A DNA stretch of 60,659 nt from Clostridia bacterium (GTDB taxonomy: Bacteria; Bacillota; Peptococcia; DRI-13; UBA5745), in assembly GCA_018434325.1 (NCBI GenBank), contig JAHDPO010000042.1, positions 1 to 60,659 of the forward strand, in the 5' to 3' direction. Each line of letters starts with the position of its first letter. Position 1 is the stretch's first letter. The notes under the pieces were generated by a model. It did not search any database and was not told the origin of the DNA. It saw nothing but the letters and a program-made list of their open reading frames with translations. Below are positions 1-60,659 of the stretch, piece after piece. The position numbers were made by a program, and so were the translations under genes.

Positions 1-249
1 ATGGCCCGCACTGATTCGACCTCCTGTCTCAACAGTGCTTTCCACGCCGTCCATGGCGTTTCAGCCATTAAACCTCATTGCCTCAGCAGCCAATTCTACA
101 ATCTGTCTCCAGGTGCATTCGCCTTTTGCGGCAGAATCTGTATAAAAGTTAGAACTTGGCAGTGAAGGCAATAATGCGAATTGCTCTTGCACCGTCGCCG
201 GATTGTGAATCGGCAGCGGCGAATCAACATTAATTATAGGAGTTTGGCA

Positions 250-3200
250 GTGGAAGCAATGGATGCGGTGAGCGGAAAAAAGGCTTTTTGGAAGAATTGC
301 CGGCGGGCCATTTGGGGCAATAAACGCCGCTCTCTTTTGCTGCTCCTGATTACGGCTTTAGGCTCCGCTTTTTTCGTGGGCCTGCGCTCCACCTCGCCGG
401 ACATGAACTTAACCTTCGACCGCTATTTTGACAGCCAGGCTATGTACGACATTCAAATTGTCAGCAATTTAGGGTTGACCAAAGATAATGTGGAAGCTTT
501 TCGCGCCGTAGAGGGAGTGGAACGGGTGGAGCCGGCCTATTCTGCGGATCTTTTTGCCCAGATAGGCGACGCCAGCTACCTCTTCCGTTTTCATTCTCTG
601 CCGGAGGATTCCGGGAATATGTTGGCGGCTCCCAGCCTGCGAAAAGGGCGCTTGGCCTTAATGCCCGGCGAATGTCTGGTGGATTATCGCTTTGCTTTGA
701 TCGCCCAATGCCAAATCGGCGACGAGCTGGCCATTTTTACCGGTGACGACAGCCCCGTTACCGATTTTCTATCACAGAAAACCTACACCATTGCAGGCTT
801 GGTGGACTCGCCTCTTTATCTCCTGCCCAACCTGGGCTCTTCCAGCAAGGGCAGCGGTTCTTTAGACGCCTTTGCCTATTTGCCGGCGGAGGAGTTTACT
901 GCCGGCGTCTATACGGAAGTGCAGATTGCCTTAACGAATCCCCGCCGCTATTCCCGTTTTGATCAAGGGTTTAAGGATATGTCCGGCGCGGTGGAAGACA
1001 AACTGCAGGAGTTAGGCGATGAAATGGTTCAAAAGCGGCGGCGGGTCTTAATCGCGCAGGGCGGCAAGGAAATTGAGGATAGCCGCCGGGCTGTGCGGGC
1101 TTCCCGGGAAGCATTGAGACGTCAAGAAGAGATACTTGTCCAAGGGGAAAGAGACTGGCAAGAGCAGGCGGCGGAGCTGGCCCGGCAAAAATACCGGCTT
1201 GAGCAGGGCCTGGCTCAAGGCCGGCAAATGCTCCGGGAAGGACGCGGAAAATTAGATGAGGCCCGCCGCAGTCTTGAGGCAGGCATGGCCGCTTTGAGAC
1301 AAGGGGAGAAGAGTATTTCCCTTGCCGTTGCTGCCGGGGTCAATGCCGGGGCGGTAAACGCCGGGGAGGCTGGCGGCGGTAGCGATGCTGTGGCTGCCTC
1401 CGACGTTGCGGCTGCCTTCAGCGGCGGGCTTTCCAATCAGGCCCTGCTTGCCGCTTTGGAGGAGCAAAAAAAGGCGCTGGCGACAGCCGGGCGTCAGCTG
1501 GAAGAGCAAGAAATGCTGCTTTTGCAGGAGGAGCTGAATATCCAGGCTGATGGCTATGGGCAGCTGGCCCAGCTTGAGGCCGGCGAAAGAGAATTGGAGT
1601 TGGCGGCCGATATTTTAGCCGACAGCCGCAGCGCTTTGACGGCAGCCAAAAGCAGGGCGGAAACCTCTCTGGCTCTGGCGGAGAAGGCTTTGCTGGAAGG
1701 CCAAAAAGCCCTGGCCAATCTGCCCCAGGGCAAATGCTACGTCCTGGGCCTGGAAAAAACCATGGGCTTCGGCAGTTTTGAGCAAGACAGCCAAAGAATC
1801 AACTCCTTAAGCTATACCTTTCCTTTGGTTTTCTTCCTGGTGGCGGCCCTGGTGGCCTTTACCAGCATCGTGCGGATCATTGAGGATGACCGGGCTACTG
1901 CCGCCGCCATGGTTTCGCTGGGCTACGATACGAAAACCATCATGGGGAAATATCTGATCTATGCCTTGGCCGTAGCCATCCCCGGCACTATTTTAGGTAT
2001 TGCCATAGGTTACCGCCTGCTGCCGGTCATTGTTTTTAATTTTGGCTATCGTATTATGTATCTTTTGCCGCCGATTCAGGTTCGCCTTTATGGCGGCCTC
2101 TGTGCCCAAGCTTTCCTGATTTGTCTGACCAGCGTCGTTCTGCCGGCCTTTCTCGTTTCCTTTTCCTTATATAAGCAGAGCCCGGCCCAATTGACCAGGC
2201 CGAAAGCACCCCAGGGCGGCAAGCGGGTTTTTTTAGAAAACATCAAGACCTTATGGCGCTCCCTCAGTTTTTCCGCCAAAGTCACTGCCCGCAATATTCT
2301 CCGCTATAAAAAACGTTTCGCCATGACGGTGGTGGGCATTATCGGCTGTACGGCCATCGTTCTCACCGGCTTTGGTTTGCGGGATTCCATTAAATCCATT
2401 ACCATCAATCAGTTTGAGCGCATCTATCACTTCGGATTGCGCATCACCATTGCTGACGAGGCCAAGGGCTCTGAGCGCTCGGCTCTGGAGCGCTTCCTGG
2501 CGGCGGAAAAAGCAATAGAAGCCTGGCAGTATCAGCATCGGGAAAATATCGAAGTAAGCTTTCGCCAGAAAGAGGATGCCCATGAAACTACTCTGGTGGT
2601 TCCCCAGGACCCGGAAAATTTGGGCCAGTTCATCCGCTTGGTACAGCCCCGAACGGAGAACACGGTGACGCCAACGGATAAGGGTGCGGTGATTACGGAA
2701 AAGCTGGCTTCTCTTTTGGGGGTTAAAGCTGGGGATACCATCACCCTGAAAGACGAAGACGATAACTTTTATCAGGTTCCTGTGGCGGCGGTGACCGAAA
2801 ACTATGTGGAGCATTTTCTTTACATGACGCCGGAGCAATACCGCTATGTGTTTGACAGCAAAATCCGTTATAATACTCTGCTTTGCCGTACCGCATCTTT
2901 AAGCCAAAGCCGTCAGGACGAGCTGGGCCTGGCCATTCTTGATTTTGGCGGCGTCAGCGCCTTATCTTATAATGACCGGGTCAAGGATTTCTATCAGGAT
3001 ATGATTGGCTCCCTCAATGTGGTGGTTCTTGTTTTGATTCTGTCCGGCGCTTTGCTTTCTTTTGTGGTGCTTTTCTGCCTTACAGGCATCAACATTGATG
3101 AACGCAAGCGGGAGCTGGCTACTTTGCGGGTGCTGGGTTTTTATGAAGAGGAGGCGGCCGCTTATGTTTTCCGGGAGAATATCGTCAATACCATCATTGG

Positions 3201-3414
3201 CGTACTTTTAGGCTTGGGAGCCGGCGTTTTACTGCATCAGTACATCATCCGGACAGCCGAAATCGACAGGGTGATGTTTGGCAAAACCATTGCCTGGCCC
3301 AGCTATATTATGGCGGCTGTTCTGACGTTTTTGTTTACGCTCTTTGTCAACGCCGTTATGAAAAAGGATATTCGCAATATCGACATGGTGGAATCGCTGA
3401 AAAGCGTAGAATAA
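250..3414 (+). CDS. FtsX/MacB-type ABC transporter permease with large coiled-coil insert
   Basis: Membrane permease of the MacB/FtsX family, probably exporting a peptide, lipid or drug together with the adaptor encoded next. About 1054 residues. A first membrane segment lies near residues 28-46. An extracytoplasmic domain follows, then a long Glu/Gln/Arg/Ala-rich coiled coil at roughly 255-510. A membrane block starts near 517, and a second FtsX half (near 691, with last segments near 918-945, 976 and 1013) ends the protein. I chose GTG 250 because AGGAG at 238-242 lies 7 nt upstream; an earlier in-frame TTG at 181 has no such site. The coiled coil makes it longer than typical FtsX proteins. 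No ATPase gene is adjacent in the window. Family assignment is confident; substrate is unknown. Confidence 0.88.
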   Translation: MEAMDAVSGKKAFWKNCRRAIWGNKRRSLLLLLITALGSAFFVGLRSTSPDMNLTFDRYFDSQAMYDIQIVSNLGLTKDNVEAFRAVEGVERVEPAYSADLFAQIGDASYLFRFHSLPEDSGNMLAAPSLRKGRLALMPGECLVDYRFALIAQCQIGDELAIFTGDDSPVTDFLSQKTYTIAGLVDSPLYLLPNLGSSSKGSGSLDAFAYLPAEEFTAGVYTEVQIALTNPRRYSRFDQGFKDMSGAVEDKLQELGDEMVQKRRRVLIAQGGKEIEDSRRAVRASREALRRQEEILVQGERDWQEQAAELARQKYRLEQGLAQGRQMLREGRGKLDEARRSLEAGMAALRQGEKSISLAVAAGVNAGAVNAGEAGGGSDAVAASDVAAAFSGGLSNQALLAALEEQKKALATAGRQLEEQEMLLLQEELNIQADGYGQLAQLEAGERELELAADILADSRSALTAAKSRAETSLALAEKALLEGQKALANLPQGKCYVLGLEKTMGFGSFEQDSQRINSLSYTFPLVFFLVAALVAFTSIVRIIEDDRATAAAMVSLGYDTKTIMGKYLIYALAVAIPGTILGIAIGYRLLPVIVFNFGYRIMYLLPPIQVRLYGGLCAQAFLICLTSVVLPAFLVSFSLYKQSPAQLTRPKAPQGGKRVFLENIKTLWRSLSFSAKVTARNILRYKKRFAMTVVGIIGCTAIVLTGFGLRDSIKSITINQFERIYHFGLRITIADEAKGSERSALERFLAAEKAIEAWQYQHRENIEVSFRQKEDAHETTLVVPQDPENLGQFIRLVQPRTENTVTPTDKGAVITEKLASLLGVKAGDTITLKDEDDNFYQVPVAAVTENYVEHFLYMTPEQYRYVFDSKIRYNTLLCRTASLSQSRQDELGLAILDFGGVSALSYNDRVKDFYQDMIGSLNVVVLVLILSGALLSFVVLFCLTGINIDERKRELATLRVLGFYEEEAAAYVFRENIVNTIIGVLLGLGAGVLLHQYIIRTAEIDRVMFGKTIAWPSYIMAAVLTFLFTLFVNAVMKKDIRNIDMVESLKSVE

Positions 3415-3432
3415 ATAACAGGAGGCGCAGAG

Positions 3433-4827
3433 GTGAATATTCAGGAGCTCATGACAAAATGGCGAACATTTAAAGCCGGCCTTTCCGAAGGCGCTGTTCG
3501 TAAGATAACGGCGGCAATAGCGCTGGCAGCAGTGCTTCTTCTGGCCTGCTTTCTGCTCAATAGATACCGCTCCCTTCCTCCCGCCGCCTACACTCTGCAG
3601 CAGATGAACCTGCGGCAGTCTGTACAGGCAGAGGGCATGGTGGAGTCCGGAGAAAAAAGGGAGATTTATGCCCCCTCCGGCTTGAAGGTGCAGCAGCTGT
3701 TGGCAAAAGAAGGGGACCAGGTGGCCGGCGGCGACGTGCTGGCCTTGCTGGATACGGAAGCCCTGGCCTTGGAGATCCGCCGGGGAGAATTGAGCATCCA
3801 AAGCGCCGAGGCTAATCTTTCCAGCGAGCAGCGGTCTTTGGCTAACGGTGTGACTAACGCCCGCAATGCCCAGTCCGGCGCCGCCTTGTCTTTGCAAACT
3901 GCCCAGCGGGAGCTTGACTCCCTGATTGCCCAGCAGGGCAATGAAGCGGCGGTGGTAGCGGCCCGGGCCAATCTGGATTATGCCCGGCGCACCTGGGAAA
4001 ATTACCAGACCTTAGCGGCGGCAGAGGCCGTTTCCCGGGAGGCTTTAGCACAAGCGGAGGAGGCCTGTCATAAAGCCGAGGCGGCCTACGCCGATGCCGT
4101 ACAAGGAGCTGCCGACAAACTGGCCCAGGCCCGGGAGGATCTGGAGGCTGTCAGGCTGCGGCAGCAAAATGCTGCCGATACTTTACAGGACGCCATGGCC
4201 CGCAATACGGACCCGGCGGCTGTTGCCCTGGAGTTGCAGCGGGTAACTTTAGAAGAGAAGAAGCTGCGGCTGCGGGATGCCGAGATTTCCGCCCCGATTG
4301 CCGGCCGCGTCACCTATATTGCTGCCAAGACGGGAGTTCCCGCCTCCGGCCTTTTATTCGTCATCGAAAATGATCAGGATTTGTTGGTGCGGGCCAGAGT
4401 CGAAGAGTCCAATATGGCAGGCTTAGCGCCGGATACTCCTTGCCTGATTCGGGCTGTTGGCTCCGGACGGGAATATTCCGGCCGGGTCGTCTGGGTGGCC
4501 AATGCTGCCGAGCGCGATGGGGCCGGCGATTTTTCAGCAGTGACCGGCGACGAGGTCTTCTTTCCGGTAAAAGTCAGTATAGAGGAGCCCGGCGGCGAAC
4601 TGCTGATCGGCATGAACGCAGAGGTGGAATTCATCCTGGCTCAACGGGAGAATTGTTACGCTGTGCCTAAGGATTTGCTGGAAGAAATTCAAGGGAAGAC
4701 CTATGTTTACACCAGGAGAGGTTTTTTCTTGAAGCGGATACCTGTGGAGACCGGTCTGCAAACGGGCAAAATGACGGAAATCAGCGGCGGAGCTTTGCGG
4801 GACGGCTTGTCGCTATACAAAAAATAG
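3433..4827 (+). CDS. HlyD-like periplasmic adaptor / membrane fusion protein
   Basis: Adaptor subunit expected to work with the upstream FtsX-type permease. One N-terminal membrane anchor lies near residues 24-43. A first half of the barrel-sandwich (lipoyl-like) domain is near 67-114 (APSGLKVQQLLAKEGDQV). An alpha-helical hairpin rich in Ala/Glu/Gln spans about 115-285. The second lipoyl half follows (ISAPIAGRVTYIAAKTG), then beta-barrel domains. GTG start 18 nt after the permease stop with a GGAGG site just upstream, so the two genes are very likely co-transcribed. Length (464 aa) is normal for the family. Substrate unknown. Confidence 0.88.
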   Translation: MNIQELMTKWRTFKAGLSEGAVRKITAAIALAAVLLLACFLLNRYRSLPPAAYTLQQMNLRQSVQAEGMVESGEKREIYAPSGLKVQQLLAKEGDQVAGGDVLALLDTEALALEIRRGELSIQSAEANLSSEQRSLANGVTNARNAQSGAALSLQTAQRELDSLIAQQGNEAAVVAARANLDYARRTWENYQTLAAAEAVSREALAQAEEACHKAEAAYADAVQGAADKLAQAREDLEAVRLRQQNAADTLQDAMARNTDPAAVALELQRVTLEEKKLRLRDAEISAPIAGRVTYIAAKTGVPASGLLFVIENDQDLLVRARVEESNMAGLAPDTPCLIRAVGSGREYSGRVVWVANAAERDGAGDFSAVTGDEVFFPVKVSIEEPGGELLIGMNAEVEFILAQRENCYAVPKDLLEEIQGKTYVYTRRGFFLKRIPVETGLQTGKMTEISGGALRDGLSLYKK

Positions 4828-4903
4828 CGGCGGCCGGCCGCTATGCTGCGAAGATTTTGAAGAGGCGGAGGAAGAGGCATGGATAAAATGCTAAGGAGGC
4901 GGC

Positions 4904-5548
4904 ATGGATAGAATAAAAGAAAAAAAAGCCCATACCGAAGGCCAGCTTCTGGAGGCTGCTTTTGCCCTTTTTTTAGAAAAGGGGACGGAACAAACCACCA
5001 TCGACCAAATAGTAAAAAGGGCGGGCTTGGCTAAAGGAACCTTTTATTTATATTTTCAGGACAAGCAGCATTTGCTTCAGCGCCTGGTTCAGGTTTATGC
5101 TGATGCTCTGCTGGAAGAGGCTTGGGCGGAGTGCTTTCCTACCTCGGGGGATTGGGATATCCTCTCTTTGATGACCCGTTTTGCGGAATGGCTGATCGAC
5201 GCCTTTGCCCGGGATAGCCGCCTCATTCGCTTCATTCACCGGGATCTGTCCTTTCAGCTTTTTTCCAGCATCACCACCAGGCCGATAAGAGATTTGCCGC
5301 CTGCTGTGCTGATCAATATTTCCGGCGCCATTTCTGAGGATGCTCCTTTTAATGCTTTGGACAGAATCATTTTTCTTTTGGAGAAAAGCGGTATCGTGAT
5401 GAAAAATCCCCAAATCGCCCTTTTCATGATCATCGAATTGATTGTGGGCACTTGCTATCAGGCGATTATTTACGGCGAGCCTTTAAATGCCCAAGAATTG
5501 AAGCCTCATCTTTTTGCGGCAATCGACGGGCTGGTACGCTGTATGTAA
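4904..5548 (+). CDS. TetR/AcrR family transcriptional regulator
   Basis: DNA-binding repressor of the TetR family, 214 aa. The N-terminal helix-turn-helix is clear at about residues 25-53 (TTIDQIVKRAGLAKGTFYLYF is the typical recognition-helix block), followed by a divergent ligand-binding C-terminal domain. The ATG has AAGGAGG 5 nt upstream. It lies 76 nt downstream of the adaptor gene on the same strand, so it most likely controls the FtsX/HlyD exporter. The effector cannot be predicted from sequence. Confidence 0.9.
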   Translation: MDRIKEKKAHTEGQLLEAAFALFLEKGTEQTTIDQIVKRAGLAKGTFYLYFQDKQHLLQRLVQVYADALLEEAWAECFPTSGDWDILSLMTRFAEWLIDAFARDSRLIRFIHRDLSFQLFSSITTRPIRDLPPAVLINISGAISEDAPFNALDRIIFLLEKSGIVMKNPQIALFMIIELIVGTCYQAIIYGEPLNAQELKPHLFAAIDGLVRCM

Positions 5549-5576
5549 GGAAGCGGCAGATAGCAGATAAGGGAGA

Positions 5577-6389
5577 GTGAAGAATTTGCAAGACCATTTC
5601 CAAGACCATTTTCAGGAGGGTCCTAAGGAGAATAAGGAAGCCTTTTGGCGGGCCTGCGATAAAGTCCTGTATCAACAGCGGGAAAGCAAAGGCATCGGTA
5701 CTTTAGGTGAAAAAACTCTCCACGCCGTCCTTAAATATTATATTGAACCGGAAGAAAAATACCATGAACAACGGCTGGGCGCTTTTGTGGCGGATATCCT
5801 TAAAAATGGCGAGATTTGGGAAATCCAGACTCGCAGCTTTAACAAGCTGAGAAAGAAGCTGGCTGCTTTTCTGGAGGAGCATCAGGTGACCATCGTCTAT
5901 CCGCTGCCCCGGACGAAATGGCTGATCTGGCTGGATCAGAACACGGGGGAAGCCACAAAAAAACGGAAATCCCCCAAATTGGGCAGCGCCTGCGACTGTT
6001 TTCATGAGCTGTATAAAATTAAAAGCCTGCTGGCTCACCCTAATTTAAATTTGCGGATAGTCATGCTGGATGTGGAGGAATATCGTTATTTAAACGGCTG
6101 GGATCTGGCCAAAAAACGAGGCTCCAGCCGCTGCAACCGCATACCTTTGGCCATTGCCGGCGAGCTGCATATCGCCGCCGCCGGCGATTATCAAGAGCTG
6201 ATTCCGCCGGCTTTAACGACAGGTTTTACCACCAAGGATTTCAGTAAAGCCGCCAAAATCAGTCCGGCTAAGGCCGGCCTGGCGCTGAATGTATTGCGGC
6301 ACTTGGGCGCTGTGGAGGCTGTCGGCAAATCAGGCAATGCTATTTTGTACAACCGGCAGATAAAAGAGTCGGCCTTCAACTGCCTTTAA
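5577..6389 (+). CDS. Conserved hypothetical protein, possible PD-(D/E)XK-like domain plus winged helix
   Basis: 270 aa, not assigned to a named family by me. The N-terminal half contains GTLGEKTLHAVLKYY and then NGEIWEIQTRSFNKLRKKL; the pattern of an acidic residue, then E-x-Q-x-R and a following Lys-rich helix resembles the core of PD-(D/E)XK nuclease-fold proteins (inference only). The C-terminal ~80 residues (TTKDFSKAAKISPAKAGLALNVLRHLGAV) look like a winged helix-turn-helix. Start is either GTG 5577 (GGGAG almost touching it) or TTG 5586 (10-nt spacing). It sits 28 nt after the TetR gene and before the rplS promoter, so it may be the last gene of the exporter operon. Real coding potential is strong; function unknown. 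Confidence 0.75.
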   Translation: MKNLQDHFQDHFQEGPKENKEAFWRACDKVLYQQRESKGIGTLGEKTLHAVLKYYIEPEEKYHEQRLGAFVADILKNGEIWEIQTRSFNKLRKKLAAFLEEHQVTIVYPLPRTKWLIWLDQNTGEATKKRKSPKLGSACDCFHELYKIKSLLAHPNLNLRIVMLDVEEYRYLNGWDLAKKRGSSRCNRIPLAIAGELHIAAAGDYQELIPPALTTGFTTKDFSKAAKISPAKAGLALNVLRHLGAVEAVGKSGNAILYNRQIKESAFNCL

Positions 6390-6420
6390 CGCCTTCAAGT
6401 GCCTTCAATTAAGAAAAGGC

Positions 6421-6449
6421 TTGTGCTATAGAATTTTCTGTGATAAAAT
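6421..6449 (+). promoter_or_regulatory. Sigma-A-type promoter of rplS
   Basis: TTGTGC at 6421-6426, a 17-nt spacer and TAAAAT at 6444-6449. It lies about 97 nt upstream of the rplS start and leaves room for the structured leader described separately. Confidence 0.6.
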
Positions 6450-6470
6450 ACTCAGGTATTCGCCTGTTGG

Positions 6471-6540
6471 CAAGAACGGATGGTCCGCTGTCTTGATAGA
6501 TAGGCAAGGCATGAACATCTATGCAGGGAGGAGGATAGAT
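6471..6540 (+). promoter_or_regulatory. Structured 5' leader of rplS (candidate L19 autoregulatory leader)
   Basis: Two hairpins can be drawn between the promoter and the rplS start. The first pairs CAAGA 6471-6475 with TCTTG 6491-6495 and CGGA 6477-6480 with TCCG 6484-6487. The second pairs ATCTAT 6517-6522 with ATAGAT 6535-6540 and holds the GGAGGAGG ribosome-binding region in its loop. Ribosomal protein L19 leaders that mediate autoregulation are known in Firmicutes; whether this one belongs to that family needs a covariance-model search. Confidence 0.45.
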
Positions 6541-6545
6541 AGATT

Positions 6546-6887
6546 ATGGATTTATTGAGAAGTATTGAAGTTGGCCAGCTGCGCAATGACGTACCGGAAT
6601 TCCGGCCTGGTGATACCGTTAAGGTACACGTTAAGGTTGTTGAAGGCGCTAAGGAAAGGGTACAGGCTTTTGAAGGCGTTGTGATCAAACGCCGGGGCAG
6701 CGGCATTAATGAGACTTTTACCGTGCGTCGGGTTTCCTATGGTGTGGGCGTGGAGCGTTGCTTCCCCGTGCATATGCCCAGGATTCAAAAGATCGAAGTG
6801 ATGCGTAAAGGTAAAGTACGTCGGGCAAAGCTCTTTTATTTGCGCAACCTTTCCGGCAAAGCAGCCAGGATCAAGGAAAGAGCCTAA
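6546..6887 (+). CDS. rplS: 50S ribosomal protein L19
   Basis: Large-subunit ribosomal protein L19, located at the 30S-50S interface. 113 aa, the usual length. The core signature is obvious: [16 protein letters not shown] near residues 20-35, then [20 protein letters not shown] and [13 protein letters not shown]. The ATG follows a GGAGGAGG site. In many Firmicutes rplS lies near trmD, ylqF and rnhB; here ylqF, rnhB and yraN follow after a terminator and a 0.5-kb gap, while trmD is not adjacent. Confidence 0.98.
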
Positions 6888-6915
6888 TCCGGGTATCAGT
6901 TGGCACAAGATTGGG

Positions 6916-6946
6916 AAGCTGTCTTTCGAGGCAGCTTTTTTCTTTT
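6916..6946 (+). terminator. Rho-independent terminator after rplS
   Basis: AAGCTGTC pairs with GGCAGCTT (one G-T pair) around a short loop, followed directly by a T-run at 6937-6942. It starts 29 nt after the rplS stop. Confidence 0.85.
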
Positions 6947-6947
6947 A

Positions 6948-7366
6948 TAGCTTACGGGGGTTGTCAGACCTGGGCCCGGCTCTTCGCTGTCCATAAGTGA
7001 AGCTGCACTTGGCGGATACTGAGTTCTCTCAGGCTAACTGTACAAAATTTGAGGTAGTGCACGACTAATAGGAATTAATTTTAATTAAAAAAGTATTTTT
7101 GAGTAAAAAATGCATAGAAATTGATTTATCGTATAAAAAACGCATTTTATTAAACCTTATTCATTTTAGATTCGAGCACAAGTTCGATTTTTGTACAGCT
7201 GGCCTTTGTATAGATAGCCTTTGTACAACCCGCCAATAAACACGGGGGCAGGCATGAGTTTTAACCTGAGCCCTCCTCAGAGGCAGAGTTGGCTCGGCGG
7301 CGGTTCTTTGGCTTAGCGGCTCTAAGCAGCCGAAGATTTTGCATACATAGCCTTTGCCGATTTTTC
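6948..7366. other. AT-rich intergenic region with a 10-bp inverted repeat
   Basis: No convincing gene. The middle is very AT-rich. CTGTACAAAA at 7038-7047 is inverted at 7189-7198, bracketing 161 bp, and a further TTTGTACA lies just downstream. This could be a decayed small mobile element or simply AT-rich leader DNA; I see no target duplication and no internal reading frame. Confidence 0.35.
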
Positions 7367-7394
7367 TTGTAAAATTGGACAGGCATGATATAAT
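7367..7394 (+). promoter_or_regulatory. Promoter of the ylqF-rnhB-yraN run
   Basis: TTGTAA at 7367-7372, 16-nt spacer, perfect TATAAT at 7389-7394, 32 nt before the ylqF start. A second TATAAT at 7401-7406 has no well-spaced -35. Confidence 0.6.
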
Positions 7395-7425
7395 ATGGTA
7401 TATAATGGAAGTGAAGGGAAAGAAC

Positions 7426-8538
7426 ATGACGATTCAATGGTTTCCCGGCCATATGGCCAAGACCCGGCGGCTGATGACGGACAATCTGAAACTGGTGGAT
7501 GTGGTAGTCGAGATTCTGGATGCCCGTTTGCCTCAAAGCAGCCGCAATCCTTTAATCAACGAGATCATCGGAGAGAAGCCGCGGGTTTTGGTGTTGGCTA
7601 AAGCCGACCTGGCAGAGGAGGAGATGAGCAAGGCATGGTTGTCTTGTTTCCGAAAGCAAGGCTTGGCCGCTGTGGCTTGTGATTTCAAAGGGTCTAATCC
7701 CAAGGGCGAAATCAAAGCCGTTACGGAAGCCATGAGAAGTCAGGCTAAGGAGCTGCTGGCCAGGCGGCAGAGCCGGGGCATCAGCAATCAGGTGATCCGG
7801 GCGATGATTACCGGTATCCCCAATGTAGGCAAGTCCACGATGATCAATTTATTTGCCGGCAAAGCCCGGACGGAGACCGGCGACCGGCCGGGGGTGACCA
7901 AGGGCAAACAGTGGATTCGCCTGGATAAGGATCTGGAACTGCTGGATATGCCGGGTATTTTATGGCCCAATCTGACAGACCGGGAAGGAGCCAGAAAGCT
8001 GGCCGTCACCGGCGCCGTCGGCGATAATGCCTACTCCCATCAAGAACTGGCTCTTTGGCTGATCGCTTGGCTGCGGGCCCACCGTCCCGGCCGGCTGGCC
8101 CAGCGCTACGGCGTGGTGGAATCCGGCTTGGAGGCTGATGTGGCGGAGCTTTTAGAGCGTTGGCAGGAGGAGCAGTCCATGCTGGCAATGGAGCGGCTGC
8201 CGGCTGATGAAGAAGAGGGTCGTCAGCAGCCCGACCTGCTGTCTTTAGCTATTTTGGAGGCTATCGGTAAGCGCCGGGGACTTTTACGTAAAGGCGGCAT
8301 TGTCGAAAGGGACAAGACGGCAGTAATTTTACTGGATGAGCTGCGAGGCGGCAAACTAGGCCGGATTACTTGGGATGATCCGGGGGATTATTGCGATGGC
8401 CGTGAGATAAGCGGTGGCAAAGAGGCTGACGGGTACGCAGGGGCTAAGCAGAGCGCAGATACCGGCAAAGGTGCAGAGGTTAAGGCCGCTGAAGCAACCG
8501 GCTGTAGAGAAGCAATTGACAGCAGCGAAAAACAGTGA
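7426..8538 (+). CDS. ylqF: Ribosome biogenesis GTPase YlqF/RbgA
   Basis: Circularly permuted GTPase needed for late maturation of the 50S ribosomal subunit. About 370 aa from ATG 7426 (MTIQWFPGHMAK is the canonical family start; GAAGGG lies upstream). Motif order is permuted as expected: G4-like LVLAKADL near residue 60, then G1 GIPNVGKSTMINL near 130, then G3 DMPGILWP near 178. The C-terminal ~50 residues (after the GRITWDDP motif) are a low-complexity Lys/Gly/Ala tail beyond the usual family length. First gene of a run with rnhB and yraN. Confidence 0.95.
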   Translation: MTIQWFPGHMAKTRRLMTDNLKLVDVVVEILDARLPQSSRNPLINEIIGEKPRVLVLAKADLAEEEMSKAWLSCFRKQGLAAVACDFKGSNPKGEIKAVTEAMRSQAKELLARRQSRGISNQVIRAMITGIPNVGKSTMINLFAGKARTETGDRPGVTKGKQWIRLDKDLELLDMPGILWPNLTDREGARKLAVTGAVGDNAYSHQELALWLIAWLRAHRPGRLAQRYGVVESGLEADVAELLERWQEEQSMLAMERLPADEEEGRQQPDLLSLAILEAIGKRRGLLRKGGIVERDKTAVILLDELRGGKLGRITWDDPGDYCDGREISGGKEADGYAGAKQSADTGKGAEVKAAEATGCREAIDSSEKQ

Positions 8539-8631
8539 AAAGCTTAGTTTTAGCGGCAGCCATAACGATGAACCGGCGCTGGCGGTTGATCAGCGTTGCT
8601 AATTAACGGTATTGTGATAGGGATGGAAAGA

Positions 8632-9402
8632 ATGACGCAGGGCAAAAGAGCGGCAGCAACAAAACAGGGCACAAAAGACAAGCAGGACGCAAAACCCGCG
8701 GGGAAGTTGGCGGCAGAGCAGCCGAAAGGAAAGCGGCAGGAGAAGGAGCGCCTGGAAAGGGAGCGGCTGGCCAAGCTGGCAGAAAGAGAGTTGGCTTTGC
8801 GGGCGGAAGGCTTTCAGGCCATTGCCGGTCTTGATGAAGCCGGACGGGGACCTTTAGCGGGGCCGGTAGTGGCTGCAGCAGTGATCCTGGAGCCGGGCTC
8901 ATTTTTTCCGGGGCTGAATGATTCCAAGCAAGTCAGTTTGGCTAATCGTTTGCGGCTGGAGCAGGAGATCAAGGCCAAGGCAGTGGCCTGGGCTATCGGT
9001 GAGGCCAGTCCCGAGGAGATAGATAAGCATAATATTTTAGGCGCTACGAAGCTGGCCATGATCCGGGCTGTGGCAGCCCTGCCGATATCGCCCGACTATC
9101 TTTTGCTGGACGCTCTGCGCTTGGCTCTTGATTTGCCTCAAGAAGCTGTCATTAAGGGCGATGCCAAGATCGCTTGTATCAGCGCCGCCTCAATTTTGGC
9201 AAAAACCCACCGGGACCGGCTGATGGAGGAGTGGGACCGGCAGTATCCCGTTTATGGCTTCTGCCAAAACAAAGGCTATCCCACAGAGGCTCACCGCAAA
9301 ACCGTTATCGAAAAAGGTTTTTGCCCCATTCACCGTCAGTCCTTTTTGAGTTTCTTCAGAAAGGCCAAGGAAGAAGTTCAGATGGAATTTTTTGATCTTT
9401 GA
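8632..9402 (+). CDS. rnhB: Ribonuclease HII
   Basis: Endonuclease that removes RNA from RNA-DNA hybrids and misincorporated ribonucleotides. The catalytic DEDD framework is visible: GLDEAGRGPLAGPVVAAAV near residues 64-82, LLLDALRL with the third acidic residue, and ASILAKTHRDRLMEEW. I chose ATG 8632 (AGGGA 8 nt upstream); ATG 8623 and TTG 8596 are in-frame alternatives. The ~55-residue Lys/Gln/Ala/Glu-rich N-terminal extension ahead of the nuclease domain is unusual in composition but open in frame. Directly precedes yraN. Confidence 0.95.
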   Translation: MTQGKRAAATKQGTKDKQDAKPAGKLAAEQPKGKRQEKERLERERLAKLAERELALRAEGFQAIAGLDEAGRGPLAGPVVAAAVILEPGSFFPGLNDSKQVSLANRLRLEQEIKAKAVAWAIGEASPEEIDKHNILGATKLAMIRAVAALPISPDYLLLDALRLALDLPQEAVIKGDAKIACISAASILAKTHRDRLMEEWDRQYPVYGFCQNKGYPTEAHRKTVIEKGFCPIHRQSFLSFFRKAKEEVQMEFFDL

Positions 9403-9450
9403 GGACTTGCTTGCCCTTGCTTGCTCTGCCGGTTGGGAGGCGGATTGCCT

Positions 9451-9846
9451 GTGGACAAAAGAAGAGAGCTTTCGGGGACAGAGCCGGATCAGCGGCTGCT
9501 GCTGGGCAAAAAAGCCGAAGAGATAGCGGCGGCTTGGCTTGAGGCCAAAGGAATGCATATTCTGGAGAGAAACTACCGTTGCCCTTTGGGTGAAATTGAT
9601 ATTATCGGCGAGATGGGGGAAGTTTTGGTCATCGTGGAGGTGCGCAGCCGCAGCAGCGCAATCCGGGGTACGCCGGCCGAATCGGTGGGCTGCCGTAAGC
9701 AGCAAAAACTGAGGCGATTAGCAGCATATTACCGTCAGCGCAAAAATATAGAAAACAAACCCTGCCGTTTTGATGTCCTCGGCCTTTTGCTTAATGAAGC
9801 CGGGGAAGGATTCAACCAAATCCAATGGATACCGGACGCTTTTTAG
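9451..9846 (+). CDS. yraN: YraN family (UPF0102) endonuclease-like protein
   Basis: Small UPF0102/YraN protein with a PD-(D/E)XK nuclease-like fold; cellular role not firmly established. About 131 aa. Typical blocks are seen: GKKAEEIAAAWLEAKGMHILERNYR, then GEIDIIGEMGEVLVIVEVRSR and the closing RFDVLGL. GTG 9451 has GGAGG at 9436-9440 (10-nt spacing); TTG 9445 or 9421 are less likely starts. It follows rnhB at short distance, the common arrangement. Confidence 0.93.
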   Translation: MDKRRELSGTEPDQRLLLGKKAEEIAAAWLEAKGMHILERNYRCPLGEIDIIGEMGEVLVIVEVRSRSSAIRGTPAESVGCRKQQKLRRLAAYYRQRKNIENKPCRFDVLGLLLNEAGEGFNQIQWIPDAF

Positions 9847-9900
9847 AGAGGGCTGTCTCAAATTGATTTTTGAAAAACCAATTTGAGACAGCTCTTTTTT
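9846..9900 (+). terminator. Strong rho-independent terminator after yraN
   Basis: A long stem formed by GGCTGTCTCAAATTG and its inverted copy CAATTTGAGACAGC around an A/T-rich loop, followed by CTCTTTTTT. It ends the rbgA-rnhB-yraN run. Confidence 0.9.
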
Positions 9901-9929
9901 GCAGCATTGATAAGGATAAGGGGTCAACT

Positions 9930-10308
9930 GCTCAATTTTGCAAGTTTTACACCCCCATGTTGAGCTGCTGCTCAAAATTGCAGATATTACACCCGGCATG
10001 ATGTGCCGACTGCCCAGAATTGCAGATATTCCCGGAAAATGCAATGGCTAACTGCTCAAAACGGCAAATGCAGGTGTAAAATCGAGGCCACTGAAAAATG
10101 AGCAAAATTTCAAGTTTAAAGTGTCAGAACGCCGTTTTGGAGAATGTATTTGACTGCATTTTACCGTATTTGGCTATATCTAGTGCATCCGCAAGAGAAT
10201 AGACCCTATTTTGAATAGGCGAGACACTTTAAACCTGCAATTTTGCGTATTTGGGGTGCGGAACTTTTTCAGTGGCCTCTGTAAAATCTGCAATTTTGAA
10301 CAAAAGGG
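9930..10308. repeat. Palindromic repeat element, locus A, with 41-bp-spaced motif copies
   Basis: Most elaborate copy of a dispersed family. A ~26-bp motif (start GCTCAAAATTGCA, end TTTTACACCC) occurs in direct orientation at about 9930, 9970, 10012 and 10054 (spacing 40-42 bp). A related copy at 10100-10125 forms the left arm of a palindrome whose right arm is 10223-10247 (GACACTTTAAACCTGCAATT...). An outer perfect 15-bp inverted repeat is GAGGCCACTGAAAAA at 10084-10098 versus 10265-10279. A further inverted motif copy lies near 10281-10301. The core shares GTATTTGGCTATAT-TAGTG with loci B and C. No reading frame of substance. Confidence 0.85.
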
Positions 10309-10473
10309 TATGCGCGCCCCCTGGCTATGCGAGCCTATCAAAATGAGATAGCCCCTCCTTTTGCGTCTGTTTTATGTTTCAAAATTGTAAACAATAAAGG
10401 AACTTTTCTTAAGTTGATGGAATCTAAAAAATAAAGGAGTATAATAGCAGATAGAGTTTGTCATGGGAGAATT

Positions 10474-11433
10474 ATGGAGATGAGACATCTGGCGCCAAGG
10501 AAAACAAAAAAACGCAATATGCTGACTGCTTTTGTTGGTGGCGGCTTATTGCTTTTTCTTTTATTTGCCGGTGGTGGGGATAGTGTGCTGCATCGGCAAA
10601 AAGCTGCCTTGGCGGCCGGCGGGACAGGTGATTCAGGCGATCCTTCAGCGATTGCCGTTTGGTCTTCGGGGCCGGTGAAAGCTCCTGATCAACCGGAGAC
10701 TCCCAGTCTGCCGGAGACTACTGATTTTTTGGAGCTTTCCGCCCAAGAACAGGCAGGATTAGTGCCGCTCGTTATGGAGCAAGCACAGCCGCAGGCGGCA
10801 GCCGTCCCCTATCATGTACCGGCCACGGAACGGGTAGCAGAGCGGTATTTTAGAGACGCTTTATTCATCGGCGATTCCCGGGTCATGGGACTGATGCTGT
10901 ATTCCGGCTTAACAGAGGCTACGTTTTATACCGAAAAAGGCATCAATGTCAATACGCTGCTGACTAAGCCCATCGTACCCCAGACCGGCGGCGGCAAGTT
11001 AACGATACTCCAGGCGCTGAAACATCAAGAATTCGGGAAAATTTATATTAAAATCGGCTTAAACGAGTTAGGCTGGGCCTACCCTTCGGCTTTCATCGAG
11101 GCCTATGCGGGAGCTATTGACCAGATTCGAGCTTTACAGCCGGAAGCAGTATTTTATGTGCAGTCCATATTGCCCGTATCCCAGGAGAAAGATGCCGGGG
11201 ATAACGTATTTACGAACCGGCGCATTGCCGAGTTTAACGAGTTGATCCGGGAAATGGCCTGGGAAAAAGGCCTGCAATATCTGGATGCAACGGAGTGGTT
11301 TGCCGATGATCAGGGCTTTCTGCCGGAGGCGGCAGGTCACGACGGTATTCACTTAAACAAAGAATATTGTAAGATTTGGCTGGATTTTTTGAAACGCCAT
11401 ACGCTGCGGGACTATAGTAAAGTAAGGTTATAA
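10474..11433 (+). CDS. Secreted/membrane-anchored SGNH-type hydrolase
   Basis: 319 aa. A membrane anchor or signal sequence lies near residues 15-33 (MLTAFVGGGLLLFLLFAGG), then a Pro/Gln/Ala-rich linker, then an SGNH/GDSL hydrolase domain. The nucleophile block FIGDSRVMG is near residue 130, block III is IKIGLNELG, and the Asp/His block is GHDGIHLNKEY near 290. Such extracellular esterases often act on cell-wall or polysaccharide acyl groups; the substrate here is unknown. The DUF4358 lipoprotein gene starts 10 nt later, so the two form an operon. A TATAAT at 10440-10445 may be its -10, though the -35 spacing is poor. Confidence 0.85.
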   Translation: MEMRHLAPRKTKKRNMLTAFVGGGLLLFLLFAGGGDSVLHRQKAALAAGGTGDSGDPSAIAVWSSGPVKAPDQPETPSLPETTDFLELSAQEQAGLVPLVMEQAQPQAAAVPYHVPATERVAERYFRDALFIGDSRVMGLMLYSGLTEATFYTEKGINVNTLLTKPIVPQTGGGKLTILQALKHQEFGKIYIKIGLNELGWAYPSAFIEAYAGAIDQIRALQPEAVFYVQSILPVSQEKDAGDNVFTNRRIAEFNELIREMAWEKGLQYLDATEWFADDQGFLPEAAGHDGIHLNKEYCKIWLDFLKRHTLRDYSKVRL

Positions 11434-11443
11434 GGAGGCGGCA

Positions 11444-12037
11444 ATGAGAATGAGGAAAGCAGTATCGAAGAAAAAAGGCCGGGGCTGGCTTAAGGCCTTG
11501 GCGTTATTGACCGTATTTATGCTTTTTACGGCGGCATGCGGCTCCGCCGGGGTTTCCGGCAATGAGAGCAGCGGCGGCAGCACAAGCAGCGGCGGTGGGG
11601 CAGCCGGAGTTTCCGGCGGCGGCAATACCCCTGGCGAATCCTTTGCCTTGGATGTGGCGGCGTTAGGAGAGAAGCTTTACACTGAACTGGAATACAGAGA
11701 TCAATTGGAAGAGTTGGAGCCTGAGGTGGTCTACACCATGCTGGGTATTGATGCAGCCGATGTGGCAGCCCAGAAAAACTACTTCAGCAGCGGCGCCACC
11801 GCTGAGGAAATCATTGTATTCCAGGCTACAGACGGCGCGGCTGCGTCGCGGCTGAAGGATGCTTTGGCAGCCCGCTGCCAGGACCAGCAGGATGTTTATG
11901 CTTCTTATGCTCCCGAGGAAGTCGGCTATTTGCAGCAGTCTGTATTGGTCGATAAAGAGAATTATGTGGTGTTCTGCGTGCCTGTGGATGCGCAGGCGGC
12001 GGAAAAGCTGATTAAAGAGGCCCTGGAGCTCAAATAA
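11444..12037 (+). CDS. DUF4358 domain lipoprotein
   Basis: 197-aa secreted lipoprotein. A basic N-terminus and hydrophobic stretch end in a lipobox (LFTAACGS, Cys near residue 31), followed by a Gly/Ser-rich linker and a domain matching the DUF4358 pattern (MLGIDAADV, GATAEEIIVFQA, alternating Leu/Ala helix). AAGGAGG precedes the ATG. In Clostridia this domain commonly accompanies SGNH or acyltransferase genes, consistent with the upstream gene. Molecular function unknown. Confidence 0.8.
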   Translation: MRMRKAVSKKKGRGWLKALALLTVFMLFTAACGSAGVSGNESSGGSTSSGGGAAGVSGGGNTPGESFALDVAALGEKLYTELEYRDQLEELEPEVVYTMLGIDAADVAAQKNYFSSGATAEEIIVFQATDGAAASRLKDALAARCQDQQDVYASYAPEEVGYLQQSVLVDKENYVVFCVPVDAQAAEKLIKEALELK

Positions 12038-12066
12038 CGAGGCGTTATGGCGAGCTGGCGATAGAA

Positions 12067-12105
12067 TGCCAGGCAATATCAGTCAATGCCGGGCAATGCC
12101 TGGCA
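12067..12105. repeat. Short intergenic hairpin with CAATGCC repeats
   Basis: TGCCAGGCA at 12067-12075 pairs with TGCCTGGCA at 12097-12105. No T-run follows, so it is not a standard terminator; it may be an mRNA-stabilising or attenuating hairpin between two secreted-protein genes. Confidence 0.4.
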
Positions 12106-12149
12106 AAGCATGAAGCAATCAGGTAGGTAAAAGAATGGAGGGGAAGTAA

Positions 12150-14288
12150 TTGCAAGGAAGAATCAAAGAAAAGATAACGGCGGGGCTTTTAGCCCTTTTC
12201 ATAGGGGTTGGCCCTATATTGACCGCAGCGCCTAAAGAGGCGGCGGCAGCCGGCGATATACAGCCGGTGCCCCTATTTATTAACGGTCAAAAGCTGCAAA
12301 CCGATGACCAGGCGCTGCTCACTCAAGGCAGGACCTTGGTGCCTATCCGGGTATTGATGGAGTCCCTGGGCGCTCAGGTTGCTTGGGAGCCGGAGCAGCG
12401 TACAGTAACGGTGACAAAAGACACAGGTGCTTCCGTCAAGCTGTGGATCGATAATCGTCTGGTGGCTTATGACGGCGGCGCCGCCTATGACGTCTGCGAC
12501 GTAGCTCCCCGGATCATCAGTGACCGCACCTATGTGCCCTTGAGGCTGGTGGGCAATGCCTTGGGCATTCAAGTGGCCTGGGATAACGATAACCGGCGGG
12601 TGCTGGTGGATACAGCTGCTGTTGCCGAGAAGAGCCGCTTCTTTGATATCAGCATCAACGGGGTTACTGCCGGCGGCACGGTGACAGACAGCGTGCCCCT
12701 GTCCCTCAATTATGGCGGTGCTGTTCCGCAAGGCGCTGCTCAGGTCAGATATCTGTTTCTCGATCCCCTGACCGGCACAGGCAAAATCACGGCCAGGTCT
12801 GCCGACGCCGGCGGCACTGCTTTATGGGTGCCGGATTTAGAGGAACGGGGCCTGGGCATCCTGGCGGCGGCAGTGGTGGACAATGCCGGCAACTTCTTAG
12901 CGGGGGCTGCAGTCAATGTCAATCTGGCCGTTGAGCCCAGAGTGACTTTGCAAGGTCTGAGTCAGGGCCAGAGTATGACCGGCGGCATTACCATGAGCAC
13001 CGGCGTCAATTTTAAGGCTACGGCGGTGGAATATGAATTCAGCGTATTGAGTGACGGGACAAGCAGCCGGTCGGCCAAGCAGGATCCGGTTCTCAGCTAT
13101 ACCCATAATCCGCCGGCAGGCCAAACGGGCAGCATTATGGTACGGACCATTGCCCTGGATGCCGCCGGCAACGAGTACGCCAGCGCTCCTGTGGAGATTC
13201 AGGCCAATGTGCCGCCGGCAGATACTACGCCTAAAGTGACGTTGAAGAGCTTCAAAGGCGAAAACGTAGGGAAGATTCCCGTTACCTTATCGATCAGCCG
13301 CAATTTTGATGTTACCAATACTCAATATTGGGCCAGAAATACCGCCGGCGGCCAAACCGTTCTGTTGGCGGAAAAGCCCTGGGGCGATCACAGCTGGTTC
13401 CCCGGCCCCGACATGGCCGGCTCCTGGGATGTGTACGTAGTGGTTACCGCTACCAACGGCCAAACTTACACCAGCAACAGCCAGACGGTTACCGTACCGG
13501 CTCAGCCCGGCATTATCCTGAAGGGCGTGGGCCCCGGCCAGGTAATTACCGGCGAAATTAAGCTTTCTTCCATGGCTAATGTGCCTTTACAGGAAGTAGC
13601 CTATATTGTCAGCAATCCCTTTAATGGTTCCCAAAAAACCCTGGGCACAGCGGCCACAGCCGCCGAAGAGATTGCCTGGACGCCGGAGACCGTTAATGAA
13701 GGGGAGAGAAAGCTGCAGGCTATAGGCAAGTTGGCCGACGGCTCGACGGTGACCTCAGAGATGGTTACCGTGAAAATTTACTTAGGCCAGATTTACGGCC
13801 CGCAGCCGGTGGTGGTCAAAGATCAGTTCATCAACACCGTTACCCCCATGGCCTTGGCAACGCAGAAGCAAAACGGCATGTCCGCGGCTTTGCAGGTGGC
13901 GCAAGCTATTCTGGAGACCGGCTGGGGCCAAAGCGTACCGGTGGACAAATACACCGGCCTCTTCTCCAATAATCTCTTTGGCATCAAAGGCAGCAGTACT
14001 GCCGGCAGCGTAGTGTCAAACACCTGGGAGGAATATTACGGCACAACTTATCGGATTGACGCCAATTTCCGGGCCTACCGCAATATTCAGGAGAGCTGGG
14101 ATGACCACAACGACCTGCTCTTGAGGATGGAGCGCTACCAGCCCTACCGGGACGTCATGCACCACAGCTCCAGCGGTGCTTATGCGCTCAAGCGCTGCGG
14201 CTATGCCACAGACAGCGGCTATCCCGAGAAGCTGGTCAACATTATCAAGCAATACGGTTTAGATAAGCTGGATGAACAAAAATTATAA
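12150..14288 (+). CDS. Secreted N-acetylglucosaminidase (GH73) with copper-amine-oxidase-like N-terminal domain
   Basis: 712-aa cell-wall hydrolase. Signal peptide at 1-35 (ends near AAAAG). Residues ~38-150 form the copper-amine-oxidase-like stalk domain common in Firmicutes surface proteins (GRTLVPIRVLMESLGAQVAWE and DRTYVPLRLVGNALGIQVAWD). Several Ig-like/beta repeats fill ~165-545. The C-terminal ~150 residues are a GH73/FlgJ-like glucosaminidase (AQAILETGWGQS, NNLFGIKG, FRAYRNIQESWDDH), expected to cleave peptidoglycan glycan strands. TTG start preceded by GGAGGGG. A terminator follows. Confidence 0.88.
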   Translation: MQGRIKEKITAGLLALFIGVGPILTAAPKEAAAAGDIQPVPLFINGQKLQTDDQALLTQGRTLVPIRVLMESLGAQVAWEPEQRTVTVTKDTGASVKLWIDNRLVAYDGGAAYDVCDVAPRIISDRTYVPLRLVGNALGIQVAWDNDNRRVLVDTAAVAEKSRFFDISINGVTAGGTVTDSVPLSLNYGGAVPQGAAQVRYLFLDPLTGTGKITARSADAGGTALWVPDLEERGLGILAAAVVDNAGNFLAGAAVNVNLAVEPRVTLQGLSQGQSMTGGITMSTGVNFKATAVEYEFSVLSDGTSSRSAKQDPVLSYTHNPPAGQTGSIMVRTIALDAAGNEYASAPVEIQANVPPADTTPKVTLKSFKGENVGKIPVTLSISRNFDVTNTQYWARNTAGGQTVLLAEKPWGDHSWFPGPDMAGSWDVYVVVTATNGQTYTSNSQTVTVPAQPGIILKGVGPGQVITGEIKLSSMANVPLQEVAYIVSNPFNGSQKTLGTAATAAEEIAWTPETVNEGERKLQAIGKLADGSTVTSEMVTVKIYLGQIYGPQPVVVKDQFINTVTPMALATQKQNGMSAALQVAQAILETGWGQSVPVDKYTGLFSNNLFGIKGSSTAGSVVSNTWEEYYGTTYRIDANFRAYRNIQESWDDHNDLLLRMERYQPYRDVMHHSSSGAYALKRCGYATDSGYPEKLVNIIKQYGLDKLDEQKL

Positions 14289-14292
14289 ATTA

Positions 14293-14337
14293 AAAACAGG
14301 GACTTGTTCGCTGGTGCGAATAAGTCCCTGTTTTTTT
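14293..14337 (+). terminator. Terminator after the glucosaminidase gene
   Basis: AAACAGGGACTT-TTCGC pairs with GCGAA-TAAGTCCCTGTTT and is followed by a T-run. It could also serve, less well, the convergent MFS gene. Confidence 0.88.
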
Positions 14338-14360
14338 GCCGGGGGCCTGTAATCCGTGAA

Positions 14361-15545
14361 TTACTTTCGCAATTTCATATAGATAAAGGCTCCGATAATA
14401 GCCGGAATAACAGCCAAAAGATAAATAAATTGATAACCAAACGCCTCCGCTATAATACCCCAAAGGATGGCGCCTGCGCCAATTCCCAGGTCAAAACCAA
14501 GAAAAAAGGTAGCGTTGGCAGCGCCTCTTCTTGAAGGGATAACCTTGCTTACGGCCATTGCCTGCAGCGCCGGCTGGATGGCGCCAAAGCCAATTCCATA
14601 AATAAAACCGGGGATCAAAAATAGAATAAGAGATTTAGCCGAATAAATGAGCAACATTGCAATAATCACAAAGACTATACCCGGGAGCACTGCAAAGGAG
14701 GCTCCTTTTTTATCGGTCAGGCGGCCGAAATAGGGCCGTGAAATCAGTAAGGCAGCGGCATACACCGTGAAAAATAATCCGATATTTTCAACTTGTCTTT
14801 GATTTGCATAAAGGGCAATAAAAGAAACAATGGCTCCGTAAGTCATGGTGACAAAGAAAATGACAATGGCCGGAAGCAGGGCTGTTTTTTCAATTATCCC
14901 TGTTTCTCCTGCTTCCCCGGTTTGGGAAAATAGAATGAGTTTGGATTTTGGCGGTGCATCAGGCTTATGATAGCTTATGGGCAAAGAAATAAAGATAGAA
15001 AGAAATACCACTGCTGCCGAGAAATAAAAAACGGTGTTAAATCCGTGGCTGCCAAGCAGCCCGAGACCTAAGGCAGGTGCAACGGCCATGGCAAGGGTGC
15101 TTGTTAATCCAAAATAACCCATCCCCTCGGCTAATCGGGATTTAGGTATGATATCCGAAGCTATTGTGCTGGCGGCTGTACTGGATGCTCCCCAGCCGAA
15201 GCCGTGTATAAACCTGAGAATTAATAATGCTAAAATTGTTGACGTCCAATTGTAAGCCATTACACAGATAAGGAATGCGATTAGCCCCAAAATATATACC
15301 CGTCTTCTGCCGTGGCTATCCAGTAACCGGCCGGCAATGGGCCTCATCAAAACAGCGGAAGCAGTGAAAATTCCCACCACAAGGCCGGCCCAGGCATCTG
15401 AGCCTCCTATTCTGGCCGAAAAAACCGGCAGTACCGGTAAAAGCATTTGAAAGCCCAAGGATATAAAAAGGTTGGTAATTGATATTAAAATAAAATCTTT
15501 GGTCCAAACCGGCTCTTGTTTTTGGAGTATTCTATCCTCTTCCAT
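14361..15545 (-). CDS. Major facilitator superfamily efflux transporter
   Basis: About 394-aa proton-driven transporter of the MFS drug:H+ antiporter type with 12 predicted membrane helices. Typical features: GFQMLLPVLPVFSARIGGS in helix 1, then GRLLDSHGRRRVYILG (loop 2-3 motif A) near residue 75 and RFIHGFGWGASSTA near 105. I chose the ATG at 15545 because GGAGGA lies 7 nt upstream; an upstream in-frame extension to 15599 lacks a site. It is divergent from the LytTR regulator and convergent with the glucosaminidase gene. Substrate unknown. Confidence 0.88.
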   Translation of the reverse strand: MEEDRILQKQEPVWTKDFILISITNLFISLGFQMLLPVLPVFSARIGGSDAWAGLVVGIFTASAVLMRPIAGRLLDSHGRRRVYILGLIAFLICVMAYNWTSTILALLILRFIHGFGWGASSTAASTIASDIIPKSRLAEGMGYFGLTSTLAMAVAPALGLGLLGSHGFNTVFYFSAAVVFLSIFISLPISYHKPDAPPKSKLILFSQTGEAGETGIIEKTALLPAIVIFFVTMTYGAIVSFIALYANQRQVENIGLFFTVYAAALLISRPYFGRLTDKKGASFAVLPGIVFVIIAMLLIYSAKSLILFLIPGFIYGIGFGAIQPALQAMAVSKVIPSRRGAANATFFLGFDLGIGAGAILWGIIAEAFGYQFIYLLAVIPAIIGAFIYMKLRK

Positions 15546-15840
15546 TGTAATCCTCCGATCAATGATCGCTTCGCACAGCATATTTACTGCAAATATCACC
15601 TTTAGCTTTCAAATTGAAACTAATTTATCGAAAAAGAGTTTTCTTGTCAATAAGGCTGCAAAACTAAATCAAATACACAAAACGCCTATTCCGGACGTTA
15701 CATGACACAGAGCGTAATTCTCATTATAAAATTAAAAGGTTAATATGCTTCGTTTGATCAGCCGCGGTCGGAATAAGAATATTGATACGAGGGGTTTAGG
15801 CATACTAAGGGTGATTGCTGTAAAGGAGAGTAGGAGAAGT

Positions 15841-16605
15841 ATGTTAAAAATAGTCATATGTGACGACAACAGCAACTCCATCAGGAAGTGTGCGGACCTC
15901 ATTTCTGAGATTGCCGAAAAAAATCGGCTTGACATTGTGATTTCCTGCCTGGATAGCGGAGAATCCTTGCTTTTTCATTATGGCGACAAACCCGAACAAA
16001 TTGACATTCTCTATCTGGATATTCTGATGGACAAGATAGATGGGATGGAAACAGCCCGCAAGCTGCGCGACTGCGGCTGCAACGCCCAGATTATCTTTTT
16101 AACCAGCTGCGAGGATTACGTATATGATGCTTTTGACGTCAATGCGGTGCAGTATTTGTTGAAGAATGATACGAGTTTTGAGAAATTTGAACAGGTTTTT
16201 TTAAGGGCGGCAGAAATGACTTCAACAAAGGAGGAAGAACTGTTTACCTTTGATTTTGGAGGGGAAACCGGCGTAATCCCGGTAAATCAAATCTCTTATT
16301 TTGAAATCTGGAAAAGACTTGTAACCGTACACTACGGTAACGGTAAAACAGCAAAATTTTATGGAAGTATGGAGCAACTGGAGGAAAAGCTTCGTGGTAA
16401 AAACTTTGCGCGGGCTCATCGGTCTTATCTTGTCCATTTACCCTACATTACCATGTTCCGTCATCAAAGCCTGCTGCTAAAGACCGGCGAGGATGTTCCG
16501 GTAGGGGGGACGTATATGCAATCCCTGAAACGTGCATTCTCGAATTATATCGCACATTTTCATATTTATAATACTCAAAAAGCTAAAAAGGAAGAGGAAA
16601 GATGA
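15841..16605 (+). CDS. LytTR family response regulator (AgrA-like)
   Basis: 254-aa two-component response regulator. Receiver domain at 1-~120: acidic pair D8-D9 and phospho-acceptor D60 in ILYLDILMDKIDGMETA. LytTR DNA-binding domain at ~140-240 (PVNQISYFEIWKRLVTVHYGNG, KNFARAHRSYLVHLPYI). ATG 15841 is preceded by AGGAG; an upstream in-frame ATG at 15745 has no site. The next gene overlaps by 4 nt and encodes its likely kinase. No AgrB/AgrD-like peptide genes are adjacent. Confidence 0.92.
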   Translation: MLKIVICDDNSNSIRKCADLISEIAEKNRLDIVISCLDSGESLLFHYGDKPEQIDILYLDILMDKIDGMETARKLRDCGCNAQIIFLTSCEDYVYDAFDVNAVQYLLKNDTSFEKFEQVFLRAAEMTSTKEEELFTFDFGGETGVIPVNQISYFEIWKRLVTVHYGNGKTAKFYGSMEQLEEKLRGKNFARAHRSYLVHLPYITMFRHQSLLLKTGEDVPVGGTYMQSLKRAFSNYIAHFHIYNTQKAKKEEER

Positions 16606-17927
16606 TCTGCCTTGCGATGATAACGGCCTTGCTGTACTATCTGATATTTATCATTTACTACCAATATCTTTTCCCCGCAAAGGGAAGTAAATTTCCTCAG
16701 ATTTTGCTGACTTTGTCCGGTGTTATTGCATCTTATTTATGTTTGAGTACCTGGAACCTGCTCCTGCTCAATTTCCCTGTCATCATAATGGTCATGGCTG
16801 TAGGGCTCCGGTTTTCAACCGGAATGAACTGGCTCCAGGCCTCCTACGGCGGCTTTGCTTCTGCAATAACCGCTTACTGTTTCCGAGGAATCTTTACTGC
16901 CGTGATTGCGCTTCTTCACAATGGCTGCGATTTTTTGTATAATGCCGACGTTTATTATACTATGACCCTTTTTGCTCTCCCGGCTTCGATTCTGTTCCGC
17001 TATCTCCTGCGCAGAACGATCCTTTCCGATGACAAACTCATACAATTTCTGAATAACGACAGCCAGCTCAAACTTGTTGTTGTATATGAATTGGCGGCCG
17101 TGGTCAATCTGGTTGTTATTGACTTCGGGCGTTATTTATCGCCGAACAGCAACTGGTACATGACAATTGCCCTGGGGGCATGTGTGCTGACTTTTTTTAT
17201 GCTTGTCTATGTAGTTTACCAGTCTATCCGGGGCACAGAACTGCTGGAATACCAGTGGAGAACAAAAGCGCTGGAAGAGCAGTATTACCGGCAGCTGCAG
17301 CATTATAAATCGTACCAGAAATACACAGAAAGCTTCCGGGCCTTCAGGCATGACTATAAATCTATGATAGTGTCGCTTAAGTCATTGATTCGGGCAGATG
17401 ACAATGAAAAAGCCGTTCAGCTGATTGACGATATTTACGACGATATGCAAAGAAAGGTGCAAATTCAAAAAAAATATTCCGATAATGTGATCCTGGACGC
17501 AATGCTGCAGGATCTGGCGAACATTTGCGCAGAAAAGGAAATTCGCTTTTCCTTTAATGTTTTTGCTCCGCGGAACACAAGGCTGTCTCTTTTGGATTCG
17601 ATTCGCGTTTTCTCCAATATCGCCAATAATGCTGTCGAGGCCTGCGAAAAAGTTCCTGTGGACGATAGATTTATTGAAATTGCCAGCGGGAATGATCAGC
17701 ATTGGGTTACTCTGGAGGCAGTCAATTCCTATAATGGCAAGGCAATTGTACAAAATGAAAAGCTTGTGACAACAAAACCAGAGAAGCACAACCATGGCCT
17801 GGGATTGGGCATTGTAAAGGAGATTGCCGAAAATATGGGCGGATTTGTGATTTATGATACGGATACAGAAAACCGAATCTTTTCAATCCGCATTCATATT
17901 CCTCATGATCAAGAGGAAAGCAAATAA
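16602..17927 (+). CDS. GHKL-type sensor histidine kinase (AgrC-like)
   Basis: 441-aa membrane sensor. About six hydrophobic segments fill residues 1-210, followed by a coiled linker, a phospho-acceptor box FRAFRHDYKSMI (His near 250) and a GHKL ATPase domain (N box NIANNAVEACEK, G box HGLGLGIVKEIAENMGG). This matches AgrC/ComD-like quorum or peptide sensors. Translationally coupled (ATGA overlap) to the LytTR regulator. Signal and targets unknown. Confidence 0.9.
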   Translation: MICLAMITALLYYLIFIIYYQYLFPAKGSKFPQILLTLSGVIASYLCLSTWNLLLLNFPVIIMVMAVGLRFSTGMNWLQASYGGFASAITAYCFRGIFTAVIALLHNGCDFLYNADVYYTMTLFALPASILFRYLLRRTILSDDKLIQFLNNDSQLKLVVVYELAAVVNLVVIDFGRYLSPNSNWYMTIALGACVLTFFMLVYVVYQSIRGTELLEYQWRTKALEEQYYRQLQHYKSYQKYTESFRAFRHDYKSMIVSLKSLIRADDNEKAVQLIDDIYDDMQRKVQIQKKYSDNVILDAMLQDLANICAEKEIRFSFNVFAPRNTRLSLLDSIRVFSNIANNAVEACEKVPVDDRFIEIASGNDQHWVTLEAVNSYNGKAIVQNEKLVTTKPEKHNHGLGLGIVKEIAENMGGFVIYDTDTENRIFSIRIHIPHDQEESK

Positions 17928-17936
17928 TTTCTATCT

Positions 17937-19022
17937 TTATCCTGCCGGATGACGTTTCGGCGCCTTTATTTCAGCCCCAATCCAGATAACGACAGGGATC
18001 AACAGCTGAAAGGGGATTGCGGCATACTGGTAGACCCATACGAGGTCAAACATCTCAAAGGCGTTATTAAAAACCAGTGCGCCGATGGCCAGCACAAGCA
18101 GGCCGGTGGGGATCAAGAGCTTTTTGTAGTCGTCCGCCCTAAGCAGCCTGGCGATTCCCATGGCTGCCCCGGACAGAAACAGCGCCATTTTTGTGATGCC
18201 GAGAAGAATATAAACAAAAGAAATGGAACTCTCGATTCTTTCAAAGAATTTCCCAACCTCAATAATGCGCACGGCCATATAGGTGGAAAACTTGGCGGAA
18301 TTCTCCAGATCGGCGCCAAGGATAAAAATGTTGCGCAATATGATAAGCGCAAAAAGGCCGACACCCAGTATGACGCCCGGCAGGTATATCCGGTAAGCGC
18401 TGCGGTCTTTTTTTCTATTGCTTAGTATGATCATCATCATAACCGTTTCACCCACAGCGATACTCCCCAGCGCAAAGGAATTGGACAGGATAGCTCCGGG
18501 AGTATGGTTCATGACCGGCAGGATATGAGCTGGATCCATAATATTTAATGAAAATAAAATCGTAATGACGATATTTATACTGATAACGGTGCAGATTATG
18601 CTGGACCATCGTCCCAATACGGAAAATCCCTGCTTGGCAATATACAGCACCGTAAGCATCAATACGATCATGATGGCAATAGGGGGCGTGTTCTTCAGGG
18701 CGATCACAACGGTAAACTCAGTAAAATTTCTTAGCTGCAGCGCCGTGGCGATTAAAGCGTAACAGGCCATAGGCAAGATAATGAATACGCTTCCCAACCG
18801 GCCAAACAGGGTCTCCATTATGCTGAACAGATCTTCTTCTGGGAAAAGCGTGCAGATTCTAGAATATACCAGAATCGCGGGGAGATAGATCACTGCCATG
18901 AGCAGAACAGAGATCCAGGTATCCTGCATAACGGTAAAAGCGCCGTTCACCAATGACCCGCAAATAATCATGATAATGAGCAGGCACCGCAGATTCCAGG
19001 GCGTCAATTTTTCAGATTCCAT
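17937..19022 (-). CDS. Spore germinant receptor B subunit (GerAB/GerKB-type permease), receptor 1
   Basis: 361 aa, about ten membrane helices, of the endospore germination permease family related to amino-acid/polyamine transporters. It forms the transmembrane ligand-sensing part of a GerA-type receptor in the spore inner membrane. ATG at 19022 is preceded by AAGGAG. It is the last gene of the minus-strand order A-C-B, about 30 nt after the C gene. It faces the sensor-kinase gene convergently with only 9 nt between. Confidence 0.93.
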   Translation of the reverse strand: MESEKLTPWNLRCLLIIMIICGSLVNGAFTVMQDTWISVLLMAVIYLPAILVYSRICTLFPEEDLFSIMETLFGRLGSVFIILPMACYALIATALQLRNFTEFTVVIALKNTPPIAIMIVLMLTVLYIAKQGFSVLGRWSSIICTVISINIVITILFSLNIMDPAHILPVMNHTPGAILSNSFALGSIAVGETVMMMIILSNRKKDRSAYRIYLPGVILGVGLFALIILRNIFILGADLENSAKFSTYMAVRIIEVGKFFERIESSISFVYILLGITKMALFLSGAAMGIARLLRADDYKKLLIPTGLLVLAIGALVFNNAFEMFDLVWVYQYAAIPFQLLIPVVIWIGAEIKAPKRHPAG

Positions 19023-19051
19023 ATAGCTAACTCCTTTGGCTGACGCCTATG

Positions 19052-20185
19052 CTAATAATCCTTCAGTACGCCGGCAGATTGAATTTTCGCATCGACCTTT
19101 ATCTGAATATCGGCATTTTGAAACAGTTCGTTCCAATCATCTTCAATGGCCACCCAGAGATCGGGCGTTTTCTGGTACAGCTGCCGTCCAAATCCAAAGA
19201 TATCAATCTTATTCTGGTTCTGTACCTCTTTGAAAAAGCCGGCAATGCTTGTCTGCAAAAATTCAGCCGTCTGCTGTTCCAGGGCTTTACGCTGGCTTGC
19301 CTGAGATATGCTTAATTGTGATTTGATCTCCATGACATTGAGCTTTATATCAATGGATAGGGCGACGAAGGCCTGTCCGTCTTGAACGGAAACATCAACA
19401 TTTGTTTTGCAGTCTTTAATCTCCAGAGAAACGCTGTCATCGGAACGGCTTACCGGAAATGAGATTACGCCGCCCTTCACCTCATTTTTAAAGAACAGAT
19501 AGTAAATACTGTTCTTTGAAGGCAGAAATCCGATAAGCTTATCGCCCTCAAACAGGGCGATTCCATTGCCCTCGACTACCGTTTCATCATCATTTTGGAC
19601 GCAGTGTACCGCGGGAAGCGTCAAAGAATTGCCCGTTCCCTTGATGGCGTTATAGGCTTTGTACAGCGGCATGTTTACCGTTGCCGCGGTCACCCGGTTA
19701 TCCTCTTCAACCATATCATGAATCTCATAGGATATGATTTTGGAGTCGATTCCTTCGGCAAGGAGTATAGCCTTCGCTGTTTCCTCCTGTGAGATAACAA
19801 CGCTCATGGTCTCACGGGGTTCCCCATCCCGCAGCATCTCCTCCAGGATAACGGAGACGCCTTCGGTTTCGGCGATTTGCCGGCTGATCACCAGCGTTTG
19901 CATATTGCCGCCATACAGCTTGTTGATCAGCCGTTTTTTGGAATTACGAATGGCGTTAAATAAGGTTTCTCCCTCGGCTTCCACATATTTTGCACCGAGA
20001 TCTCCTTCCTTGGCAGAACCATGGGTATCCACAATTTCTATAGTCAGCCGATAGACCCCGGACGTGTCCTTATCCACAGCGATTCCGGTTACGATATCAA
20101 TCTCATCCAGACCCCGATAATCCCAGCATCCGCTCAACGATGCGCAACATAACAAAACCAATGCACAGGCGATAAGATGCTTCAT
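19052..20185 (-). CDS. Spore germinant receptor C subunit lipoprotein (GerAC family), receptor 1
   Basis: 377-aa lipoprotein of the Ger(x)C family. Signal peptide with lipobox SLSGC (C20), then the family hallmark WDYRGLDEIDIVTGIAVDKD. I set the start at ATG 20185 (GGAGGG upstream), which overlaps the A gene stop by 4 nt (ATGA); a longer in-frame extension to 20263 runs inside the A gene and is unlikely. It should be anchored to the outer face of the spore inner membrane and needed for assembly or function of the receptor. Confidence 0.93.
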   Translation of the reverse strand: MKHLIACALVLLCCASLSGCWDYRGLDEIDIVTGIAVDKDTSGVYRLTIEIVDTHGSAKEGDLGAKYVEAEGETLFNAIRNSKKRLINKLYGGNMQTLVISRQIAETEGVSVILEEMLRDGEPRETMSVVISQEETAKAILLAEGIDSKIISYEIHDMVEEDNRVTAATVNMPLYKAYNAIKGTGNSLTLPAVHCVQNDDETVVEGNGIALFEGDKLIGFLPSKNSIYYLFFKNEVKGGVISFPVSRSDDSVSLEIKDCKTNVDVSVQDGQAFVALSIDIKLNVMEIKSQLSISQASQRKALEQQTAEFLQTSIAGFFKEVQNQNKIDIFGFGRQLYQKTPDLWVAIEDDWNELFQNADIQIKVDAKIQSAGVLKDY

Positions 20186-21732
20186 TGCTGTCCCTCCGGA
20201 TGATCCTTTTGCCGCACGACATTCTTCGCAAGCTGCTGCGGGCGCAGAATCATGTTGCGCCATGGCGCTCGAATCACCGTATCTTTTAGGCCCTGAAAAT
20301 GCAGTTTCCGGCCTGATGACAGCTGCCAGACGCCAAAGGACTTAAGACCCAAAACGTGAGCCAGCAAAAAGGCGACGCCGACAGTCACGCCTAAGAAACC
20401 CAGACAGGATGCCAGCAGCAATATCCCAAATCGAAGAAGGAGAATGGGAGCGTTCATTTTAGGAACCAGCAGGCTGGTAATACCCGACATGGCAACAATG
20501 ATAATCATGGGTGCGGCGATCAGCTTGGCCTCCACTGCGGCTTGTCCCACCACCAGGGCGCCGACGATGCTCAGTGCTTGCCCGACGTTTGTCTGCATCC
20601 GAATGGCCGTTTCACGGAGGATTTCAAAGACGACAAGCATGATCAGCGCTTCAAGGGCAGCCGGGAGCGGAACCCCTTGCCGCTCGTTGGCGATACTGAT
20701 GAGCAGCGGCGCCGGCAGCATTTCCTGATGATAGGCTACAATCGCAATGTAAATGGCGGGCACCAGGATGGTAATAAAGAACCCTAAAATCCTGAGGCCT
20801 CGGGTAAAGGTCGTGTAGTAAAAACTCAGATAATAGTCTTCGTTGCTCTGGAAGTTCTCAATAAACAGATAGGGCAGTGTCAAGACTACGGGGGTTCCAT
20901 CCACAAATACGGCGATACGTCCCTCCAGCAGTTTGGCGGCCACCACGTCAGGGCGCTCGGTATATCCTGTGGAACGAAATGGCGACCAGGCGTTATCACG
21001 GATCAATTCGTTAACGTAGTTGGCGTCCAAAATGCCGTCTATATCGATGCAGTCAAGCCGCTTATAAAGCTGCTGAACGATTTCAGGATCAACGATGCCT
21101 TCCAAATAAGCGATACAGAGCTGGGTATTCGTCTGCTTGCCCAGCGTGTAATAACGCATTTTAAGCTTCTCGCTTCTGAGCTTACGCTGGACCATCGCCA
21201 GGTTGGTCATCATAACCTCGGTAAACCCTTCCCTGGGTCCGCTGAGGATTTTCTCGCCCTCTGGCTCGGAAACGGCTCTGGCGGGAAAGTTCTTTGTGCT
21301 GAAAAGTATGGACTCAGCGACGCCTTCCGCCAGCAAAAGCGTGTCGCCACAGGTTATGTTCTGAATGATCTCATCCAGATCTTTGGTTTTTTTAGCGCCG
21401 TTGATCTGCAAAACCCTTGTGAGCAGCGTATCGGCAGTCAGTTTTTCCAACTCGAATTCATCTATTTTCATCAAAGGGCGGATCAAAAAATTATCGATCA
21501 GCGACGCGTCCGCCAGTCCATCACAAAAGATAAGGCAGATCCGCATCGGTTCCCGGCCGCCCACCGAAAGCTCCCGAAATTCGATGGGGTCATTATCCCG
21601 GAACACAGTTTTCAGGCGGGTAAGGGTTTCCTGATAGCTTTCAGAGACCTCTTCGATTTTTTCATGAGGGAACATTTCCTGAAAAATTTCCTGTGTTTTT
21701 CGCTTTCCTCTTTTGTCGAAAAAACTAAACAT
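20182..21732 (-). CDS. Spore germinant receptor A subunit (GerAA/GerKA type), receptor 1
   Basis: About 516 aa. A hydrophilic N-terminal domain (~1-280) is followed by about five membrane helices and a short cytoplasmic tail, as in GerAA. Family blocks include DGTPVVLTLPYLFIENFQSNEDYY and ILRETAIRMQTNVGQALSIVGALVVGQAAVEA. ATG 21732 is chosen because GAGG lies 7 nt upstream; ATG 21738 and an upstream GTG at 21783 are alternatives. First gene of receptor operon 1. Confidence 0.93.
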   Translation of the reverse strand: MFSFFDKRGKRKTQEIFQEMFPHEKIEEVSESYQETLTRLKTVFRDNDPIEFRELSVGGREPMRICLIFCDGLADASLIDNFLIRPLMKIDEFELEKLTADTLLTRVLQINGAKKTKDLDEIIQNITCGDTLLLAEGVAESILFSTKNFPARAVSEPEGEKILSGPREGFTEVMMTNLAMVQRKLRSEKLKMRYYTLGKQTNTQLCIAYLEGIVDPEIVQQLYKRLDCIDIDGILDANYVNELIRDNAWSPFRSTGYTERPDVVAAKLLEGRIAVFVDGTPVVLTLPYLFIENFQSNEDYYLSFYYTTFTRGLRILGFFITILVPAIYIAIVAYHQEMLPAPLLISIANERQGVPLPAALEALIMLVVFEILRETAIRMQTNVGQALSIVGALVVGQAAVEAKLIAAPMIIIVAMSGITSLLVPKMNAPILLLRFGILLLASCLGFLGVTVGVAFLLAHVLGLKSFGVWQLSSGRKLHFQGLKDTVIRAPWRNMILRPQQLAKNVVRQKDHPEGQQ

Positions 21733-22140
21733 TGCCATGCCTCGTTTCCCAAGTATAGTTTTATTGTCGGCGAATATAACCAATTATATACTCGGTGGCA
21801 GCACTGTTCGGGGCGGCAAACTGCCTATTTGCGACGTAAATAAATCATACAAAAAGTCATGATGAGATGATCATGTACTGCCTGGGTGCGGGCCTTGAAT
21901 GCGGGTCTTTATCTGGAACAGAACCAGTTCTCGGATGCATGGGGCTGCCAATCAAGACCACACTTGCCTCACCGATGAGAAACTGGGTGTTGGCGCTGCT
22001 GCTGATGGGGCAGTCAGGGCAAGGGCGCTGGGGCTGCTGCTGATGGGGCAGGCAGGGCAAGAGAGCTGGGGCTGACTGAGTGAAGGGAAGAAAAGCACGG
22101 ATGGCCTGGCTTACGGAAGTTGGGTCGGCGGTACGATTTA
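21733..22140. other. Gene-free region upstream of germinant receptor 1
   Basis: No convincing gene. It holds a 28-bp motif at 21811-21838 (GGGCGGCAAACTG, then ATTTGCG-CGTA) that recurs at 23491-23518, and two adjacent 38-bp copies of a GCTGCTGCTGATGGGGCA-type repeat at 21995-22070. A -10-like CTATACTT on the minus strand near 21750 could be part of a forespore promoter, but the -35 is weak. Confidence 0.45.
21995..22070. repeat. Two tandem copies of a 38-bp repeat
   Basis: Copies 21995-22032 and 22033-22070 share GCTGCTGCTGATGGGGCA and GCAGGGCAAG blocks with few differences. No supported gene spans them. Confidence 0.7.
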
Positions 22141-22150
22141 AATATTATAA

Positions 22151-22202
22151 AATTCAAGGAAGAGCTGGGCAGAATATTATCCGCCCAGCTCTTCCTTGAA
22201 TT
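22151..22202 (-). terminator. 20-bp perfect hairpin downstream of the collagen-like gene
   Basis: Perfect 20-bp arms at 22151-22170 and 22183-22202 around a 12-nt loop. On the minus strand it is followed by an A/T-rich TTTATAATATTT, so it probably terminates or protects the 3' end of the collagen-like transcript. Confidence 0.7.
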
Positions 22203-22272
22203 GTTCGATTATCCATTAGCTCAAAGTGGGCCGGTGGGACCAATAGGTCCGGCATTTTAGGGAAAGGAAGAA

Positions 22273-23349
22273 TCAGACGCCCAGCCTTATCATACTTAGA
22301 TTGGCGTTTGTGCCCGGTCCAAACAGGATATCTCCACCGGTGGCGCTCGACAGTGCCAGAGTCAGCACATCGCCTGCTGCTAAGATAACAATACTGCTAA
22401 GGGTAATAATTTCAAAATCGGCGGTTAAAACGGTCGAGGTGATCAGAGACGGTTGCGAAAAATCTCCGTTGACTTCAACGCCAGCCGTGATGTCGAAGCT
22501 ACCGCTTGTGCTTTGCAACAGAAGAAAGAATTCAATACGGTAGTATCCGGCAATATCAATAACGACGCTGTTTGTTCCCGGGGTTACGTTGACGTTTTCC
22601 ATGTTTTCTTCCAGTGCAACGCCCGCTGTACCGCCCGGGTCGATAGCAATGATTTGAATAGCGTCGTTGTATAGGCCGCCGAATGCTATGACGGCTTCGG
22701 GGCCGGTTGGGCCGGTTGGGCCGGTTGGGCCGTCAGCGCCTGTGGCGCCGGTTGGGCCAGTGGGGCCGGTAGCGCCGTCAGCACCAGTGGGACCGGTTGG
22801 GCCAGTGGGGCCGGTAGCGCCGTCAGCGCCAGTTGGGCCAGTGGGGCCGGTAGCGCCAGTTGGGCCGGTTGGGCCAGTGGCACCGGTAGCGCCGTCAGCA
22901 CCAGTGGCGCCGGTTGGGCCAGTGGGGCCAGTGGGGCCGTCAGCGCCAGTTGAGCCAGTGGCACCAGTTGGGCCGGTAGCACCTGTGGCGCCGGTTGCAC
23001 CAGTTGCGCCGGCGGGCCCCTGTGCACCGGCAGGGCCGGCGGGCCCCTGTGCACCGGCAGGACCAGCTTCACCCTGGGCTCCTGTGGGGCCAGGCACACC
23101 AGCGGGCCCTTGTGGGCCGGCAGGGCCGGCGAGCCCCTGCGCACCGGCAGGACCGGCTATACCTTGAGGCCCTGTAGGGCCAGGCACGCCAGCGGGTCCT
23201 TGTGCACCGGCAGGACCAGGAACGCCTTGGGGGCCGGCAGGTCCGGCTTCGCCTTGCGGCCCGGGAATACAACAATAATGGCCTGTATTGCAGCAACAGC
23301 AGCCATAACTGGCATCACAATTATTGCATCTATAGTTAGAGGGATCCAT
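22273..23349 (-). CDS. Collagen-like triple-helix repeat protein, probable spore-surface (BclA-like) protein
   Basis: About 358 aa. A short Cys-rich head (C8, C11, C17-C20, C26-C27) precedes roughly 62 G-X-Y triplets at ~30-217 (first [11 protein letters not shown] types, then [10 protein letters not shown] types), then a ~140-residue C-terminal domain (AFGGLYNDA... NLSMIRLGV) resembling the BclA/C1q-like trimerisation domain. Start ATG 23349 has AAGGTGAT upstream; the longer in-frame extension to 23499 would include the promoter. A sigma-K-type promoter sits 41 nt upstream, supporting a mother-cell-expressed exosporium or coat filament protein. The head Cys could form disulfides or bind metal (inference). 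Confidence 0.9.
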
Positions 23350-23389
23350 ACAATCACCTTTCTGTGCGAAAATAAAATTATGCTCTGAG

Positions 23390-23419
23390 TATACTATGCC
23401 TAATTGAGTCGAATGGTGT
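23390..23419 (-). promoter_or_regulatory. Sigma-K-type promoter of the collagen-like gene
   Basis: On the minus strand: ACACC (plus 23415-23419), 16-nt spacer, CATAGTATA (plus 23390-23398), a full match to the CATA-N3-TA -10 and AC-type -35 known for sigma-K. It lies about 41 nt upstream of the start codon. Confidence 0.7.
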
Positions 23420-23490
23420 CTCAACTCTTCCCGAAGGGAGCCATAGCATAAGTTGACCCTCACGGACTCACTTGCCGAAGGGACTATTAA

Positions 23491-23518
23491 GGGCGTCAAA
23501 CTGTCAATTTGCGGCGTA
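23491..23518. promoter_or_regulatory. 28-bp motif shared with the region upstream of germinant receptor 1
   Basis: GGGCGTCAAACTG...ATTTGCGGCGTA matches 21811-21838 at 24 of 28 positions by eye. Both copies lie upstream of minus-strand spore genes (142 and 79 nt from the starts). It contains a weak dyad (CAAA/TTTG). Possible operator or a relic of a duplication. Confidence 0.4.
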
Positions 23519-23628
23519 GCTCTCTCATAAAGAGCCTGGGATTGATATAATTATTTATTAATTTAACCTCCTGCAAAATTAAACTATACATGCGAAGTCG
23601 CGCTCTGCCACAGGTTTTGGTTCAAGAA

Positions 23629-23673
23629 CTCCGCTTACCCGGTTGTGGAAGAATCATAACCGGGTAAGCGGAG
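23629..23673. repeat. 16-bp perfect hairpin next to repeat locus B
   Basis: Arms CTCCGCTTACCCGGTT at 23629-23644 and its inverted copy at 23658-23673 around 13 nt. No T-run on either strand. It ends 8 nt before the first motif of locus B. Confidence 0.7.
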
Positions 23674-23680
23674 GCCTGAT

Positions 23681-23949
23681 GCTCAAAATTTCAACTTTTG
23701 CACCCCAAACCCTAGCATTTGCTCAATTTTGCAAGTTTTGCACCCCATGTCTAATCACAGTTTTTGAGCAAAATTGCAAGTTTAAAGTGTCGGAGTACTA
23801 TTTTAGGGTCTGTATTTGGCTATACTTGGCTATATTTAGTGTTGCGATCAGGAGGCGGCCGCTATTCTGAAGGGACAGTACACTTTAAACCTGCAAAATT
23901 GAGCAGTGTGTGAGCCGCCGCGAAGGGTGATAAACCTGCAATTTGAGCA
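23681..23949. repeat. Palindromic repeat element, locus B
   Basis: Direct motif copies at 23681, 23721 and 23765 (40-44 bp apart) face inverted copies ending at 23905 and 23949. The inner palindrome spans 23765-23905: left arm TGAGCAAAATTGCAAG then TTTAAAGTGTC, right arm CACTTTAAACCTGCAAAATT then GAGCA. The core (GTATTTGGC repeated, TATATTTAGTG, GGAGGCGGCCGCTATTCTGAAG) closely matches locus C. It lies in the 738-bp gene-free stretch before the accessory block. Confidence 0.85.
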
Positions 23950-24087
23950 GCGGGCGAAGACAAGGAAAATCCTGATAAATATAGAATTGAATAAGTATAA
24001 TTGCGGAGGCCTTAAAAAACCGGATCCCCCCAAAATAAGCAGAATAATAAGCCGGAAAATTCTCACTTAAATAAGGAGTGGTGCAAG

Positions 24088-24294
24088 TTGAGTAAATACG
24101 ATCCGTTATGGGCGCATGTGCAAAAAAAGGGAGATCAATCATTCAAATTGACTTTTGATGAAATCAAAGATATTGCCGGAATACCAATTGACCATTCTTT
24201 TTTAAACTACAAAAAAGAATTGATGGCTTATGGTTATCAAGTAGGCAAAATATCGATGAAAGAGCAGACGGTTGTTTTCAATAAAATTAGCTAA
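24088..24294 (+). CDS. Small conserved hypothetical protein
   Basis: 68 aa, TTG start with AAGGAG 9 nt upstream. The sequence (SKYDPLWAHVQKKG, SFKLTFDEIKDIAGIPIDHSF, YGYQVGKIS) is a recognisable small protein found in many Firmicutes, without a known function. It is the first gene after repeat locus B. No membrane segment. Confidence 0.75.
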   Translation: MSKYDPLWAHVQKKGDQSFKLTFDEIKDIAGIPIDHSFLNYKKELMAYGYQVGKISMKEQTVVFNKIS

Positions 24295-24347
24295 TCGGCA
24301 GAAACTGCCGGTCAGCTGCCGTTATGGTATCAGAAAAGAGAGATAAA

Positions 24348-24743
24348 ATGAAAGAAGAGCTGATCGCACCCTGCGGCATGAATTGCCGTTTATGTTATGG
24401 GTATATCCGCCCGAAAGGTAAGTGTTCAGGTTGCCGAGCGCCGGATGAAAGTAAGCCGAAATCCTGTACCAGCTGCAAAATTGTGGTGTGCGAAAAACGT
24501 AAGCAAAACGGCTGGGAGACCTGCGCCCCCTGCGATTTGCACTGCCGGCGCCTGAAGCATCTGGATAAGCGGTACAGGGAGAAATACCACATGAGCATGA
24601 CGGAGAACCTGACGTTTATCAGAGAGAATGGAGTGCCTGCTTTTCTACAGCAACAGGAGGAACGATACCGCTGCCCCGCCTGCGGCGAAACGCTTTGCGT
24701 GCATAGGGCAGATTGTCCATCCTGCAAGGCGTTAGCGTGGTAA
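24348..24743 (+). CDS. DUF3795-like cysteine-rich protein
   Basis: About 131 aa beginning MKEELIAPCGMNC, the typical DUF3795 start. Many paired Cys (CGMNCRLC, CSGC, CTSCKIVVC, CAPCDLHC, CPACGETLC, CPSC) suggest a zinc-ribbon or metal-binding fold. An in-frame ATG at 24324 is a possible earlier start. Function unknown. Confidence 0.78.
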   Translation: MKEELIAPCGMNCRLCYGYIRPKGKCSGCRAPDESKPKSCTSCKIVVCEKRKQNGWETCAPCDLHCRRLKHLDKRYREKYHMSMTENLTFIRENGVPAFLQQQEERYRCPACGETLCVHRADCPSCKALAW

Positions 24744-24796
24744 AAGGAAAAAGTCCTGAGTTATTTTAGAATGAACATTGGGAGGTAAGCAAAAGG

Positions 24797-25234
24797 ATGA
24801 AGGACCCGGAAAAGACGATAGGAAACTTAATTGACAAGGCTTCCCTGACGCAGATCTGCTATATAGATGATGAAGGCTACCCAATCACAAAGGCCATGTT
24901 GAAGCCCAGGGAACGCGAAGGAATTAAAGTGTTCTGGTTTTCGACGAATACGTCATCAAACAAAGTAAAGTTCTTTAAGAGCAACCCCAATGCGAGCATT
25001 TATTTTGCAGATAAGCGTTTCTTCCGTGGCGTCAGCCTGGCCGGAACCGTTGAAGTACTGGAAACGGCTGAGGCAAAAGAGCGTATTTGGCAGAAAGGCG
25101 ACACCATGTATTACCGTGAAGGCGTCACGGATCCGGATTATTGCGTGCTGCGGTTCACAGCAACAAAAGGTCGTTTTTATAGCAACTTCAAATCCGAGGA
25201 TTTTGCTGTCTTTATGGATGAGCAAATAAAGTGA
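24797..25234 (+). CDS. Pyridoxamine 5'-phosphate oxidase family protein
   Basis: 145 aa with the split-barrel flavin-binding fold of the PPOX/general stress protein 26 group: ASLTQICYIDDEGYPITKAM, IKVFWFSTNTSSNKVKFFKSNPNASIYF, then FRGVSLAGTVEVLE. Probably binds FMN, F420 or heme; substrate unknown. GGAGGT precedes the ATG. Part of a same-strand run of small genes. Confidence 0.88.
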   Translation: MKDPEKTIGNLIDKASLTQICYIDDEGYPITKAMLKPREREGIKVFWFSTNTSSNKVKFFKSNPNASIYFADKRFFRGVSLAGTVEVLETAEAKERIWQKGDTMYYREGVTDPDYCVLRFTATKGRFYSNFKSEDFAVFMDEQIK

Positions 25235-25249
25235 AATAAGGAGGCCAAT

Positions 25250-25762
25250 ATGGAGATCAAAAAAGTGTACAGGGAGAGTATTCCCCATGTGAAACTAATC
25301 GGGCGCCGCCTGACAAGCAATGACAGGGACGAGACCGGTACCTTTGCACGTTACTGGCAGCAGAGCTTCCGGGAGGGCTGGTTTGATATTCTGAGCAAAT
25401 GCCCCGGCGTCTCCGGCGTAAGCGACGATTATTTGGGCGCCATGCGCGTGACCGGCGAGAATAGTGACGGCTTTGAATATTGGATCGGCATGTTCCGTGC
25501 ACCCGATGCCGAGGTGCCTGCGGGATTTGAAGCGGTGGAGATTCCTGCCGGGGAAGTAGGCGTCTGCTGGCTCTATGGCAGTGACAAAACGGGTGAATTC
25601 TACAGCATGGAGGCCTCCGACCTGGCCATGGCGGCGCTGAAAGAGCAAGGCTGGAGTTACGCTGAAATCGGCTGGTTCTTCGAGCGATACAACTGTCCCC
25701 GTTTTACTGTGCCGGATGAAGCCGGCAACGTGGTTCTGGATATCTGCGCGTATCTGGTTTAG
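25250..25762 (+). CDS. GyrI-like / AraC effector-binding domain protein
   Basis: 170-aa stand-alone GyrI-like small-molecule-binding domain (no DNA-binding part). Blocks: FARYWQQSFREGWFDIL, DGFEYWIGMFR, VEIPAGEVGVCWLYG, and the end FTVPDEAGNVVLDICAYLV. Such domains bind or hydrolyse drugs, or modulate regulators. 15 nt after the PPOX gene with AAGGAGG in between, so probably co-transcribed. Confidence 0.82.
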   Translation: MEIKKVYRESIPHVKLIGRRLTSNDRDETGTFARYWQQSFREGWFDILSKCPGVSGVSDDYLGAMRVTGENSDGFEYWIGMFRAPDAEVPAGFEAVEIPAGEVGVCWLYGSDKTGEFYSMEASDLAMAALKEQGWSYAEIGWFFERYNCPRFTVPDEAGNVVLDICAYLV

Positions 25763-25825
25763 CAACAGAAGGTGAAGATGTAGCCCTTCGTAACAATAGA
25801 TACAGCAATATAAGGAGGTTTTACC

Positions 25826-26614
25826 ATGAACCAGGAAGTGCAAAGGCGTCTGGCGGAATCATTGACCTATGCGGAGTCGACCGATATTATTCCGTATTTA
25901 CCCTATTTACTCAAAGATTTTTGGAGCCTTGGCAGCGAGCCGGAAGAAATGAAAAACCTCCTTCATACGCACACCGATTTTAACTCTGATTGCCGGATCT
26001 TGGATTTGGCTTGTGGTAAAGGCGTGGCATCCGTTTATTTGGCAAGGGAATTTGGCTGTATTGCAAAGGGCATCGACCTGATGCCGGAGTTTATCGCAGA
26101 AGCAAAGGTGAAAGCGGAGGAATATGGCGTTTCTGAGCAATGTGACTTTGTTGTCGGCGACGTCAATGAAGCAATTACAAGCGAGCGGGACTATGATTTG
26201 ACAATCTGGGGCGCCGCCGGCGACCTGTTGGGGAGCTATCCTGAAACCCTGGCTGGGATTGCCTGCACCGTACAGCCTGGCGGGTATATTTTGCTGGATG
26301 ACGCCTATATTCCAAGTGCGAACCAGCGACTGCGCTTTCATCACAACTACTTAACAGAGGAACAGTGGAATCAGGCCTTTCGAGAAAACGGCATGACTGT
26401 TATCATCTGTAAGGAGGCAGCGCAAGAGGTCGATCCGTCTGCCTATGCCGATGATCTGAGCAACATTCGCAGGCGAGCCGAAGAGCTTATCCGGCAACAC
26501 CCGAATAAGCGAGAAATGTTTGAGAGCTATGTAACAAGCCAGCAGGCGGAATATGAGGATTTGCAGGACGGAATGGTTCCCGCATTGTGGCTGCTGCAAA
26601 AATCAATTGTATGA
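25826..26614 (+). CDS. Class I SAM-dependent methyltransferase
   Basis: 262 aa with a Rossmann-type methyltransferase domain: motif I CRILDLACGKGVASVYLA near residues 53-70, acidic motif II KGIDLMPEF, and DLTIWGAAGDLLGSY in the motif IV region. AAGGAGG precedes the ATG. Methyl acceptor unknown. Confidence 0.88.
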   Translation: MNQEVQRRLAESLTYAESTDIIPYLPYLLKDFWSLGSEPEEMKNLLHTHTDFNSDCRILDLACGKGVASVYLAREFGCIAKGIDLMPEFIAEAKVKAEEYGVSEQCDFVVGDVNEAITSERDYDLTIWGAAGDLLGSYPETLAGIACTVQPGGYILLDDAYIPSANQRLRFHHNYLTEEQWNQAFRENGMTVIICKEAAQEVDPSAYADDLSNIRRRAEELIRQHPNKREMFESYVTSQQAEYEDLQDGMVPALWLLQKSIV

Positions 26615-26669
26615 TAATTGGCCTTTGAGCAGAAAGCTGATGATCTAAACTATATTGGAGGTAGTAAAA

Positions 26670-27077
26670 ATGCGGTTTCATGACACAACAATTCGGATAT
26701 TGGTGCGGAAGGATTATGGTGAATGCTTTGATTTCTACACCGAGAAAATAGGTCTGGTTGCGGTTTGGGGAGATAGGAATGGGCCCTATACTTCCTTTGC
26801 TGTGAGCAAGGACACGCCGCCATGCTTTGCAATATTTTCAGGCGCTCACATGTCTATGTTCAAAGGATATAGGCAGCCGAATAACGGCACACAGCCGGAC
26901 ACGGTTGTAGCCGTAATCCCTTCGGATAATCTGGATGAAGATTATCTCCGGCTAAAGGGAGCCGGCGTGCAGTTTTTGGGTGAGCCTCAGCACATTGAAG
27001 AATGGGGTATGCGCTGCACTTATTTCAGAGACCCGGAGGGTAATTTGTTTGAATTGAACGATGCCAGTGGGGTGTAA
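26670..27077 (+). CDS. VOC (glyoxalase/bleomycin-resistance) family protein
   Basis: About 135 aa from ATG 26670 (GGAGGT 7 nt upstream). Contains a beta-alpha-beta-beta-beta pair typical of the vicinal oxygen chelate fold: TIRILVRKDYGECFDFYTEKIGL and a C-terminal MRCTYFRDPEGNLFELNDA with the usual metal-ligand Glu. Could be a small-molecule lyase or binding protein; substrate unknown. Confidence 0.88.
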   Translation: MRFHDTTIRILVRKDYGECFDFYTEKIGLVAVWGDRNGPYTSFAVSKDTPPCFAIFSGAHMSMFKGYRQPNNGTQPDTVVAVIPSDNLDEDYLRLKGAGVQFLGEPQHIEEWGMRCTYFRDPEGNLFELNDASGV

Positions 27078-27223
27078 TTTCGTCTAACGCAAAAGGAGTT
27101 GTGCGGTAAGGGCTTTGTTTCTTGGGAAGTGTTTCGTGATGACGATACATGGCCAGCATTATTCTGTTGAAAAGAGCCACTAACCTTAATAAGTATAATC
27201 TAATTTAGGGAGGAGCGTAGAAA

Positions 27224-28078
27224 ATGGCAGTGGAAAGCAAGTATGCATCTGACGTCGATGCAATATTGTCTCACCGTCACGATCTGGGGGACGATTACTG
27301 GACGACTCCAGATAAACGCCTGCTGAAAGGATCACCCTTTTCAGCCTACAACAGCGCCCTCATGCTGCTGGAGCTGGGGATGGAACCGGATGACCCGATC
27401 CTGAAAGCGGTAGCGGATTTGTTTTTCAGTGCATGGAAACAGGACGGCAGGTTTAAGCTGTATCCAAAAGGCAGTATGCTGCCGTGCCATACCGCCGCTG
27501 TTGCGAGTCTGCTCTGCCAGATGGGATACCAGGCCGACGAGCGCCTTCAGCAAACATTCCGTTACTTTTTGGAGACGCAGTACAGCGACGGCGGCTGGCG
27601 CTGCAACCGTTTCAGCTTCGGGCGGGGGCCGGAAACGGAATACTCCAACCCCTGGCCGACCCTTGCCGCGTTGAACGCCTTTCGCTTTTCGAACTACTTA
27701 AACCGTGAACCGGCGCTGGACGGGCCGGTGGATTTTCTGCTGGAGCACTGGGTTATCAAAAAACCGATTGGCCCTTGCCACTACGGTATCGGCACGCTGT
27801 TTATGCAGGTGGAATATCCCTTTGGCGGCTACAACCTGTTTTGGTATGTATATATCTTGTCCTTTTACAACAGAGCGAAAAAAGATAAGCGATTCCTGGA
27901 GGCATTAGCGGCGCTGCAATCGAGGCTTGTGGACGGACAAATTGTCGTTCAGCGGGTGGCGCCAAAGCTTGCGAAGCTGAGCTTTTGCAGAAAAGGTGAG
28001 CCCAGTGAGCTGGCCACAAGGCGTTACCATGAAATCCTTTCAAACCTTGGAGAGCGAGGGCAGGAAAAATGCAATTAA
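27224..28078 (+). CDS. Prenyltransferase/squalene-cyclase-like alpha-toroid protein
   Basis: 284 aa with repeated helix pairs resembling the alpha/alpha-toroid of prenyltransferases and squalene cyclases: AYNSALMLLELGMEPDDPILK, AAVASLLCQMGYQADERL, TQYSDGGWRCNRF and NPWPTLAALNAF. I see no DXDD cyclase motif, so catalysis of terpene cyclisation is doubtful. GGAGGAGC precedes the ATG. Overlaps the next gene by 10 nt. Confidence 0.78.
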   Translation: MAVESKYASDVDAILSHRHDLGDDYWTTPDKRLLKGSPFSAYNSALMLLELGMEPDDPILKAVADLFFSAWKQDGRFKLYPKGSMLPCHTAAVASLLCQMGYQADERLQQTFRYFLETQYSDGGWRCNRFSFGRGPETEYSNPWPTLAALNAFRFSNYLNREPALDGPVDFLLEHWVIKKPIGPCHYGIGTLFMQVEYPFGGYNLFWYVYILSFYNRAKKDKRFLEALAALQSRLVDGQIVVQRVAPKLAKLSFCRKGEPSELATRRYHEILSNLGERGQEKCN

Positions 28079-28332
28079 CAGACCTGCCGAATATCAGCAA
28101 AGTGATCGCTTCCGATTTACGGAAAGCCGGAATCAATACGGTTGAAGATCTGAAGCAGACAGGAAGCAAAGACGCCTTCATTCGTATTCGATTACAGGCT
28201 GACCCTGAGGCTTGTATAAACAAATTATCTGCCTTGGAGGGCGCAATACAAGGGATACGCTGGCATCATCTTTCGGAAAATACAAAAGCGGATTTGAAAG
28301 CATTTTACGAATCGCTTAAAAAAAGTCACTGA
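28069..28332 (+). CDS. TfoX C-terminal-domain-like helix-hairpin-helix protein
   Basis: 87 aa matching the TfoX/Sxy C-terminal domain: LTDLPNISKVIASDLRKAGINTVEDLKQTGSKDAFIRI reads as a helix-hairpin-helix-type unit. In TfoX this domain is linked to competence regulation, but stand-alone copies are common and uncharacterised. Start overlaps the end of the toroid gene, implying coupling. Confidence 0.8.
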   Translation: MQLTDLPNISKVIASDLRKAGINTVEDLKQTGSKDAFIRIRLQADPEACINKLSALEGAIQGIRWHHLSENTKADLKAFYESLKKSH

Positions 28333-28424
28333 TACAACATCTCCTCTTGACTTTAACATTGTGTCAAGGCTTATGGTGAATCTGCAAACCGGATTGCAGC
28401 AACAACGAAAGGAGGTGCCCACTC

Positions 28425-29243
28425 TTGTTCAAAATAAGCGAGTTTTCCCATCTTGTGCGCATATCGCCCCGGATGCTCCGGTACTACGAGAAATGCGGCC
28501 TGCTATATCCCGCCGAAATTGATAAATTCACCGGTTACCGGCAGTACAGCGCGGGGCAGATCCCCCTTGCCCAGAATATTGTACTGCTGCGGGATTTGGG
28601 CTTTTCCATTGACGAAATGGGCGATGTTTTGCCACGGATGAATGACTTCGCCTACATGAATAAGGTTTTGCGCGCCAAGGCAGATTCTGTAGAGTCAGTC
28701 ATTACAGCAGAACAGCAAAGGCTTGCCCGCCTGCTGGAAATGAGCGGCACAATGCGAAAGGAGAGTAAGATTATGGTTTATGAGGTTGAACTAAAGAGAA
28801 TTCCCGCCGTTAAGGTACTGTCCCTACGGGGGATCATCCCCCGGTACAATCAGGAGGGCATTCTGTGGGAGAAGCTGAGCAGATATATCGGCGAAAATCA
28901 GATTGTCTGCCACAGCGACGGTTATTCCACTTACTTCGACGAGGAATACAAGGAGAGCGATCCCGATGTGGAGATTGCCATTCCCGTCGATACTCTTGGC
29001 ACAAGCAGCGGCGAGTTTGTCTACAAAGAATACGAGGAAATCCCCCTTGCCGCAACGCTGCGCTTCACCGGGCCCTTTGACGGCGGCTATGACGCGGCTA
29101 GCGAGAAGCTGGCACGGTGGATGGAGGATAATGGATACTGCTTCGCAGGTCCCCTTCGCGGCCATGTCATCACCTCGCCGGACGACGTAGGCGACCTCGA
29201 AAACCTGGAAACCGAGCTGCAGGCGCCGGTTATGAAGAAGTAG
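28425..29243 (+). CDS. MerR family regulator with GyrI-like effector domain
   Basis: 272 aa, TTG start behind AAGGAGGT. N-terminal MerR winged helix at ~1-70 (KISEFSHLVRISPRMLRYYEKCGLLYPAEID, YRQYSAGQIPLAQNIVLLRDLGFSIDEM), a coiled dimerisation helix at ~75-110, and a GyrI-like effector-binding domain at ~120-270. This architecture is that of BmrR/TipA-like multidrug sensors. It may control neighbouring genes of the block. Confidence 0.88.
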   Translation: MFKISEFSHLVRISPRMLRYYEKCGLLYPAEIDKFTGYRQYSAGQIPLAQNIVLLRDLGFSIDEMGDVLPRMNDFAYMNKVLRAKADSVESVITAEQQRLARLLEMSGTMRKESKIMVYEVELKRIPAVKVLSLRGIIPRYNQEGILWEKLSRYIGENQIVCHSDGYSTYFDEEYKESDPDVEIAIPVDTLGTSSGEFVYKEYEEIPLAATLRFTGPFDGGYDAASEKLARWMEDNGYCFAGPLRGHVITSPDDVGDLENLETELQAPVMKK

Positions 29244-29255
29244 AAAAGACCGCAC

Positions 29256-29284
29256 CGGGAGGATGCTTTCACAGCATCCTCCCG
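29256..29284. terminator. Stable hairpin after the MerR gene
   Basis: CGGGAGGATGCT at 29256-29267 pairs perfectly with 29273-29284 around a 5-nt loop. There is no T-run, so it may act as a weak terminator or an mRNA 3'-end stabiliser. Confidence 0.55.
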
Positions 29285-29324
29285 AATATGTAAGGATGCA
29301 AAAAACAGATTAAAGGAGGTGCAT

Positions 29325-29888
29325 ATGGTGAGCGAAAGTTTAGAATTTCCTAATAGGGCAGCATTTCGTGAGTGGCTGCACAAAAACGGAACAAGCAGTG
29401 AAGGAGTTTGGTTGCTTTTTGGCAAAAAGGGCGGGCCAGTAACGCTTACAGCTGCGGAAGCATTGGAAGAAGCCCTGTGCTATGGCTGGATTGACGGCCA
29501 AATGCAAAGCCTTGACAGCAAAATATATAAAAAGTATTTTGCGTGCCGTACGGCAAAGAGCAAGTGGTCGGATAAAAACAAGGCATTGGCCGCTAAGCTT
29601 GAAGAGCAGGGAAAAATGACCGATTGTGGCAGAGCGAAAATAGCGGACGCCAAGAAAAACGGTCAATGGGATGCAGTACGGCCTTCTGCTGCTACCGATG
29701 AACAAATAGCGGTTTTGTCGGATTTACTTAAAGAGTATGAGCCGGCCTATACGAATTTTGCGGCTATGTCCCCGTCGGTAAAAAGGACGTATACACAAGC
29801 CTATTTCGATGCGAAAACAGATGCCGGGCGGGAGAGCCGTTTGTCATGGATGGTTGAGCGCCTTCATAAAAATCTAAAGCCCATGTAA
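29325..29888 (+). CDS. YdeI/OmpD-associated family protein
   Basis: About 187 aa from ATG 29325 (AAAGGAGG upstream). Shows the YdeI-like start LEFPNRAAFREWLHKNGTSSEGVWLLFGKKG, ALEEALCYGWIDGQMQSLD, and the basic RTAKSKWSDKNK block of the family. These proteins have been linked to peptide/polymyxin stress in other bacteria, but the biochemical role is unknown. Confidence 0.87.
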   Translation: MVSESLEFPNRAAFREWLHKNGTSSEGVWLLFGKKGGPVTLTAAEALEEALCYGWIDGQMQSLDSKIYKKYFACRTAKSKWSDKNKALAAKLEEQGKMTDCGRAKIADAKKNGQWDAVRPSAATDEQIAVLSDLLKEYEPAYTNFAAMSPSVKRTYTQAYFDAKTDAGRESRLSWMVERLHKNLKPM

Positions 29889-29973
29889 AGCATGTTGGCG
29901 GAGCATACCGCAACTTGCAGAAGCAGGAGGCTTTTGTATACAACTTTAATTAAGAAAGGTGGAATTAGTCCAA

Positions 29974-32643
29974 ATGGACTACCGAAGTACGACGCCTTGG
30001 CACGCCAAGCCTGCCGGGGAAATCTGTGAGGAGCTGGAAACCTCGCCGGAAGGCTTAAGTGACGCCGAGGCTGCACTGCGGTTTAATGTGCACGGAGCCA
30101 ATGAGCTCCGCAAAAAGAAAAACCGAACAATTCTTCAAATGCTCTGGGACCAACTCAAAGATCCGATGATATTGATTTTAATCGGCGCAGCTGTGCTTTC
30201 CTTTGTATTGCATGAGGCACTGGAGGCCGGGGTTATCCTGTTTATCGTAGCGGTGAATGCCGTTATCAGCATCATTCAGGAGAAAAAAGCCGAAGCTTCG
30301 CTGGATGCACTGAAAAAAATGACGGCCGGGCGCGCTGTAGCGCTGCGGCAGGGGGAAGAAAGCAATATTCCGGCAAGGGAACTTGTTCCCGGCGACATCG
30401 TTTTCTTAGAGGATGGCGCAATGGTGCCGGCCGATATCAGGCTGCTTGATTCCTTCAGCTTAAAAATGCAGGAGGCGTCCTTGACCGGTGAGGCTGTGCC
30501 GTCGGAAAAGGACGCCGACGACATACTTCAGGAGAGCTGCCCCCTTGGCGACCGCGCCAACATGGCCTATTCTTCCACGCTTGTCACCTATGGGCGGGGT
30601 TATGGCGTAGTTGTTGCGACAGGCATGAACACCGAGGTCGGGCAGATCGCCCGCATGATAGAGGGGCAAGACGAGTTTGACACGCCTCTCAAACGCAAGC
30701 TCACATCAGTGGGCAAAACCCTGACCCTGGTGGGCCTGATCGTATGTGCGCTGATTTTTGCCATTGGCTTTTTTTATAAACAACCGCTAATCCCCCTTTT
30801 AATGACGGCAATTTCCCTGGCCATCTCCATTATCCCGGAAGGGCTGCCCGCCACGGCGACTATTGTGCTGGCGTTAGGCGTTCAGCGCATGGCAAAGCGC
30901 GGCGCCATCATCCGCCAGCTGCCTGCCGTAGAGACGCTAGGTGGTGCAACCGTCATCTGCTCAGACAAAACAGGCACCCTGACGCTGAACAAAATGACCG
31001 TAACGCAGGTTGCCATTGCCTCCGATATAGAACATGGCAAGGCAAAGCCTACCCAAAGTGCACTGGCAATGAATGGGAGCTATTATGAGTTGATCCGGGC
31101 GGGGGCCCTCTGCAATAACGCCGAGTTTGATCCCGATAACCCCGGCAATATTTTGGGCGACCCCACCGAGGGCGCGCTGATCGTTCTTTCCAGGAAATTC
31201 GGCGAGCATCACGGGGCTTTGGAAGAGGATTGCCCGCGTGTGTTTGAGCAGCCCTTTGACTCGGACCGCAAGCGCATGTCCACGGTCAACGAAGTGGCGG
31301 GCAGGCCCGTTGTCTTTACAAAAGGAGCCGTAGATGAGCTGCTGCCGGTTTGCGCGAAAATCCTGACTGCCGAAGGAGAGCGCCCGATCAGCGGCAGGGA
31401 TATCGAATCCATCAAACGAGTTTCAGACAGCATGGCCTCCGACGCCTTGCGGGTGCTGGCTTTTGCCCAAAAGGGCATTGAAGCTGTGCCGGTAGAAAAG
31501 GACAGCGACATGGAGCACGGCCTGACCTTTATCGGCCTCGTGGGTATGATCGATCCTCCCCGTGAAGAAGTGAAGGCAGCAGTAAAAACCTGCCGTGACG
31601 CCGGAATCCGTACCGTTATGATTACCGGCGACCATAAAATTACTGCGGTGACCATTGCCAAGGAATTGGATATTTGGCGCAGTGGCGATACGGTATATAC
31701 CGGGGACGAGCTGGATGAAATGAGCGACGCCGGCTACGACGCAGCGGCCCGCACCACCTCGGTCTATGCCCGTGTGACGCCGGAACAGAAACTAAAAATT
31801 GTGGCGGCTCTCAAACGCACCGGCGAGATTACCGCCATGACCGGCGACGGCGTGAATGATGCGCCTGCCCTCAAAGCCGCCGACATCGGTATTGCGATGG
31901 GTGTTTCCGGCACAGATGTGGCAAAGCAGTCTTCCGATATGGTTCTTACGGATGACAATTTTACTACCATCGTGGACGCCGTGAAGGAAGGGCGGCGGGT
32001 CTACCGCAACATACAGAAGGTCATTCAGTTTTTGCTGGCGGGCAACATCAGCGAAATACTGACGATTTTTATCGCAACGCTGTTCAACTTTCCTGCGCCT
32101 CTCTTGGCCGTGCATATCCTGTGGGTAAACCTTGCCACCGACACATTGCCCGCGCTGGCATTGGGCGTCGACCCGCCCGAAAGGGATGTGATGATACAGC
32201 GGCCTAAAAAGTCCGGTACGCTGTTTGAAAGGGCGCTTGTTGTCCGCGTGATTGCGCAAGGATGCCTGATTGCAGCCGCCACGCTGATCGCCTTCTTTCT
32301 CGGCTTTCGTGACGATTTGCAGTCCGGGCAGGCCATGGCCTTCTGTACAATCGCGTTTTCCCAGCTCTTTTATTCGTACAGCCAGCGGTCAAATACCAGG
32401 TCTATCTTTTCCAAGGGCTTTTTTGAGAACAAAGCCCTGCTGGGTTCCGTCCTGATTTCCGCCGCCCTGATGCTGATATTGGTGGTGATCCCCCCTGTGC
32501 GGGAAGCCTTTGCGCTATCCGCTCTCGATCCGGGCGAATGGCTGATGATATTCGGACTGTCGCTGATTCCAACGGTGCTCATCGAAGCCCAAAAAGCGGT
32601 CGTTCATTTTCAACAGGCCCGCTTTGGGCGCCGGACAGCGTAA
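29974..32643 (+). CDS. Cation-translocating P-type ATPase, probably Ca2+ (type IIA)
   Basis: About 889 aa, full-length P2A-type pump with an N-terminal cation-ATPase domain and ten expected membrane helices. Phosphorylation site CSDKTGTLT, nucleotide/hinge blocks MITGDHKITA and MTGDGVNDAPAL, and PEGLPA in helix 4 plus NLATDTLPALALG in helix 6 point to Ca2+ transport. The actuator motif reads LTGEAVPSEK instead of the classic TGES; the essential Glu is kept. ATG 29974 is preferred over GTG 29959 on spacing. Last gene of the accessory block, ended by a terminator. Confidence 0.92.
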   Translation: MDYRSTTPWHAKPAGEICEELETSPEGLSDAEAALRFNVHGANELRKKKNRTILQMLWDQLKDPMILILIGAAVLSFVLHEALEAGVILFIVAVNAVISIIQEKKAEASLDALKKMTAGRAVALRQGEESNIPARELVPGDIVFLEDGAMVPADIRLLDSFSLKMQEASLTGEAVPSEKDADDILQESCPLGDRANMAYSSTLVTYGRGYGVVVATGMNTEVGQIARMIEGQDEFDTPLKRKLTSVGKTLTLVGLIVCALIFAIGFFYKQPLIPLLMTAISLAISIIPEGLPATATIVLALGVQRMAKRGAIIRQLPAVETLGGATVICSDKTGTLTLNKMTVTQVAIASDIEHGKAKPTQSALAMNGSYYELIRAGALCNNAEFDPDNPGNILGDPTEGALIVLSRKFGEHHGALEEDCPRVFEQPFDSDRKRMSTVNEVAGRPVVFTKGAVDELLPVCAKILTAEGERPISGRDIESIKRVSDSMASDALRVLAFAQKGIEAVPVEKDSDMEHGLTFIGLVGMIDPPREEVKAAVKTCRDAGIRTVMITGDHKITAVTIAKELDIWRSGDTVYTGDELDEMSDAGYDAAARTTSVYARVTPEQKLKIVAALKRTGEITAMTGDGVNDAPALKAADIGIAMGVSGTDVAKQSSDMVLTDDNFTTIVDAVKEGRRVYRNIQKVIQFLLAGNISEILTIFIATLFNFPAPLLAVHILWVNLATDTLPALALGVDPPERDVMIQRPKKSGTLFERALVVRVIAQGCLIAAATLIAFFLGFRDDLQSGQAMAFCTIAFSQLFYSYSQRSNTRSIFSKGFFENKALLGSVLISAALMLILVVIPPVREAFALSALDPGEWLMIFGLSLIPTVLIEAQKAVVHFQQARFGRRTA

Positions 32644-32690
32644 TAGAAGGCATTCTGTAACAAAGCATATTTCCCAACGCTCCTTGAACG

Positions 32691-32725
32691 GCCCGCAGAT
32701 ATTTTCGTCTGCGGGCTATTTTTGC
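32691..32725 (+). terminator. Terminator after the P-type ATPase gene
   Basis: GCCCGCAGA and TCTGCGGGC form a 9-bp stem, followed by TATTTTT. Repeat locus C begins at the very end of the T-run. Confidence 0.88.
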
Positions 32726-32864
32726 GCAAAATTGCAAGTTTAAAGTGTCTTTGACATGGGGTACGCATCACCCATCGGCCGTATTTGGCTGTATTTAGTG
32801 CTGCGGCCAGGAGGCGCCCACTATTCTGAAGAGGCAGCACACTTTAAACCTGCAATTTTGCGCA
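32723..32864. repeat. Palindromic repeat element, locus C
   Basis: 142-bp element. Left arm TGCGCAAAATTGCAAG then TTTAAAGTGTC (32723-32749), right arm CACTTTAAACCTGCAATT then TTGCGCA (32840-32864). The core (GTATTTGGCTGTATTTAGTG, GGCCAGGAGGCG, CTATTCTGAAGAGGCAG) is nearly that of locus B. Single motif copy per side. Confidence 0.88.
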
Positions 32865-32901
32865 TTCCCCACGGTTTGCAGGCGTTAACGGCCTGTACGG
32901 T

Positions 32902-32932
32902 TCAATAGCCCCCATGATGACGGCGTATACTA
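32902..32932 (+). promoter_or_regulatory. Candidate sigma-G-type promoter of germinant receptor 2
   Basis: TCAATA at 32902-32907, 18-nt spacer, TATACTA at 32926-32932. This is close to the forespore sigma-G pattern (TGAATA / CATACTA) and lies ~97 nt before the A gene, where such a promoter is expected for a ger operon. Confidence 0.5.
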
Positions 32933-33028
32933 CCGGTAAAATAAGCCCATAATACCAATGTTTAACATAATGCCGCTTCTTGATGAAAGTCCGACGATCA
33001 AAGGGCGGTATAAGGCTGGGAGGACCCT

Positions 33029-34573
33029 ATGGATTTCAAATTTTTTAGCAGCAAAAAAAAGCTGGCCGATAAAGTAAAAGAGCTGAATCTAAACCTGGAC
33101 AGCGTCACTCTTTCCGGTGATCTGGACGAAGAAATGGCCATATTGGAAGGCTTGTTTGAAAAAGTGGATCCCATGGTGCTGCGCCGTATCAAAAATCAGC
33201 ACAATGAGAAGCTGGAATTCGGCTTGGTCTATTGCGCCGGCATGATCGACAACGAGTATGTGGGCGAGGCCATCATTAAGCCGCTGATCAGCTCCCAGGG
33301 CATTGCTTATGACAAAAACCTCACCGATACCATCCTCACACAAGTCGTCTGCAATCATAACGGCATGAAGGCGCAGAAATACTCGGAGATCGTGGAATCC
33401 TCCACTTACGGCGACGTCGTCGTATTGATTCCCGGCAGCAAGGATGCCCTTATTTACAGCACCCAAGGCTTTCCTTTAAGGGGAACCGACGAGCCGGAAA
33501 ATGAGAAGACCCTGGTGGGGCCAAAGGAAGGCTTCGGGGAATCTCTCATCAATAACCTGGCTTTTCTGCATCGCCGCCTGCGGACCAATGACCTGAAAAT
33601 GCAATTCCGTACCCTGGGCAAGCGCACCAGAACCAGTATTTGCCTCTGTTATCTGGAGAGCCTGGCACGGCCCGATATCCTTGAGGAATTGGAAAAACGC
33701 CTGGAGATCATCGATATCGACGGCATTCTGGACTCCAACTATATCCAGGAGTTTATCCGGGATGAAGGCTATTCTCCCTTTCGTACTATAGGCACCACGG
33801 AAAGGCCGGATGTGGTGACGGGCAAGCTATTGGAAGGCAGGATCGCTATTTTTGTTGACGGTGCCCCGATGGTTTTGACCCTGCCATATTTGTTTATAGA
33901 GAACTTTGTCAACAGCGAAGATTATTATCTGCCTTTTTATTACGCCTCTTTTTCCCGGATACTGCGCATGTTTGGCTTCGTCCTGGCGGTAACGGTGCCG
34001 GCCTTTTATTTAGCCGCATCGGCTTTTAATCATGAAATACTGCCTACGCCTTTGTTGGTCAGCATCGCCCGGGAGCGGCAAAACATCCCTTTTCCTATGG
34101 CCCTGGAGATTTTCTCCATGCTGCTGGTCTTTGACCTGCTGCGGGAAGCGGGAATCAGGATGCCTACGGTTATCGGCTCGGCAATGAGTATTGTCGGCGG
34201 CTTGGTCTTAGGTCAGGCAGCCGTCCAGGCCAGGCTGGTGTCTTCGGTATTGATCATCATGGTGGCCCTTACCGGTATCACCGGTCTATTGGTGCCGAAA
34301 ATGAACACGTCGATACTGACCGTCCGCTATTCTTTGCTGGTGGCGGCCACGATTATGGGCATACCCGGTCTTACTGCCGGCATAGCTTTTTGGTGGATTC
34401 ACGCCCTCAATCTCAGCTCCTTTGGCGTAACCCAGATCAGCATGAACATCAACATGAATTATCAGGACCATAAGGATCTGCTGCTGAGGGCGCCTTTATG
34501 GCGGATGGCCCGGCGGCCCAGAAATATCGCTGTAGACAGCCAGCGTAAAGGCGAGACAAGGAGGCAATGGTGA
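33029..34573 (+). CDS. Spore germinant receptor A subunit (GerAA/GerKA type), receptor 2
   Basis: 514 aa, paralogue of the A subunit of receptor 1. N-terminal hydrophilic domain, then about five helices. Conserved blocks DGAPMVLTLPYLFIENFVNSEDYY and LLREAGIRMPTVIGSAMSIVGGLVLGQAAVQA align directly with receptor 1. GGGAGG precedes the ATG. First of a tight A-C-D-B operon; the C gene starts 1 nt after the stop. Confidence 0.94.
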   Translation: MDFKFFSSKKKLADKVKELNLNLDSVTLSGDLDEEMAILEGLFEKVDPMVLRRIKNQHNEKLEFGLVYCAGMIDNEYVGEAIIKPLISSQGIAYDKNLTDTILTQVVCNHNGMKAQKYSEIVESSTYGDVVVLIPGSKDALIYSTQGFPLRGTDEPENEKTLVGPKEGFGESLINNLAFLHRRLRTNDLKMQFRTLGKRTRTSICLCYLESLARPDILEELEKRLEIIDIDGILDSNYIQEFIRDEGYSPFRTIGTTERPDVVTGKLLEGRIAIFVDGAPMVLTLPYLFIENFVNSEDYYLPFYYASFSRILRMFGFVLAVTVPAFYLAASAFNHEILPTPLLVSIARERQNIPFPMALEIFSMLLVFDLLREAGIRMPTVIGSAMSIVGGLVLGQAAVQARLVSSVLIIMVALTGITGLLVPKMNTSILTVRYSLLVAATIMGIPGLTAGIAFWWIHALNLSSFGVTQISMNINMNYQDHKDLLLRAPLWRMARRPRNIAVDSQRKGETRRQW

Positions 34574-34574
34574 G

Positions 34575-35789
34575 ATGAAAAAAGCAGGACGGCTGATCTT
34601 ATTTATTGTTCTGTCTCTCTTGTTATCCGGCTGCACCAACTACCTGGATCTTAATGAATTGGAGATCGTAGCCGGTATTGCCGTAGACAAGCATGAAGAG
34701 GGCTATAAGGTAACTTTGGAGCTGCTGAACCTTGCGGAAATGGACCCGGAAGGGGCTTTAGTCTTTCAATTGGCGGAGTTTACCGGCCAGACCATACCTT
34801 ACGCTATGGAAAAGGCCAAGAGCCGGCTGACGAAGGAGCTATATTTTGGCAACCTCCAGACTATCGTGATCAGCCGGCAGATCGCCGCAGAAGAGGGGAT
34901 TGGCGGTATATTGGATTGGTTCATGCGGGACAGCGGCCTGCGGGAAACCAGCATCGTGACCTTGTCCTCCGCCGAAACAGCCAGGGAGATATTGGAGGCT
35001 AAAGGCGAGGATCTGGCCATAGCCGCCTTTGCTATTGAGATTATTGTCAATCCGCCACAAAAAGAGGCCTTCCAAACAAAAGATGCAATGATCTACCGTA
35101 TTTATAACGCCATTCATACCGAAGGAAAAAACGTCGTCATGACGGCCATTGGTACTAAAGAGCCCGACGGAGCCAAAGATGACCCGGCTAAAGAGGGGGA
35201 AGAGAAAAAGGCCGACGCGGAAGGGGAAGGAGAAGGCGGTGACGCCGGCCCCAAGGAGCCCTTTTTAGAGGTTGCCGGCTTAGGCCTTTTTCAGGGCGAC
35301 CGGCTGGTCGCTTTTCTGCCTCAAGAGTCAATTAATGCTTTATTGATTTTAAGAGAAAAAGGCATCCGGCAAAGCTTTGCTTTTCCGGTATCGCCGGAAC
35401 AAGGCTATGCTACCTTTCGGATCAACAGGATCAGAAGCGACCGTTATATCAAGGAGACGGCGGCAGGACTGGTGCTGTGCTTTGATGTCAAGACGGAGGG
35501 CTTGCTGATCCAGGCGCCGCCGGGGCTGGATATGTCCCAAAACGGCATCATAGAAAGCTTGCAGCAGGATGCGGCAGCTTTTCTGAAGGAATATCTGCTG
35601 TCGACGGCTGAGTACATTTGCAGGGAGTTAAAAGTGGACGCTCTGGATGCGGGCTACGAGGTTTATAAAATGGACGGCCGCCTTTGGCAGGAAATAAAGT
35701 CTGACTGGAACAACCTGCTGCCCCAGCTGCCTATTGAGATCAATATGGATCTTCAGATCGCCGGAACAGGCTCCTACAAAGCCTCATAA
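34575..35789 (+). CDS. Spore germinant receptor C subunit lipoprotein (GerAC family), receptor 2
   Basis: 404-aa lipoprotein. Signal peptide with lipobox LLLSGC (C20), then LDLNELEIVAGIAVDKHEEGYKV. A charged low-complexity insert at about 195-225 (many Glu/Lys/Asp/Gly) interrupts the domain and is missing from receptor 1; it makes the protein ~27 aa longer. The Shine-Dalgarno AGGAGG lies in the end of the A gene, so translation is coupled. Confidence 0.93.
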   Translation: MKKAGRLILFIVLSLLLSGCTNYLDLNELEIVAGIAVDKHEEGYKVTLELLNLAEMDPEGALVFQLAEFTGQTIPYAMEKAKSRLTKELYFGNLQTIVISRQIAAEEGIGGILDWFMRDSGLRETSIVTLSSAETAREILEAKGEDLAIAAFAIEIIVNPPQKEAFQTKDAMIYRIYNAIHTEGKNVVMTAIGTKEPDGAKDDPAKEGEEKKADAEGEGEGGDAGPKEPFLEVAGLGLFQGDRLVAFLPQESINALLILREKGIRQSFAFPVSPEQGYATFRINRIRSDRYIKETAAGLVLCFDVKTEGLLIQAPPGLDMSQNGIIESLQQDAAAFLKEYLLSTAEYICRELKVDALDAGYEVYKMDGRLWQEIKSDWNNLLPQLPIEINMDLQIAGTGSYKAS

Positions 35790-35814
35790 AGCCTCATAAT
35801 AAGGAGAAAAAACT

Positions 35815-36021
35815 ATGGAATACGCCGTATTGCTTGTTTTTTATCTGCTCATCCTGCTCTTTGATTATTTGCCGGAGAAAAAGAGCCGGGGCAGGACAAA
35901 CGATATTCTTTACTTGACCCTGGCCTTTTGCAGCTTGCTGCTGATGGTTCTTTATCTGGTTTTGCCGGAGACCTTCCGTCTGTCTACGGTATTTCGCATG
36001 CTCTTGCCCAATAACCTATAA
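35815..36021 (+). CDS. Small two-helix membrane protein, candidate germinant-receptor D subunit
   Basis: 68 aa with AAGGAG 8 nt before the ATG. Two hydrophobic helices (about residues 3-17 and 32-51) separated by the charged LPEKKSRGRTND loop. Small two-helix D proteins encoded within ger operons are known in spore-formers and modulate receptor activity. Its place between the C and B genes fits this role. Receptor operon 1 lacks an equivalent. Confidence 0.75.
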   Translation: MEYAVLLVFYLLILLFDYLPEKKSRGRTNDILYLTLAFCSLLLMVLYLVLPETFRLSTVFRMLLPNNL

Positions 36022-36051
36022 ATCACTCCTGCGGGACATTGAAAGGAAGGC

Positions 36052-37164
36052 GTGGCAGCTTTGGTTAATAAGCAGATCACCAGACATCAGGCAATTTCCC
36101 TGATCGCCTTATTTATTTTTGGTAATAACGTGATGATTGGCGTCAATTCCATCACCGGCAGGGACAGCTGGCTGGCCGTAATCGCTGCCGCTGTGCTTTG
36201 CATTCCCATATTGATCATTTACGGACGCATTCTTTCTTTATACCCGGAGCAGGGCTTTTTCGATATTATTTTTAAATTATGGGGAAAAACTTTGGGTACC
36301 GTGGCCACTCTGCTGATGGTCTGGTTTTCGCTGCATTCCGGCGCCCTGACTTTCCGCTCCCTGTATGAATTTATTATCACCAATACCTTGACGGATCCTC
36401 CTCATCTGCTTTTTCCTACAGTTTTGCTGCTGATCGGCCTGTATTTGATTCGGGGCGGCTTAAATGTTTTAGGCCGCTGGTCCATTAGCTTGGTTATTTA
36501 TATTTTTATATTAGCCCTGATCACGGCCAGCCTTGGTTTGAAGGTTATGGATCCGGAATATTTGCAGCCGGTGCTGCGCCACTCCGCCAAAGATATGGCC
36601 ATAGGCGTCACCCAGATTATGACGTTTCCTTTTTTGGAGACGGTGATCCTTTTGCCCATCGTTTCCACTGTCAAATGCGATGGCCGCTACACCTCTATTT
36701 TGTTGAAAGGCCTGGTTCTGGCTATGCCGATTATGGTCTATGTTACGCTGCGCAACACCTTGATTCTGGGGGAGCCCTTGATGGATATTGTTTATTATCC
36801 TACCTTTACGGCGGTGCAAACGCTGCATGTGGGGCGATTCCTTACCAGAATTGAGGAGAGCATATCGACTTACATGATCCTGACCTGTTTGACCAAATCC
36901 GCCGTTTGTTTGGGTATGGCGGCCAATGGCGTGGCCAGGATATCCAAGCTGGCGGAGCCGGAAAAAATAGCGGCGCCTATGGGCTTGCTGCTGCTTGCCA
37001 TCAGCTTTCTGATCGTCAGGAATATGGGGGAATTAGTAACGTTCATTAAATACTATCCTTTTTATACGGTGACTTTCCAGTTGATCATTCCTGTTTCGCT
37101 GTGGCTTACGGCGGAATGGCAGAGCCGCCGCCAGAGAAAGAACGGCCTGGACGCCGCCAAATAA
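36052..37164 (+). CDS. Spore germinant receptor B subunit (GerAB/GerKB-type permease), receptor 2
   Basis: 370 aa with about ten membrane helices; ITRHQAISLIALFIFGNNVMIGVNSITG matches the GerAB permease start, and FPFLETVILLPIV and RIEESISTYMIL are family blocks. Start is GTG 36052 or TTG 36061 (AAGGAAGG fits the latter better, 10-nt spacing). Completes receptor 2 (A-C-D-B). Confidence 0.92.
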   Translation: MAALVNKQITRHQAISLIALFIFGNNVMIGVNSITGRDSWLAVIAAAVLCIPILIIYGRILSLYPEQGFFDIIFKLWGKTLGTVATLLMVWFSLHSGALTFRSLYEFIITNTLTDPPHLLFPTVLLLIGLYLIRGGLNVLGRWSISLVIYIFILALITASLGLKVMDPEYLQPVLRHSAKDMAIGVTQIMTFPFLETVILLPIVSTVKCDGRYTSILLKGLVLAMPIMVYVTLRNTLILGEPLMDIVYYPTFTAVQTLHVGRFLTRIEESISTYMILTCLTKSAVCLGMAANGVARISKLAEPEKIAAPMGLLLLAISFLIVRNMGELVTFIKYYPFYTVTFQLIIPVSLWLTAEWQSRRQRKNGLDAAK

Positions 37165-37234
37165 TCCGCAAGATTTTCCCCGGCTTTTATGTTATGATGA
37201 ATAGAAAAATCGTAATGTGAAGAAGGGGAAGACA

Positions 37235-38401
37235 TTGGCTAACATCAATAAAGAAAGATTAACAGCTCTGGCAGGCTATTTTGCTATGGTTCTTTTTTCG
37301 GTTTTGTTTATTGTCGTCGGCAATAAAATCGCCGTTGGAGACCAGCAGTTTTTCGCCCGGGATGATGGCACGGAGATTTTGGCGGCAAAAGTCGACAAGG
37401 TTCTTAACCGGCAGGAAGACCGGCAGGATATGGGCGGCACAGAGAGAGTTACGGTAACGATTGATTTTGACGCCACCGTAATCCGGGGCGAGCATAAAGG
37501 TATGCAGATAAAGGCCCAGCAAATCAACGACAGCTTCATGGCCGTAGGCTACAAGGAGGTAGAGGCGGGAGACAAGCTGCTGCTCTACGGCTATACCGGC
37601 GGGGCGGAGCCACTTTGGCTGATGCATGAGTATATCCGCTCCGATGCTTTGATCGTTTTAGCGGCTGTTTTTATTGTGCTGCTGTTGATTTACGGCCGCA
37701 AAAAAGGCTTTCATTCCGTTTTGGCCCTGGGCTTTACCTGCTTAAGTATTTTTGTGGTGTTTATTCCGGCAATTCTGTCCGGCAAAAATATTTATGTCTG
37801 TTCTTTTATTCTAATGGCCTTTATCACGGTGATGACCTTAACCCTGGTCAACGGCTTCAACCGTAAGAGCCTGTCGGCGGGTATCGGCTTATTTGGCGGC
37901 TTGACTGCTGCCGGCCTGGTTTTCTGGCTGACGGACATTTTCTTGAAGCTGTCGGGCTACGTCAGTGAGGAGTCTATATACCTGGCCTATGTCAACCCCG
38001 ATAATCCCATAGATTTGAAAGCTATCTTATTTGCCGGCATATTGCTGGGCGCTCTGGGGGCCGTCATGGATGTGGCGGTATCTATCGCCGCTTCTTTGCA
38101 GGAGGTTCATGATTCCTCGGAGCATCCTACCTTCGCTGCCCTGATGAAATCGGGACTGAACATCGGCCAGGACATGCTGGGCACAATGATGAATACCCTG
38201 GTGTTGGCTTATATCGGCAGCTCTCTTTCTCTGGTGCTGATCCTTATTGTATACAGCAATTCCTTATTGGAGCTGTTCAATAAAGAAATGATTGTGGTAG
38301 AGGTGCTTCAGTCTCTGGCCGGCAGTGTGGGGCTTTTGGCCGCCATACCCTTGACGACTTTAGTTTCCTCTTATATTTACATCAACAAACCGAAGGCATA
38401 G
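37235..38401 (+). CDS. YibE/F family membrane protein
   Basis: About 388 aa. One N-terminal helix (LAGYFAMVLFSVLFIVVG), an extracytoplasmic domain at ~30-130, then seven or so helices. The blocks RKKGFHSVLALGFTCLSIF, LGALGAVMDVAVSIAASLQEV and LGTMMNTLVLAYIGSSL are typical of YibE/F-like proteins. TTG 37235 has AAGAAGGGG upstream; a GTG at 37217 is in frame. It follows receptor 2 by ~70 nt and may be read through from it. Function unknown. Confidence 0.85.
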   Translation: MANINKERLTALAGYFAMVLFSVLFIVVGNKIAVGDQQFFARDDGTEILAAKVDKVLNRQEDRQDMGGTERVTVTIDFDATVIRGEHKGMQIKAQQINDSFMAVGYKEVEAGDKLLLYGYTGGAEPLWLMHEYIRSDALIVLAAVFIVLLLIYGRKKGFHSVLALGFTCLSIFVVFIPAILSGKNIYVCSFILMAFITVMTLTLVNGFNRKSLSAGIGLFGGLTAAGLVFWLTDIFLKLSGYVSEESIYLAYVNPDNPIDLKAILFAGILLGALGAVMDVAVSIAASLQEVHDSSEHPTFAALMKSGLNIGQDMLGTMMNTLVLAYIGSSLSLVLILIVYSNSLLELFNKEMIVVEVLQSLAGSVGLLAAIPLTTLVSSYIYINKPKA

Positions 38402-38450
38402 AAGGCATAAGACTGAAAGAGTAGAAGCCGCAAACGAAAGGGGGATAACC

Positions 38451-39860
38451 ATGTCTGTTTTATCCGCTTACGCCGTACCCCATCCGCCCTTGATTTTGCC
38501 GGAGGTGGGCAAGGGCCAGGAAAAGCTAATCCGAAGCACTGTTTCTGCTTATCGGGAAGCCGCCGGCCATCTGGCCCTGATTAAGCCGCAGACCGTGGTG
38601 CTGTTGTCTCCCCACGCCACCATGTATGCCGACTACTTTCATATCTCGCCGGGCAGCGGAGCCAAAGGCGATATGAAAGCTTTTGGGGCCAAGGGCCCCG
38701 AGACGAAGGTGGATTACGATCAGGAATTCGTCAATGTTTTGACAGGATTGGCTTCCGAAGCCGGCTTGCCTGCCGGCACTTTGGGAGAAAGAGAAAAAAA
38801 CCTGGATCACGGCAGCATTGTTCCTTTACGGTTTTTTCAGGAGGCTTATGACGATTTTCAGGTGGTACGCATAGGCGTTTCCGGCTTATCTCTGGCGGAG
38901 CATTACCGCCTGGGGCAGTGCATTGCTGCAGCGGCGGAGGAATTGCACCGCTCTGTGGCCATCATTGCCAGCGGCGATTTATCCCACCGTCTGAAAAGTG
39001 ACGGCCCCTACGGCTTTGCTGCCGAAGGGCCGGAGTTTGACCACCGCTTGATGGCGGCTTTGGCTGCCGGAGACTTCTTGGAGCTGCTGCGGTTTGACGC
39101 CGATTTCTGCGAAGCTGCCGGCGAATGCGGCTTGCGCAGCTTTGTGATCATGGCGGGAGCCTTTGACGGCCGCCAGGTGAAAGCTCGCCGGCTTTCCTAC
39201 GAAGGCCCCTTCGGCGTAGGCTATGGTCTTTGCCTTTTTGAAGGCGGCCAGGCCGATCCCGGCAGGAGCTTCCTGGCGATTTACGAAGAGGAGTTGCGGG
39301 CCGCCCTGGCGGCGATCCGGCAAAAAGAAGACGTCTATGTCCGCGTTGCCAGATATGCTATAGAGCAATACGTCCGGAAACAGAAGCGCCTGCGGGGAGC
39401 CGAGGACTTGCCGGCCGCTTTGGCCGCTGCCTTGACCCCGGAAATGACAGAGGGCCGAGCCGGTGTTTTTGTTTCCCTAAAGAAAGACGGCCAACTGCGG
39501 GGCTGCATCGGCACGATTGGACCCACCCAGCCTGCGCTGCTTAATGAGATCCTGCATAATGCGGTCAGCGCCTGCGCCGAAGATCCGCGTTTTGAGCCCG
39601 TAGCAGAAGAGGAATTGACTCAGCTAGTGATCAATGTGGATGTTCTGGGAGAAGCGGAGTCTATTGAATCCATGGAGCAGCTGGATGTCCGCCGCTATGG
39701 CGTTATCGTCAGCCACAGCTTGCGGCGGGGGCTGCTTTTGCCGGATTTGGCCGGCGTAGACAGCCCGGCGAAGCAGGTGGAGATCGCCCTGCAAAAAGCA
39801 GGGATCAAAGAGGGGCAGCCCTACAAGCTGGAACGCTTTGAGGTAGTCCGGCATAGGTAA
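38451..39860 (+). CDS. AmmeMemoRadiSam fusion protein: Memo-like (B) plus AMMECR1 (A)
   Basis: 469 aa uniting two proteins that are often separate. Residues ~1-270 are a Memo/class III extradiol-dioxygenase-like domain with likely metal ligands in AVPHPPLILPEVG, LLSPHATMYADYF, NLDHGSIVPL and ASGDLSHRL. Residues ~290-465 are an AMMECR1 domain (GRAGVFVSLKKDGQLRGCIGTIG, CAEDPRFEPV, GLLLPDLAGVDS). The radical SAM partner follows 12 nt later. The conserved trio is widespread; its biochemical role is not fully established. Confidence 0.92.
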   Translation: MSVLSAYAVPHPPLILPEVGKGQEKLIRSTVSAYREAAGHLALIKPQTVVLLSPHATMYADYFHISPGSGAKGDMKAFGAKGPETKVDYDQEFVNVLTGLASEAGLPAGTLGEREKNLDHGSIVPLRFFQEAYDDFQVVRIGVSGLSLAEHYRLGQCIAAAAEELHRSVAIIASGDLSHRLKSDGPYGFAAEGPEFDHRLMAALAAGDFLELLRFDADFCEAAGECGLRSFVIMAGAFDGRQVKARRLSYEGPFGVGYGLCLFEGGQADPGRSFLAIYEEELRAALAAIRQKEDVYVRVARYAIEQYVRKQKRLRGAEDLPAALAAALTPEMTEGRAGVFVSLKKDGQLRGCIGTIGPTQPALLNEILHNAVSACAEDPRFEPVAEEELTQLVINVDVLGEAESIESMEQLDVRRYGVIVSHSLRRGLLLPDLAGVDSPAKQVEIALQKAGIKEGQPYKLERFEVVRHR

Positions 39861-39871
39861 GGAGGCTGGCC

Positions 39872-40783
39872 ATGGGGGATATGATGGAGCAAAATAAACA
39901 GGAAATAACCGCCGGCGCCGCAGTTTGCCGGATTTGTCCCCATCACTGCCGGCTGCGGCCGGGTGATACGGGGAGATGCCGGGCCAGAAGCAACCGCCGG
40001 GGGCGGGTAGTCAGCGACAGCTATGGTGTGGTCACGGCTTTAGCTCTTGATCCCATAGAAAAAAAGCCGCTATACCATTTTTATCCTGGCAGCCGCATTT
40101 TGTCGGCAGGCAGCTTCGGCTGCAATCTTAACTGCCCTTTCTGCCAAAACAGCCATATCGCTATTGCCATTACCGGCACCTTTTCCGGCCCAAGGCTTGG
40201 TGACCTGGAAGCCGGCGGGCCGGGGACAAGGGATCGGGTGAAGCCGGAGGAGCTGGTGGCGGCAGCCCTGGCTGAAAAGAGCCGGGGCAATATCGGTCTG
40301 GCCTACACCTATAATGAACCCTTAGTGGGCTATGAGTTTGTTTTGGACTGCGCCAAGCTGGCAACGGCGGCAGGGTTAAAGAACGTACTGGTTACCAACG
40401 GCTATGTTTGTCCCCAGCCCTTGGAAGAGCTGCTGCCCTATATCCAGGCCATGAATATCGATTTGAAGGGCTTCACTCAGGAGTATTACGCCAAGCTGGG
40501 TGGTGATCTGGAGACAGTGAAGGCGACCATCAAGAGGGCTGCCGCCGCCTGCCACCTGGAGGTCACCACCCTTATCGTACCCGGAGAAAACGACAGCGAG
40601 GTGGAAATGGTGGAAATGGCGGCCTGGCTGGCTTCTATTGACAAGGAGATCCCTTATCACGTCAGTCGCTTTTTCCCGCACTGGCAAATGAGGGATCGGG
40701 GGCCGACGCCGGTGGAAAAGGTCTATGCTTTAGCAGCCGCGGCCCGGCGCTATTTGACTCACGTATATGAAGGCAACTGCTGA
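39872..40783 (+). CDS. amrS: AmmeMemoRadiSam system radical SAM enzyme
   Basis: 303 aa. A Cys-rich N-terminal segment (CRICPHHCRLRPGDTGRCRAR) is followed by the radical SAM cluster motif CNLNCPFCQN near residue 84 and the TYNEPLVGYEFVLDCAKLA block typical of AmrS. ATG with AAGGAGG 7 nt upstream. Operon partner of the Memo-AMMECR1 fusion. Binds a [4Fe-4S] cluster and S-adenosylmethionine; substrate not known from sequence. Confidence 0.93.
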   Translation: MGDMMEQNKQEITAGAAVCRICPHHCRLRPGDTGRCRARSNRRGRVVSDSYGVVTALALDPIEKKPLYHFYPGSRILSAGSFGCNLNCPFCQNSHIAIAITGTFSGPRLGDLEAGGPGTRDRVKPEELVAAALAEKSRGNIGLAYTYNEPLVGYEFVLDCAKLATAAGLKNVLVTNGYVCPQPLEELLPYIQAMNIDLKGFTQEYYAKLGGDLETVKATIKRAAAACHLEVTTLIVPGENDSEVEMVEMAAWLASIDKEIPYHVSRFFPHWQMRDRGPTPVEKVYALAAAARRYLTHVYEGNC

Positions 40784-40809
40784 TGGGAAGCTACTCATAA
40801 CTTTGGCTG

Positions 40810-40838
40810 TGGACAGCTATTCCTAAAAATGATATGAT
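40810..40838 (+). promoter_or_regulatory. Promoter of iorAB
   Basis: TGGACA at 40810-40815, 17-nt spacer, TATGAT at 40833-40838, 56 nt before the iorA start. Suggests that iorAB has its own promoter rather than depending on the amrS operon. Confidence 0.6.
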
Positions 40839-40894
40839 TCTTAACAAATAGTTTTAACCCAGTTTTGACGGGGCAGGGAGGTTTATTAAATAGC

Positions 40895-42688
40895 ATGACA
40901 AAGTATGAATTGCTTTCCGGCAATGAGGCCATTGCCCGGGGGGCTTATGAAGCAGGGGTAAAGGTAGCTGCCGCTTATCCCGGCACTCCCAGTACGGAAA
41001 TTTTAGAAAATATTAGCCAATATGAGCGGATTCACGCCCAGTGGTCTCCTAATGAAAAAGTTGCCATGGAAGTGGCTGTGGGCGCCTCCATAGCCGGAGC
41101 CAGATCGCTGGCTTCCATGAAGCATGTGGGCGTCAATGTGGCGGCGGATCCGCTGCTGACCTTTAGCTATACCGGCGTAGGCGGCGGTATGGTTTTGGTT
41201 TCCGCTGATGATCCGGCTATGCATAGCTCCCAAAATGAGCAGGACAACCGTTACTACGGCCTTTTGGCCAAAATCCCCGTGCTTGAGCCCAGCGATAGTG
41301 CCGAGGCCAAGGAATTTACCAAAAAGGCTTATGAAATCAGCGAAACCTTTGACACGCCGGTGATTTTGCGGACTACCACCAGGGTCAATCACGCCAAAGG
41401 CCTGGTGGCCATTGAGGAGCCGGCGGAGCTGGCGGTAAAGGATTATGAGAAAAATCCTCCCAAGTATGTGATGACGCCGGCTAATGCCGTAGGCCGTCAT
41501 AAAGTTGTGGAGGAGCGGCGTCTGGCCTTGACGGAGTACGCCGGTGCAACAGAGCTCAACCGCATAGAAAAAGGCAGCGGCGCCGACGGCCGCATCGGTT
41601 TCATCACCGCCGGCATCAGTTACCAGTATCTCAAAGAGCTGCTGCCGGAAGCTTCTTTTCTCAAGCTGGGGTTCCTGTGGCCGTTAAATGAGAAGCTAAT
41701 CAAGGATTTTGCCGCTTCGGTGGATCAAGTTATCGTGGTGGAAGAGCTGGAGCCGGTGCTGGAAACCCAGATCAAAGCTATGGGTGTGCGCTGCCGGGGC
41801 AAGGATATCATACCCCGCCAGGGCGAGCTCAGCGAAGAGGTGCTGCGGACAGTGCTGGGCAAGGCCGGTCTGCCGGTAGCTGCCGCCGCCCAACCGGAAT
41901 ACGCTTCCAGCCAGAAGCTGCCCATGCGGCCGCCGATTTTGTGCCCCGGCTGTTCCCATCGCGGCATGTTCTATACCTTGAAATCCATGAACCTTCATGT
42001 ATCCGGGGATATCGGCTGCTACGCCTTAGGCTCGGCGCCGCCTTTCGGCTGCCTGGATACCACCATCTGCATGGGGGCTTCCATCACCGGCGCTTTCGGC
42101 ATGGAGCTGGCCCGAGGCGAAGAATTTGCCGAAAAATGCGTAGCCGTCATCGGCGACTCTACTTTCTTCCATTCCGGCATCACCGGCCTTATCGATATCG
42201 TTTACAATCAGGGCCGCTCCACCATCATCATCCTGGACAACAGCATCACCGCCATGACCGGCCATCAGGACAATCCCGGTTCCGGCAAAGATATCAAGGG
42301 CATGGCGGCGCCTGCCATCGATATTGAGAAGCTGGCCGAAAGCATCGGCATCCGCCGGATTCGGGTGGTGGATCCCTTCGATCTGAAAACCTGCCGGGAA
42401 GTATTAAAAGAAGAACTGGCGGCGCCGGAGGTTTCCCTGATCATTGCCCGCCGTCCCTGCGCCTTGCACATCCGGCTGAAAAATCCGCCTCTCCATGTGG
42501 ATCAGGAAAAATGCATCGGCTGCAAAGCCTGCCTGAAGCTGGGCTGCCCCGCCTTATCGGTGACCGACGGCAAAGCCAGCATCGATCCCTTGGTCTGCGT
42601 GGGCTGCGGTCTCTGTCCCCGGGTTTGTCCCACGAAGGCCATTAAGGCCGGCCAAAAAGCCGCTGAGGAGGCAAAAACCAATGAGTAA
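40895..42688 (+). CDS. iorA: Indolepyruvate:ferredoxin oxidoreductase, alpha subunit
   Basis: About 597 aa. Catalytic subunit that oxidatively decarboxylates aryl pyruvates (from aromatic amino acids) to aryl-acetyl-CoA, reducing ferredoxin. N-terminal pyrimidine-binding domain (LLSGNEAIARGAYEAGVKVAAAYPGTPSTEI), central transketolase-like C-terminal domain, TPP-binding region (CPGCSHRGMF, IGDSTFFHSG, ILDNSITAMTGHQ), and two C-terminal [4Fe-4S] motifs (CIGCKACLKLGCP, CVGCGLCPRVCP). ATG 40895 has GGAGGT 12 nt upstream, a slightly long spacing. Overlaps iorB by 8 nt. Confidence 0.95.
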   Translation: MTKYELLSGNEAIARGAYEAGVKVAAAYPGTPSTEILENISQYERIHAQWSPNEKVAMEVAVGASIAGARSLASMKHVGVNVAADPLLTFSYTGVGGGMVLVSADDPAMHSSQNEQDNRYYGLLAKIPVLEPSDSAEAKEFTKKAYEISETFDTPVILRTTTRVNHAKGLVAIEEPAELAVKDYEKNPPKYVMTPANAVGRHKVVEERRLALTEYAGATELNRIEKGSGADGRIGFITAGISYQYLKELLPEASFLKLGFLWPLNEKLIKDFAASVDQVIVVEELEPVLETQIKAMGVRCRGKDIIPRQGELSEEVLRTVLGKAGLPVAAAAQPEYASSQKLPMRPPILCPGCSHRGMFYTLKSMNLHVSGDIGCYALGSAPPFGCLDTTICMGASITGAFGMELARGEEFAEKCVAVIGDSTFFHSGITGLIDIVYNQGRSTIIILDNSITAMTGHQDNPGSGKDIKGMAAPAIDIEKLAESIGIRRIRVVDPFDLKTCREVLKEELAAPEVSLIIARRPCALHIRLKNPPLHVDQEKCIGCKACLKLGCPALSVTDGKASIDPLVCVGCGLCPRVCPTKAIKAGQKAAEEAKTNE

Positions 42689-43256
42689 AAATACGAGCAT
42701 ATTGATTGCCGGCGTCGGCGGCCAGGGTACGGTGCTGGCCAGCAAAATCCTGGGCCTGGTGGCCATGAAGGCCGGCTTGGACGTCAAACAATCGGAGATC
42801 CACGGCATGTCCCAAAGAGGCGGCAGCGTAGTCACCCATGTGCGTTTCGGCGAGAAGGTCTATTCGCCTTTGGTGGCCCAAGGCTCCGCCGATATCATCA
42901 TGGCTTTTGAAGAGCTGGAGGCTCTCCGCTATCTGCCCTATTTGAAGAAGGACGGGCTGATGATCGTCAATCAGCAGCAGATGCTGCCCATGCCGGTGAT
43001 CACCGGCGCTGCTCAGTATCCTGCCGGTCCTGTTGACGAGATGAGCGGCAAGGGGATCCGGATCAAAGCTATCGACGCCTCGGCCATCGGCAGAAAAGAA
43101 GGGGATGCCCGGGCAGCCAACGTGGTGCTTTTGGGGATATTGGCCAACGAGCTGTCTTTCCCTCAGGAGTTCTGGACAGAGGCCCTGGAAGAGAGCTTAA
43201 AGCCAAAACTTTTGGCGATGAATCTGGCTGCTTTTAAAGCCGGCCAGGCAATTTGA
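42681..43256 (+). CDS. iorB: Indolepyruvate:ferredoxin oxidoreductase, beta subunit
   Basis: 191-aa gamma-type 2-oxoacid:acceptor oxidoreductase domain: SILIAGVGGQGTVLASKILGLVAMKAGLDVKQSEIHGMSQRGGSVVTHVRFG is diagnostic. Pairs with IorA; start lies inside the end of iorA with GAGGAGG upstream. Confidence 0.95.
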   Translation: MSKNTSILIAGVGGQGTVLASKILGLVAMKAGLDVKQSEIHGMSQRGGSVVTHVRFGEKVYSPLVAQGSADIIMAFEELEALRYLPYLKKDGLMIVNQQQMLPMPVITGAAQYPAGPVDEMSGKGIRIKAIDASAIGRKEGDARAANVVLLGILANELSFPQEFWTEALEESLKPKLLAMNLAAFKAGQAI

Positions 43257-43396
43257 CAAAAGCTTATGAAGAAAATCACAAACTAGATGGATGTTGCCTG
43301 AAAATTCTTTTATTTCTTTTTTATCTGCTTGAGGCATGATGTAAAAAATGCAGATAGGATATACGTTTTTTCCCCATGTATTCTTTCGCCAATTAC

Positions 43397-43426
43397 TTGC
43401 ATATTGCTTTGAGACCATGATATAAT
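43397..43426 (+). promoter_or_regulatory. Promoter of the porGDAB-type operon
   Basis: TTGCAT at 43397-43402, 18-nt spacer, perfect TATAAT at 43421-43426, 60 nt before the gamma-subunit start. Confidence 0.7.
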
Positions 43427-43485
43427 CTAGCTGTAAAGACTGCTTATTATTAGGGATTTATTTCGATAAGAGAGGGGTTATACGC

Positions 43486-44076
43486 ATGAAAAAACTGACT
43501 GAAATACGTTGGCACGGCAGAGGCGGCCAAGGGGCCAAGACCGCGTCCTTATTGCTGGCCGACGTAGCCTTCAGCACCGGTATGTATATTCAGGGCTTCC
43601 CTGAGTACGGTCCGGAGAGAATGGGGGCGCCGATCACCGCTTACAACCGGTTAAGTGACGAGCCTCTGCGGGTTCACTCCAACATTTATGAGCCTGATTA
43701 TGTGGCTGTAGTGGATGAAACCTTACTGGATGCCGTCAACGTCACTGCCGGTCTGAAACCGGAAGGCGCTATCGTTATCAATACAGCCAAAGAGCCGGAG
43801 GAGATTCTGCCTAAGCTCAATGGTTACAAGGGCAAGGTCTACACTTTGGACGCCAAGAAAGTTTCTTTAGCCACCATCGGCAAAAACATTCCCAACACCC
43901 CCATGCTGGCGGCAGTGGTCCGGGCCAGCGGCGTTATGGACGAGCAGCTTTTCCTGGACAACATGCAGGCTTCCTTCAAGCATAAGTTTGCAACGAAGCC
44001 GGAAGTTGTGGAAGGCAATATGAAGGCCTTAAGCATGGCCCTGGAGGAGGTAAAGGTTTATGACGGATCAAAATAA
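43486..44076 (+). CDS. porG: 2-oxoacid (pyruvate-type):ferredoxin oxidoreductase, gamma subunit
   Basis: 196 aa; EIRWHGRGGQGAKTASLLLADVAFSTGMYIQGFPEYGPERMGAP is the gamma-subunit hallmark. First gene of a gamma-delta-alpha-beta operon, the order of four-subunit pyruvate or 2-ketoisovalerate:ferredoxin oxidoreductases. Overlaps the delta gene by 17 nt. Pyruvate versus branched-chain substrate cannot be decided by eye. Confidence 0.92.
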   Translation: MKKLTEIRWHGRGGQGAKTASLLLADVAFSTGMYIQGFPEYGPERMGAPITAYNRLSDEPLRVHSNIYEPDYVAVVDETLLDAVNVTAGLKPEGAIVINTAKEPEEILPKLNGYKGKVYTLDAKKVSLATIGKNIPNTPMLAAVVRASGVMDEQLFLDNMQASFKHKFATKPEVVEGNMKALSMALEEVKVYDGSK

Positions 44077-44371
44077 GATGAAAAATATCACCATTGACAA
44101 TAAATGGCAGGATCTGACCCCTGGCGGTATGATCTTTGCTTCCGGCAATTCCGTCGAATTCAGAACCGGCGACTGGAGAACCATCACTCCTAAGATGGTT
44201 TGGGACAAATGCAAGCAGTGCCTGCTGTGCGCTCCTATGTGTCCCGACAGCTCCATCCCGGTGAAGGATGGTAAGCGCCTGGAATTTGACTACGATCACT
44301 GCAAAGGCTGCGGCATTTGTGCAAAGGTTTGCCCCTTTGACGCCATAGTCTTTGGCGGCGAAGAAGAATAG
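44060..44371 (+). CDS. porD: 2-oxoacid:ferredoxin oxidoreductase, delta (ferredoxin-like) subunit
   Basis: 103 aa carrying two [4Fe-4S] motifs, CKQCLLCAPMCP and CKGCGICAKVCP, which pass electrons from the TPP site to ferredoxin. The N-terminal WRTITPKMVWDKCKQC is typical of PorD. AGGAGG lies within the gamma gene, indicating coupling. Confidence 0.94.
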   Translation: MTDQNKMKNITIDNKWQDLTPGGMIFASGNSVEFRTGDWRTITPKMVWDKCKQCLLCAPMCPDSSIPVKDGKRLEFDYDHCKGCGICAKVCPFDAIVFGGEEE

Positions 44372-44381
44372 GAGGGTTCAC

Positions 44382-45563
44382 ATGGCTATCCAAGACAGAT
44401 TGTCCGGCAATGAAGCAGTATCCATTGCCATGAAACAAATTAATCCCGATGTGATGCCGGCTTTCCCCATCACACCGTCCACAGAGATTCCTCAGTACGT
44501 TTCCCAGTTCATCGCCAACGGTGAAATGGATACCGTATTTATTCCGGTGGAATCCGAACACAGCGCCATGTCCGCCTGCATCGGCTCCCAGTCTGCCGGC
44601 GGCAGAACGGTTACGGCCACCTCTTCCTGCGGTCTGGCTCTCATGTTTGAGATGCTCTACGTGGCTGCTTCCAATCGTCTGCCTATCACTATGGCGGTGG
44701 TCAACCGGGCTCTTTCCGGCCCCATCAACATCAACAACGACCATTCCGACTCCATGGGCGCCCGGGACAGCGGCTGGCTGCAGATTTATGCCGAAAACGC
44801 TCAGGAAGCTTACGACAACTTCTTCCAGTGCATGAGAATCGGCGAGCATCCCGCAGTGCAGCTGCCGGTGATGTGCTGCCAGGACGGTTTCATTACCTCC
44901 CACGCCGTAGAGCGGATGGAGCTCATTGAGACCGAAAAGGTTAAAGCTTTCATGGGCGAGTACAAGCCGGAGCATTACCTGCTGAACCCTGATGAGACTT
45001 TGGCTGTAGGCCCTTATGATATCCCTCAGTACTACATGGAGCATAAGAAAGCCCAGGCTGTGGCTATGGAAAATGCCCGTGAGGCCATCATGGAAGTGGC
45101 TAAAGAATTTGAGGCCATGACCGGCCGCAAATACGGCATGATCGAAGAGTATCGCATGGAAGACGCAGAGCTGGCCATGATCATCATCGGCTCCTCTGCC
45201 GGTACGGCTAAGGAAGCCTGCGACGAGCTGAGAGCCGCCGGAGTTAAAGCCGGCGTCATCAAAGTCCGGGTATTCCGCCCCTTCCCCGCCGAAGAAATTG
45301 TTGCCGCCCTCAAAGGGGTAAAAGCTGTGGCCATCATGGACAAGACCGAGAGCTTCAGCGCCAACGGCGGCCCCATGGGCGCCGAGGTGAAAGCCGCTAT
45401 GTTCGGCAAGCTCAATGATGTTCTGGTGACGAATTACATTTATGGTATCGGCGGCCGGGATGTCAAAGTGGACGATCTGAAGAGCGTCTACGATAAACTG
45501 GCAGAGATGGTAAAGACCGGCAAGGCTCCGGAACATTACCAGTATCTGGCCCTCAGAGATTAG
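44382..45563 (+). CDS. porA: 2-oxoacid (pyruvate-type):ferredoxin oxidoreductase, alpha subunit
   Basis: 393 aa from ATG 44382 (AGGAGGG upstream; an in-frame extension to 44352 runs into the delta gene). Blocks: RLSGNEAVSIAMKQINPDVMPAFPITPSTEIPQ, EHSAMSACIGSQSAGGRTVTATSSCGLALM, and the C-terminal GVKAVAIMDKTESFSANGGPMGAEV. Binds the pyrimidine side of TPP and CoA. Confidence 0.93.
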   Translation: MAIQDRLSGNEAVSIAMKQINPDVMPAFPITPSTEIPQYVSQFIANGEMDTVFIPVESEHSAMSACIGSQSAGGRTVTATSSCGLALMFEMLYVAASNRLPITMAVVNRALSGPININNDHSDSMGARDSGWLQIYAENAQEAYDNFFQCMRIGEHPAVQLPVMCCQDGFITSHAVERMELIETEKVKAFMGEYKPEHYLLNPDETLAVGPYDIPQYYMEHKKAQAVAMENAREAIMEVAKEFEAMTGRKYGMIEEYRMEDAELAMIIIGSSAGTAKEACDELRAAGVKAGVIKVRVFRPFPAEEIVAALKGVKAVAIMDKTESFSANGGPMGAEVKAAMFGKLNDVLVTNYIYGIGGRDVKVDDLKSVYDKLAEMVKTGKAPEHYQYLALRD

Positions 45564-45576
45564 GAGGTGGATGAAC

Positions 45577-46506
45577 ATGGCATATAATTTTAAAGAAGTT
45601 ATGGAACGGCCGGACCGTTTAGCATCCGGTCACCGGATGTGCGCCGGCTGCGGTGCTCCTATCGCCGTAAGAGGCGTGCTGCGGGCAATCAAACCTGAAG
45701 ATAAAGCTGTTATTTGCAGCGCTACCTGCTGTCTGGAAGTTTCCACCTGCATGTACCCTTATACATCCTGGAAGGATTCCTTCATTCACAATGCTTTCGA
45801 AAATGCTGCCGCCACCATCAGCGGTGTTGAAGCAGCTCACAAGGCTTTGGCTGCCAAGGGCAAAGTACCGCAGAACTACAAATTCATCGCTTTCGGCGGT
45901 GACGGCGGCACTTACGACATCGGCTTCCAGTCTCTGTCCGGCGCTATGGAAAGAAATCACGACATGGTTTATGTCTGCTATGACAATGAGGCTTACATGA
46001 ATACCGGTATTCAGCGGTCTTCTGCTACTCCTCTTTATGCCGACACCACCACCAGCGCCACCGGTAAAGCCAGCAGCGGCAAAACCCAAAACCGTAAAGA
46101 CCTGGCTGAAGTCATTGCTGCCCATCATGTGCCTTATGTGGCTCAGACCACCTTTATCGGCAACCTGAAGGATCTCCATGAGAAATCCGAAAAGGCCCTC
46201 TACACCCCCGGCGCCGCTTTCCTCAATGTCTTGGCTCCCTGCCCCAGAGGCTGGCGTTATGAAGCCGAGGATATTGGCGAAATCTGCAAAATGGCAGTAG
46301 AGACTTGCTTCTGGCCCCTGTTTGAAGTAGAAAACGATGTTTGGAAGATCAATTATCAGCCGAAAAACAAGCGGCCCATCGAAGATTTCCTGAAGACTCA
46401 AGGCCGGTTTAAGCATCTGTTCAAGAAAGGCAACGAACACTTAATTGCCGACATTCAGAAGGAAGTTGACCATCGCTGGGAATTGCTGCTGAAACGGGCT
46501 CAATAA
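45577..46506 (+). CDS. porB: 2-oxoacid (pyruvate-type):ferredoxin oxidoreductase, beta subunit
   Basis: 309 aa from ATG 45577 (AGGAGG at 9 nt; ATG 45571 is only 3 nt from it). TPP- and cluster-binding subunit: CAGCGAP and CSATCC Cys motifs and the TPP motif GDGGTYDIGFQSLSGAMERNHDMVYVCYDNEAYMNTG. Completes the four-subunit enzyme, which gives acyl-CoA, CO2 and reduced ferredoxin under anoxic conditions. Confidence 0.93.
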   Translation: MAYNFKEVMERPDRLASGHRMCAGCGAPIAVRGVLRAIKPEDKAVICSATCCLEVSTCMYPYTSWKDSFIHNAFENAAATISGVEAAHKALAAKGKVPQNYKFIAFGGDGGTYDIGFQSLSGAMERNHDMVYVCYDNEAYMNTGIQRSSATPLYADTTTSATGKASSGKTQNRKDLAEVIAAHHVPYVAQTTFIGNLKDLHEKSEKALYTPGAAFLNVLAPCPRGWRYEAEDIGEICKMAVETCFWPLFEVENDVWKINYQPKNKRPIEDFLKTQGRFKHLFKKGNEHLIADIQKEVDHRWELLLKRAQ

Positions 46507-46547
46507 GCTGATAGGTTGGTAGGTTGAGGCAAGCTGAGCTTAAGACA

Positions 46548-46605
46548 GCGTGCGTGTGCAGTGCGCAGTGCGCGCGTGCAGAATGTGCGTACAGAATGCG
46601 CCTAA
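46548..46605. repeat. Low-complexity GTGCGCAGTGCGC tract in the por-nagB gap
   Basis: Alternating purine-pyrimidine tract with repeated GTGCGC/GTGCAG units, followed by two GATTGACTGAG repeats near 46616-46650. No gene is visible in this 0.35-kb gap other than the nearby terminator and promoter. Confidence 0.5.
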
Positions 46606-46710
46606 GCCGGCATGGGATTGACTGAGTCTGTGTTAGATTGACTGAGCCGGACAGGCAAAACGAGTAACAAGCTGAGCCTGATTTTTTGAATACTGATTAA
46701 CAGCAAGACG

Positions 46711-46746
46711 CCCGGACCGGGGATATCCTCGATCCGGGTTTTTTTA
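46711..46746 (+). terminator. Terminator between the por operon and nagB
   Basis: CCCGGACCGGGGATATCC pairs with GGATATCCTCGATCCGGG as one long imperfect stem, followed by seven or more T. Confidence 0.85.
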
Positions 46747-46786
46747 TGGGGATTTCGGCGAGGGATTCGACGGAGATTAAAAAATA

Positions 46787-46815
46787 TTGACCAATATTTT
46801 TGGCTGTGCTAACAT
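46787..46815 (+). promoter_or_regulatory. Promoter of nagB
   Basis: TTGACC at 46787-46792, 17-nt spacer, TAACAT at 46810-46815, 38 nt before the GTG start. Confidence 0.6.
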
Positions 46816-46853
46816 ACATTTTAGCAAAGGCTATAGAGAAGGGCGATGGAAGC

Positions 46854-47579
46854 GTGGAAAGAATTATATGCAAAAATTACGATGAGGTATCTCTTTTAGG
46901 GGCGGCTATGGTGGCCAAAGTCATCAGGTCAAATCCCCAGGCCATCTTGGGCCTGGCCACCGGCTCCACACCAGTGGGCATGTACAAGAGGCTGGTGGAA
47001 ATGCACAAAAGAGATGGTTTGGATTTCTCAATGATCCGCACATTCAATCTGGATGAATATTACCCCATAAAAAAGGCTAACGACCAAAGCTACGACTATT
47101 TTATGCGAGATAATCTGTTTTCTCATATTAATATTAAGCAGGAAAACATCCAACTGCCCAATGGCGAGAGTGCAGATCCGGCGGCAGAATGCGCTGCTTA
47201 TGAGGCAATGATGGATCAAGCCGGCGGTGTGGATATTCAAGTGTTGGGTATCGGTGTTAATGGCCACATTGGTTTTAATGAACCAGCAGATGAATTGCAG
47301 CTGGCAACCCATCTCACAGGGCTGACGGCCAGTACCATAGAAGCCAACGCCCGTTTTTTTGACAGCATTGAGCAGGTGCCTACCCAGGCGCTGACTATGG
47401 GTATGGGTACCATCATGAAAGCCGGGTCGATTCTGCTGTTGATTACCGGCGAAAATAAGGCGCCGATAGTCAAGAAGCTCTTCTCCGGTGTGGTGACTAC
47501 GGAAGTGCCGGCCAGTTTCTTGGCTCTCCATCCCAATGTCACCGTTTTGCTGGATGAGGCTGCCGCCAGTCTGCTGTAA
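46854..47579 (+). CDS. nagB: Glucosamine-6-phosphate deaminase
   Basis: Converts glucosamine 6-phosphate to fructose 6-phosphate and ammonia, feeding amino sugars from cell-wall turnover into glycolysis. 241 aa, the normal length. Motifs: LGLATGSTPVGMYKRL, FNLDEYYPI, and GIGVNGHIGFNEP with the catalytic acid/base region. GTG 46854 has GAAGGG 10 nt upstream and gives the canonical MERIICKNYDE start; the ORF extends upstream across the promoter and is not used. No nagA is adjacent. Confidence 0.95.
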   Translation: MERIICKNYDEVSLLGAAMVAKVIRSNPQAILGLATGSTPVGMYKRLVEMHKRDGLDFSMIRTFNLDEYYPIKKANDQSYDYFMRDNLFSHINIKQENIQLPNGESADPAAECAAYEAMMDQAGGVDIQVLGIGVNGHIGFNEPADELQLATHLTGLTASTIEANARFFDSIEQVPTQALTMGMGTIMKAGSILLLITGENKAPIVKKLFSGVVTTEVPASFLALHPNVTVLLDEAAASLL

Positions 47580-47580
47580 T

Positions 47581-47605
47581 GGGGCGAGGGGCGAGCCCCT
47601 TTTAT
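47581..47605 (+). terminator. Terminator after nagB
   Basis: GGGGC and GCCCC form a short GC-rich stem around a 9-nt loop followed by TTTTATT. Repeat locus D starts 16 nt further on. Confidence 0.55.
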
Positions 47606-47620
47606 TGGACAGACGGTTTT

Positions 47621-47739
47621 TGCGCAAAATTGCAAGTTTAAAGTGTGTTACGGCCATGAAAATCGGGTTTCGGGCCGTTTTTAGGTCTGAATTGCCTAAA
47701 AAGCAATGACTTGGCACTTTAAACTTGCAATTTTGCGCA
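47621..47739. repeat. Palindromic repeat element, locus D
   Basis: 119-bp element with perfect 25-bp inverted arms: TGCGCAAAATTGCAAG then TTTAAAGTG at 47621-47645, and its exact inverse at 47715-47739. The core differs from loci A-C and has its own small hairpin (ACGGCC/GGCCGT). Ends 21 nt before the next start codon. Confidence 0.9.
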
Positions 47740-47759
47740 TTTAGAGGTATCCTAGTTAT

Positions 47760-48623
47760 ATGGAAAAATATGTAAGTCATTTTTCAGCCGCTAAAATGTG
47801 GAATATCCCATATATTGAAGCCGTCCTTGATTGGGAGTCTGATGAAGCCCGGAAGGAGCATATCACTGTTGCTAAAAATAGTGCAAGATTCTATGCGGAC
47901 GGAAAAATTATTCATTCCTGCGGGCTGACTCTTCCCGCTAGAGCGGTAGTAATACAAAAGGGAGAAAGGGTAGCATCGCCTGAGCTGCTGTTTCTGGAGC
48001 TGGCGGCCAATTTAAGCATCCAGCAGCTCATCCTGCTGGGTTTGCAGCTATGCTCCCATCCGCCGGGTCTTCCTGCTGAGGCGATCACCGCAAAGCAAAA
48101 GATCAAGACATTCCTTACCAAGACTTCTGGGTACCGCGGGCACCGCAAAGCTGCGCAGGCAATTCAATATGTGGAAAATAGCTCTGCATCGATTATGGAA
48201 TCCCTGGCATATATGATCCTAGCGCTGCCTCACGCTTTGGGGGGATACGGACTTAGCGGCGCCACATTCAACCGTGAAATACGATTAAAAAGCGAAGGTA
48301 AGGCACGCATCGGACAAAATAGATGCTTCGCTGATTTGTATTACAAGCAGGCTAAGGTGGCAGTGGAATATGAGAGCTTCACTTATCACAACAGCCCGTC
48401 GGAGCAGGGGAGAGACGCCATGCGTTCTGCCATTCTTGAACGACAGGGTATAGTGGTGATGCATTTAAGCACTATCCAGTTATATAATAGGGAAGCTTGC
48501 AAGGATTTTGCTTGCAATCTTTCATATAGGCTTGGTAAACGCATAGAAATACGGACGAAGAAGTTTGATGAGATGCATGATCTTCTGAGGTCATTGTTGC
48601 CTATCCGAAAAGTCGGCGTCTAG
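47760..48623 (+). CDS. DUF559-like (Vsr-type nuclease-fold) protein with AbiEi-like N-terminus
   Basis: 287 aa. The N-terminus (SHFSAAKMWNIPYIEAVL) resembles the start of AbiEi-type/type IV antitoxin-like proteins. The C-terminal third (NRCFADLYYKQAKVAVEYESFTYHNSPSEQGRDAMRSAILERQGIVVMHLS) matches the DUF559 pattern, a Vsr-like PD-(D/E)XK fold with acidic residues at Asp and Glu of ADLYYK and VAVEYES. Function unknown; a nuclease or defence role is inference. No separate promoter is evident between locus D and the start; AGAGGT is 11 nt upstream. Confidence 0.75.
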   Translation: MEKYVSHFSAAKMWNIPYIEAVLDWESDEARKEHITVAKNSARFYADGKIIHSCGLTLPARAVVIQKGERVASPELLFLELAANLSIQQLILLGLQLCSHPPGLPAEAITAKQKIKTFLTKTSGYRGHRKAAQAIQYVENSSASIMESLAYMILALPHALGGYGLSGATFNREIRLKSEGKARIGQNRCFADLYYKQAKVAVEYESFTYHNSPSEQGRDAMRSAILERQGIVVMHLSTIQLYNREACKDFACNLSYRLGKRIEIRTKKFDEMHDLLRSLLPIRKVGV

Positions 48624-48867
48624 TTTTGCCTGATCTTGCCGCTGAATAATTGAATCCTCCTGACCGCCTATGACATTGACAGTCAGGGGGATTTTTTTGC
48701 CGGCTTTGCCGGCACCGTCGCCGCTGTCGTCGCCGCTGCCGCCGCTGTCGTCGCCGCTGCCGCCGCTGCCGCTGCCGCCGTCGCCGGCACCGTCGCCGCT
48801 GTCGCCGCGGCAAGGACAACAACTTTCGCTAATATTTTCTTGGATCAGGCACAGTTTTCCGCCGCCG
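48591..48867 (-). CDS. Possible small Cys-rich, Gly/Ser/Asp-repeat protein (start unclear)
   Basis: On the minus strand a frame without stops runs into a TGA at 48591-48593. It reads SESCCPCRGDSG, then Gly/Ser/Asp repeats (GDGGSGSGGSGDDSGG type), then KAGKKIPLTVNVIGG and IIQRQDQAKLDADFSDRQQ. The composition (Cys cluster plus flexible repeat plus charged tail) looks like a spore-surface or secreted protein. Against it: no ATG/GTG/TTG with a ribosome site in frame (CTG near 48867 or 48858 would be needed), a good plus-strand terminator overlaps it, and its end overlaps the DUF559-like gene by 33 nt. Confidence 0.3.
48655..48698 (+). terminator. Terminator after the DUF559-like gene
   Basis: AATCCTCCTGAC pairs with GTCAGGGGGATT (one G-T pair) across a 17-nt loop, followed by a run of seven T. 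Confidence 0.7.
48699..48811. repeat. GCC/GCT/GTC trinucleotide low-complexity tract
   Basis: 113 bp of near-pure triplets (GTCGCCGCT, GCCGCCGCT). Reads as Pro/Leu/Ser on the plus strand and Gly/Ser/Asp on the minus strand. Likely to vary in length by slippage. Confidence 0.85.
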
Positions 48868-48925
48868 GAATAAACTGGCCAATGTAAGATTGAAAACCCA
48901 ATTAAGGCGAAGGGGGAATGTTTAA

Positions 48926-50020
48926 ATGAAAAAACGGTATGTTAGTATTTTTTTTGTTGTATTAATGGGGTTAGCCATTTTAGCCGGCTGCGGTAATCCC
49001 GCCGGCGATAGCGTTAAGCCCACTGAGCCGGCAGCAACTGAACCGCCGGCAGCAACTGAGCCGGCAGCCACTGAACCGGCTGCGCCGCCAGAGCCGGTGA
49101 AAATCCGCCTCAATGAAGTAACCCATTCGATTTTTTATACACCGATGTATGCCGCCATCAATAAAGGCTTTTTTGCCGAAGACGGCATTACGATTGAGCT
49201 GACTAACGGCGCCGGCGCCGATAAAGTAATGACGGCCCTAGTGGCCGGTGAGGCGGATATCGGCCTCATGGGCCCCGAGGCTACAGTTTATGTCTATAAT
49301 GAAGGCCGGGAAAACTATATCGTCAATTTTGCCCAGCTTACCAACAGCGACGGCTCCTTCCTGGTGGGCCGCCAGCCTGAGCCGGATTTCAAATGGGAAA
49401 ACCTCAAGGGTAAAACGGTGATCGGTGGCAGGATCGGCGGTATGCCGGAGATGGTGCTGGAATACACCATGAAGAAAAATGGCATAGTGCCCCAGCAGGA
49501 TGTGGAAGTGCTGACCAATATTCAGTTTGCCCTGATGGGCGGCGCTTTTACCGGCGGCACCGGCGACTATGTCAATCTTTTTGAACCGGTGGCTTCCCAA
49601 TTGGAGCAGACCGGCCAGGGCTATATCGTCTGCTCACTGGGCAAAGAATCCGGCGCTCTTCCCTATACGGCTTTTAGCACCACGAAGGAATATATGGCTC
49701 AAAACCAGGAGATCATCCAAAGATTCACCTCCTCTTTGGCCAAAGCCCAAGACTGGGTTCAGACTGCTCCGGCAGAAGAGATCGCCGAAGCCATCAAGCC
49801 TTCTTTCCCGGATACGGATACTGCATTATTGGTATCCTCCATCAACCGCTACCGGGATCAGGGCTCCTGGGCCGCCACGCCGGTATTTACCGAGGAAGCC
49901 TTTGAGCTGCTGCAGGATATTATGACGGAAGCCGGCCAGCTTGATAAAAGAGCACCCTATGACGCATTAGTGACCAATCAATATGCGGATAAGGCCGTTG
50001 CAGAACTGGGAGGAAAATAG
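48926..50020 (+). CDS. ABC transporter substrate-binding lipoprotein (NMT1/SsuA-like)
   Basis: 364-aa lipoprotein with lipobox LAILAGCG (Cys near residue 22) and a flexible linker of repeated PAATEP units (~30-55). The binding domain is of the NMT1/SsuA/TauA type (FYTPMYAAINKGFFAEDGITIELTNGAGADKVMTALVAGEADIGLMGPEA). AAGGGGG precedes the ATG. Heads an operon with ATPase and permease. Substrate could be a sulfonate, nitrate-like ion, pyrimidine precursor or another small compound; undecided. Confidence 0.88.
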   Translation: MKKRYVSIFFVVLMGLAILAGCGNPAGDSVKPTEPAATEPPAATEPAATEPAAPPEPVKIRLNEVTHSIFYTPMYAAINKGFFAEDGITIELTNGAGADKVMTALVAGEADIGLMGPEATVYVYNEGRENYIVNFAQLTNSDGSFLVGRQPEPDFKWENLKGKTVIGGRIGGMPEMVLEYTMKKNGIVPQQDVEVLTNIQFALMGGAFTGGTGDYVNLFEPVASQLEQTGQGYIVCSLGKESGALPYTAFSTTKEYMAQNQEIIQRFTSSLAKAQDWVQTAPAEEIAEAIKPSFPDTDTALLVSSINRYRDQGSWAATPVFTEEAFELLQDIMTEAGQLDKRAPYDALVTNQYADKAVAELGGK

Positions 50021-50022
50021 CC

Positions 50023-50778
50023 ATGTTAAAGCTGGAGAGGGTAGGCTTTAATTACCATACTCCGGAAGGAGAGATTCAGGCTATTCAGGAAGTCAGCCTG
50101 GATATCAAGGACGGAGAGTTCCTCAGCATCATTGGGCCCTCAGGCTGTGGAAAGTCCACTTTATTATCTCTGATCGGCGGAATGCTGCGGCCTTCCGCCG
50201 GTCGGGTCACCATTGATGATCAGGAAATCACGGGGCCGGATCCCCGTATTGCCTGGATGCCCCAACGGGATCAGCTGTTTCCCTGGCGTACCATATTGGG
50301 CAACGTACTGATCGGTATTGAAGTGAAACGGCAGCCCACGCTGGAGGACCGCCGCAAGGCCATCGCTTTGCTTGAAAAATACGGTTTAGGGGAATTTATC
50401 GATCGCTATCCCAACCAATTATCCGGCGGCATGCGCCAAAGAGCGGCTCTGATCAGAACTCTGGCGGTGGAACCGCAAATTCTCCTGCTGGATGAACCTT
50501 TTTCTGCTTTGGATTATCAGACCCGCCTTACGGTGGCCGATGAAGTGCGCATGATCATCCAGCGGGAGCAAAAAACGTCGATATTGGTGACACACGATAT
50601 CAGCGAAGGAATCTCCATGTCCGATAGGGTAGTCGTGCTGTCAAAACGCCCCTCGGTGATTAAAAGCTGCTACGATGTGGAGCTTTCGGCCGTCAGCGTT
50701 TCACCTATGGCCCGCCGGGATGCACCGGAATTCGGCCACTATTTCAACCGCATATGGAAGGAGTTGGATGTCCAGTGA
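50023..50778 (+). CDS. ABC transporter ATP-binding protein (SsuB/TauB type)
   Basis: 251-aa ATPase driving the importer. Walker A GPSGCGKST near residues 38-46, signature LSGGMRQR, Walker B ILLLDEPFSALD, and switch His in LVTHDISEG. Starts 2 nt after the binding-protein gene and overlaps the permease start by 4 nt (GTGA). Confidence 0.93.
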   Translation: MLKLERVGFNYHTPEGEIQAIQEVSLDIKDGEFLSIIGPSGCGKSTLLSLIGGMLRPSAGRVTIDDQEITGPDPRIAWMPQRDQLFPWRTILGNVLIGIEVKRQPTLEDRRKAIALLEKYGLGEFIDRYPNQLSGGMRQRAALIRTLAVEPQILLLDEPFSALDYQTRLTVADEVRMIIQREQKTSILVTHDISEGISMSDRVVVLSKRPSVIKSCYDVELSAVSVSPMARRDAPEFGHYFNRIWKELDVQ

Positions 50779-51587
50779 ATGCACAAAAAAAAATCTCGCC
50801 GGGACACCAGCGCTATCTGGATAACATTAAAAAAACCGAAAAAAAGAAAAGGCTCTGGCAGATATCTTTGCTGCTGGCCTTTCTGATTCTTTGGGAGCTG
50901 GCGGGACAAATGAGATGGATCGATCCTTTCATCATGAGCCAGCCCAGCCGGGTCTGGAATTCCCTGGCGAACCTGGTTAGAGAAGGCTCTCTGGGCCTGC
51001 ATATTGCGGTAACTACCTCAGAAACCTTAATCGGCTTTGCTTTGGCCACCATTATCGGTTTAGCAGCGGCTATCGCCCTTTGGTGGTTTCCCTTGGCCGC
51101 TAAAATTCTCGATCCCTACCTGGTGGTTCTCAATGCCTTGCCGAAAATTGCTTTAGGCCCCATTTTGATCGTCTGGGCCGGAGCGGGACCGAAAGCCATT
51201 ATTGCCGTTACGGTATTGGTGACGGTAGTAGTGACCATTATCAATTTATATAATGGCTTCATTCAAACGGACGAGGGAAAGATTCATTTGCTGCGCTCCT
51301 TCGGGGCCAGCCGCAGTCAAATTTTTTTAAAAGTTGTAATGCCTGCCAACGTACCCAATTTGATTTCCGCATTAAAAATCAATATCGGTCTGGCTTGGGT
51401 AGGCGTGATCGTCGGGGAGTTTCTGGTTTCCCGGGCCGGCTTAGGTTATTTGATCGTCTATGGCGGCCAGGTTTTCAAGTTGGATCTGGTAATGGCCAGC
51501 ATCTTCATCTTGTGCCTCTTGACGGCATTAATGTACTATGCCGTAGTTTATCTCGAAGAAATTACGATGAAAATTTGGCACTCTTAA
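50775..51587 (+). CDS. ABC transporter permease (SsuC/TauC type)
   Basis: 270 aa, about six helices. The EAA-loop region reads LLRSFGASRSQIFLKVVMPANVPNLISALKINIGLAWVGVIVGEFLVSRAGLGYLI, typical of the SsuC/TauC group. GTG 50775 with AAGGAG 10 nt upstream gives coupling with the ATPase; the longer frame to 50754 is unlikely. Confidence 0.92.
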   Translation: MNAQKKISPGHQRYLDNIKKTEKKKRLWQISLLLAFLILWELAGQMRWIDPFIMSQPSRVWNSLANLVREGSLGLHIAVTTSETLIGFALATIIGLAAAIALWWFPLAAKILDPYLVVLNALPKIALGPILIVWAGAGPKAIIAVTVLVTVVVTIINLYNGFIQTDEGKIHLLRSFGASRSQIFLKVVMPANVPNLISALKINIGLAWVGVIVGEFLVSRAGLGYLIVYGGQVFKLDLVMASIFILCLLTALMYYAVVYLEEITMKIWHS

Positions 51588-51648
51588 GGCAGTATTGGCA
51601 AGCTTTGTCAAGGATAAAAATAAGCCTTAAGGTTACAATATGCAATGG

Positions 51649-51725
51649 GCCGGCAGTGAACGGGGACTGGCAAGGTTAATGATCGACCGATAGTTAGTCC
51701 CACGCTGCCGGCTTGTTAGATTTTT
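51649..51725 (+). terminator. Long hairpin and T-run after the SsuABC-type operon
   Basis: GCCGGCAG at 51649-51656 pairs with CTGCCGGC at 51705-51712, with an inner GGGACT/AGTCCC pair, followed by TTGTTAGATTTTT. It may serve both converging genes. Confidence 0.65.
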
Positions 51726-52305
51726 ATTCGCTATAGCTCGGCAGCTTCCAAAGGTAAAGCCGGCCCTGAGATAATAGCTCGTCGCTGAAATCACAAAAAG
51801 CTATCGTCTGGTTATCCAGCCAGCAGGCCCGGGCAATTCCGCCGCCGCTCCAGGAAGCTTCCTCATGGCCTTCCAGATCCAAAACCCATAAACGGAAATA
51901 GTCGGCATACTGCTCCGGGTAGCCTTCCATGGTAATCAAAAGCAGATGATTGCCGTCGGGGCTGAAGGTCAGCTGCCAGGGCAGCACTACCCAGGGAAAA
52001 ATATCCCGGCCGGGGCTGCCTGTCTCGGGATAAGGCAAAAGACGGTTTTCACCGGCGCCTTCTACAGTCAGACGGATGCCGTCTTCTTCCGCTTCCGCCC
52101 TCAGCCAACCTAATTCCTCATGTTTAACGCCATCGCTCAGCTCCGGCTCTGCCGCCAGCATCGGCTCAGCCAGCTGGAAATCCTGCATAACATCAGGATT
52201 ATGCGGCAGCATTGCAGCCAGGGCTCCATTGGCAAATCCCAGGCTTGTCCCTGCCAGCAGCAGAAAAACAATGAAGATGTAAGCCGCTTTTTTATAAATC
52301 ATCAT
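51724..52305 (-). CDS. Secreted hypothetical protein with beta-propeller-like segment
   Basis: 193 aa. N-terminal signal sequence (YIFIVFLLLAGTSLGFANGALA). The second half (PWQLTFSPDGNHLLLITMEGYPEQ, RLWVLDLEGHEEASWSGGGIARACWLDNQTIAFCDFS) resembles one or two blades of a WD40/TolB-like propeller, too short for a complete one. GAGGAG lies upstream of the ATGATG start. Function unknown. Confidence 0.7.
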   Translation of the reverse strand: MMIYKKAAYIFIVFLLLAGTSLGFANGALAAMLPHNPDVMQDFQLAEPMLAAEPELSDGVKHEELGWLRAEAEEDGIRLTVEGAGENRLLPYPETGSPGRDIFPWVVLPWQLTFSPDGNHLLLITMEGYPEQYADYFRLWVLDLEGHEEASWSGGGIARACWLDNQTIAFCDFSDELLSQGRLYLWKLPSYSE

Positions 52306-52419
52306 GTGGAATCTCCTCTCATTTCATACCTGGAATAATTTGACAGAAGAAAAGAAAATCCTTTATAAAATTATCGACAAATGATTGCCTGGAATAGCAT
52401 AAAATATTAATTTTAAAAT

Positions 52420-52450
52420 AAAAAAGGGCTGCCGCATAAATTGCGACAGC
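52420..52450 (-). terminator. Terminator of the tRNA-like gene
   Basis: On the minus strand GCTGTCGCA and TGCGGCAGC form a 9-bp stem with one G-T pair and a 5-nt loop, followed by CCTTTTTT. It starts 9 nt after the tRNA-like 3' end. Confidence 0.85.
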
Positions 52451-52458
52451 TCTGCTTT

Positions 52459-52531
52459 TGGAGACGGCAGGATTCGAACCTGCGTAATCAGGCGCCACTT
52501 ACCTGAGTGCTACCTCTACACCACGATCTCC
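52459..52531 (-). tRNA. tRNA-like gene with aberrant anticodon arm (identity unresolved)
   Basis: 73 nt on the minus strand. The T arm (GCAGG-TTCGAAT-CCTGC) is canonical, and the D arm (GTGT-AGAGGTA-GCAC) is canonical if one T is treated as an insertion in the acceptor 5' strand (GGAGATCG against a 3' strand CGTCTCC). The anticodon stem CAGGT/GCCTG closes a 7-nt loop AAGTGGC whose position 33 is A instead of the universal U; read strictly, the anticodon is GTG (His). Dropping the closing T-G pair gives a 9-nt loop. CCA is not encoded. It has its own promoter and terminator, so it is expressed as a single gene. It may be a pseudo-tRNA or a non-decoding tRNA. Confidence 0.7.
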
Positions 52532-52545
52532 TGTATTTCGTTATC

Positions 52546-52574
52546 ATTATACCAACTTATAGATTATTTTGCAA
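52546..52574 (-). promoter_or_regulatory. Promoter of the tRNA-like gene
   Basis: Minus strand TTGCAA (plus 52569-52574), 17-nt spacer, perfect TATAAT (plus 52546-52551), 14 nt from the tRNA-like 5' end. Confidence 0.8.
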
Positions 52575-52593
52575 ATGGTTACTTTTGCAAATG

Positions 52594-53445
52594 TTAGGTT
52601 GAGAAGGTGTTGAAGGCAGTGAATAAATCCTCCAGGCGCTTAAGATGCTCTGTCGTTTCATCTCTTGTATCCCTGGAAATAGCGACAACCAGAGCATTAA
52701 CCAATGAAAAAAAGCCCACATAGGAAAGCTCGTGACTCAAAGACTTCGTACCGCAAAACAAAGGTATATCAGCATAGGGATAGCAAGGACATAAGGGGGA
52801 GTCGGTGATCAGAGCGGTGGCAATGCCCCGTTCTTTGATATATTGCATGCTTTGGCATACTGTTTTGGAGTAACGGGTAAAGCTGATGCCCACAAACAAG
52901 TCGCCTTCCCGAATCACGCTGAGCTTGTCCGGAAATTCTCCCAGAGCAGGGATGATTTCGTGGACATTGCGGTTTAATTGCCTCAGGTGCAGCACCATAT
53001 ATTGGGTGAGGACCGCTGAGTTGCGAAAGCCCATGACATGGATATTGCCCGCTTCTTTAAGAAGTTTGACAAACTGATCAAAATTGTTGCGGTTATGAGG
53101 ATTATTGAGGGTCCAGCGCAGGTTTTGCACATCGCAGGCCAGGACTTTATCCAAGGTATCTTCGTCACCGACGCCGCTCAGATGGCTTTCCAGACGGTGA
53201 ACCATAGTAACCTCTGATTGCACATGGCCGGAAATAACTTTTTTGAAGTCGCTAAAGCCGTCAAAGCCCAGCCGGATACAGAATTTGATGATGGTGGTGT
53301 CGCTGACGCCGATGGCCTCCGCCATGCTGGTGACGGATAAGAAAGGGATTTCCTTATAATGCTCTAGTACGAAGGCCGCCACTTGCTTTTGGGCATTGGG
53401 CAATTGAGACATGGAGGATTGGATGATTTGAATCAGCTCGTTCAT
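52594..53445 (-). CDS. MurR/RpiR family transcriptional regulator
   Basis: About 283 aa from ATG 53445. N-terminal RpiR helix-turn-helix (FLSVTSMAEAIGVSDTTIIKFCIRLGFDGFSDFKKVI) and C-terminal SIS sugar-phosphate-binding-like domain (NIHVMGFRNSAVLTQYMVLHLRQL, LFVGISFTRYSKTVCQSMQYIKERGIATALITDS). Divergent from the opine dehydrogenase gene with ~215 bp between, so a likely regulator of that operon. SIS ligands are normally phosphosugars; the true ligand here may differ. Confidence 0.9.
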   Translation of the reverse strand: MNELIQIIQSSMSQLPNAQKQVAAFVLEHYKEIPFLSVTSMAEAIGVSDTTIIKFCIRLGFDGFSDFKKVISGHVQSEVTMVHRLESHLSGVGDEDTLDKVLACDVQNLRWTLNNPHNRNNFDQFVKLLKEAGNIHVMGFRNSAVLTQYMVLHLRQLNRNVHEIIPALGEFPDKLSVIREGDLFVGISFTRYSKTVCQSMQYIKERGIATALITDSPLCPCYPYADIPLFCGTKSLSHELSYVGFFSLVNALVVAISRDTRDETTEHLKRLEDLFTAFNTFST

Positions 53446-53550
53446 CGGCACCAAACCTTTTCTGGGAAATTCTACGTAAAGTATACCTGAAAAAGCTTTC
53501 CTTTGGCAAGCTGCAAGTGACTTCAGGAACAAGGGAATTGTAAGAATAAT

Positions 53551-53593
53551 AATATTCCTATTTGTTGACTAAAGAATATTGTTATGATAAACT
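53551..53593 (+). promoter_or_regulatory. Promoter and candidate operator of the opine operon
   Basis: TTGACT at 53565-53570, 17-nt spacer, TAAACT at 53588-53593. A 7-bp dyad AATATTC (53551-53557) / GAATATT (53574-53580) straddles the -35 box and is a reasonable operator for the divergent RpiR protein. Confidence 0.55.
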
Positions 53594-53660
53594 CGAAAGA
53601 ACTGGAAGATAATAAATAATTCAGTATTCCGCAAAGGAATACGGGCAGGAGCGAATAGGA

Positions 53661-54884
53661 ATGTCTCATTTAACCATTACCATATGTGGCTGCGGTAACG
53701 GCGCCCACGCCTGCGCTGCCTTAATGAGCCTAAAAGGCCATAAAGTTAATATTTACAGCCCTTTGGAAGAGGAAATCAGCCGCTTTCGCCAGGGCTATGA
53801 GAAAAACGGCGGTCTGAGGATGCGCTTTGGCTCCGGGCTGCTCTCCGGTTTAGAGGCCATGGATCCTCGGGAATTGGCAAAAATCGAAACTTACGAAGGC
53901 TTGCAGCTGGCTGCTATCAGCTCTGATCCCGGGGCCGTAATTCCGCAGGCTTCTATTGTGTTCGTGATTGTGCCGGCTTTCGCCCATGGCAATATCCTGA
54001 TGAATATCCGCCCTTACCTGAACCGCAATAGCTTGCTGGTGTTTCTGCCCAGCCGGGGAGGCTTGGAGTTTCAGCTGCGTTCCCTGGTGCCCCGGGTTCA
54101 GGCCATAGCCTTCCAAACCTTGCCCTGGTCTACCCGCATCCATAGCTTCGGCGAGGAAGTGCTGATCAGCGCCCGCAAAAAGAGCATTCAGGCTGCGGCC
54201 CAGCCCAGCCATATCTCGAATCTGTTCTTTCATCAGATGGAAGAGCTCCTGGATATGGAAGTCCTGCGGGTCAAGCATATGTTTACCCTTACCTTGGCCA
54301 ACGTAGGACAGATCATCCACCCCGGCATCATGTACAGCAATTTTAAAAAGGATCACCGGCAGCGCTTTACGGCAGAAAATAAACCCCTGTTTTATCAGGG
54401 GCTGGATGAAGAAGGGGGCCGGCGGCTGGGCGCCATGTCCGATGAGATTCTGGAAATTGCCCGCCAGGTGGCCAAAATTTGTCCCGATGTGGAGCCGGAG
54501 CAAGTTCCTCACCTGCGGGAATGGCTCCTGACCAGCTACGAGGGGCAGATCGAGGATACCTCCACTTTACAGAAAATGTTTGTCACCAATAAGGCTTATA
54601 ATGGACTGCGGTCGCCCATGAAAGAAGTGGAACCCGGGGTATTTGAAGCGGACTTTAGCAGCCGTTATACGGTAGAGGACGTGCCTTACGGTCTGTTGGT
54701 CACCAAATCCATCGGCCTGATGGCAGGCGTTGCCACTCCCGCCATCGATGAAGTGCTGCAAGGGCTGGATGAGTGGACCGGTTACAATTATCTGGACAAG
54801 CTGGCCAATGTCAAAAGCATTTCCGCCGCCTCCCGCTTACCGGAGGTTTACGGTATCAGCAGCCTCCGGACTCTGGCGGATTAA
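53661..54884 (+). CDS. NAD(P)-dependent octopine/opine dehydrogenase family protein
   Basis: 407 aa. N-terminal Rossmann fold (LTITICGCGNGAHACAALMSLKGHKVNIYS) and C-terminal octopine-dehydrogenase domain at ~190-380, with the catalytic-type N-x(6)-H in TLANVGQIIHPGIMYSN. Opine dehydrogenases join or split an amino acid and a 2-oxoacid (N-(1-carboxyalkyl) amino acids). No nicotianamine-synthase- or racemase-like gene (as in staphylopine loci) is next to it. It leads an operon with a full Opp-type importer, so opine catabolism or uptake is the likely context. Confidence 0.85.
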   Translation: MSHLTITICGCGNGAHACAALMSLKGHKVNIYSPLEEEISRFRQGYEKNGGLRMRFGSGLLSGLEAMDPRELAKIETYEGLQLAAISSDPGAVIPQASIVFVIVPAFAHGNILMNIRPYLNRNSLLVFLPSRGGLEFQLRSLVPRVQAIAFQTLPWSTRIHSFGEEVLISARKKSIQAAAQPSHISNLFFHQMEELLDMEVLRVKHMFTLTLANVGQIIHPGIMYSNFKKDHRQRFTAENKPLFYQGLDEEGGRRLGAMSDEILEIARQVAKICPDVEPEQVPHLREWLLTSYEGQIEDTSTLQKMFVTNKAYNGLRSPMKEVEPGVFEADFSSRYTVEDVPYGLLVTKSIGLMAGVATPAIDEVLQGLDEWTGYNYLDKLANVKSISAASRLPEVYGISSLRTLAD

Positions 54885-54897
54885 GGAAGGGCAATTT

Positions 54898-54921
54898 GGC
54901 GTCCCGCTTTGGCGGGATGCC
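54898..54921 (+). repeat. Intercistronic hairpin between dehydrogenase and binding-protein genes
   Basis: GGCGTCCCGC and GCGGGATGCC form a 10-bp stem (one G-T pair) with a 4-nt loop and no T-run. Such hairpins often set mRNA stability so that the binding protein is made in excess. Confidence 0.6.
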
Positions 54922-54958
54922 GTGCAGGAAATAAATTCAGAATGATGGAGGGTATGAT

Positions 54959-56539
54959 ATGAACAAGATGAAAAAAGGAGTTGCACTTTTGTTGGCGGCG
55001 ATCCTGGTGCTGGCCTTGGCGGCCTGCGGCGGCACCGCTGCTCCCAGCGGCAGCGCCGGCGGCAGTACGGAAGGCGGCGCCGCGTCTGCCCCGGCCCGGG
55101 AGGACCTGAACTTTGCATTCATTGCGGAATCTCAGGAGCTTGACCCGGCCAAGACCTCAGACACCCTGACCTATATTGTGCTGTCCCAGGTTTTTGACAC
55201 GCTGGTGCGCATTGAGGCCGACGGCAGCATTGCTCCCTGGCTGGCCAAGGACTGGACAGTCTCCGAGGATGGCAAAGAGGTTATTTTTGAAATCCAGGAG
55301 GGTGTTACCTTCCACAACGGCGATCCCCTGACCATGGAGGATGTAGTGTTTTCTCTGAACCGGGCCATCGCTTCTCCTCAGGCCGCTAAATTCACCGCCG
55401 TATTTTCCGGCGCTGAAAAAGTAGATGAGAAGTCTGTCAAAGTAACCCTGCCCAACGCTTATGCGCCTTTTCTCTATTCCATCGGCAACCCCTGCATGGG
55501 CATAGTCAGCGAAAAGGCCGTCAATGAATTTGGCGACGACTTTGGCCGCAACCCCGTAGGCACCGGCGCTTACAAGTATGTGGATTGGGTCAGCGGCGAG
55601 AAAATGACCCTTACCCGCAACGACGCCTGGTGGCATGGTCCTGCCCCCATCAAAGACGTTACTTTGCGTTTCATCTCTGATGCCGGCACCGCCGCCATCT
55701 CCCTGGAGAAGGGCGAGATTGACGTCTTGTTTAAGTCCGCCACCAGCGACCGGGATACCCTGATGGCCAACTCCAACCTGAACTATTATGAGTGGCCTTC
55801 CGCCCTGTGCTACCATGTGTCTTTCAACAATGGCGAAAATTCCGTATTCAAAGACAGGGCGCTGCGGGAAGCAGTCAGCTACGCCATCGACCCCGAGGCT
55901 ATTTTGATCGGCGGTCTGGACGGTATCGGCGAGGTACTGGAATTTATGACTTCTCCCGCCGCCTTCGGTTACGATCCCGATTTCAAACAAAATGAATACA
56001 ACCCGGAAAAAGCCAAGCAGTTGCTGGAAGCTGCCGGTTATCCCACCGACGGTTCTCTCACCGTGCGGATTCGCACCAACCAGGCAGCCAGCTACGCCGG
56101 CCCCTGTGAGATCATTCAGGAGCAGCTGCGCCAGATCGGCATTACCGCCACCGTAGACAAGCTGGAGCGGGCCACTTATCTGGATGAAGTCACCCGGAAC
56201 TTCGATTATGATATTACGTTCTATGTAATCACCGCCCTGATTCCCGACGCCGATTACACCATGTACACCAGGCTCCACAGCAGCATGCTGGGGGCAGGCA
56301 ATAACTTTACCCAGACGAATATTCCTGAACTGGATAAGGTGCTGGATCAGGCCCGGACTTCCCAGAACGAAGCGGAGCGCAAAGAGCTTTATGCTGAGGC
56401 AGCCCAGATTACAAAGGATTACGCCACCTTGATTCCTATTTGCACCGGCCGCTATAACATCGTGGCCAATAAAAACCTCAAGGGCGTTGTTGAACACGCC
56501 ATCGACCTGCACTACATGTACGACTATTCCTGGGAATAA
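54959..56539 (+). CDS. Opp/Dpp-type ABC transporter substrate-binding lipoprotein
   Basis: 526-aa family 5 solute-binding lipoprotein (lipobox LALAACGG, Cys near residue 22; Gly/Ser-rich linker). Blocks: AESQELDPAKTSDTLTYIVLSQVFDTLVR, LAKDWTVSEDGKEVIFEIQEGVTFHNGDPLTMEDVVFSLNRA, GTGAYKYVDWVSGEKMTLTRN. Captures peptide-, nickel- or opine-like ligands; given the dehydrogenase, an opine is plausible. Confidence 0.92.
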   Translation: MNKMKKGVALLLAAILVLALAACGGTAAPSGSAGGSTEGGAASAPAREDLNFAFIAESQELDPAKTSDTLTYIVLSQVFDTLVRIEADGSIAPWLAKDWTVSEDGKEVIFEIQEGVTFHNGDPLTMEDVVFSLNRAIASPQAAKFTAVFSGAEKVDEKSVKVTLPNAYAPFLYSIGNPCMGIVSEKAVNEFGDDFGRNPVGTGAYKYVDWVSGEKMTLTRNDAWWHGPAPIKDVTLRFISDAGTAAISLEKGEIDVLFKSATSDRDTLMANSNLNYYEWPSALCYHVSFNNGENSVFKDRALREAVSYAIDPEAILIGGLDGIGEVLEFMTSPAAFGYDPDFKQNEYNPEKAKQLLEAAGYPTDGSLTVRIRTNQAASYAGPCEIIQEQLRQIGITATVDKLERATYLDEVTRNFDYDITFYVITALIPDADYTMYTRLHSSMLGAGNNFTQTNIPELDKVLDQARTSQNEAERKELYAEAAQITKDYATLIPICTGRYNIVANKNLKGVVEHAIDLHYMYDYSWE

Positions 56540-56620
56540 AGTCTTTCGATTAACTGCGGGGAGGGTTTTCCCTCCCCTTATTGCAATTCCTAGATCTTTC
56601 TTCTTGGAGAAGGAGGCATT

Positions 56621-57553
56621 ATGGCACGTTACATAATGAAAAGAATTTTACTGATGGTGCCTATTATTATTGGTGTCTCCATCATCATTTTTACGGTCAT
56701 GAGCTTCACCCCCGGCGACCCTACGGTGCTGATGCTGGGTGAGGGAGCCTCTGATGAGGCCGTGGCGGAGCTGCGGGGCCAGCTGGGCCTGGATGATCCT
56801 CTGCCCCTACAGTATATTAACTATATTAAAAAGGCGCTGTCCGGCGATCTGGGCCGTTCCTATCGCAACAACCAGCCGGTGATTAAGGAAGTGGCTTTAC
56901 GCTTCCCCAATACTTTGCGGCTGACCATCGTGGGAACCGTCCTTTCTATTCTTATCGGCGTGCCCATCGGGATTATCTCGGCGGTAAAGCAGTATAGCTG
57001 GATTGATACGGGCAGCACAATGATTGCCTTGATCTTCACCGCTATGCCTTCTTTTTGGCTGGGCTTGATCCTGATCTTATTCTTTTCCCTGCGCCTGGAT
57101 CTCTTGCCGGCCACCGGCACCGGCAGCTGGCTGCACTATGTTTTGCCCAGCATCACTTTGGCGGCGGCTTCCATGGCTATGCTGATCCGAATGACCCGCT
57201 CCACTATGCTGGAAGTCATCCGCCAGGATTACATCCGCACAGCCAGAGCCAAGGGCGCCAGCGAGCAGCGCATTGTGCTGCGCCATGCTTTGCGCAACGC
57301 CATGCTGCCCATTGTCACGGTCATCGGCCTTAATTTTGGCCGGCAGCTGGGGGGCGCCATCGTCATTGAGACGGTCTTTAATATTGCCGGTATCGGCTTA
57401 TTGATGATCAATGGCATCAACGCATTGGATACGCCTATGGTAATGGCGGCGGTGATGCTGGCCGCTATCATGGCCAGCTTGGTCAACCTCTTGGTGGACG
57501 TGCTGTATACCTTTATCGATCCCCGGATCAAAACCGAGTTTGCCAAGCATTAA
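56621..57553 (+). CDS. Opp/Dpp-type ABC transporter permease, OppB-like
   Basis: 310 aa, six helices. MARYIMKRILLMVPIIIGVSIIIFTVMSFTPGDP is the typical OppB/DppB start, and RTARAKGASEQRIVLRHALRNAMLPIVTVIGL is the EAA loop contacting the ATPases. AAGGAGG precedes the ATG. Confidence 0.94.
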   Translation: MARYIMKRILLMVPIIIGVSIIIFTVMSFTPGDPTVLMLGEGASDEAVAELRGQLGLDDPLPLQYINYIKKALSGDLGRSYRNNQPVIKEVALRFPNTLRLTIVGTVLSILIGVPIGIISAVKQYSWIDTGSTMIALIFTAMPSFWLGLILILFFSLRLDLLPATGTGSWLHYVLPSITLAAASMAMLIRMTRSTMLEVIRQDYIRTARAKGASEQRIVLRHALRNAMLPIVTVIGLNFGRQLGGAIVIETVFNIAGIGLLMINGINALDTPMVMAAVMLAAIMASLVNLLVDVLYTFIDPRIKTEFAKH

Positions 57554-57590
57554 CGTATTTTTAACCATTTACAGAGCGAGGTAGTGCCAT

Positions 57591-58481
57591 ATGGAGCATA
57601 TTGCGCAGACAGTTGTCGTCCCAAAGATAAAAAAGAAGAGCCAGCTGGCCTCCATCCTGCACCGCTACCGCAAAAATAGGCTGGCTGTCTTAGGCTTGCT
57701 TATCTTTCTGGTGCTGGTGTTCATGGCGGTCTTCGCTAATTTCATTGCCGATTATGATGGGCAGGCTATCACCCAGAACGTCAGAAACCGTTATATGGCT
57801 CCCAGCGCCGAACATATCTTCGGTACCGATGCTTTGGGCCGGGACGTTTTTGCCCGGGTGGTCTTTGGCGCCCGGATTTCCCTTTCGGTAGGTATCGTTA
57901 CCATTATGTTTTCCCTGACCGTTGGCTCCGTGATCGGAGCTGCTGCCGGTTATTACGGCGGCAAGGTGGACAATACTCTCATGCGGATCATGGACGTATT
58001 TTTAGCCATTCCCCAAACCCTGATGGCCATTTGTATCGTGGCCGCCCTGGGTACCGGCACCTTTAAGATGCTGATCGCCCTTAGTATCGCTCAGGTACCC
58101 CAATTTGCCCGGATCGTCCGTTCCGCTATTTTGTCGGTAAAGGGCCAGGAGTTTATCGAGGCGGCCAAGGCCTACGGCTCATCAGACGTCCGCATTATCC
58201 TGCGCCATATTATCCCCAATGCCATGGGGCCGATTATAGTGCAGGCTACCCTTAGCGTTGCCACTACCATCCTCAATATCACCATGCTTAGTTTTTTGGG
58301 TATCGGCGTTCAAGCGCCCACGCCGGAATGGGGTTCGATGATGTCGGAGGCCAAGGGCCAATTGCGCAATTTCCCCTATTTGGTCACCATTCCGGGCATC
58401 TTTATCGCCTTGACGGTGCTGTCCTTGAACCTGATTGGCGACGGACTGCGGGATGCCCTTGACCCTCGCCTGAAAAACTGA
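57591..58481 (+). CDS. Opp/Dpp-type ABC transporter permease, OppC-like
   Basis: 296 aa. N-terminal OppC motif (ASILHRYRKNRLAVLGLLIFLVLVFMAVFA), APSAEHIFGTDALGRDVFARVVFGARISL, and EAA loop EAAKAYGSSDVRIILRHIIPNAMGPIIVQ. Heterodimer partner of the OppB-like permease; 37 nt downstream of it. Confidence 0.94.
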   Translation: MEHIAQTVVVPKIKKKSQLASILHRYRKNRLAVLGLLIFLVLVFMAVFANFIADYDGQAITQNVRNRYMAPSAEHIFGTDALGRDVFARVVFGARISLSVGIVTIMFSLTVGSVIGAAAGYYGGKVDNTLMRIMDVFLAIPQTLMAICIVAALGTGTFKMLIALSIAQVPQFARIVRSAILSVKGQEFIEAAKAYGSSDVRIILRHIIPNAMGPIIVQATLSVATTILNITMLSFLGIGVQAPTPEWGSMMSEAKGQLRNFPYLVTIPGIFIALTVLSLNLIGDGLRDALDPRLKN

Positions 58482-58501
58482 CGGGAAGGACCCGGAAAGG
58501 A

Positions 58502-59491
58502 ATGAGCTCCGTGACTGAGCGTTTGTTGGAGATCCAAAACCTGGATGTCATTTATAAAACCGATGAAGAGACGGTGTATGCGGTCAATGACCTGAGTCTC
58601 TCCGTCTATAAAGGAGAAACCCTGGGTCTGGTGGGTGAGACCGGCGCCGGCAAAACCACTTTGGCCCTGAGCATTATGAAGCTGCTGCCGGAGCGCACCG
58701 GGCGCATCCTCAAGGGCGCTATCCATTTGCAGGAGTTTCCGGTGACGGCAATGTCCGAGGCGGATATGCGGGCCTTGCGGGGGGAGATGGTCTCCATGAT
58801 CTTTCAGGATCCCATGACCAGCCTCAATCCCATTCACCCTATCGGTATGCAGATTGCGGAAATGCTGCTGCTGCACAAAAAACAGCTTTCCAAGGCGCAA
58901 ATAGAAGAGCGGGTGGATCAAATTCTTACCCTGGTGGGTATCTCGCCGGATCGTAAAGGGGATTTTCCCCATCAGTTTTCCGGCGGCATGAAGCAGCGGG
59001 TGGTGATTGCTATCGCCTTGGCCTGCGAGCCGCAGCTGCTGCTGGCCGATGAGCCTACCACGGCCCTGGACGTTACCATTCAGGCCCAGGTTTTGCAGAT
59101 GATGAAGAGGCTGAAAGATGATTTAGGCACTTCGATGATCCTGATCACTCACGACCTGGGAGTAGTGGCTCGGACTTGCGACCGGGTAGCCATCATGTAT
59201 GCCGGGGAGATTGTGGAAATGGGCAGGGTGGAGGACTTGTTTCAGGGTGATTACCATCACCCCTATACCACCGCCTTGTTTGGCTCCATCCCTAATCTTA
59301 CGAAAAAAACGAAACGCCTCCAAGCCATTGAAGGCCTGATGCCGGATCCCACGAACCTGCCGGCCGGCTGCAAGTTCCATCCCCGATGTCCCCGGTGCAT
59401 GGAGATCTGCCAAAAAGAGGCTCCCGGCGCCGCTGACAGGAAGGGGCACCAGGTACGCTGCCATCTTTATGCAGAGGCAGCCAAAGACTGA
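58502..59491 (+). CDS. Opp/Dpp-type ABC transporter ATP-binding protein, OppD-like
   Basis: 329 aa. Walker A GETGAGKTT near residues 42-50, signature FSGGMKQR, Walker B LLLADEPTTALD, and the OppD/F C-terminal Cys block (GCKFHPRCPRCMEICQ) that can hold an Fe-S cluster in related proteins. Start ATG 58502 or GTG 58511 (better spaced from GGAAAGG). Confidence 0.94.
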   Translation: MSSVTERLLEIQNLDVIYKTDEETVYAVNDLSLSVYKGETLGLVGETGAGKTTLALSIMKLLPERTGRILKGAIHLQEFPVTAMSEADMRALRGEMVSMIFQDPMTSLNPIHPIGMQIAEMLLLHKKQLSKAQIEERVDQILTLVGISPDRKGDFPHQFSGGMKQRVVIAIALACEPQLLLADEPTTALDVTIQAQVLQMMKRLKDDLGTSMILITHDLGVVARTCDRVAIMYAGEIVEMGRVEDLFQGDYHHPYTTALFGSIPNLTKKTKRLQAIEGLMPDPTNLPAGCKFHPRCPRCMEICQKEAPGAADRKGHQVRCHLYAEAAKD

Positions 59492-59509
59492 TGGGAAAGG
59501 ATGGAAGCC

Positions 59510-60484
59510 ATGGATACGCCAATCATCCAGACAAAAGAGCTGGTCAAGTACTTTAAAACACCCAAGGGTGATCTTCACGCGGTGGATGGGGTCAACCTTT
59601 CCATCCAGCGGGGCCAAACCCTGGGCGTCGTGGGAGAATCAGGCTGTGGTAAATCCACATTGGGCCGCACCATCCTGCGGCTGATTGAACCTACCGCCGG
59701 CCAAGTCCTCCTTGACGGCAAGGATATTGTTACCTGTTCCCGGGCGGAGATGCAAGAGGTCCGCAAGCGGATGCAGATCATTTTTCAGGACCCTTACGCT
59801 TCCATCAATCCTCGGATGACGGTCAGCGAAATCATCGCCGAGCCCATTCAGGTCTGCCGCACCATGACGAATAAGGATGAAATCAACGCCTACGTAGTGG
59901 AGCTGATGCGCACCGTGGGTCTGGCGGAGCGCCTGATCAACACTTATCCCCATGAGCTGGACGGCGGCCGCCGCCAGCGCATCGGCGTAGCCCGGGCGCT
60001 GGCCCTGAATCCTGATTTTATCGTCTGCGATGAGCCCGTCTCCGCTTTGGACGTCTCCATCCAGGCACAGATCCTCAATCTGATGATGGATTTGCAGGAA
60101 AGCCGGGGGCTGACTTATATGTTTATTACCCATGACCTTTCCGTGGTTAAGCACATCAGCGATCACATCATGGTTATGTACCTGGGGCAATGCGTGGAGA
60201 GCGCCGCCACCGACGAGTTGTTCCGCAATCCCAAGCATCCCTACACCCAGGCGCTGCTGGAGGCTATTCCCATCCCTTCCCTGGAGTACCGGGACAAGGA
60301 GATGCAGGTAATCCGGGGCGAGGTAACCAGCCCGGTGAATCCCAAGCCCGGCTGCCGGTTTGCTGCCCGCTGCCCCAAGGCTATGGCCCAGTGTCGGGAA
60401 AGTGACCCGCTGCTTAAAGAGGACGCCGCCGGCCATAGCGTGGCCTGCTATTTATATGCTGATCCTCCTATATGCGGTAGCTAA
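59510..60484 (+). CDS. Opp/Dpp-type ABC transporter ATP-binding protein, OppF-like
   Basis: About 324 aa from ATG 59510 (ATG 59501 also possible). Walker A GESGCGKST, Walker B FIVCDEPVSALD, and C-terminal RFAARCPKAMAQC. The ABC signature reads LDGGRRQR instead of LSGGQ/LSGGM; the same variant occurs in a group of OppF-like proteins, so it is probably functional. Last gene of the importer. Confidence 0.93.
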   Translation: MDTPIIQTKELVKYFKTPKGDLHAVDGVNLSIQRGQTLGVVGESGCGKSTLGRTILRLIEPTAGQVLLDGKDIVTCSRAEMQEVRKRMQIIFQDPYASINPRMTVSEIIAEPIQVCRTMTNKDEINAYVVELMRTVGLAERLINTYPHELDGGRRQRIGVARALALNPDFIVCDEPVSALDVSIQAQILNLMMDLQESRGLTYMFITHDLSVVKHISDHIMVMYLGQCVESAATDELFRNPKHPYTQALLEAIPIPSLEYRDKEMQVIRGEVTSPVNPKPGCRFAARCPKAMAQCRESDPLLKEDAAGHSVACYLYADPPICGS

Positions 60485-60623
60485 CTGCTTTGTTTTGCAG
60501 GTTTAGCAGAGGGGCCACTCTCGGTGTAAAATAAATGTAGGATAAAAAAAATAAACAAGAGGCAGCAAAATGTGGTTTAATAAAGTCGCAAAAACCATTA
60601 AACACCAAAGGAGGCTGCCCCTT

Positions 60624-60659
60624 GTGAGAACCATTGTACAGGAAATCATGGAGCAATTC
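60624..60659 (+). CDS. Start of a further gene, truncated by the window end
   Basis: GTG 60624 with AAGGAGG 9 nt upstream; the 12 visible codons read (V)RTIVQEIMEQF. The AT-rich run and short GGCAGC/GCTGCC inversion before it are compatible with the end of an insertion sequence and its transposase, but too little is visible to say. Confidence 0.45.
   Translation, partial: MRTIVQEIMEQF

Follow-up and report, generated by a model that had tools for sequence, protein, structure and literature searches.

An IS1182-type MITE nested in an array of inward-facing, helically phased motifs in a Clostridia bacterium

The window, by which we mean the whole stretch of 60,659 bp analysed here (contig JAHDPO010000042.1 of assembly GCA_018434325.1, from a Clostridia bacterium), contains four loci, A to D, at which inward-facing copies of a motif of roughly 20 letters build non-coding repeat elements; about a hundred such elements are present in the genome. 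Locus A extends from 9929 to 10302. A motif scan places its first three direct units on the forward strand at 9929–9947, 9969–9987 and 10011–10029, the third being degenerate, and these are followed by a strongly degenerate fourth (TGCTCAAAACGGCAAATGC, forward strand, 10053–10071) that lies below the motif threshold and was recognized by reading the sequence. The fifth direct unit starts at 10099, as does the core element of the locus (10099–10249, forward strand), which is 151 bp long with inverted arms and a conserved asymmetric interior and closes with an inverted unit at 10231–10249; a further inverted array unit lies outside it on the reverse strand (10284–10302). Locus B has array units at 23680–23698 and 23720–23738 (forward strand), a third direct unit starting at 23765 together with its 141 bp core (23765–23905, forward strand, lacking an IS1182 terminal inverted repeat), an inverted unit at 23887–23905 and an outer inverted unit with a 1 bp deletion at 23932–23949 on the reverse strand. 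The core elements of locus C (32723–32864, 142 bp) and locus D (47621–47739, 119 bp, with a diverged interior) are both on the forward strand and have one unit per side. Altogether the window contains 22 matches to the motif with three or fewer mismatches, compared with 5.6±2.3 in shuffled sequences, none of which (0/100) reached 22.

The first-pass annotation of this DNA had the motif positions of loci A and B right to one or two bases, and its description of the arrays as inward-facing and asymmetric is borne out at both. The spacing of 40–46 bp that it gave also holds, save at locus A, whose two inverted units are 53 bp apart, and the forms at C and D, which it suggested to have a single site on each side, do belong to the same family. 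Among the neighbouring features, a strong hairpin (GGGCTGTCTCAAATTG...CAATTTGAGACAGCTC, 9850–9915) lies just upstream of array A and recurs beside the arrays L187 and L188; it is probably a repeated terminator. A gene for a collagen-like protein with a BclA C-terminal domain (22273–23499) adjoins locus B, and a GerA spore-germination protein is encoded at 33029–34573.

Locus A is nested, an IS1182-family MITE having inserted into a unit of a pre-existing array with duplication of 9 bp. The MITE is 196 bp long and has the core element inside it (10084–10279, forward strand). It begins with a 15 bp terminal inverted repeat (TIR), GAGGCCACTGAAAAA (10084–10098, forward strand), the same TIR as in full-length IS1182 elements, and ends with the right TIR TTTTTCAGTGGCCTC (10265–10279, reverse strand). 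The two copies of the 9 bp target-site duplication TGTAAAATC, at 10075–10083 and 10280–10288 (both forward strand), match at 9/9 positions, and the interrupted inverted unit reads TGTTCAAAATTGCA^GATTTTACA across the insertion. Neither the GAGGCCACTGAAAAA inverted repeats nor the 9 bp direct duplication within array A had been noticed in the first reading. At locus A it is the IS1182-type TIRs, and not the arrays, that are proven to be transposon ends, and the array is the insertion target. Copies of the MITE are short, non-coding and multiple per genome, and are mostly 190–203 bp long. The present genome (G000) is a draft of 3.83 Mb in 70 contigs, and the main comparison is with a second draft genome of the same genus, that of Clostridia bacterium isolate R1-B15.2 (G004). 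When the flanks of 18 TIR elements from two genomes were compared, identity peaked at a length of 9 only (62 % versus 28 % for shuffled pairs, z=8.0).

The assignment to IS1182 comes from a pattern scan of IMG/VR, in which the same TIR was found beside IS1182-family transposase genes, a near-complete frame and a 141-aa fragment (L243, L240); the transposase adjacent to the TIR in L243 matches NF033551 IS1182 with an E-value of 2.9e-110. Short TIR pairs are also present in the unrelated viral contigs L239, L241 and L244. A search with the L243 transposase recovered full-length elements with the TIR at both ends in G012, a member of the same order, and in G048, together with a more distant full-length IS1182 element in G059. 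The TIRs at the ends of the full-length elements L246, L257 and L261 have 0–2 mismatches to GAGGCCACTGAAAAA, and 9 bp duplications can be read off for L246 (GGATGAACC), L261 (CCAAATCTG) and the more distant L247 (GGACGGTCC). The full-length elements carry no array units, so that the idea of a complete element elsewhere with matching ends and a transposase gene is realized for the IS1182 TIRs and fails for the arrays. When the 60 genomes were searched with the L243 protein, neither this genome nor G004 had a match to it; of a cognate transposase, the former has only a DUF772 fragment. G004 has a broken IS1182-type transposase gene (L196:1399–2489), with an interrupted frame and no MITE-type TIR nearby. 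As neither genome of the genus has the IS1182 transposase in intact form, we infer its role from the TIR and the duplication. A cognate transposase is not required of a relic MITE, and the gene may have been lost or may be missing from the draft.

Across the family the core is 119–162 bp long, with arms of the form TGnGCAAAATTGCAAGTTTAAAGTGT ... ACACTTTAAACYTGCAATTTTGCnCA and an interior whose conserved blocks, CTRTATTTAGTG and CRCTATTYTGAA, are conserved in one orientation. The array unit has the consensus TGnnCAAAATTGCARGTTT, which is not palindromic and has no GTAG/CGTC tag. In this genome it is followed by the letters TACACC/TCCACC, in G004 by GTTAGC/GTCGTC; thus the motif is conserved and the remainder of the 41 bp period is not. 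Arrays of the family have from one to five units per side, and in contiguous DNA of both species 36 of the 43 multi-site clusters are ordered with forward units preceding reverse ones, while no two-site cluster is divergent. At L029, four near-identical 41 bp units lead directly into the core arm. We note that in the MITEs L014:1567–1707, L028:1498–1638 and L030:1501–1640, and also in L123:1498–1637 and L135:5088–5237, the core interior is reversed relative to the TIRs, unlike in most copies, as though the DNA bounded by the inverted arms were able to flip. The elements L187:1925–2136 and L189:3168–3339 have flanks in common past their outermost units, plus a GTTGTTTTTACAAC palindrome, and their repeat unit is longer than the array. 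A second motif family, u2 (TGCACAAAAATCGAAGTTGTGT), is found in elements of 263–319 bp with the same IS1182-type TIR (L175:7642–7950, L162:5807–6069 and L074:3208–3526). A third, u3 (TGTGCAAAAATTACGTTTGTATG), is found in elements of several hundred bp, with sites at L179:11580–11900 and at the ends of contigs C9 (L174), C44 (L134) and C52 (L176); the breaking of three contigs in or just past near-identical u3 copies suggests recent multiplication.

The relationship between the MITEs and the units was examined by searching outward for a unit from every TIR-like end. The distance from the TIR tip to the start of the unit is exactly 23 bp in 12 independent tips, 22 bp in two, 24 bp in one and 26 bp in one, and the duplication begins immediately after CAAAATTGCA of the unit; the 23 bp position of the tip means that the staggered cut starts directly after TGnnCAAAATTGCA. 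Locus A is among the 23 bp cases (unit 10284–10302, cut at GATTTTACA), and the same register is seen at the u2 family and at core arms (right flanks of C3, AGTTTAAAG, and L116, AGCTTAAAG). Homing of the IS1182-type MITEs into array units is thus recurrent and keeps to a single register.

The spacing of the units was studied in about 1 Mb of contiguous DNA of this genome, 0.8 Mb of G004 and the flanks of further matches. The outer-edge lengths of convergent pairs (n=92) fall at 99, 119–122, 130–132, 139–142, 150–152, 160–162, 171–172, 193–194 and 204 bp, with two beyond these main peaks at 242 and 261 bp and almost none between peaks. At a period of 10.4 bp the 57 pairs that lack IS1182 TIRs give a Rayleigh R of 0.82 and the 35 pairs that have them give 0.95, values that were reached in 0/20,000 control sets in each case when the lengths were jittered by up to 5 bp. 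For 17 pairs whose interiors have near-random similarity to one another R is still 0.76 (0/5,000 jittered sets), and since the phasing survives in these, neither common descent nor a 10–11 bp internal repeat is the explanation. Direct spacings are 40–41 bp in 52 of 78 pairs, and then 61–62 and 82 bp. Three further motif families of this genome and G004 follow the same pattern, with direct spacings of 41, 61–62, 72–73, 93, 103 and 114 bp and convergent lengths mostly of 67–68, 89, 98–99, 130–132, 139–141, 149–150 and 158–162 bp. The inward-facing units are therefore placed in helical phase, and convergent pairs are quantized at about 10.4 bp.

With up to three mismatches, the core arm CAAAATTKCARGTTTAAAGTG is matched 98 times forward and 97 times in reverse genome-wide, a total of 195 against none for the reversed pattern, and the array unit has 38 matches against none in the control. 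Genuine copies outside this genome were found only in G004 among 59 other genomes, and within the 60 genomes compared the family is genus-restricted. Weak matches in G039 and G044, which belong to other families, were discarded as chance or as coding DNA, the latter from a gene of the NADH-dehydrogenase/hydrogenase type as read from its translation. For 206 pairs of neighbouring orthologues the intergenic regions of this genome and G004 could be compared; an element was scored only in G004 in five and only here in two, and one of the unequal intergenic regions measures 231 bp here and 988 bp in G004. One of the five, C1:71061–71714, does hold a core in this genome, missed in the automatic count through an overlapping gene call or a site below threshold, so the corrected figures are about four and two respectively. 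Several other orthologous intergenic regions are occupied in both species, with elements that differ in sequence or orientation; taken with the regions occupied in one species only, this indicates that the elements turn over and that some places are old or reused. In alignments of orthologous intergenic regions the non-coding flanks are too diverged to fix the exact boundaries of the arrays. Cores without TIRs lie in A/T tracts, and in 19 of 21 cases the letter to the left of the core is also the letter to its right (9 AAA/AAA, 10 TTT/TTT, 2 TTT/AAA and 0 AAA/TTT; Fisher p=2e-4), which would be expected from a short, 4 bp target duplication at single cores, a weak signal given the homopolymer tracts. 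When the outermost units of the four motif families were scanned, no duplication length recurred consistently for multi-unit arrays.

Whether the arrays have a coding partner was addressed with transposase families. No gene bounded by units was found with DUF772 in this genome, with rve, DDE_Tnp_1 and Transposase_mut in this genome and G004, or with the IS1182 transposase in the 60 genomes. Searched as a whole, this genome yielded no intact transposase of the IS1182, rve, DDE_Tnp_1 or IS256 type, in agreement with the earlier observation that the window lacks a transposase. The rve search returned one broken IS3 relic here and one IS3 copy in G004, the latter without units. At the end of a G004 contig an IS256-family transposase gene (L197:100–1420) abuts two array units; it was rejected as a partner of the arrays, as its own end differs from the adjoining units. 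Nor were units or arrays found in the IMG/VR, phage and plasmid collections, and in about 1.8 Mb no paralogous gene families were seen that might encode several unit-binding proteins. Draft genomes often lose multi-copy elements, and this genome has three contigs whose ends lie in or beside elements of this kind, so that autonomous copies may be missing from the assemblies.

The regular spacing suggests that a candidate protein loops the DNA of each element. Our preferred interpretation, to which we assign a probability of roughly 0.6, is that locus A is an IS1182 MITE in an array and that the arrays are putative protein-bridged loop sites spreading as non-autonomous elements. A putative sequence-specific protein would bind every unit on the same face of the DNA, and the two inward-facing groups would be bridged into a short loop of less than about 200 bp, much as transposase dimers or lac-type repressors bridge their sites; the protein could be either a transposase or a host protein. 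The length quantization would then be what remains after only loopable, phased copies have been kept or copied, and the elements would spread in part through IS1182 MITEs that carry them along and in part through their own insertion into A/T tracts. Counting against this interpretation, the families searched yielded neither a recombinase nor a protein that binds the units, there is no consistent duplication at the outermost array units, and the orthologous regions occupied in both species also fit old, host-functional sites. A more ambitious version, which is less likely than not and which we offer only tentatively, is that the arrays represent a novel type of interspersed element in bacteria, with at least four co-resident motif families in one genus, each composed of inward-facing sites on a single helical face and looped by its own dedicated protein, and that IS1182 MITEs have evolved both to home into such sites and to carry them. 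If this were true, the genome would be a natural helical-twist experiment reporting which loop sizes are workable in a living bacterium.

If the sites serve the host instead, they would be nucleoid-protein sites or operators through which a chromosomal regulator forms loops by occupying them in pairs, and IS1182 MITEs would simply land on them, as insertion sequences do on REPs. Helical phasing is typical of paired operators, several elements occupy the same orthologous intergenic regions even though their sequence has turned over, and the motif is conserved while the spacers diverge, but there are clear empty sites in both directions between the species, and copies from several motif families can be nested at one place over as much as 1.3 kb. 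The genes beside the elements are moreover unrelated and in mixed orientation and do not offer the promoters of one regulon, and if each motif family had a protein to itself, no fewer than four regulators of this kind would be needed; we consider this explanation rather unlikely. Distinctly less likely is a Tn7-like, Mu-like or IS21-like element whose ends would be the arrays and whose rve-type transposase would bind all units; the first-pass annotation had likened the arrays to the multi-site ends of Tn7-like and Mu-like transposons. The several direct sites on one side with inverted sites on the other, their 3:2 asymmetry and the 5'-TG...CA-3' outermost ends are all as such ends would have them, and yet the absence of an intact rve transposase from this genome, of a consistent duplication at the outermost units, of a coding partner among the families searched and of any units in the virus, phage and plasmid collections speaks against it. 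The analogy remains, in that the multi-site architecture may work as transposon ends do, through synapsis of two groups of bound sites.

We regard it as very improbable that these are REP or BIME elements spread by a RAYT (Y1 transposase). There are about 100 intergenic copies in regularly spaced inverted mosaics that act as insertion sequence targets, as is described for REPs (PMC1525189; PMC2817692), whereas the unit is not a palindromic hairpin, has no GTAG tag and is spaced in helical phase over 40–200 bp. Structured RNAs or long-hairpin transcripts, in which the inverted arms would form a double-stranded RNA stem with a regulatory role, seem if anything even less probable. The arms could pair over about 25 bp and the interior keeps one orientation, but among 51 sequences none of 15 pairs in the arm stem had a double change, the covariation term was unfavourable and Rfam gave no match to the elements. 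This absence of RNA covariation fits a constraint on double-stranded DNA, and RNA pairing has no need of 10.4 bp phasing.

Several known systems come close to what is described here. The MITE resembles IS1182 elements in its TIR, GAGG[CG]CACTGAAAAAGT, and 9 bp duplication, as in L246, L261 and the more distant L247, and differs from them in having a phased core with subterminal sites and in homing to such sites, which full-length elements lack. The ends of Tn7 and Mu have several spaced binding sites that are direct within an end, inverted between ends and asymmetric in number. The arrays likewise have several spaced putative binding sites per side, inverted between sides and asymmetric, but the genome has no intact rve transposase, the outermost sites have no duplication and the helical spacing is unusually uniform. 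The internal eliminated sequences of Paramecium have lengths quantized at 10.2 bp, explained by looping in a transpososome-like complex (PMC3464196), and that paper refers to helical-twist experiments with IS50 (Goryshin 1994) and lac. Helical quantization is thus already documented for Paramecium eliminated sequences and engineered IS50 constructs, and the open-access literature searched yielded no description of it in any repeat family of bacteria. The likeness lies in short mobile elements with lengths set at the DNA helical repeat (about 10.4 bp here); the present elements differ in being bacterial, intergenic and not excised in development, and their phasing extends to internal arrays of direct sites (41 or 62 bp). 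Quantized lengths of this kind allow protein-bridged DNA loops to be tested for from sequence alone, and they supply many naturally occurring loop lengths. Lastly, REP sequences are high-copy intergenic repeats that are specific targets for insertion sequences (PMC1525189), and insertion into array units parallels that of the REP-targeting elements. The units differ in not being REP palindromes, and the inserting IS1182-type MITE itself carries the motif that it targets, which is a possible route for the growth of nested repeat arrays.
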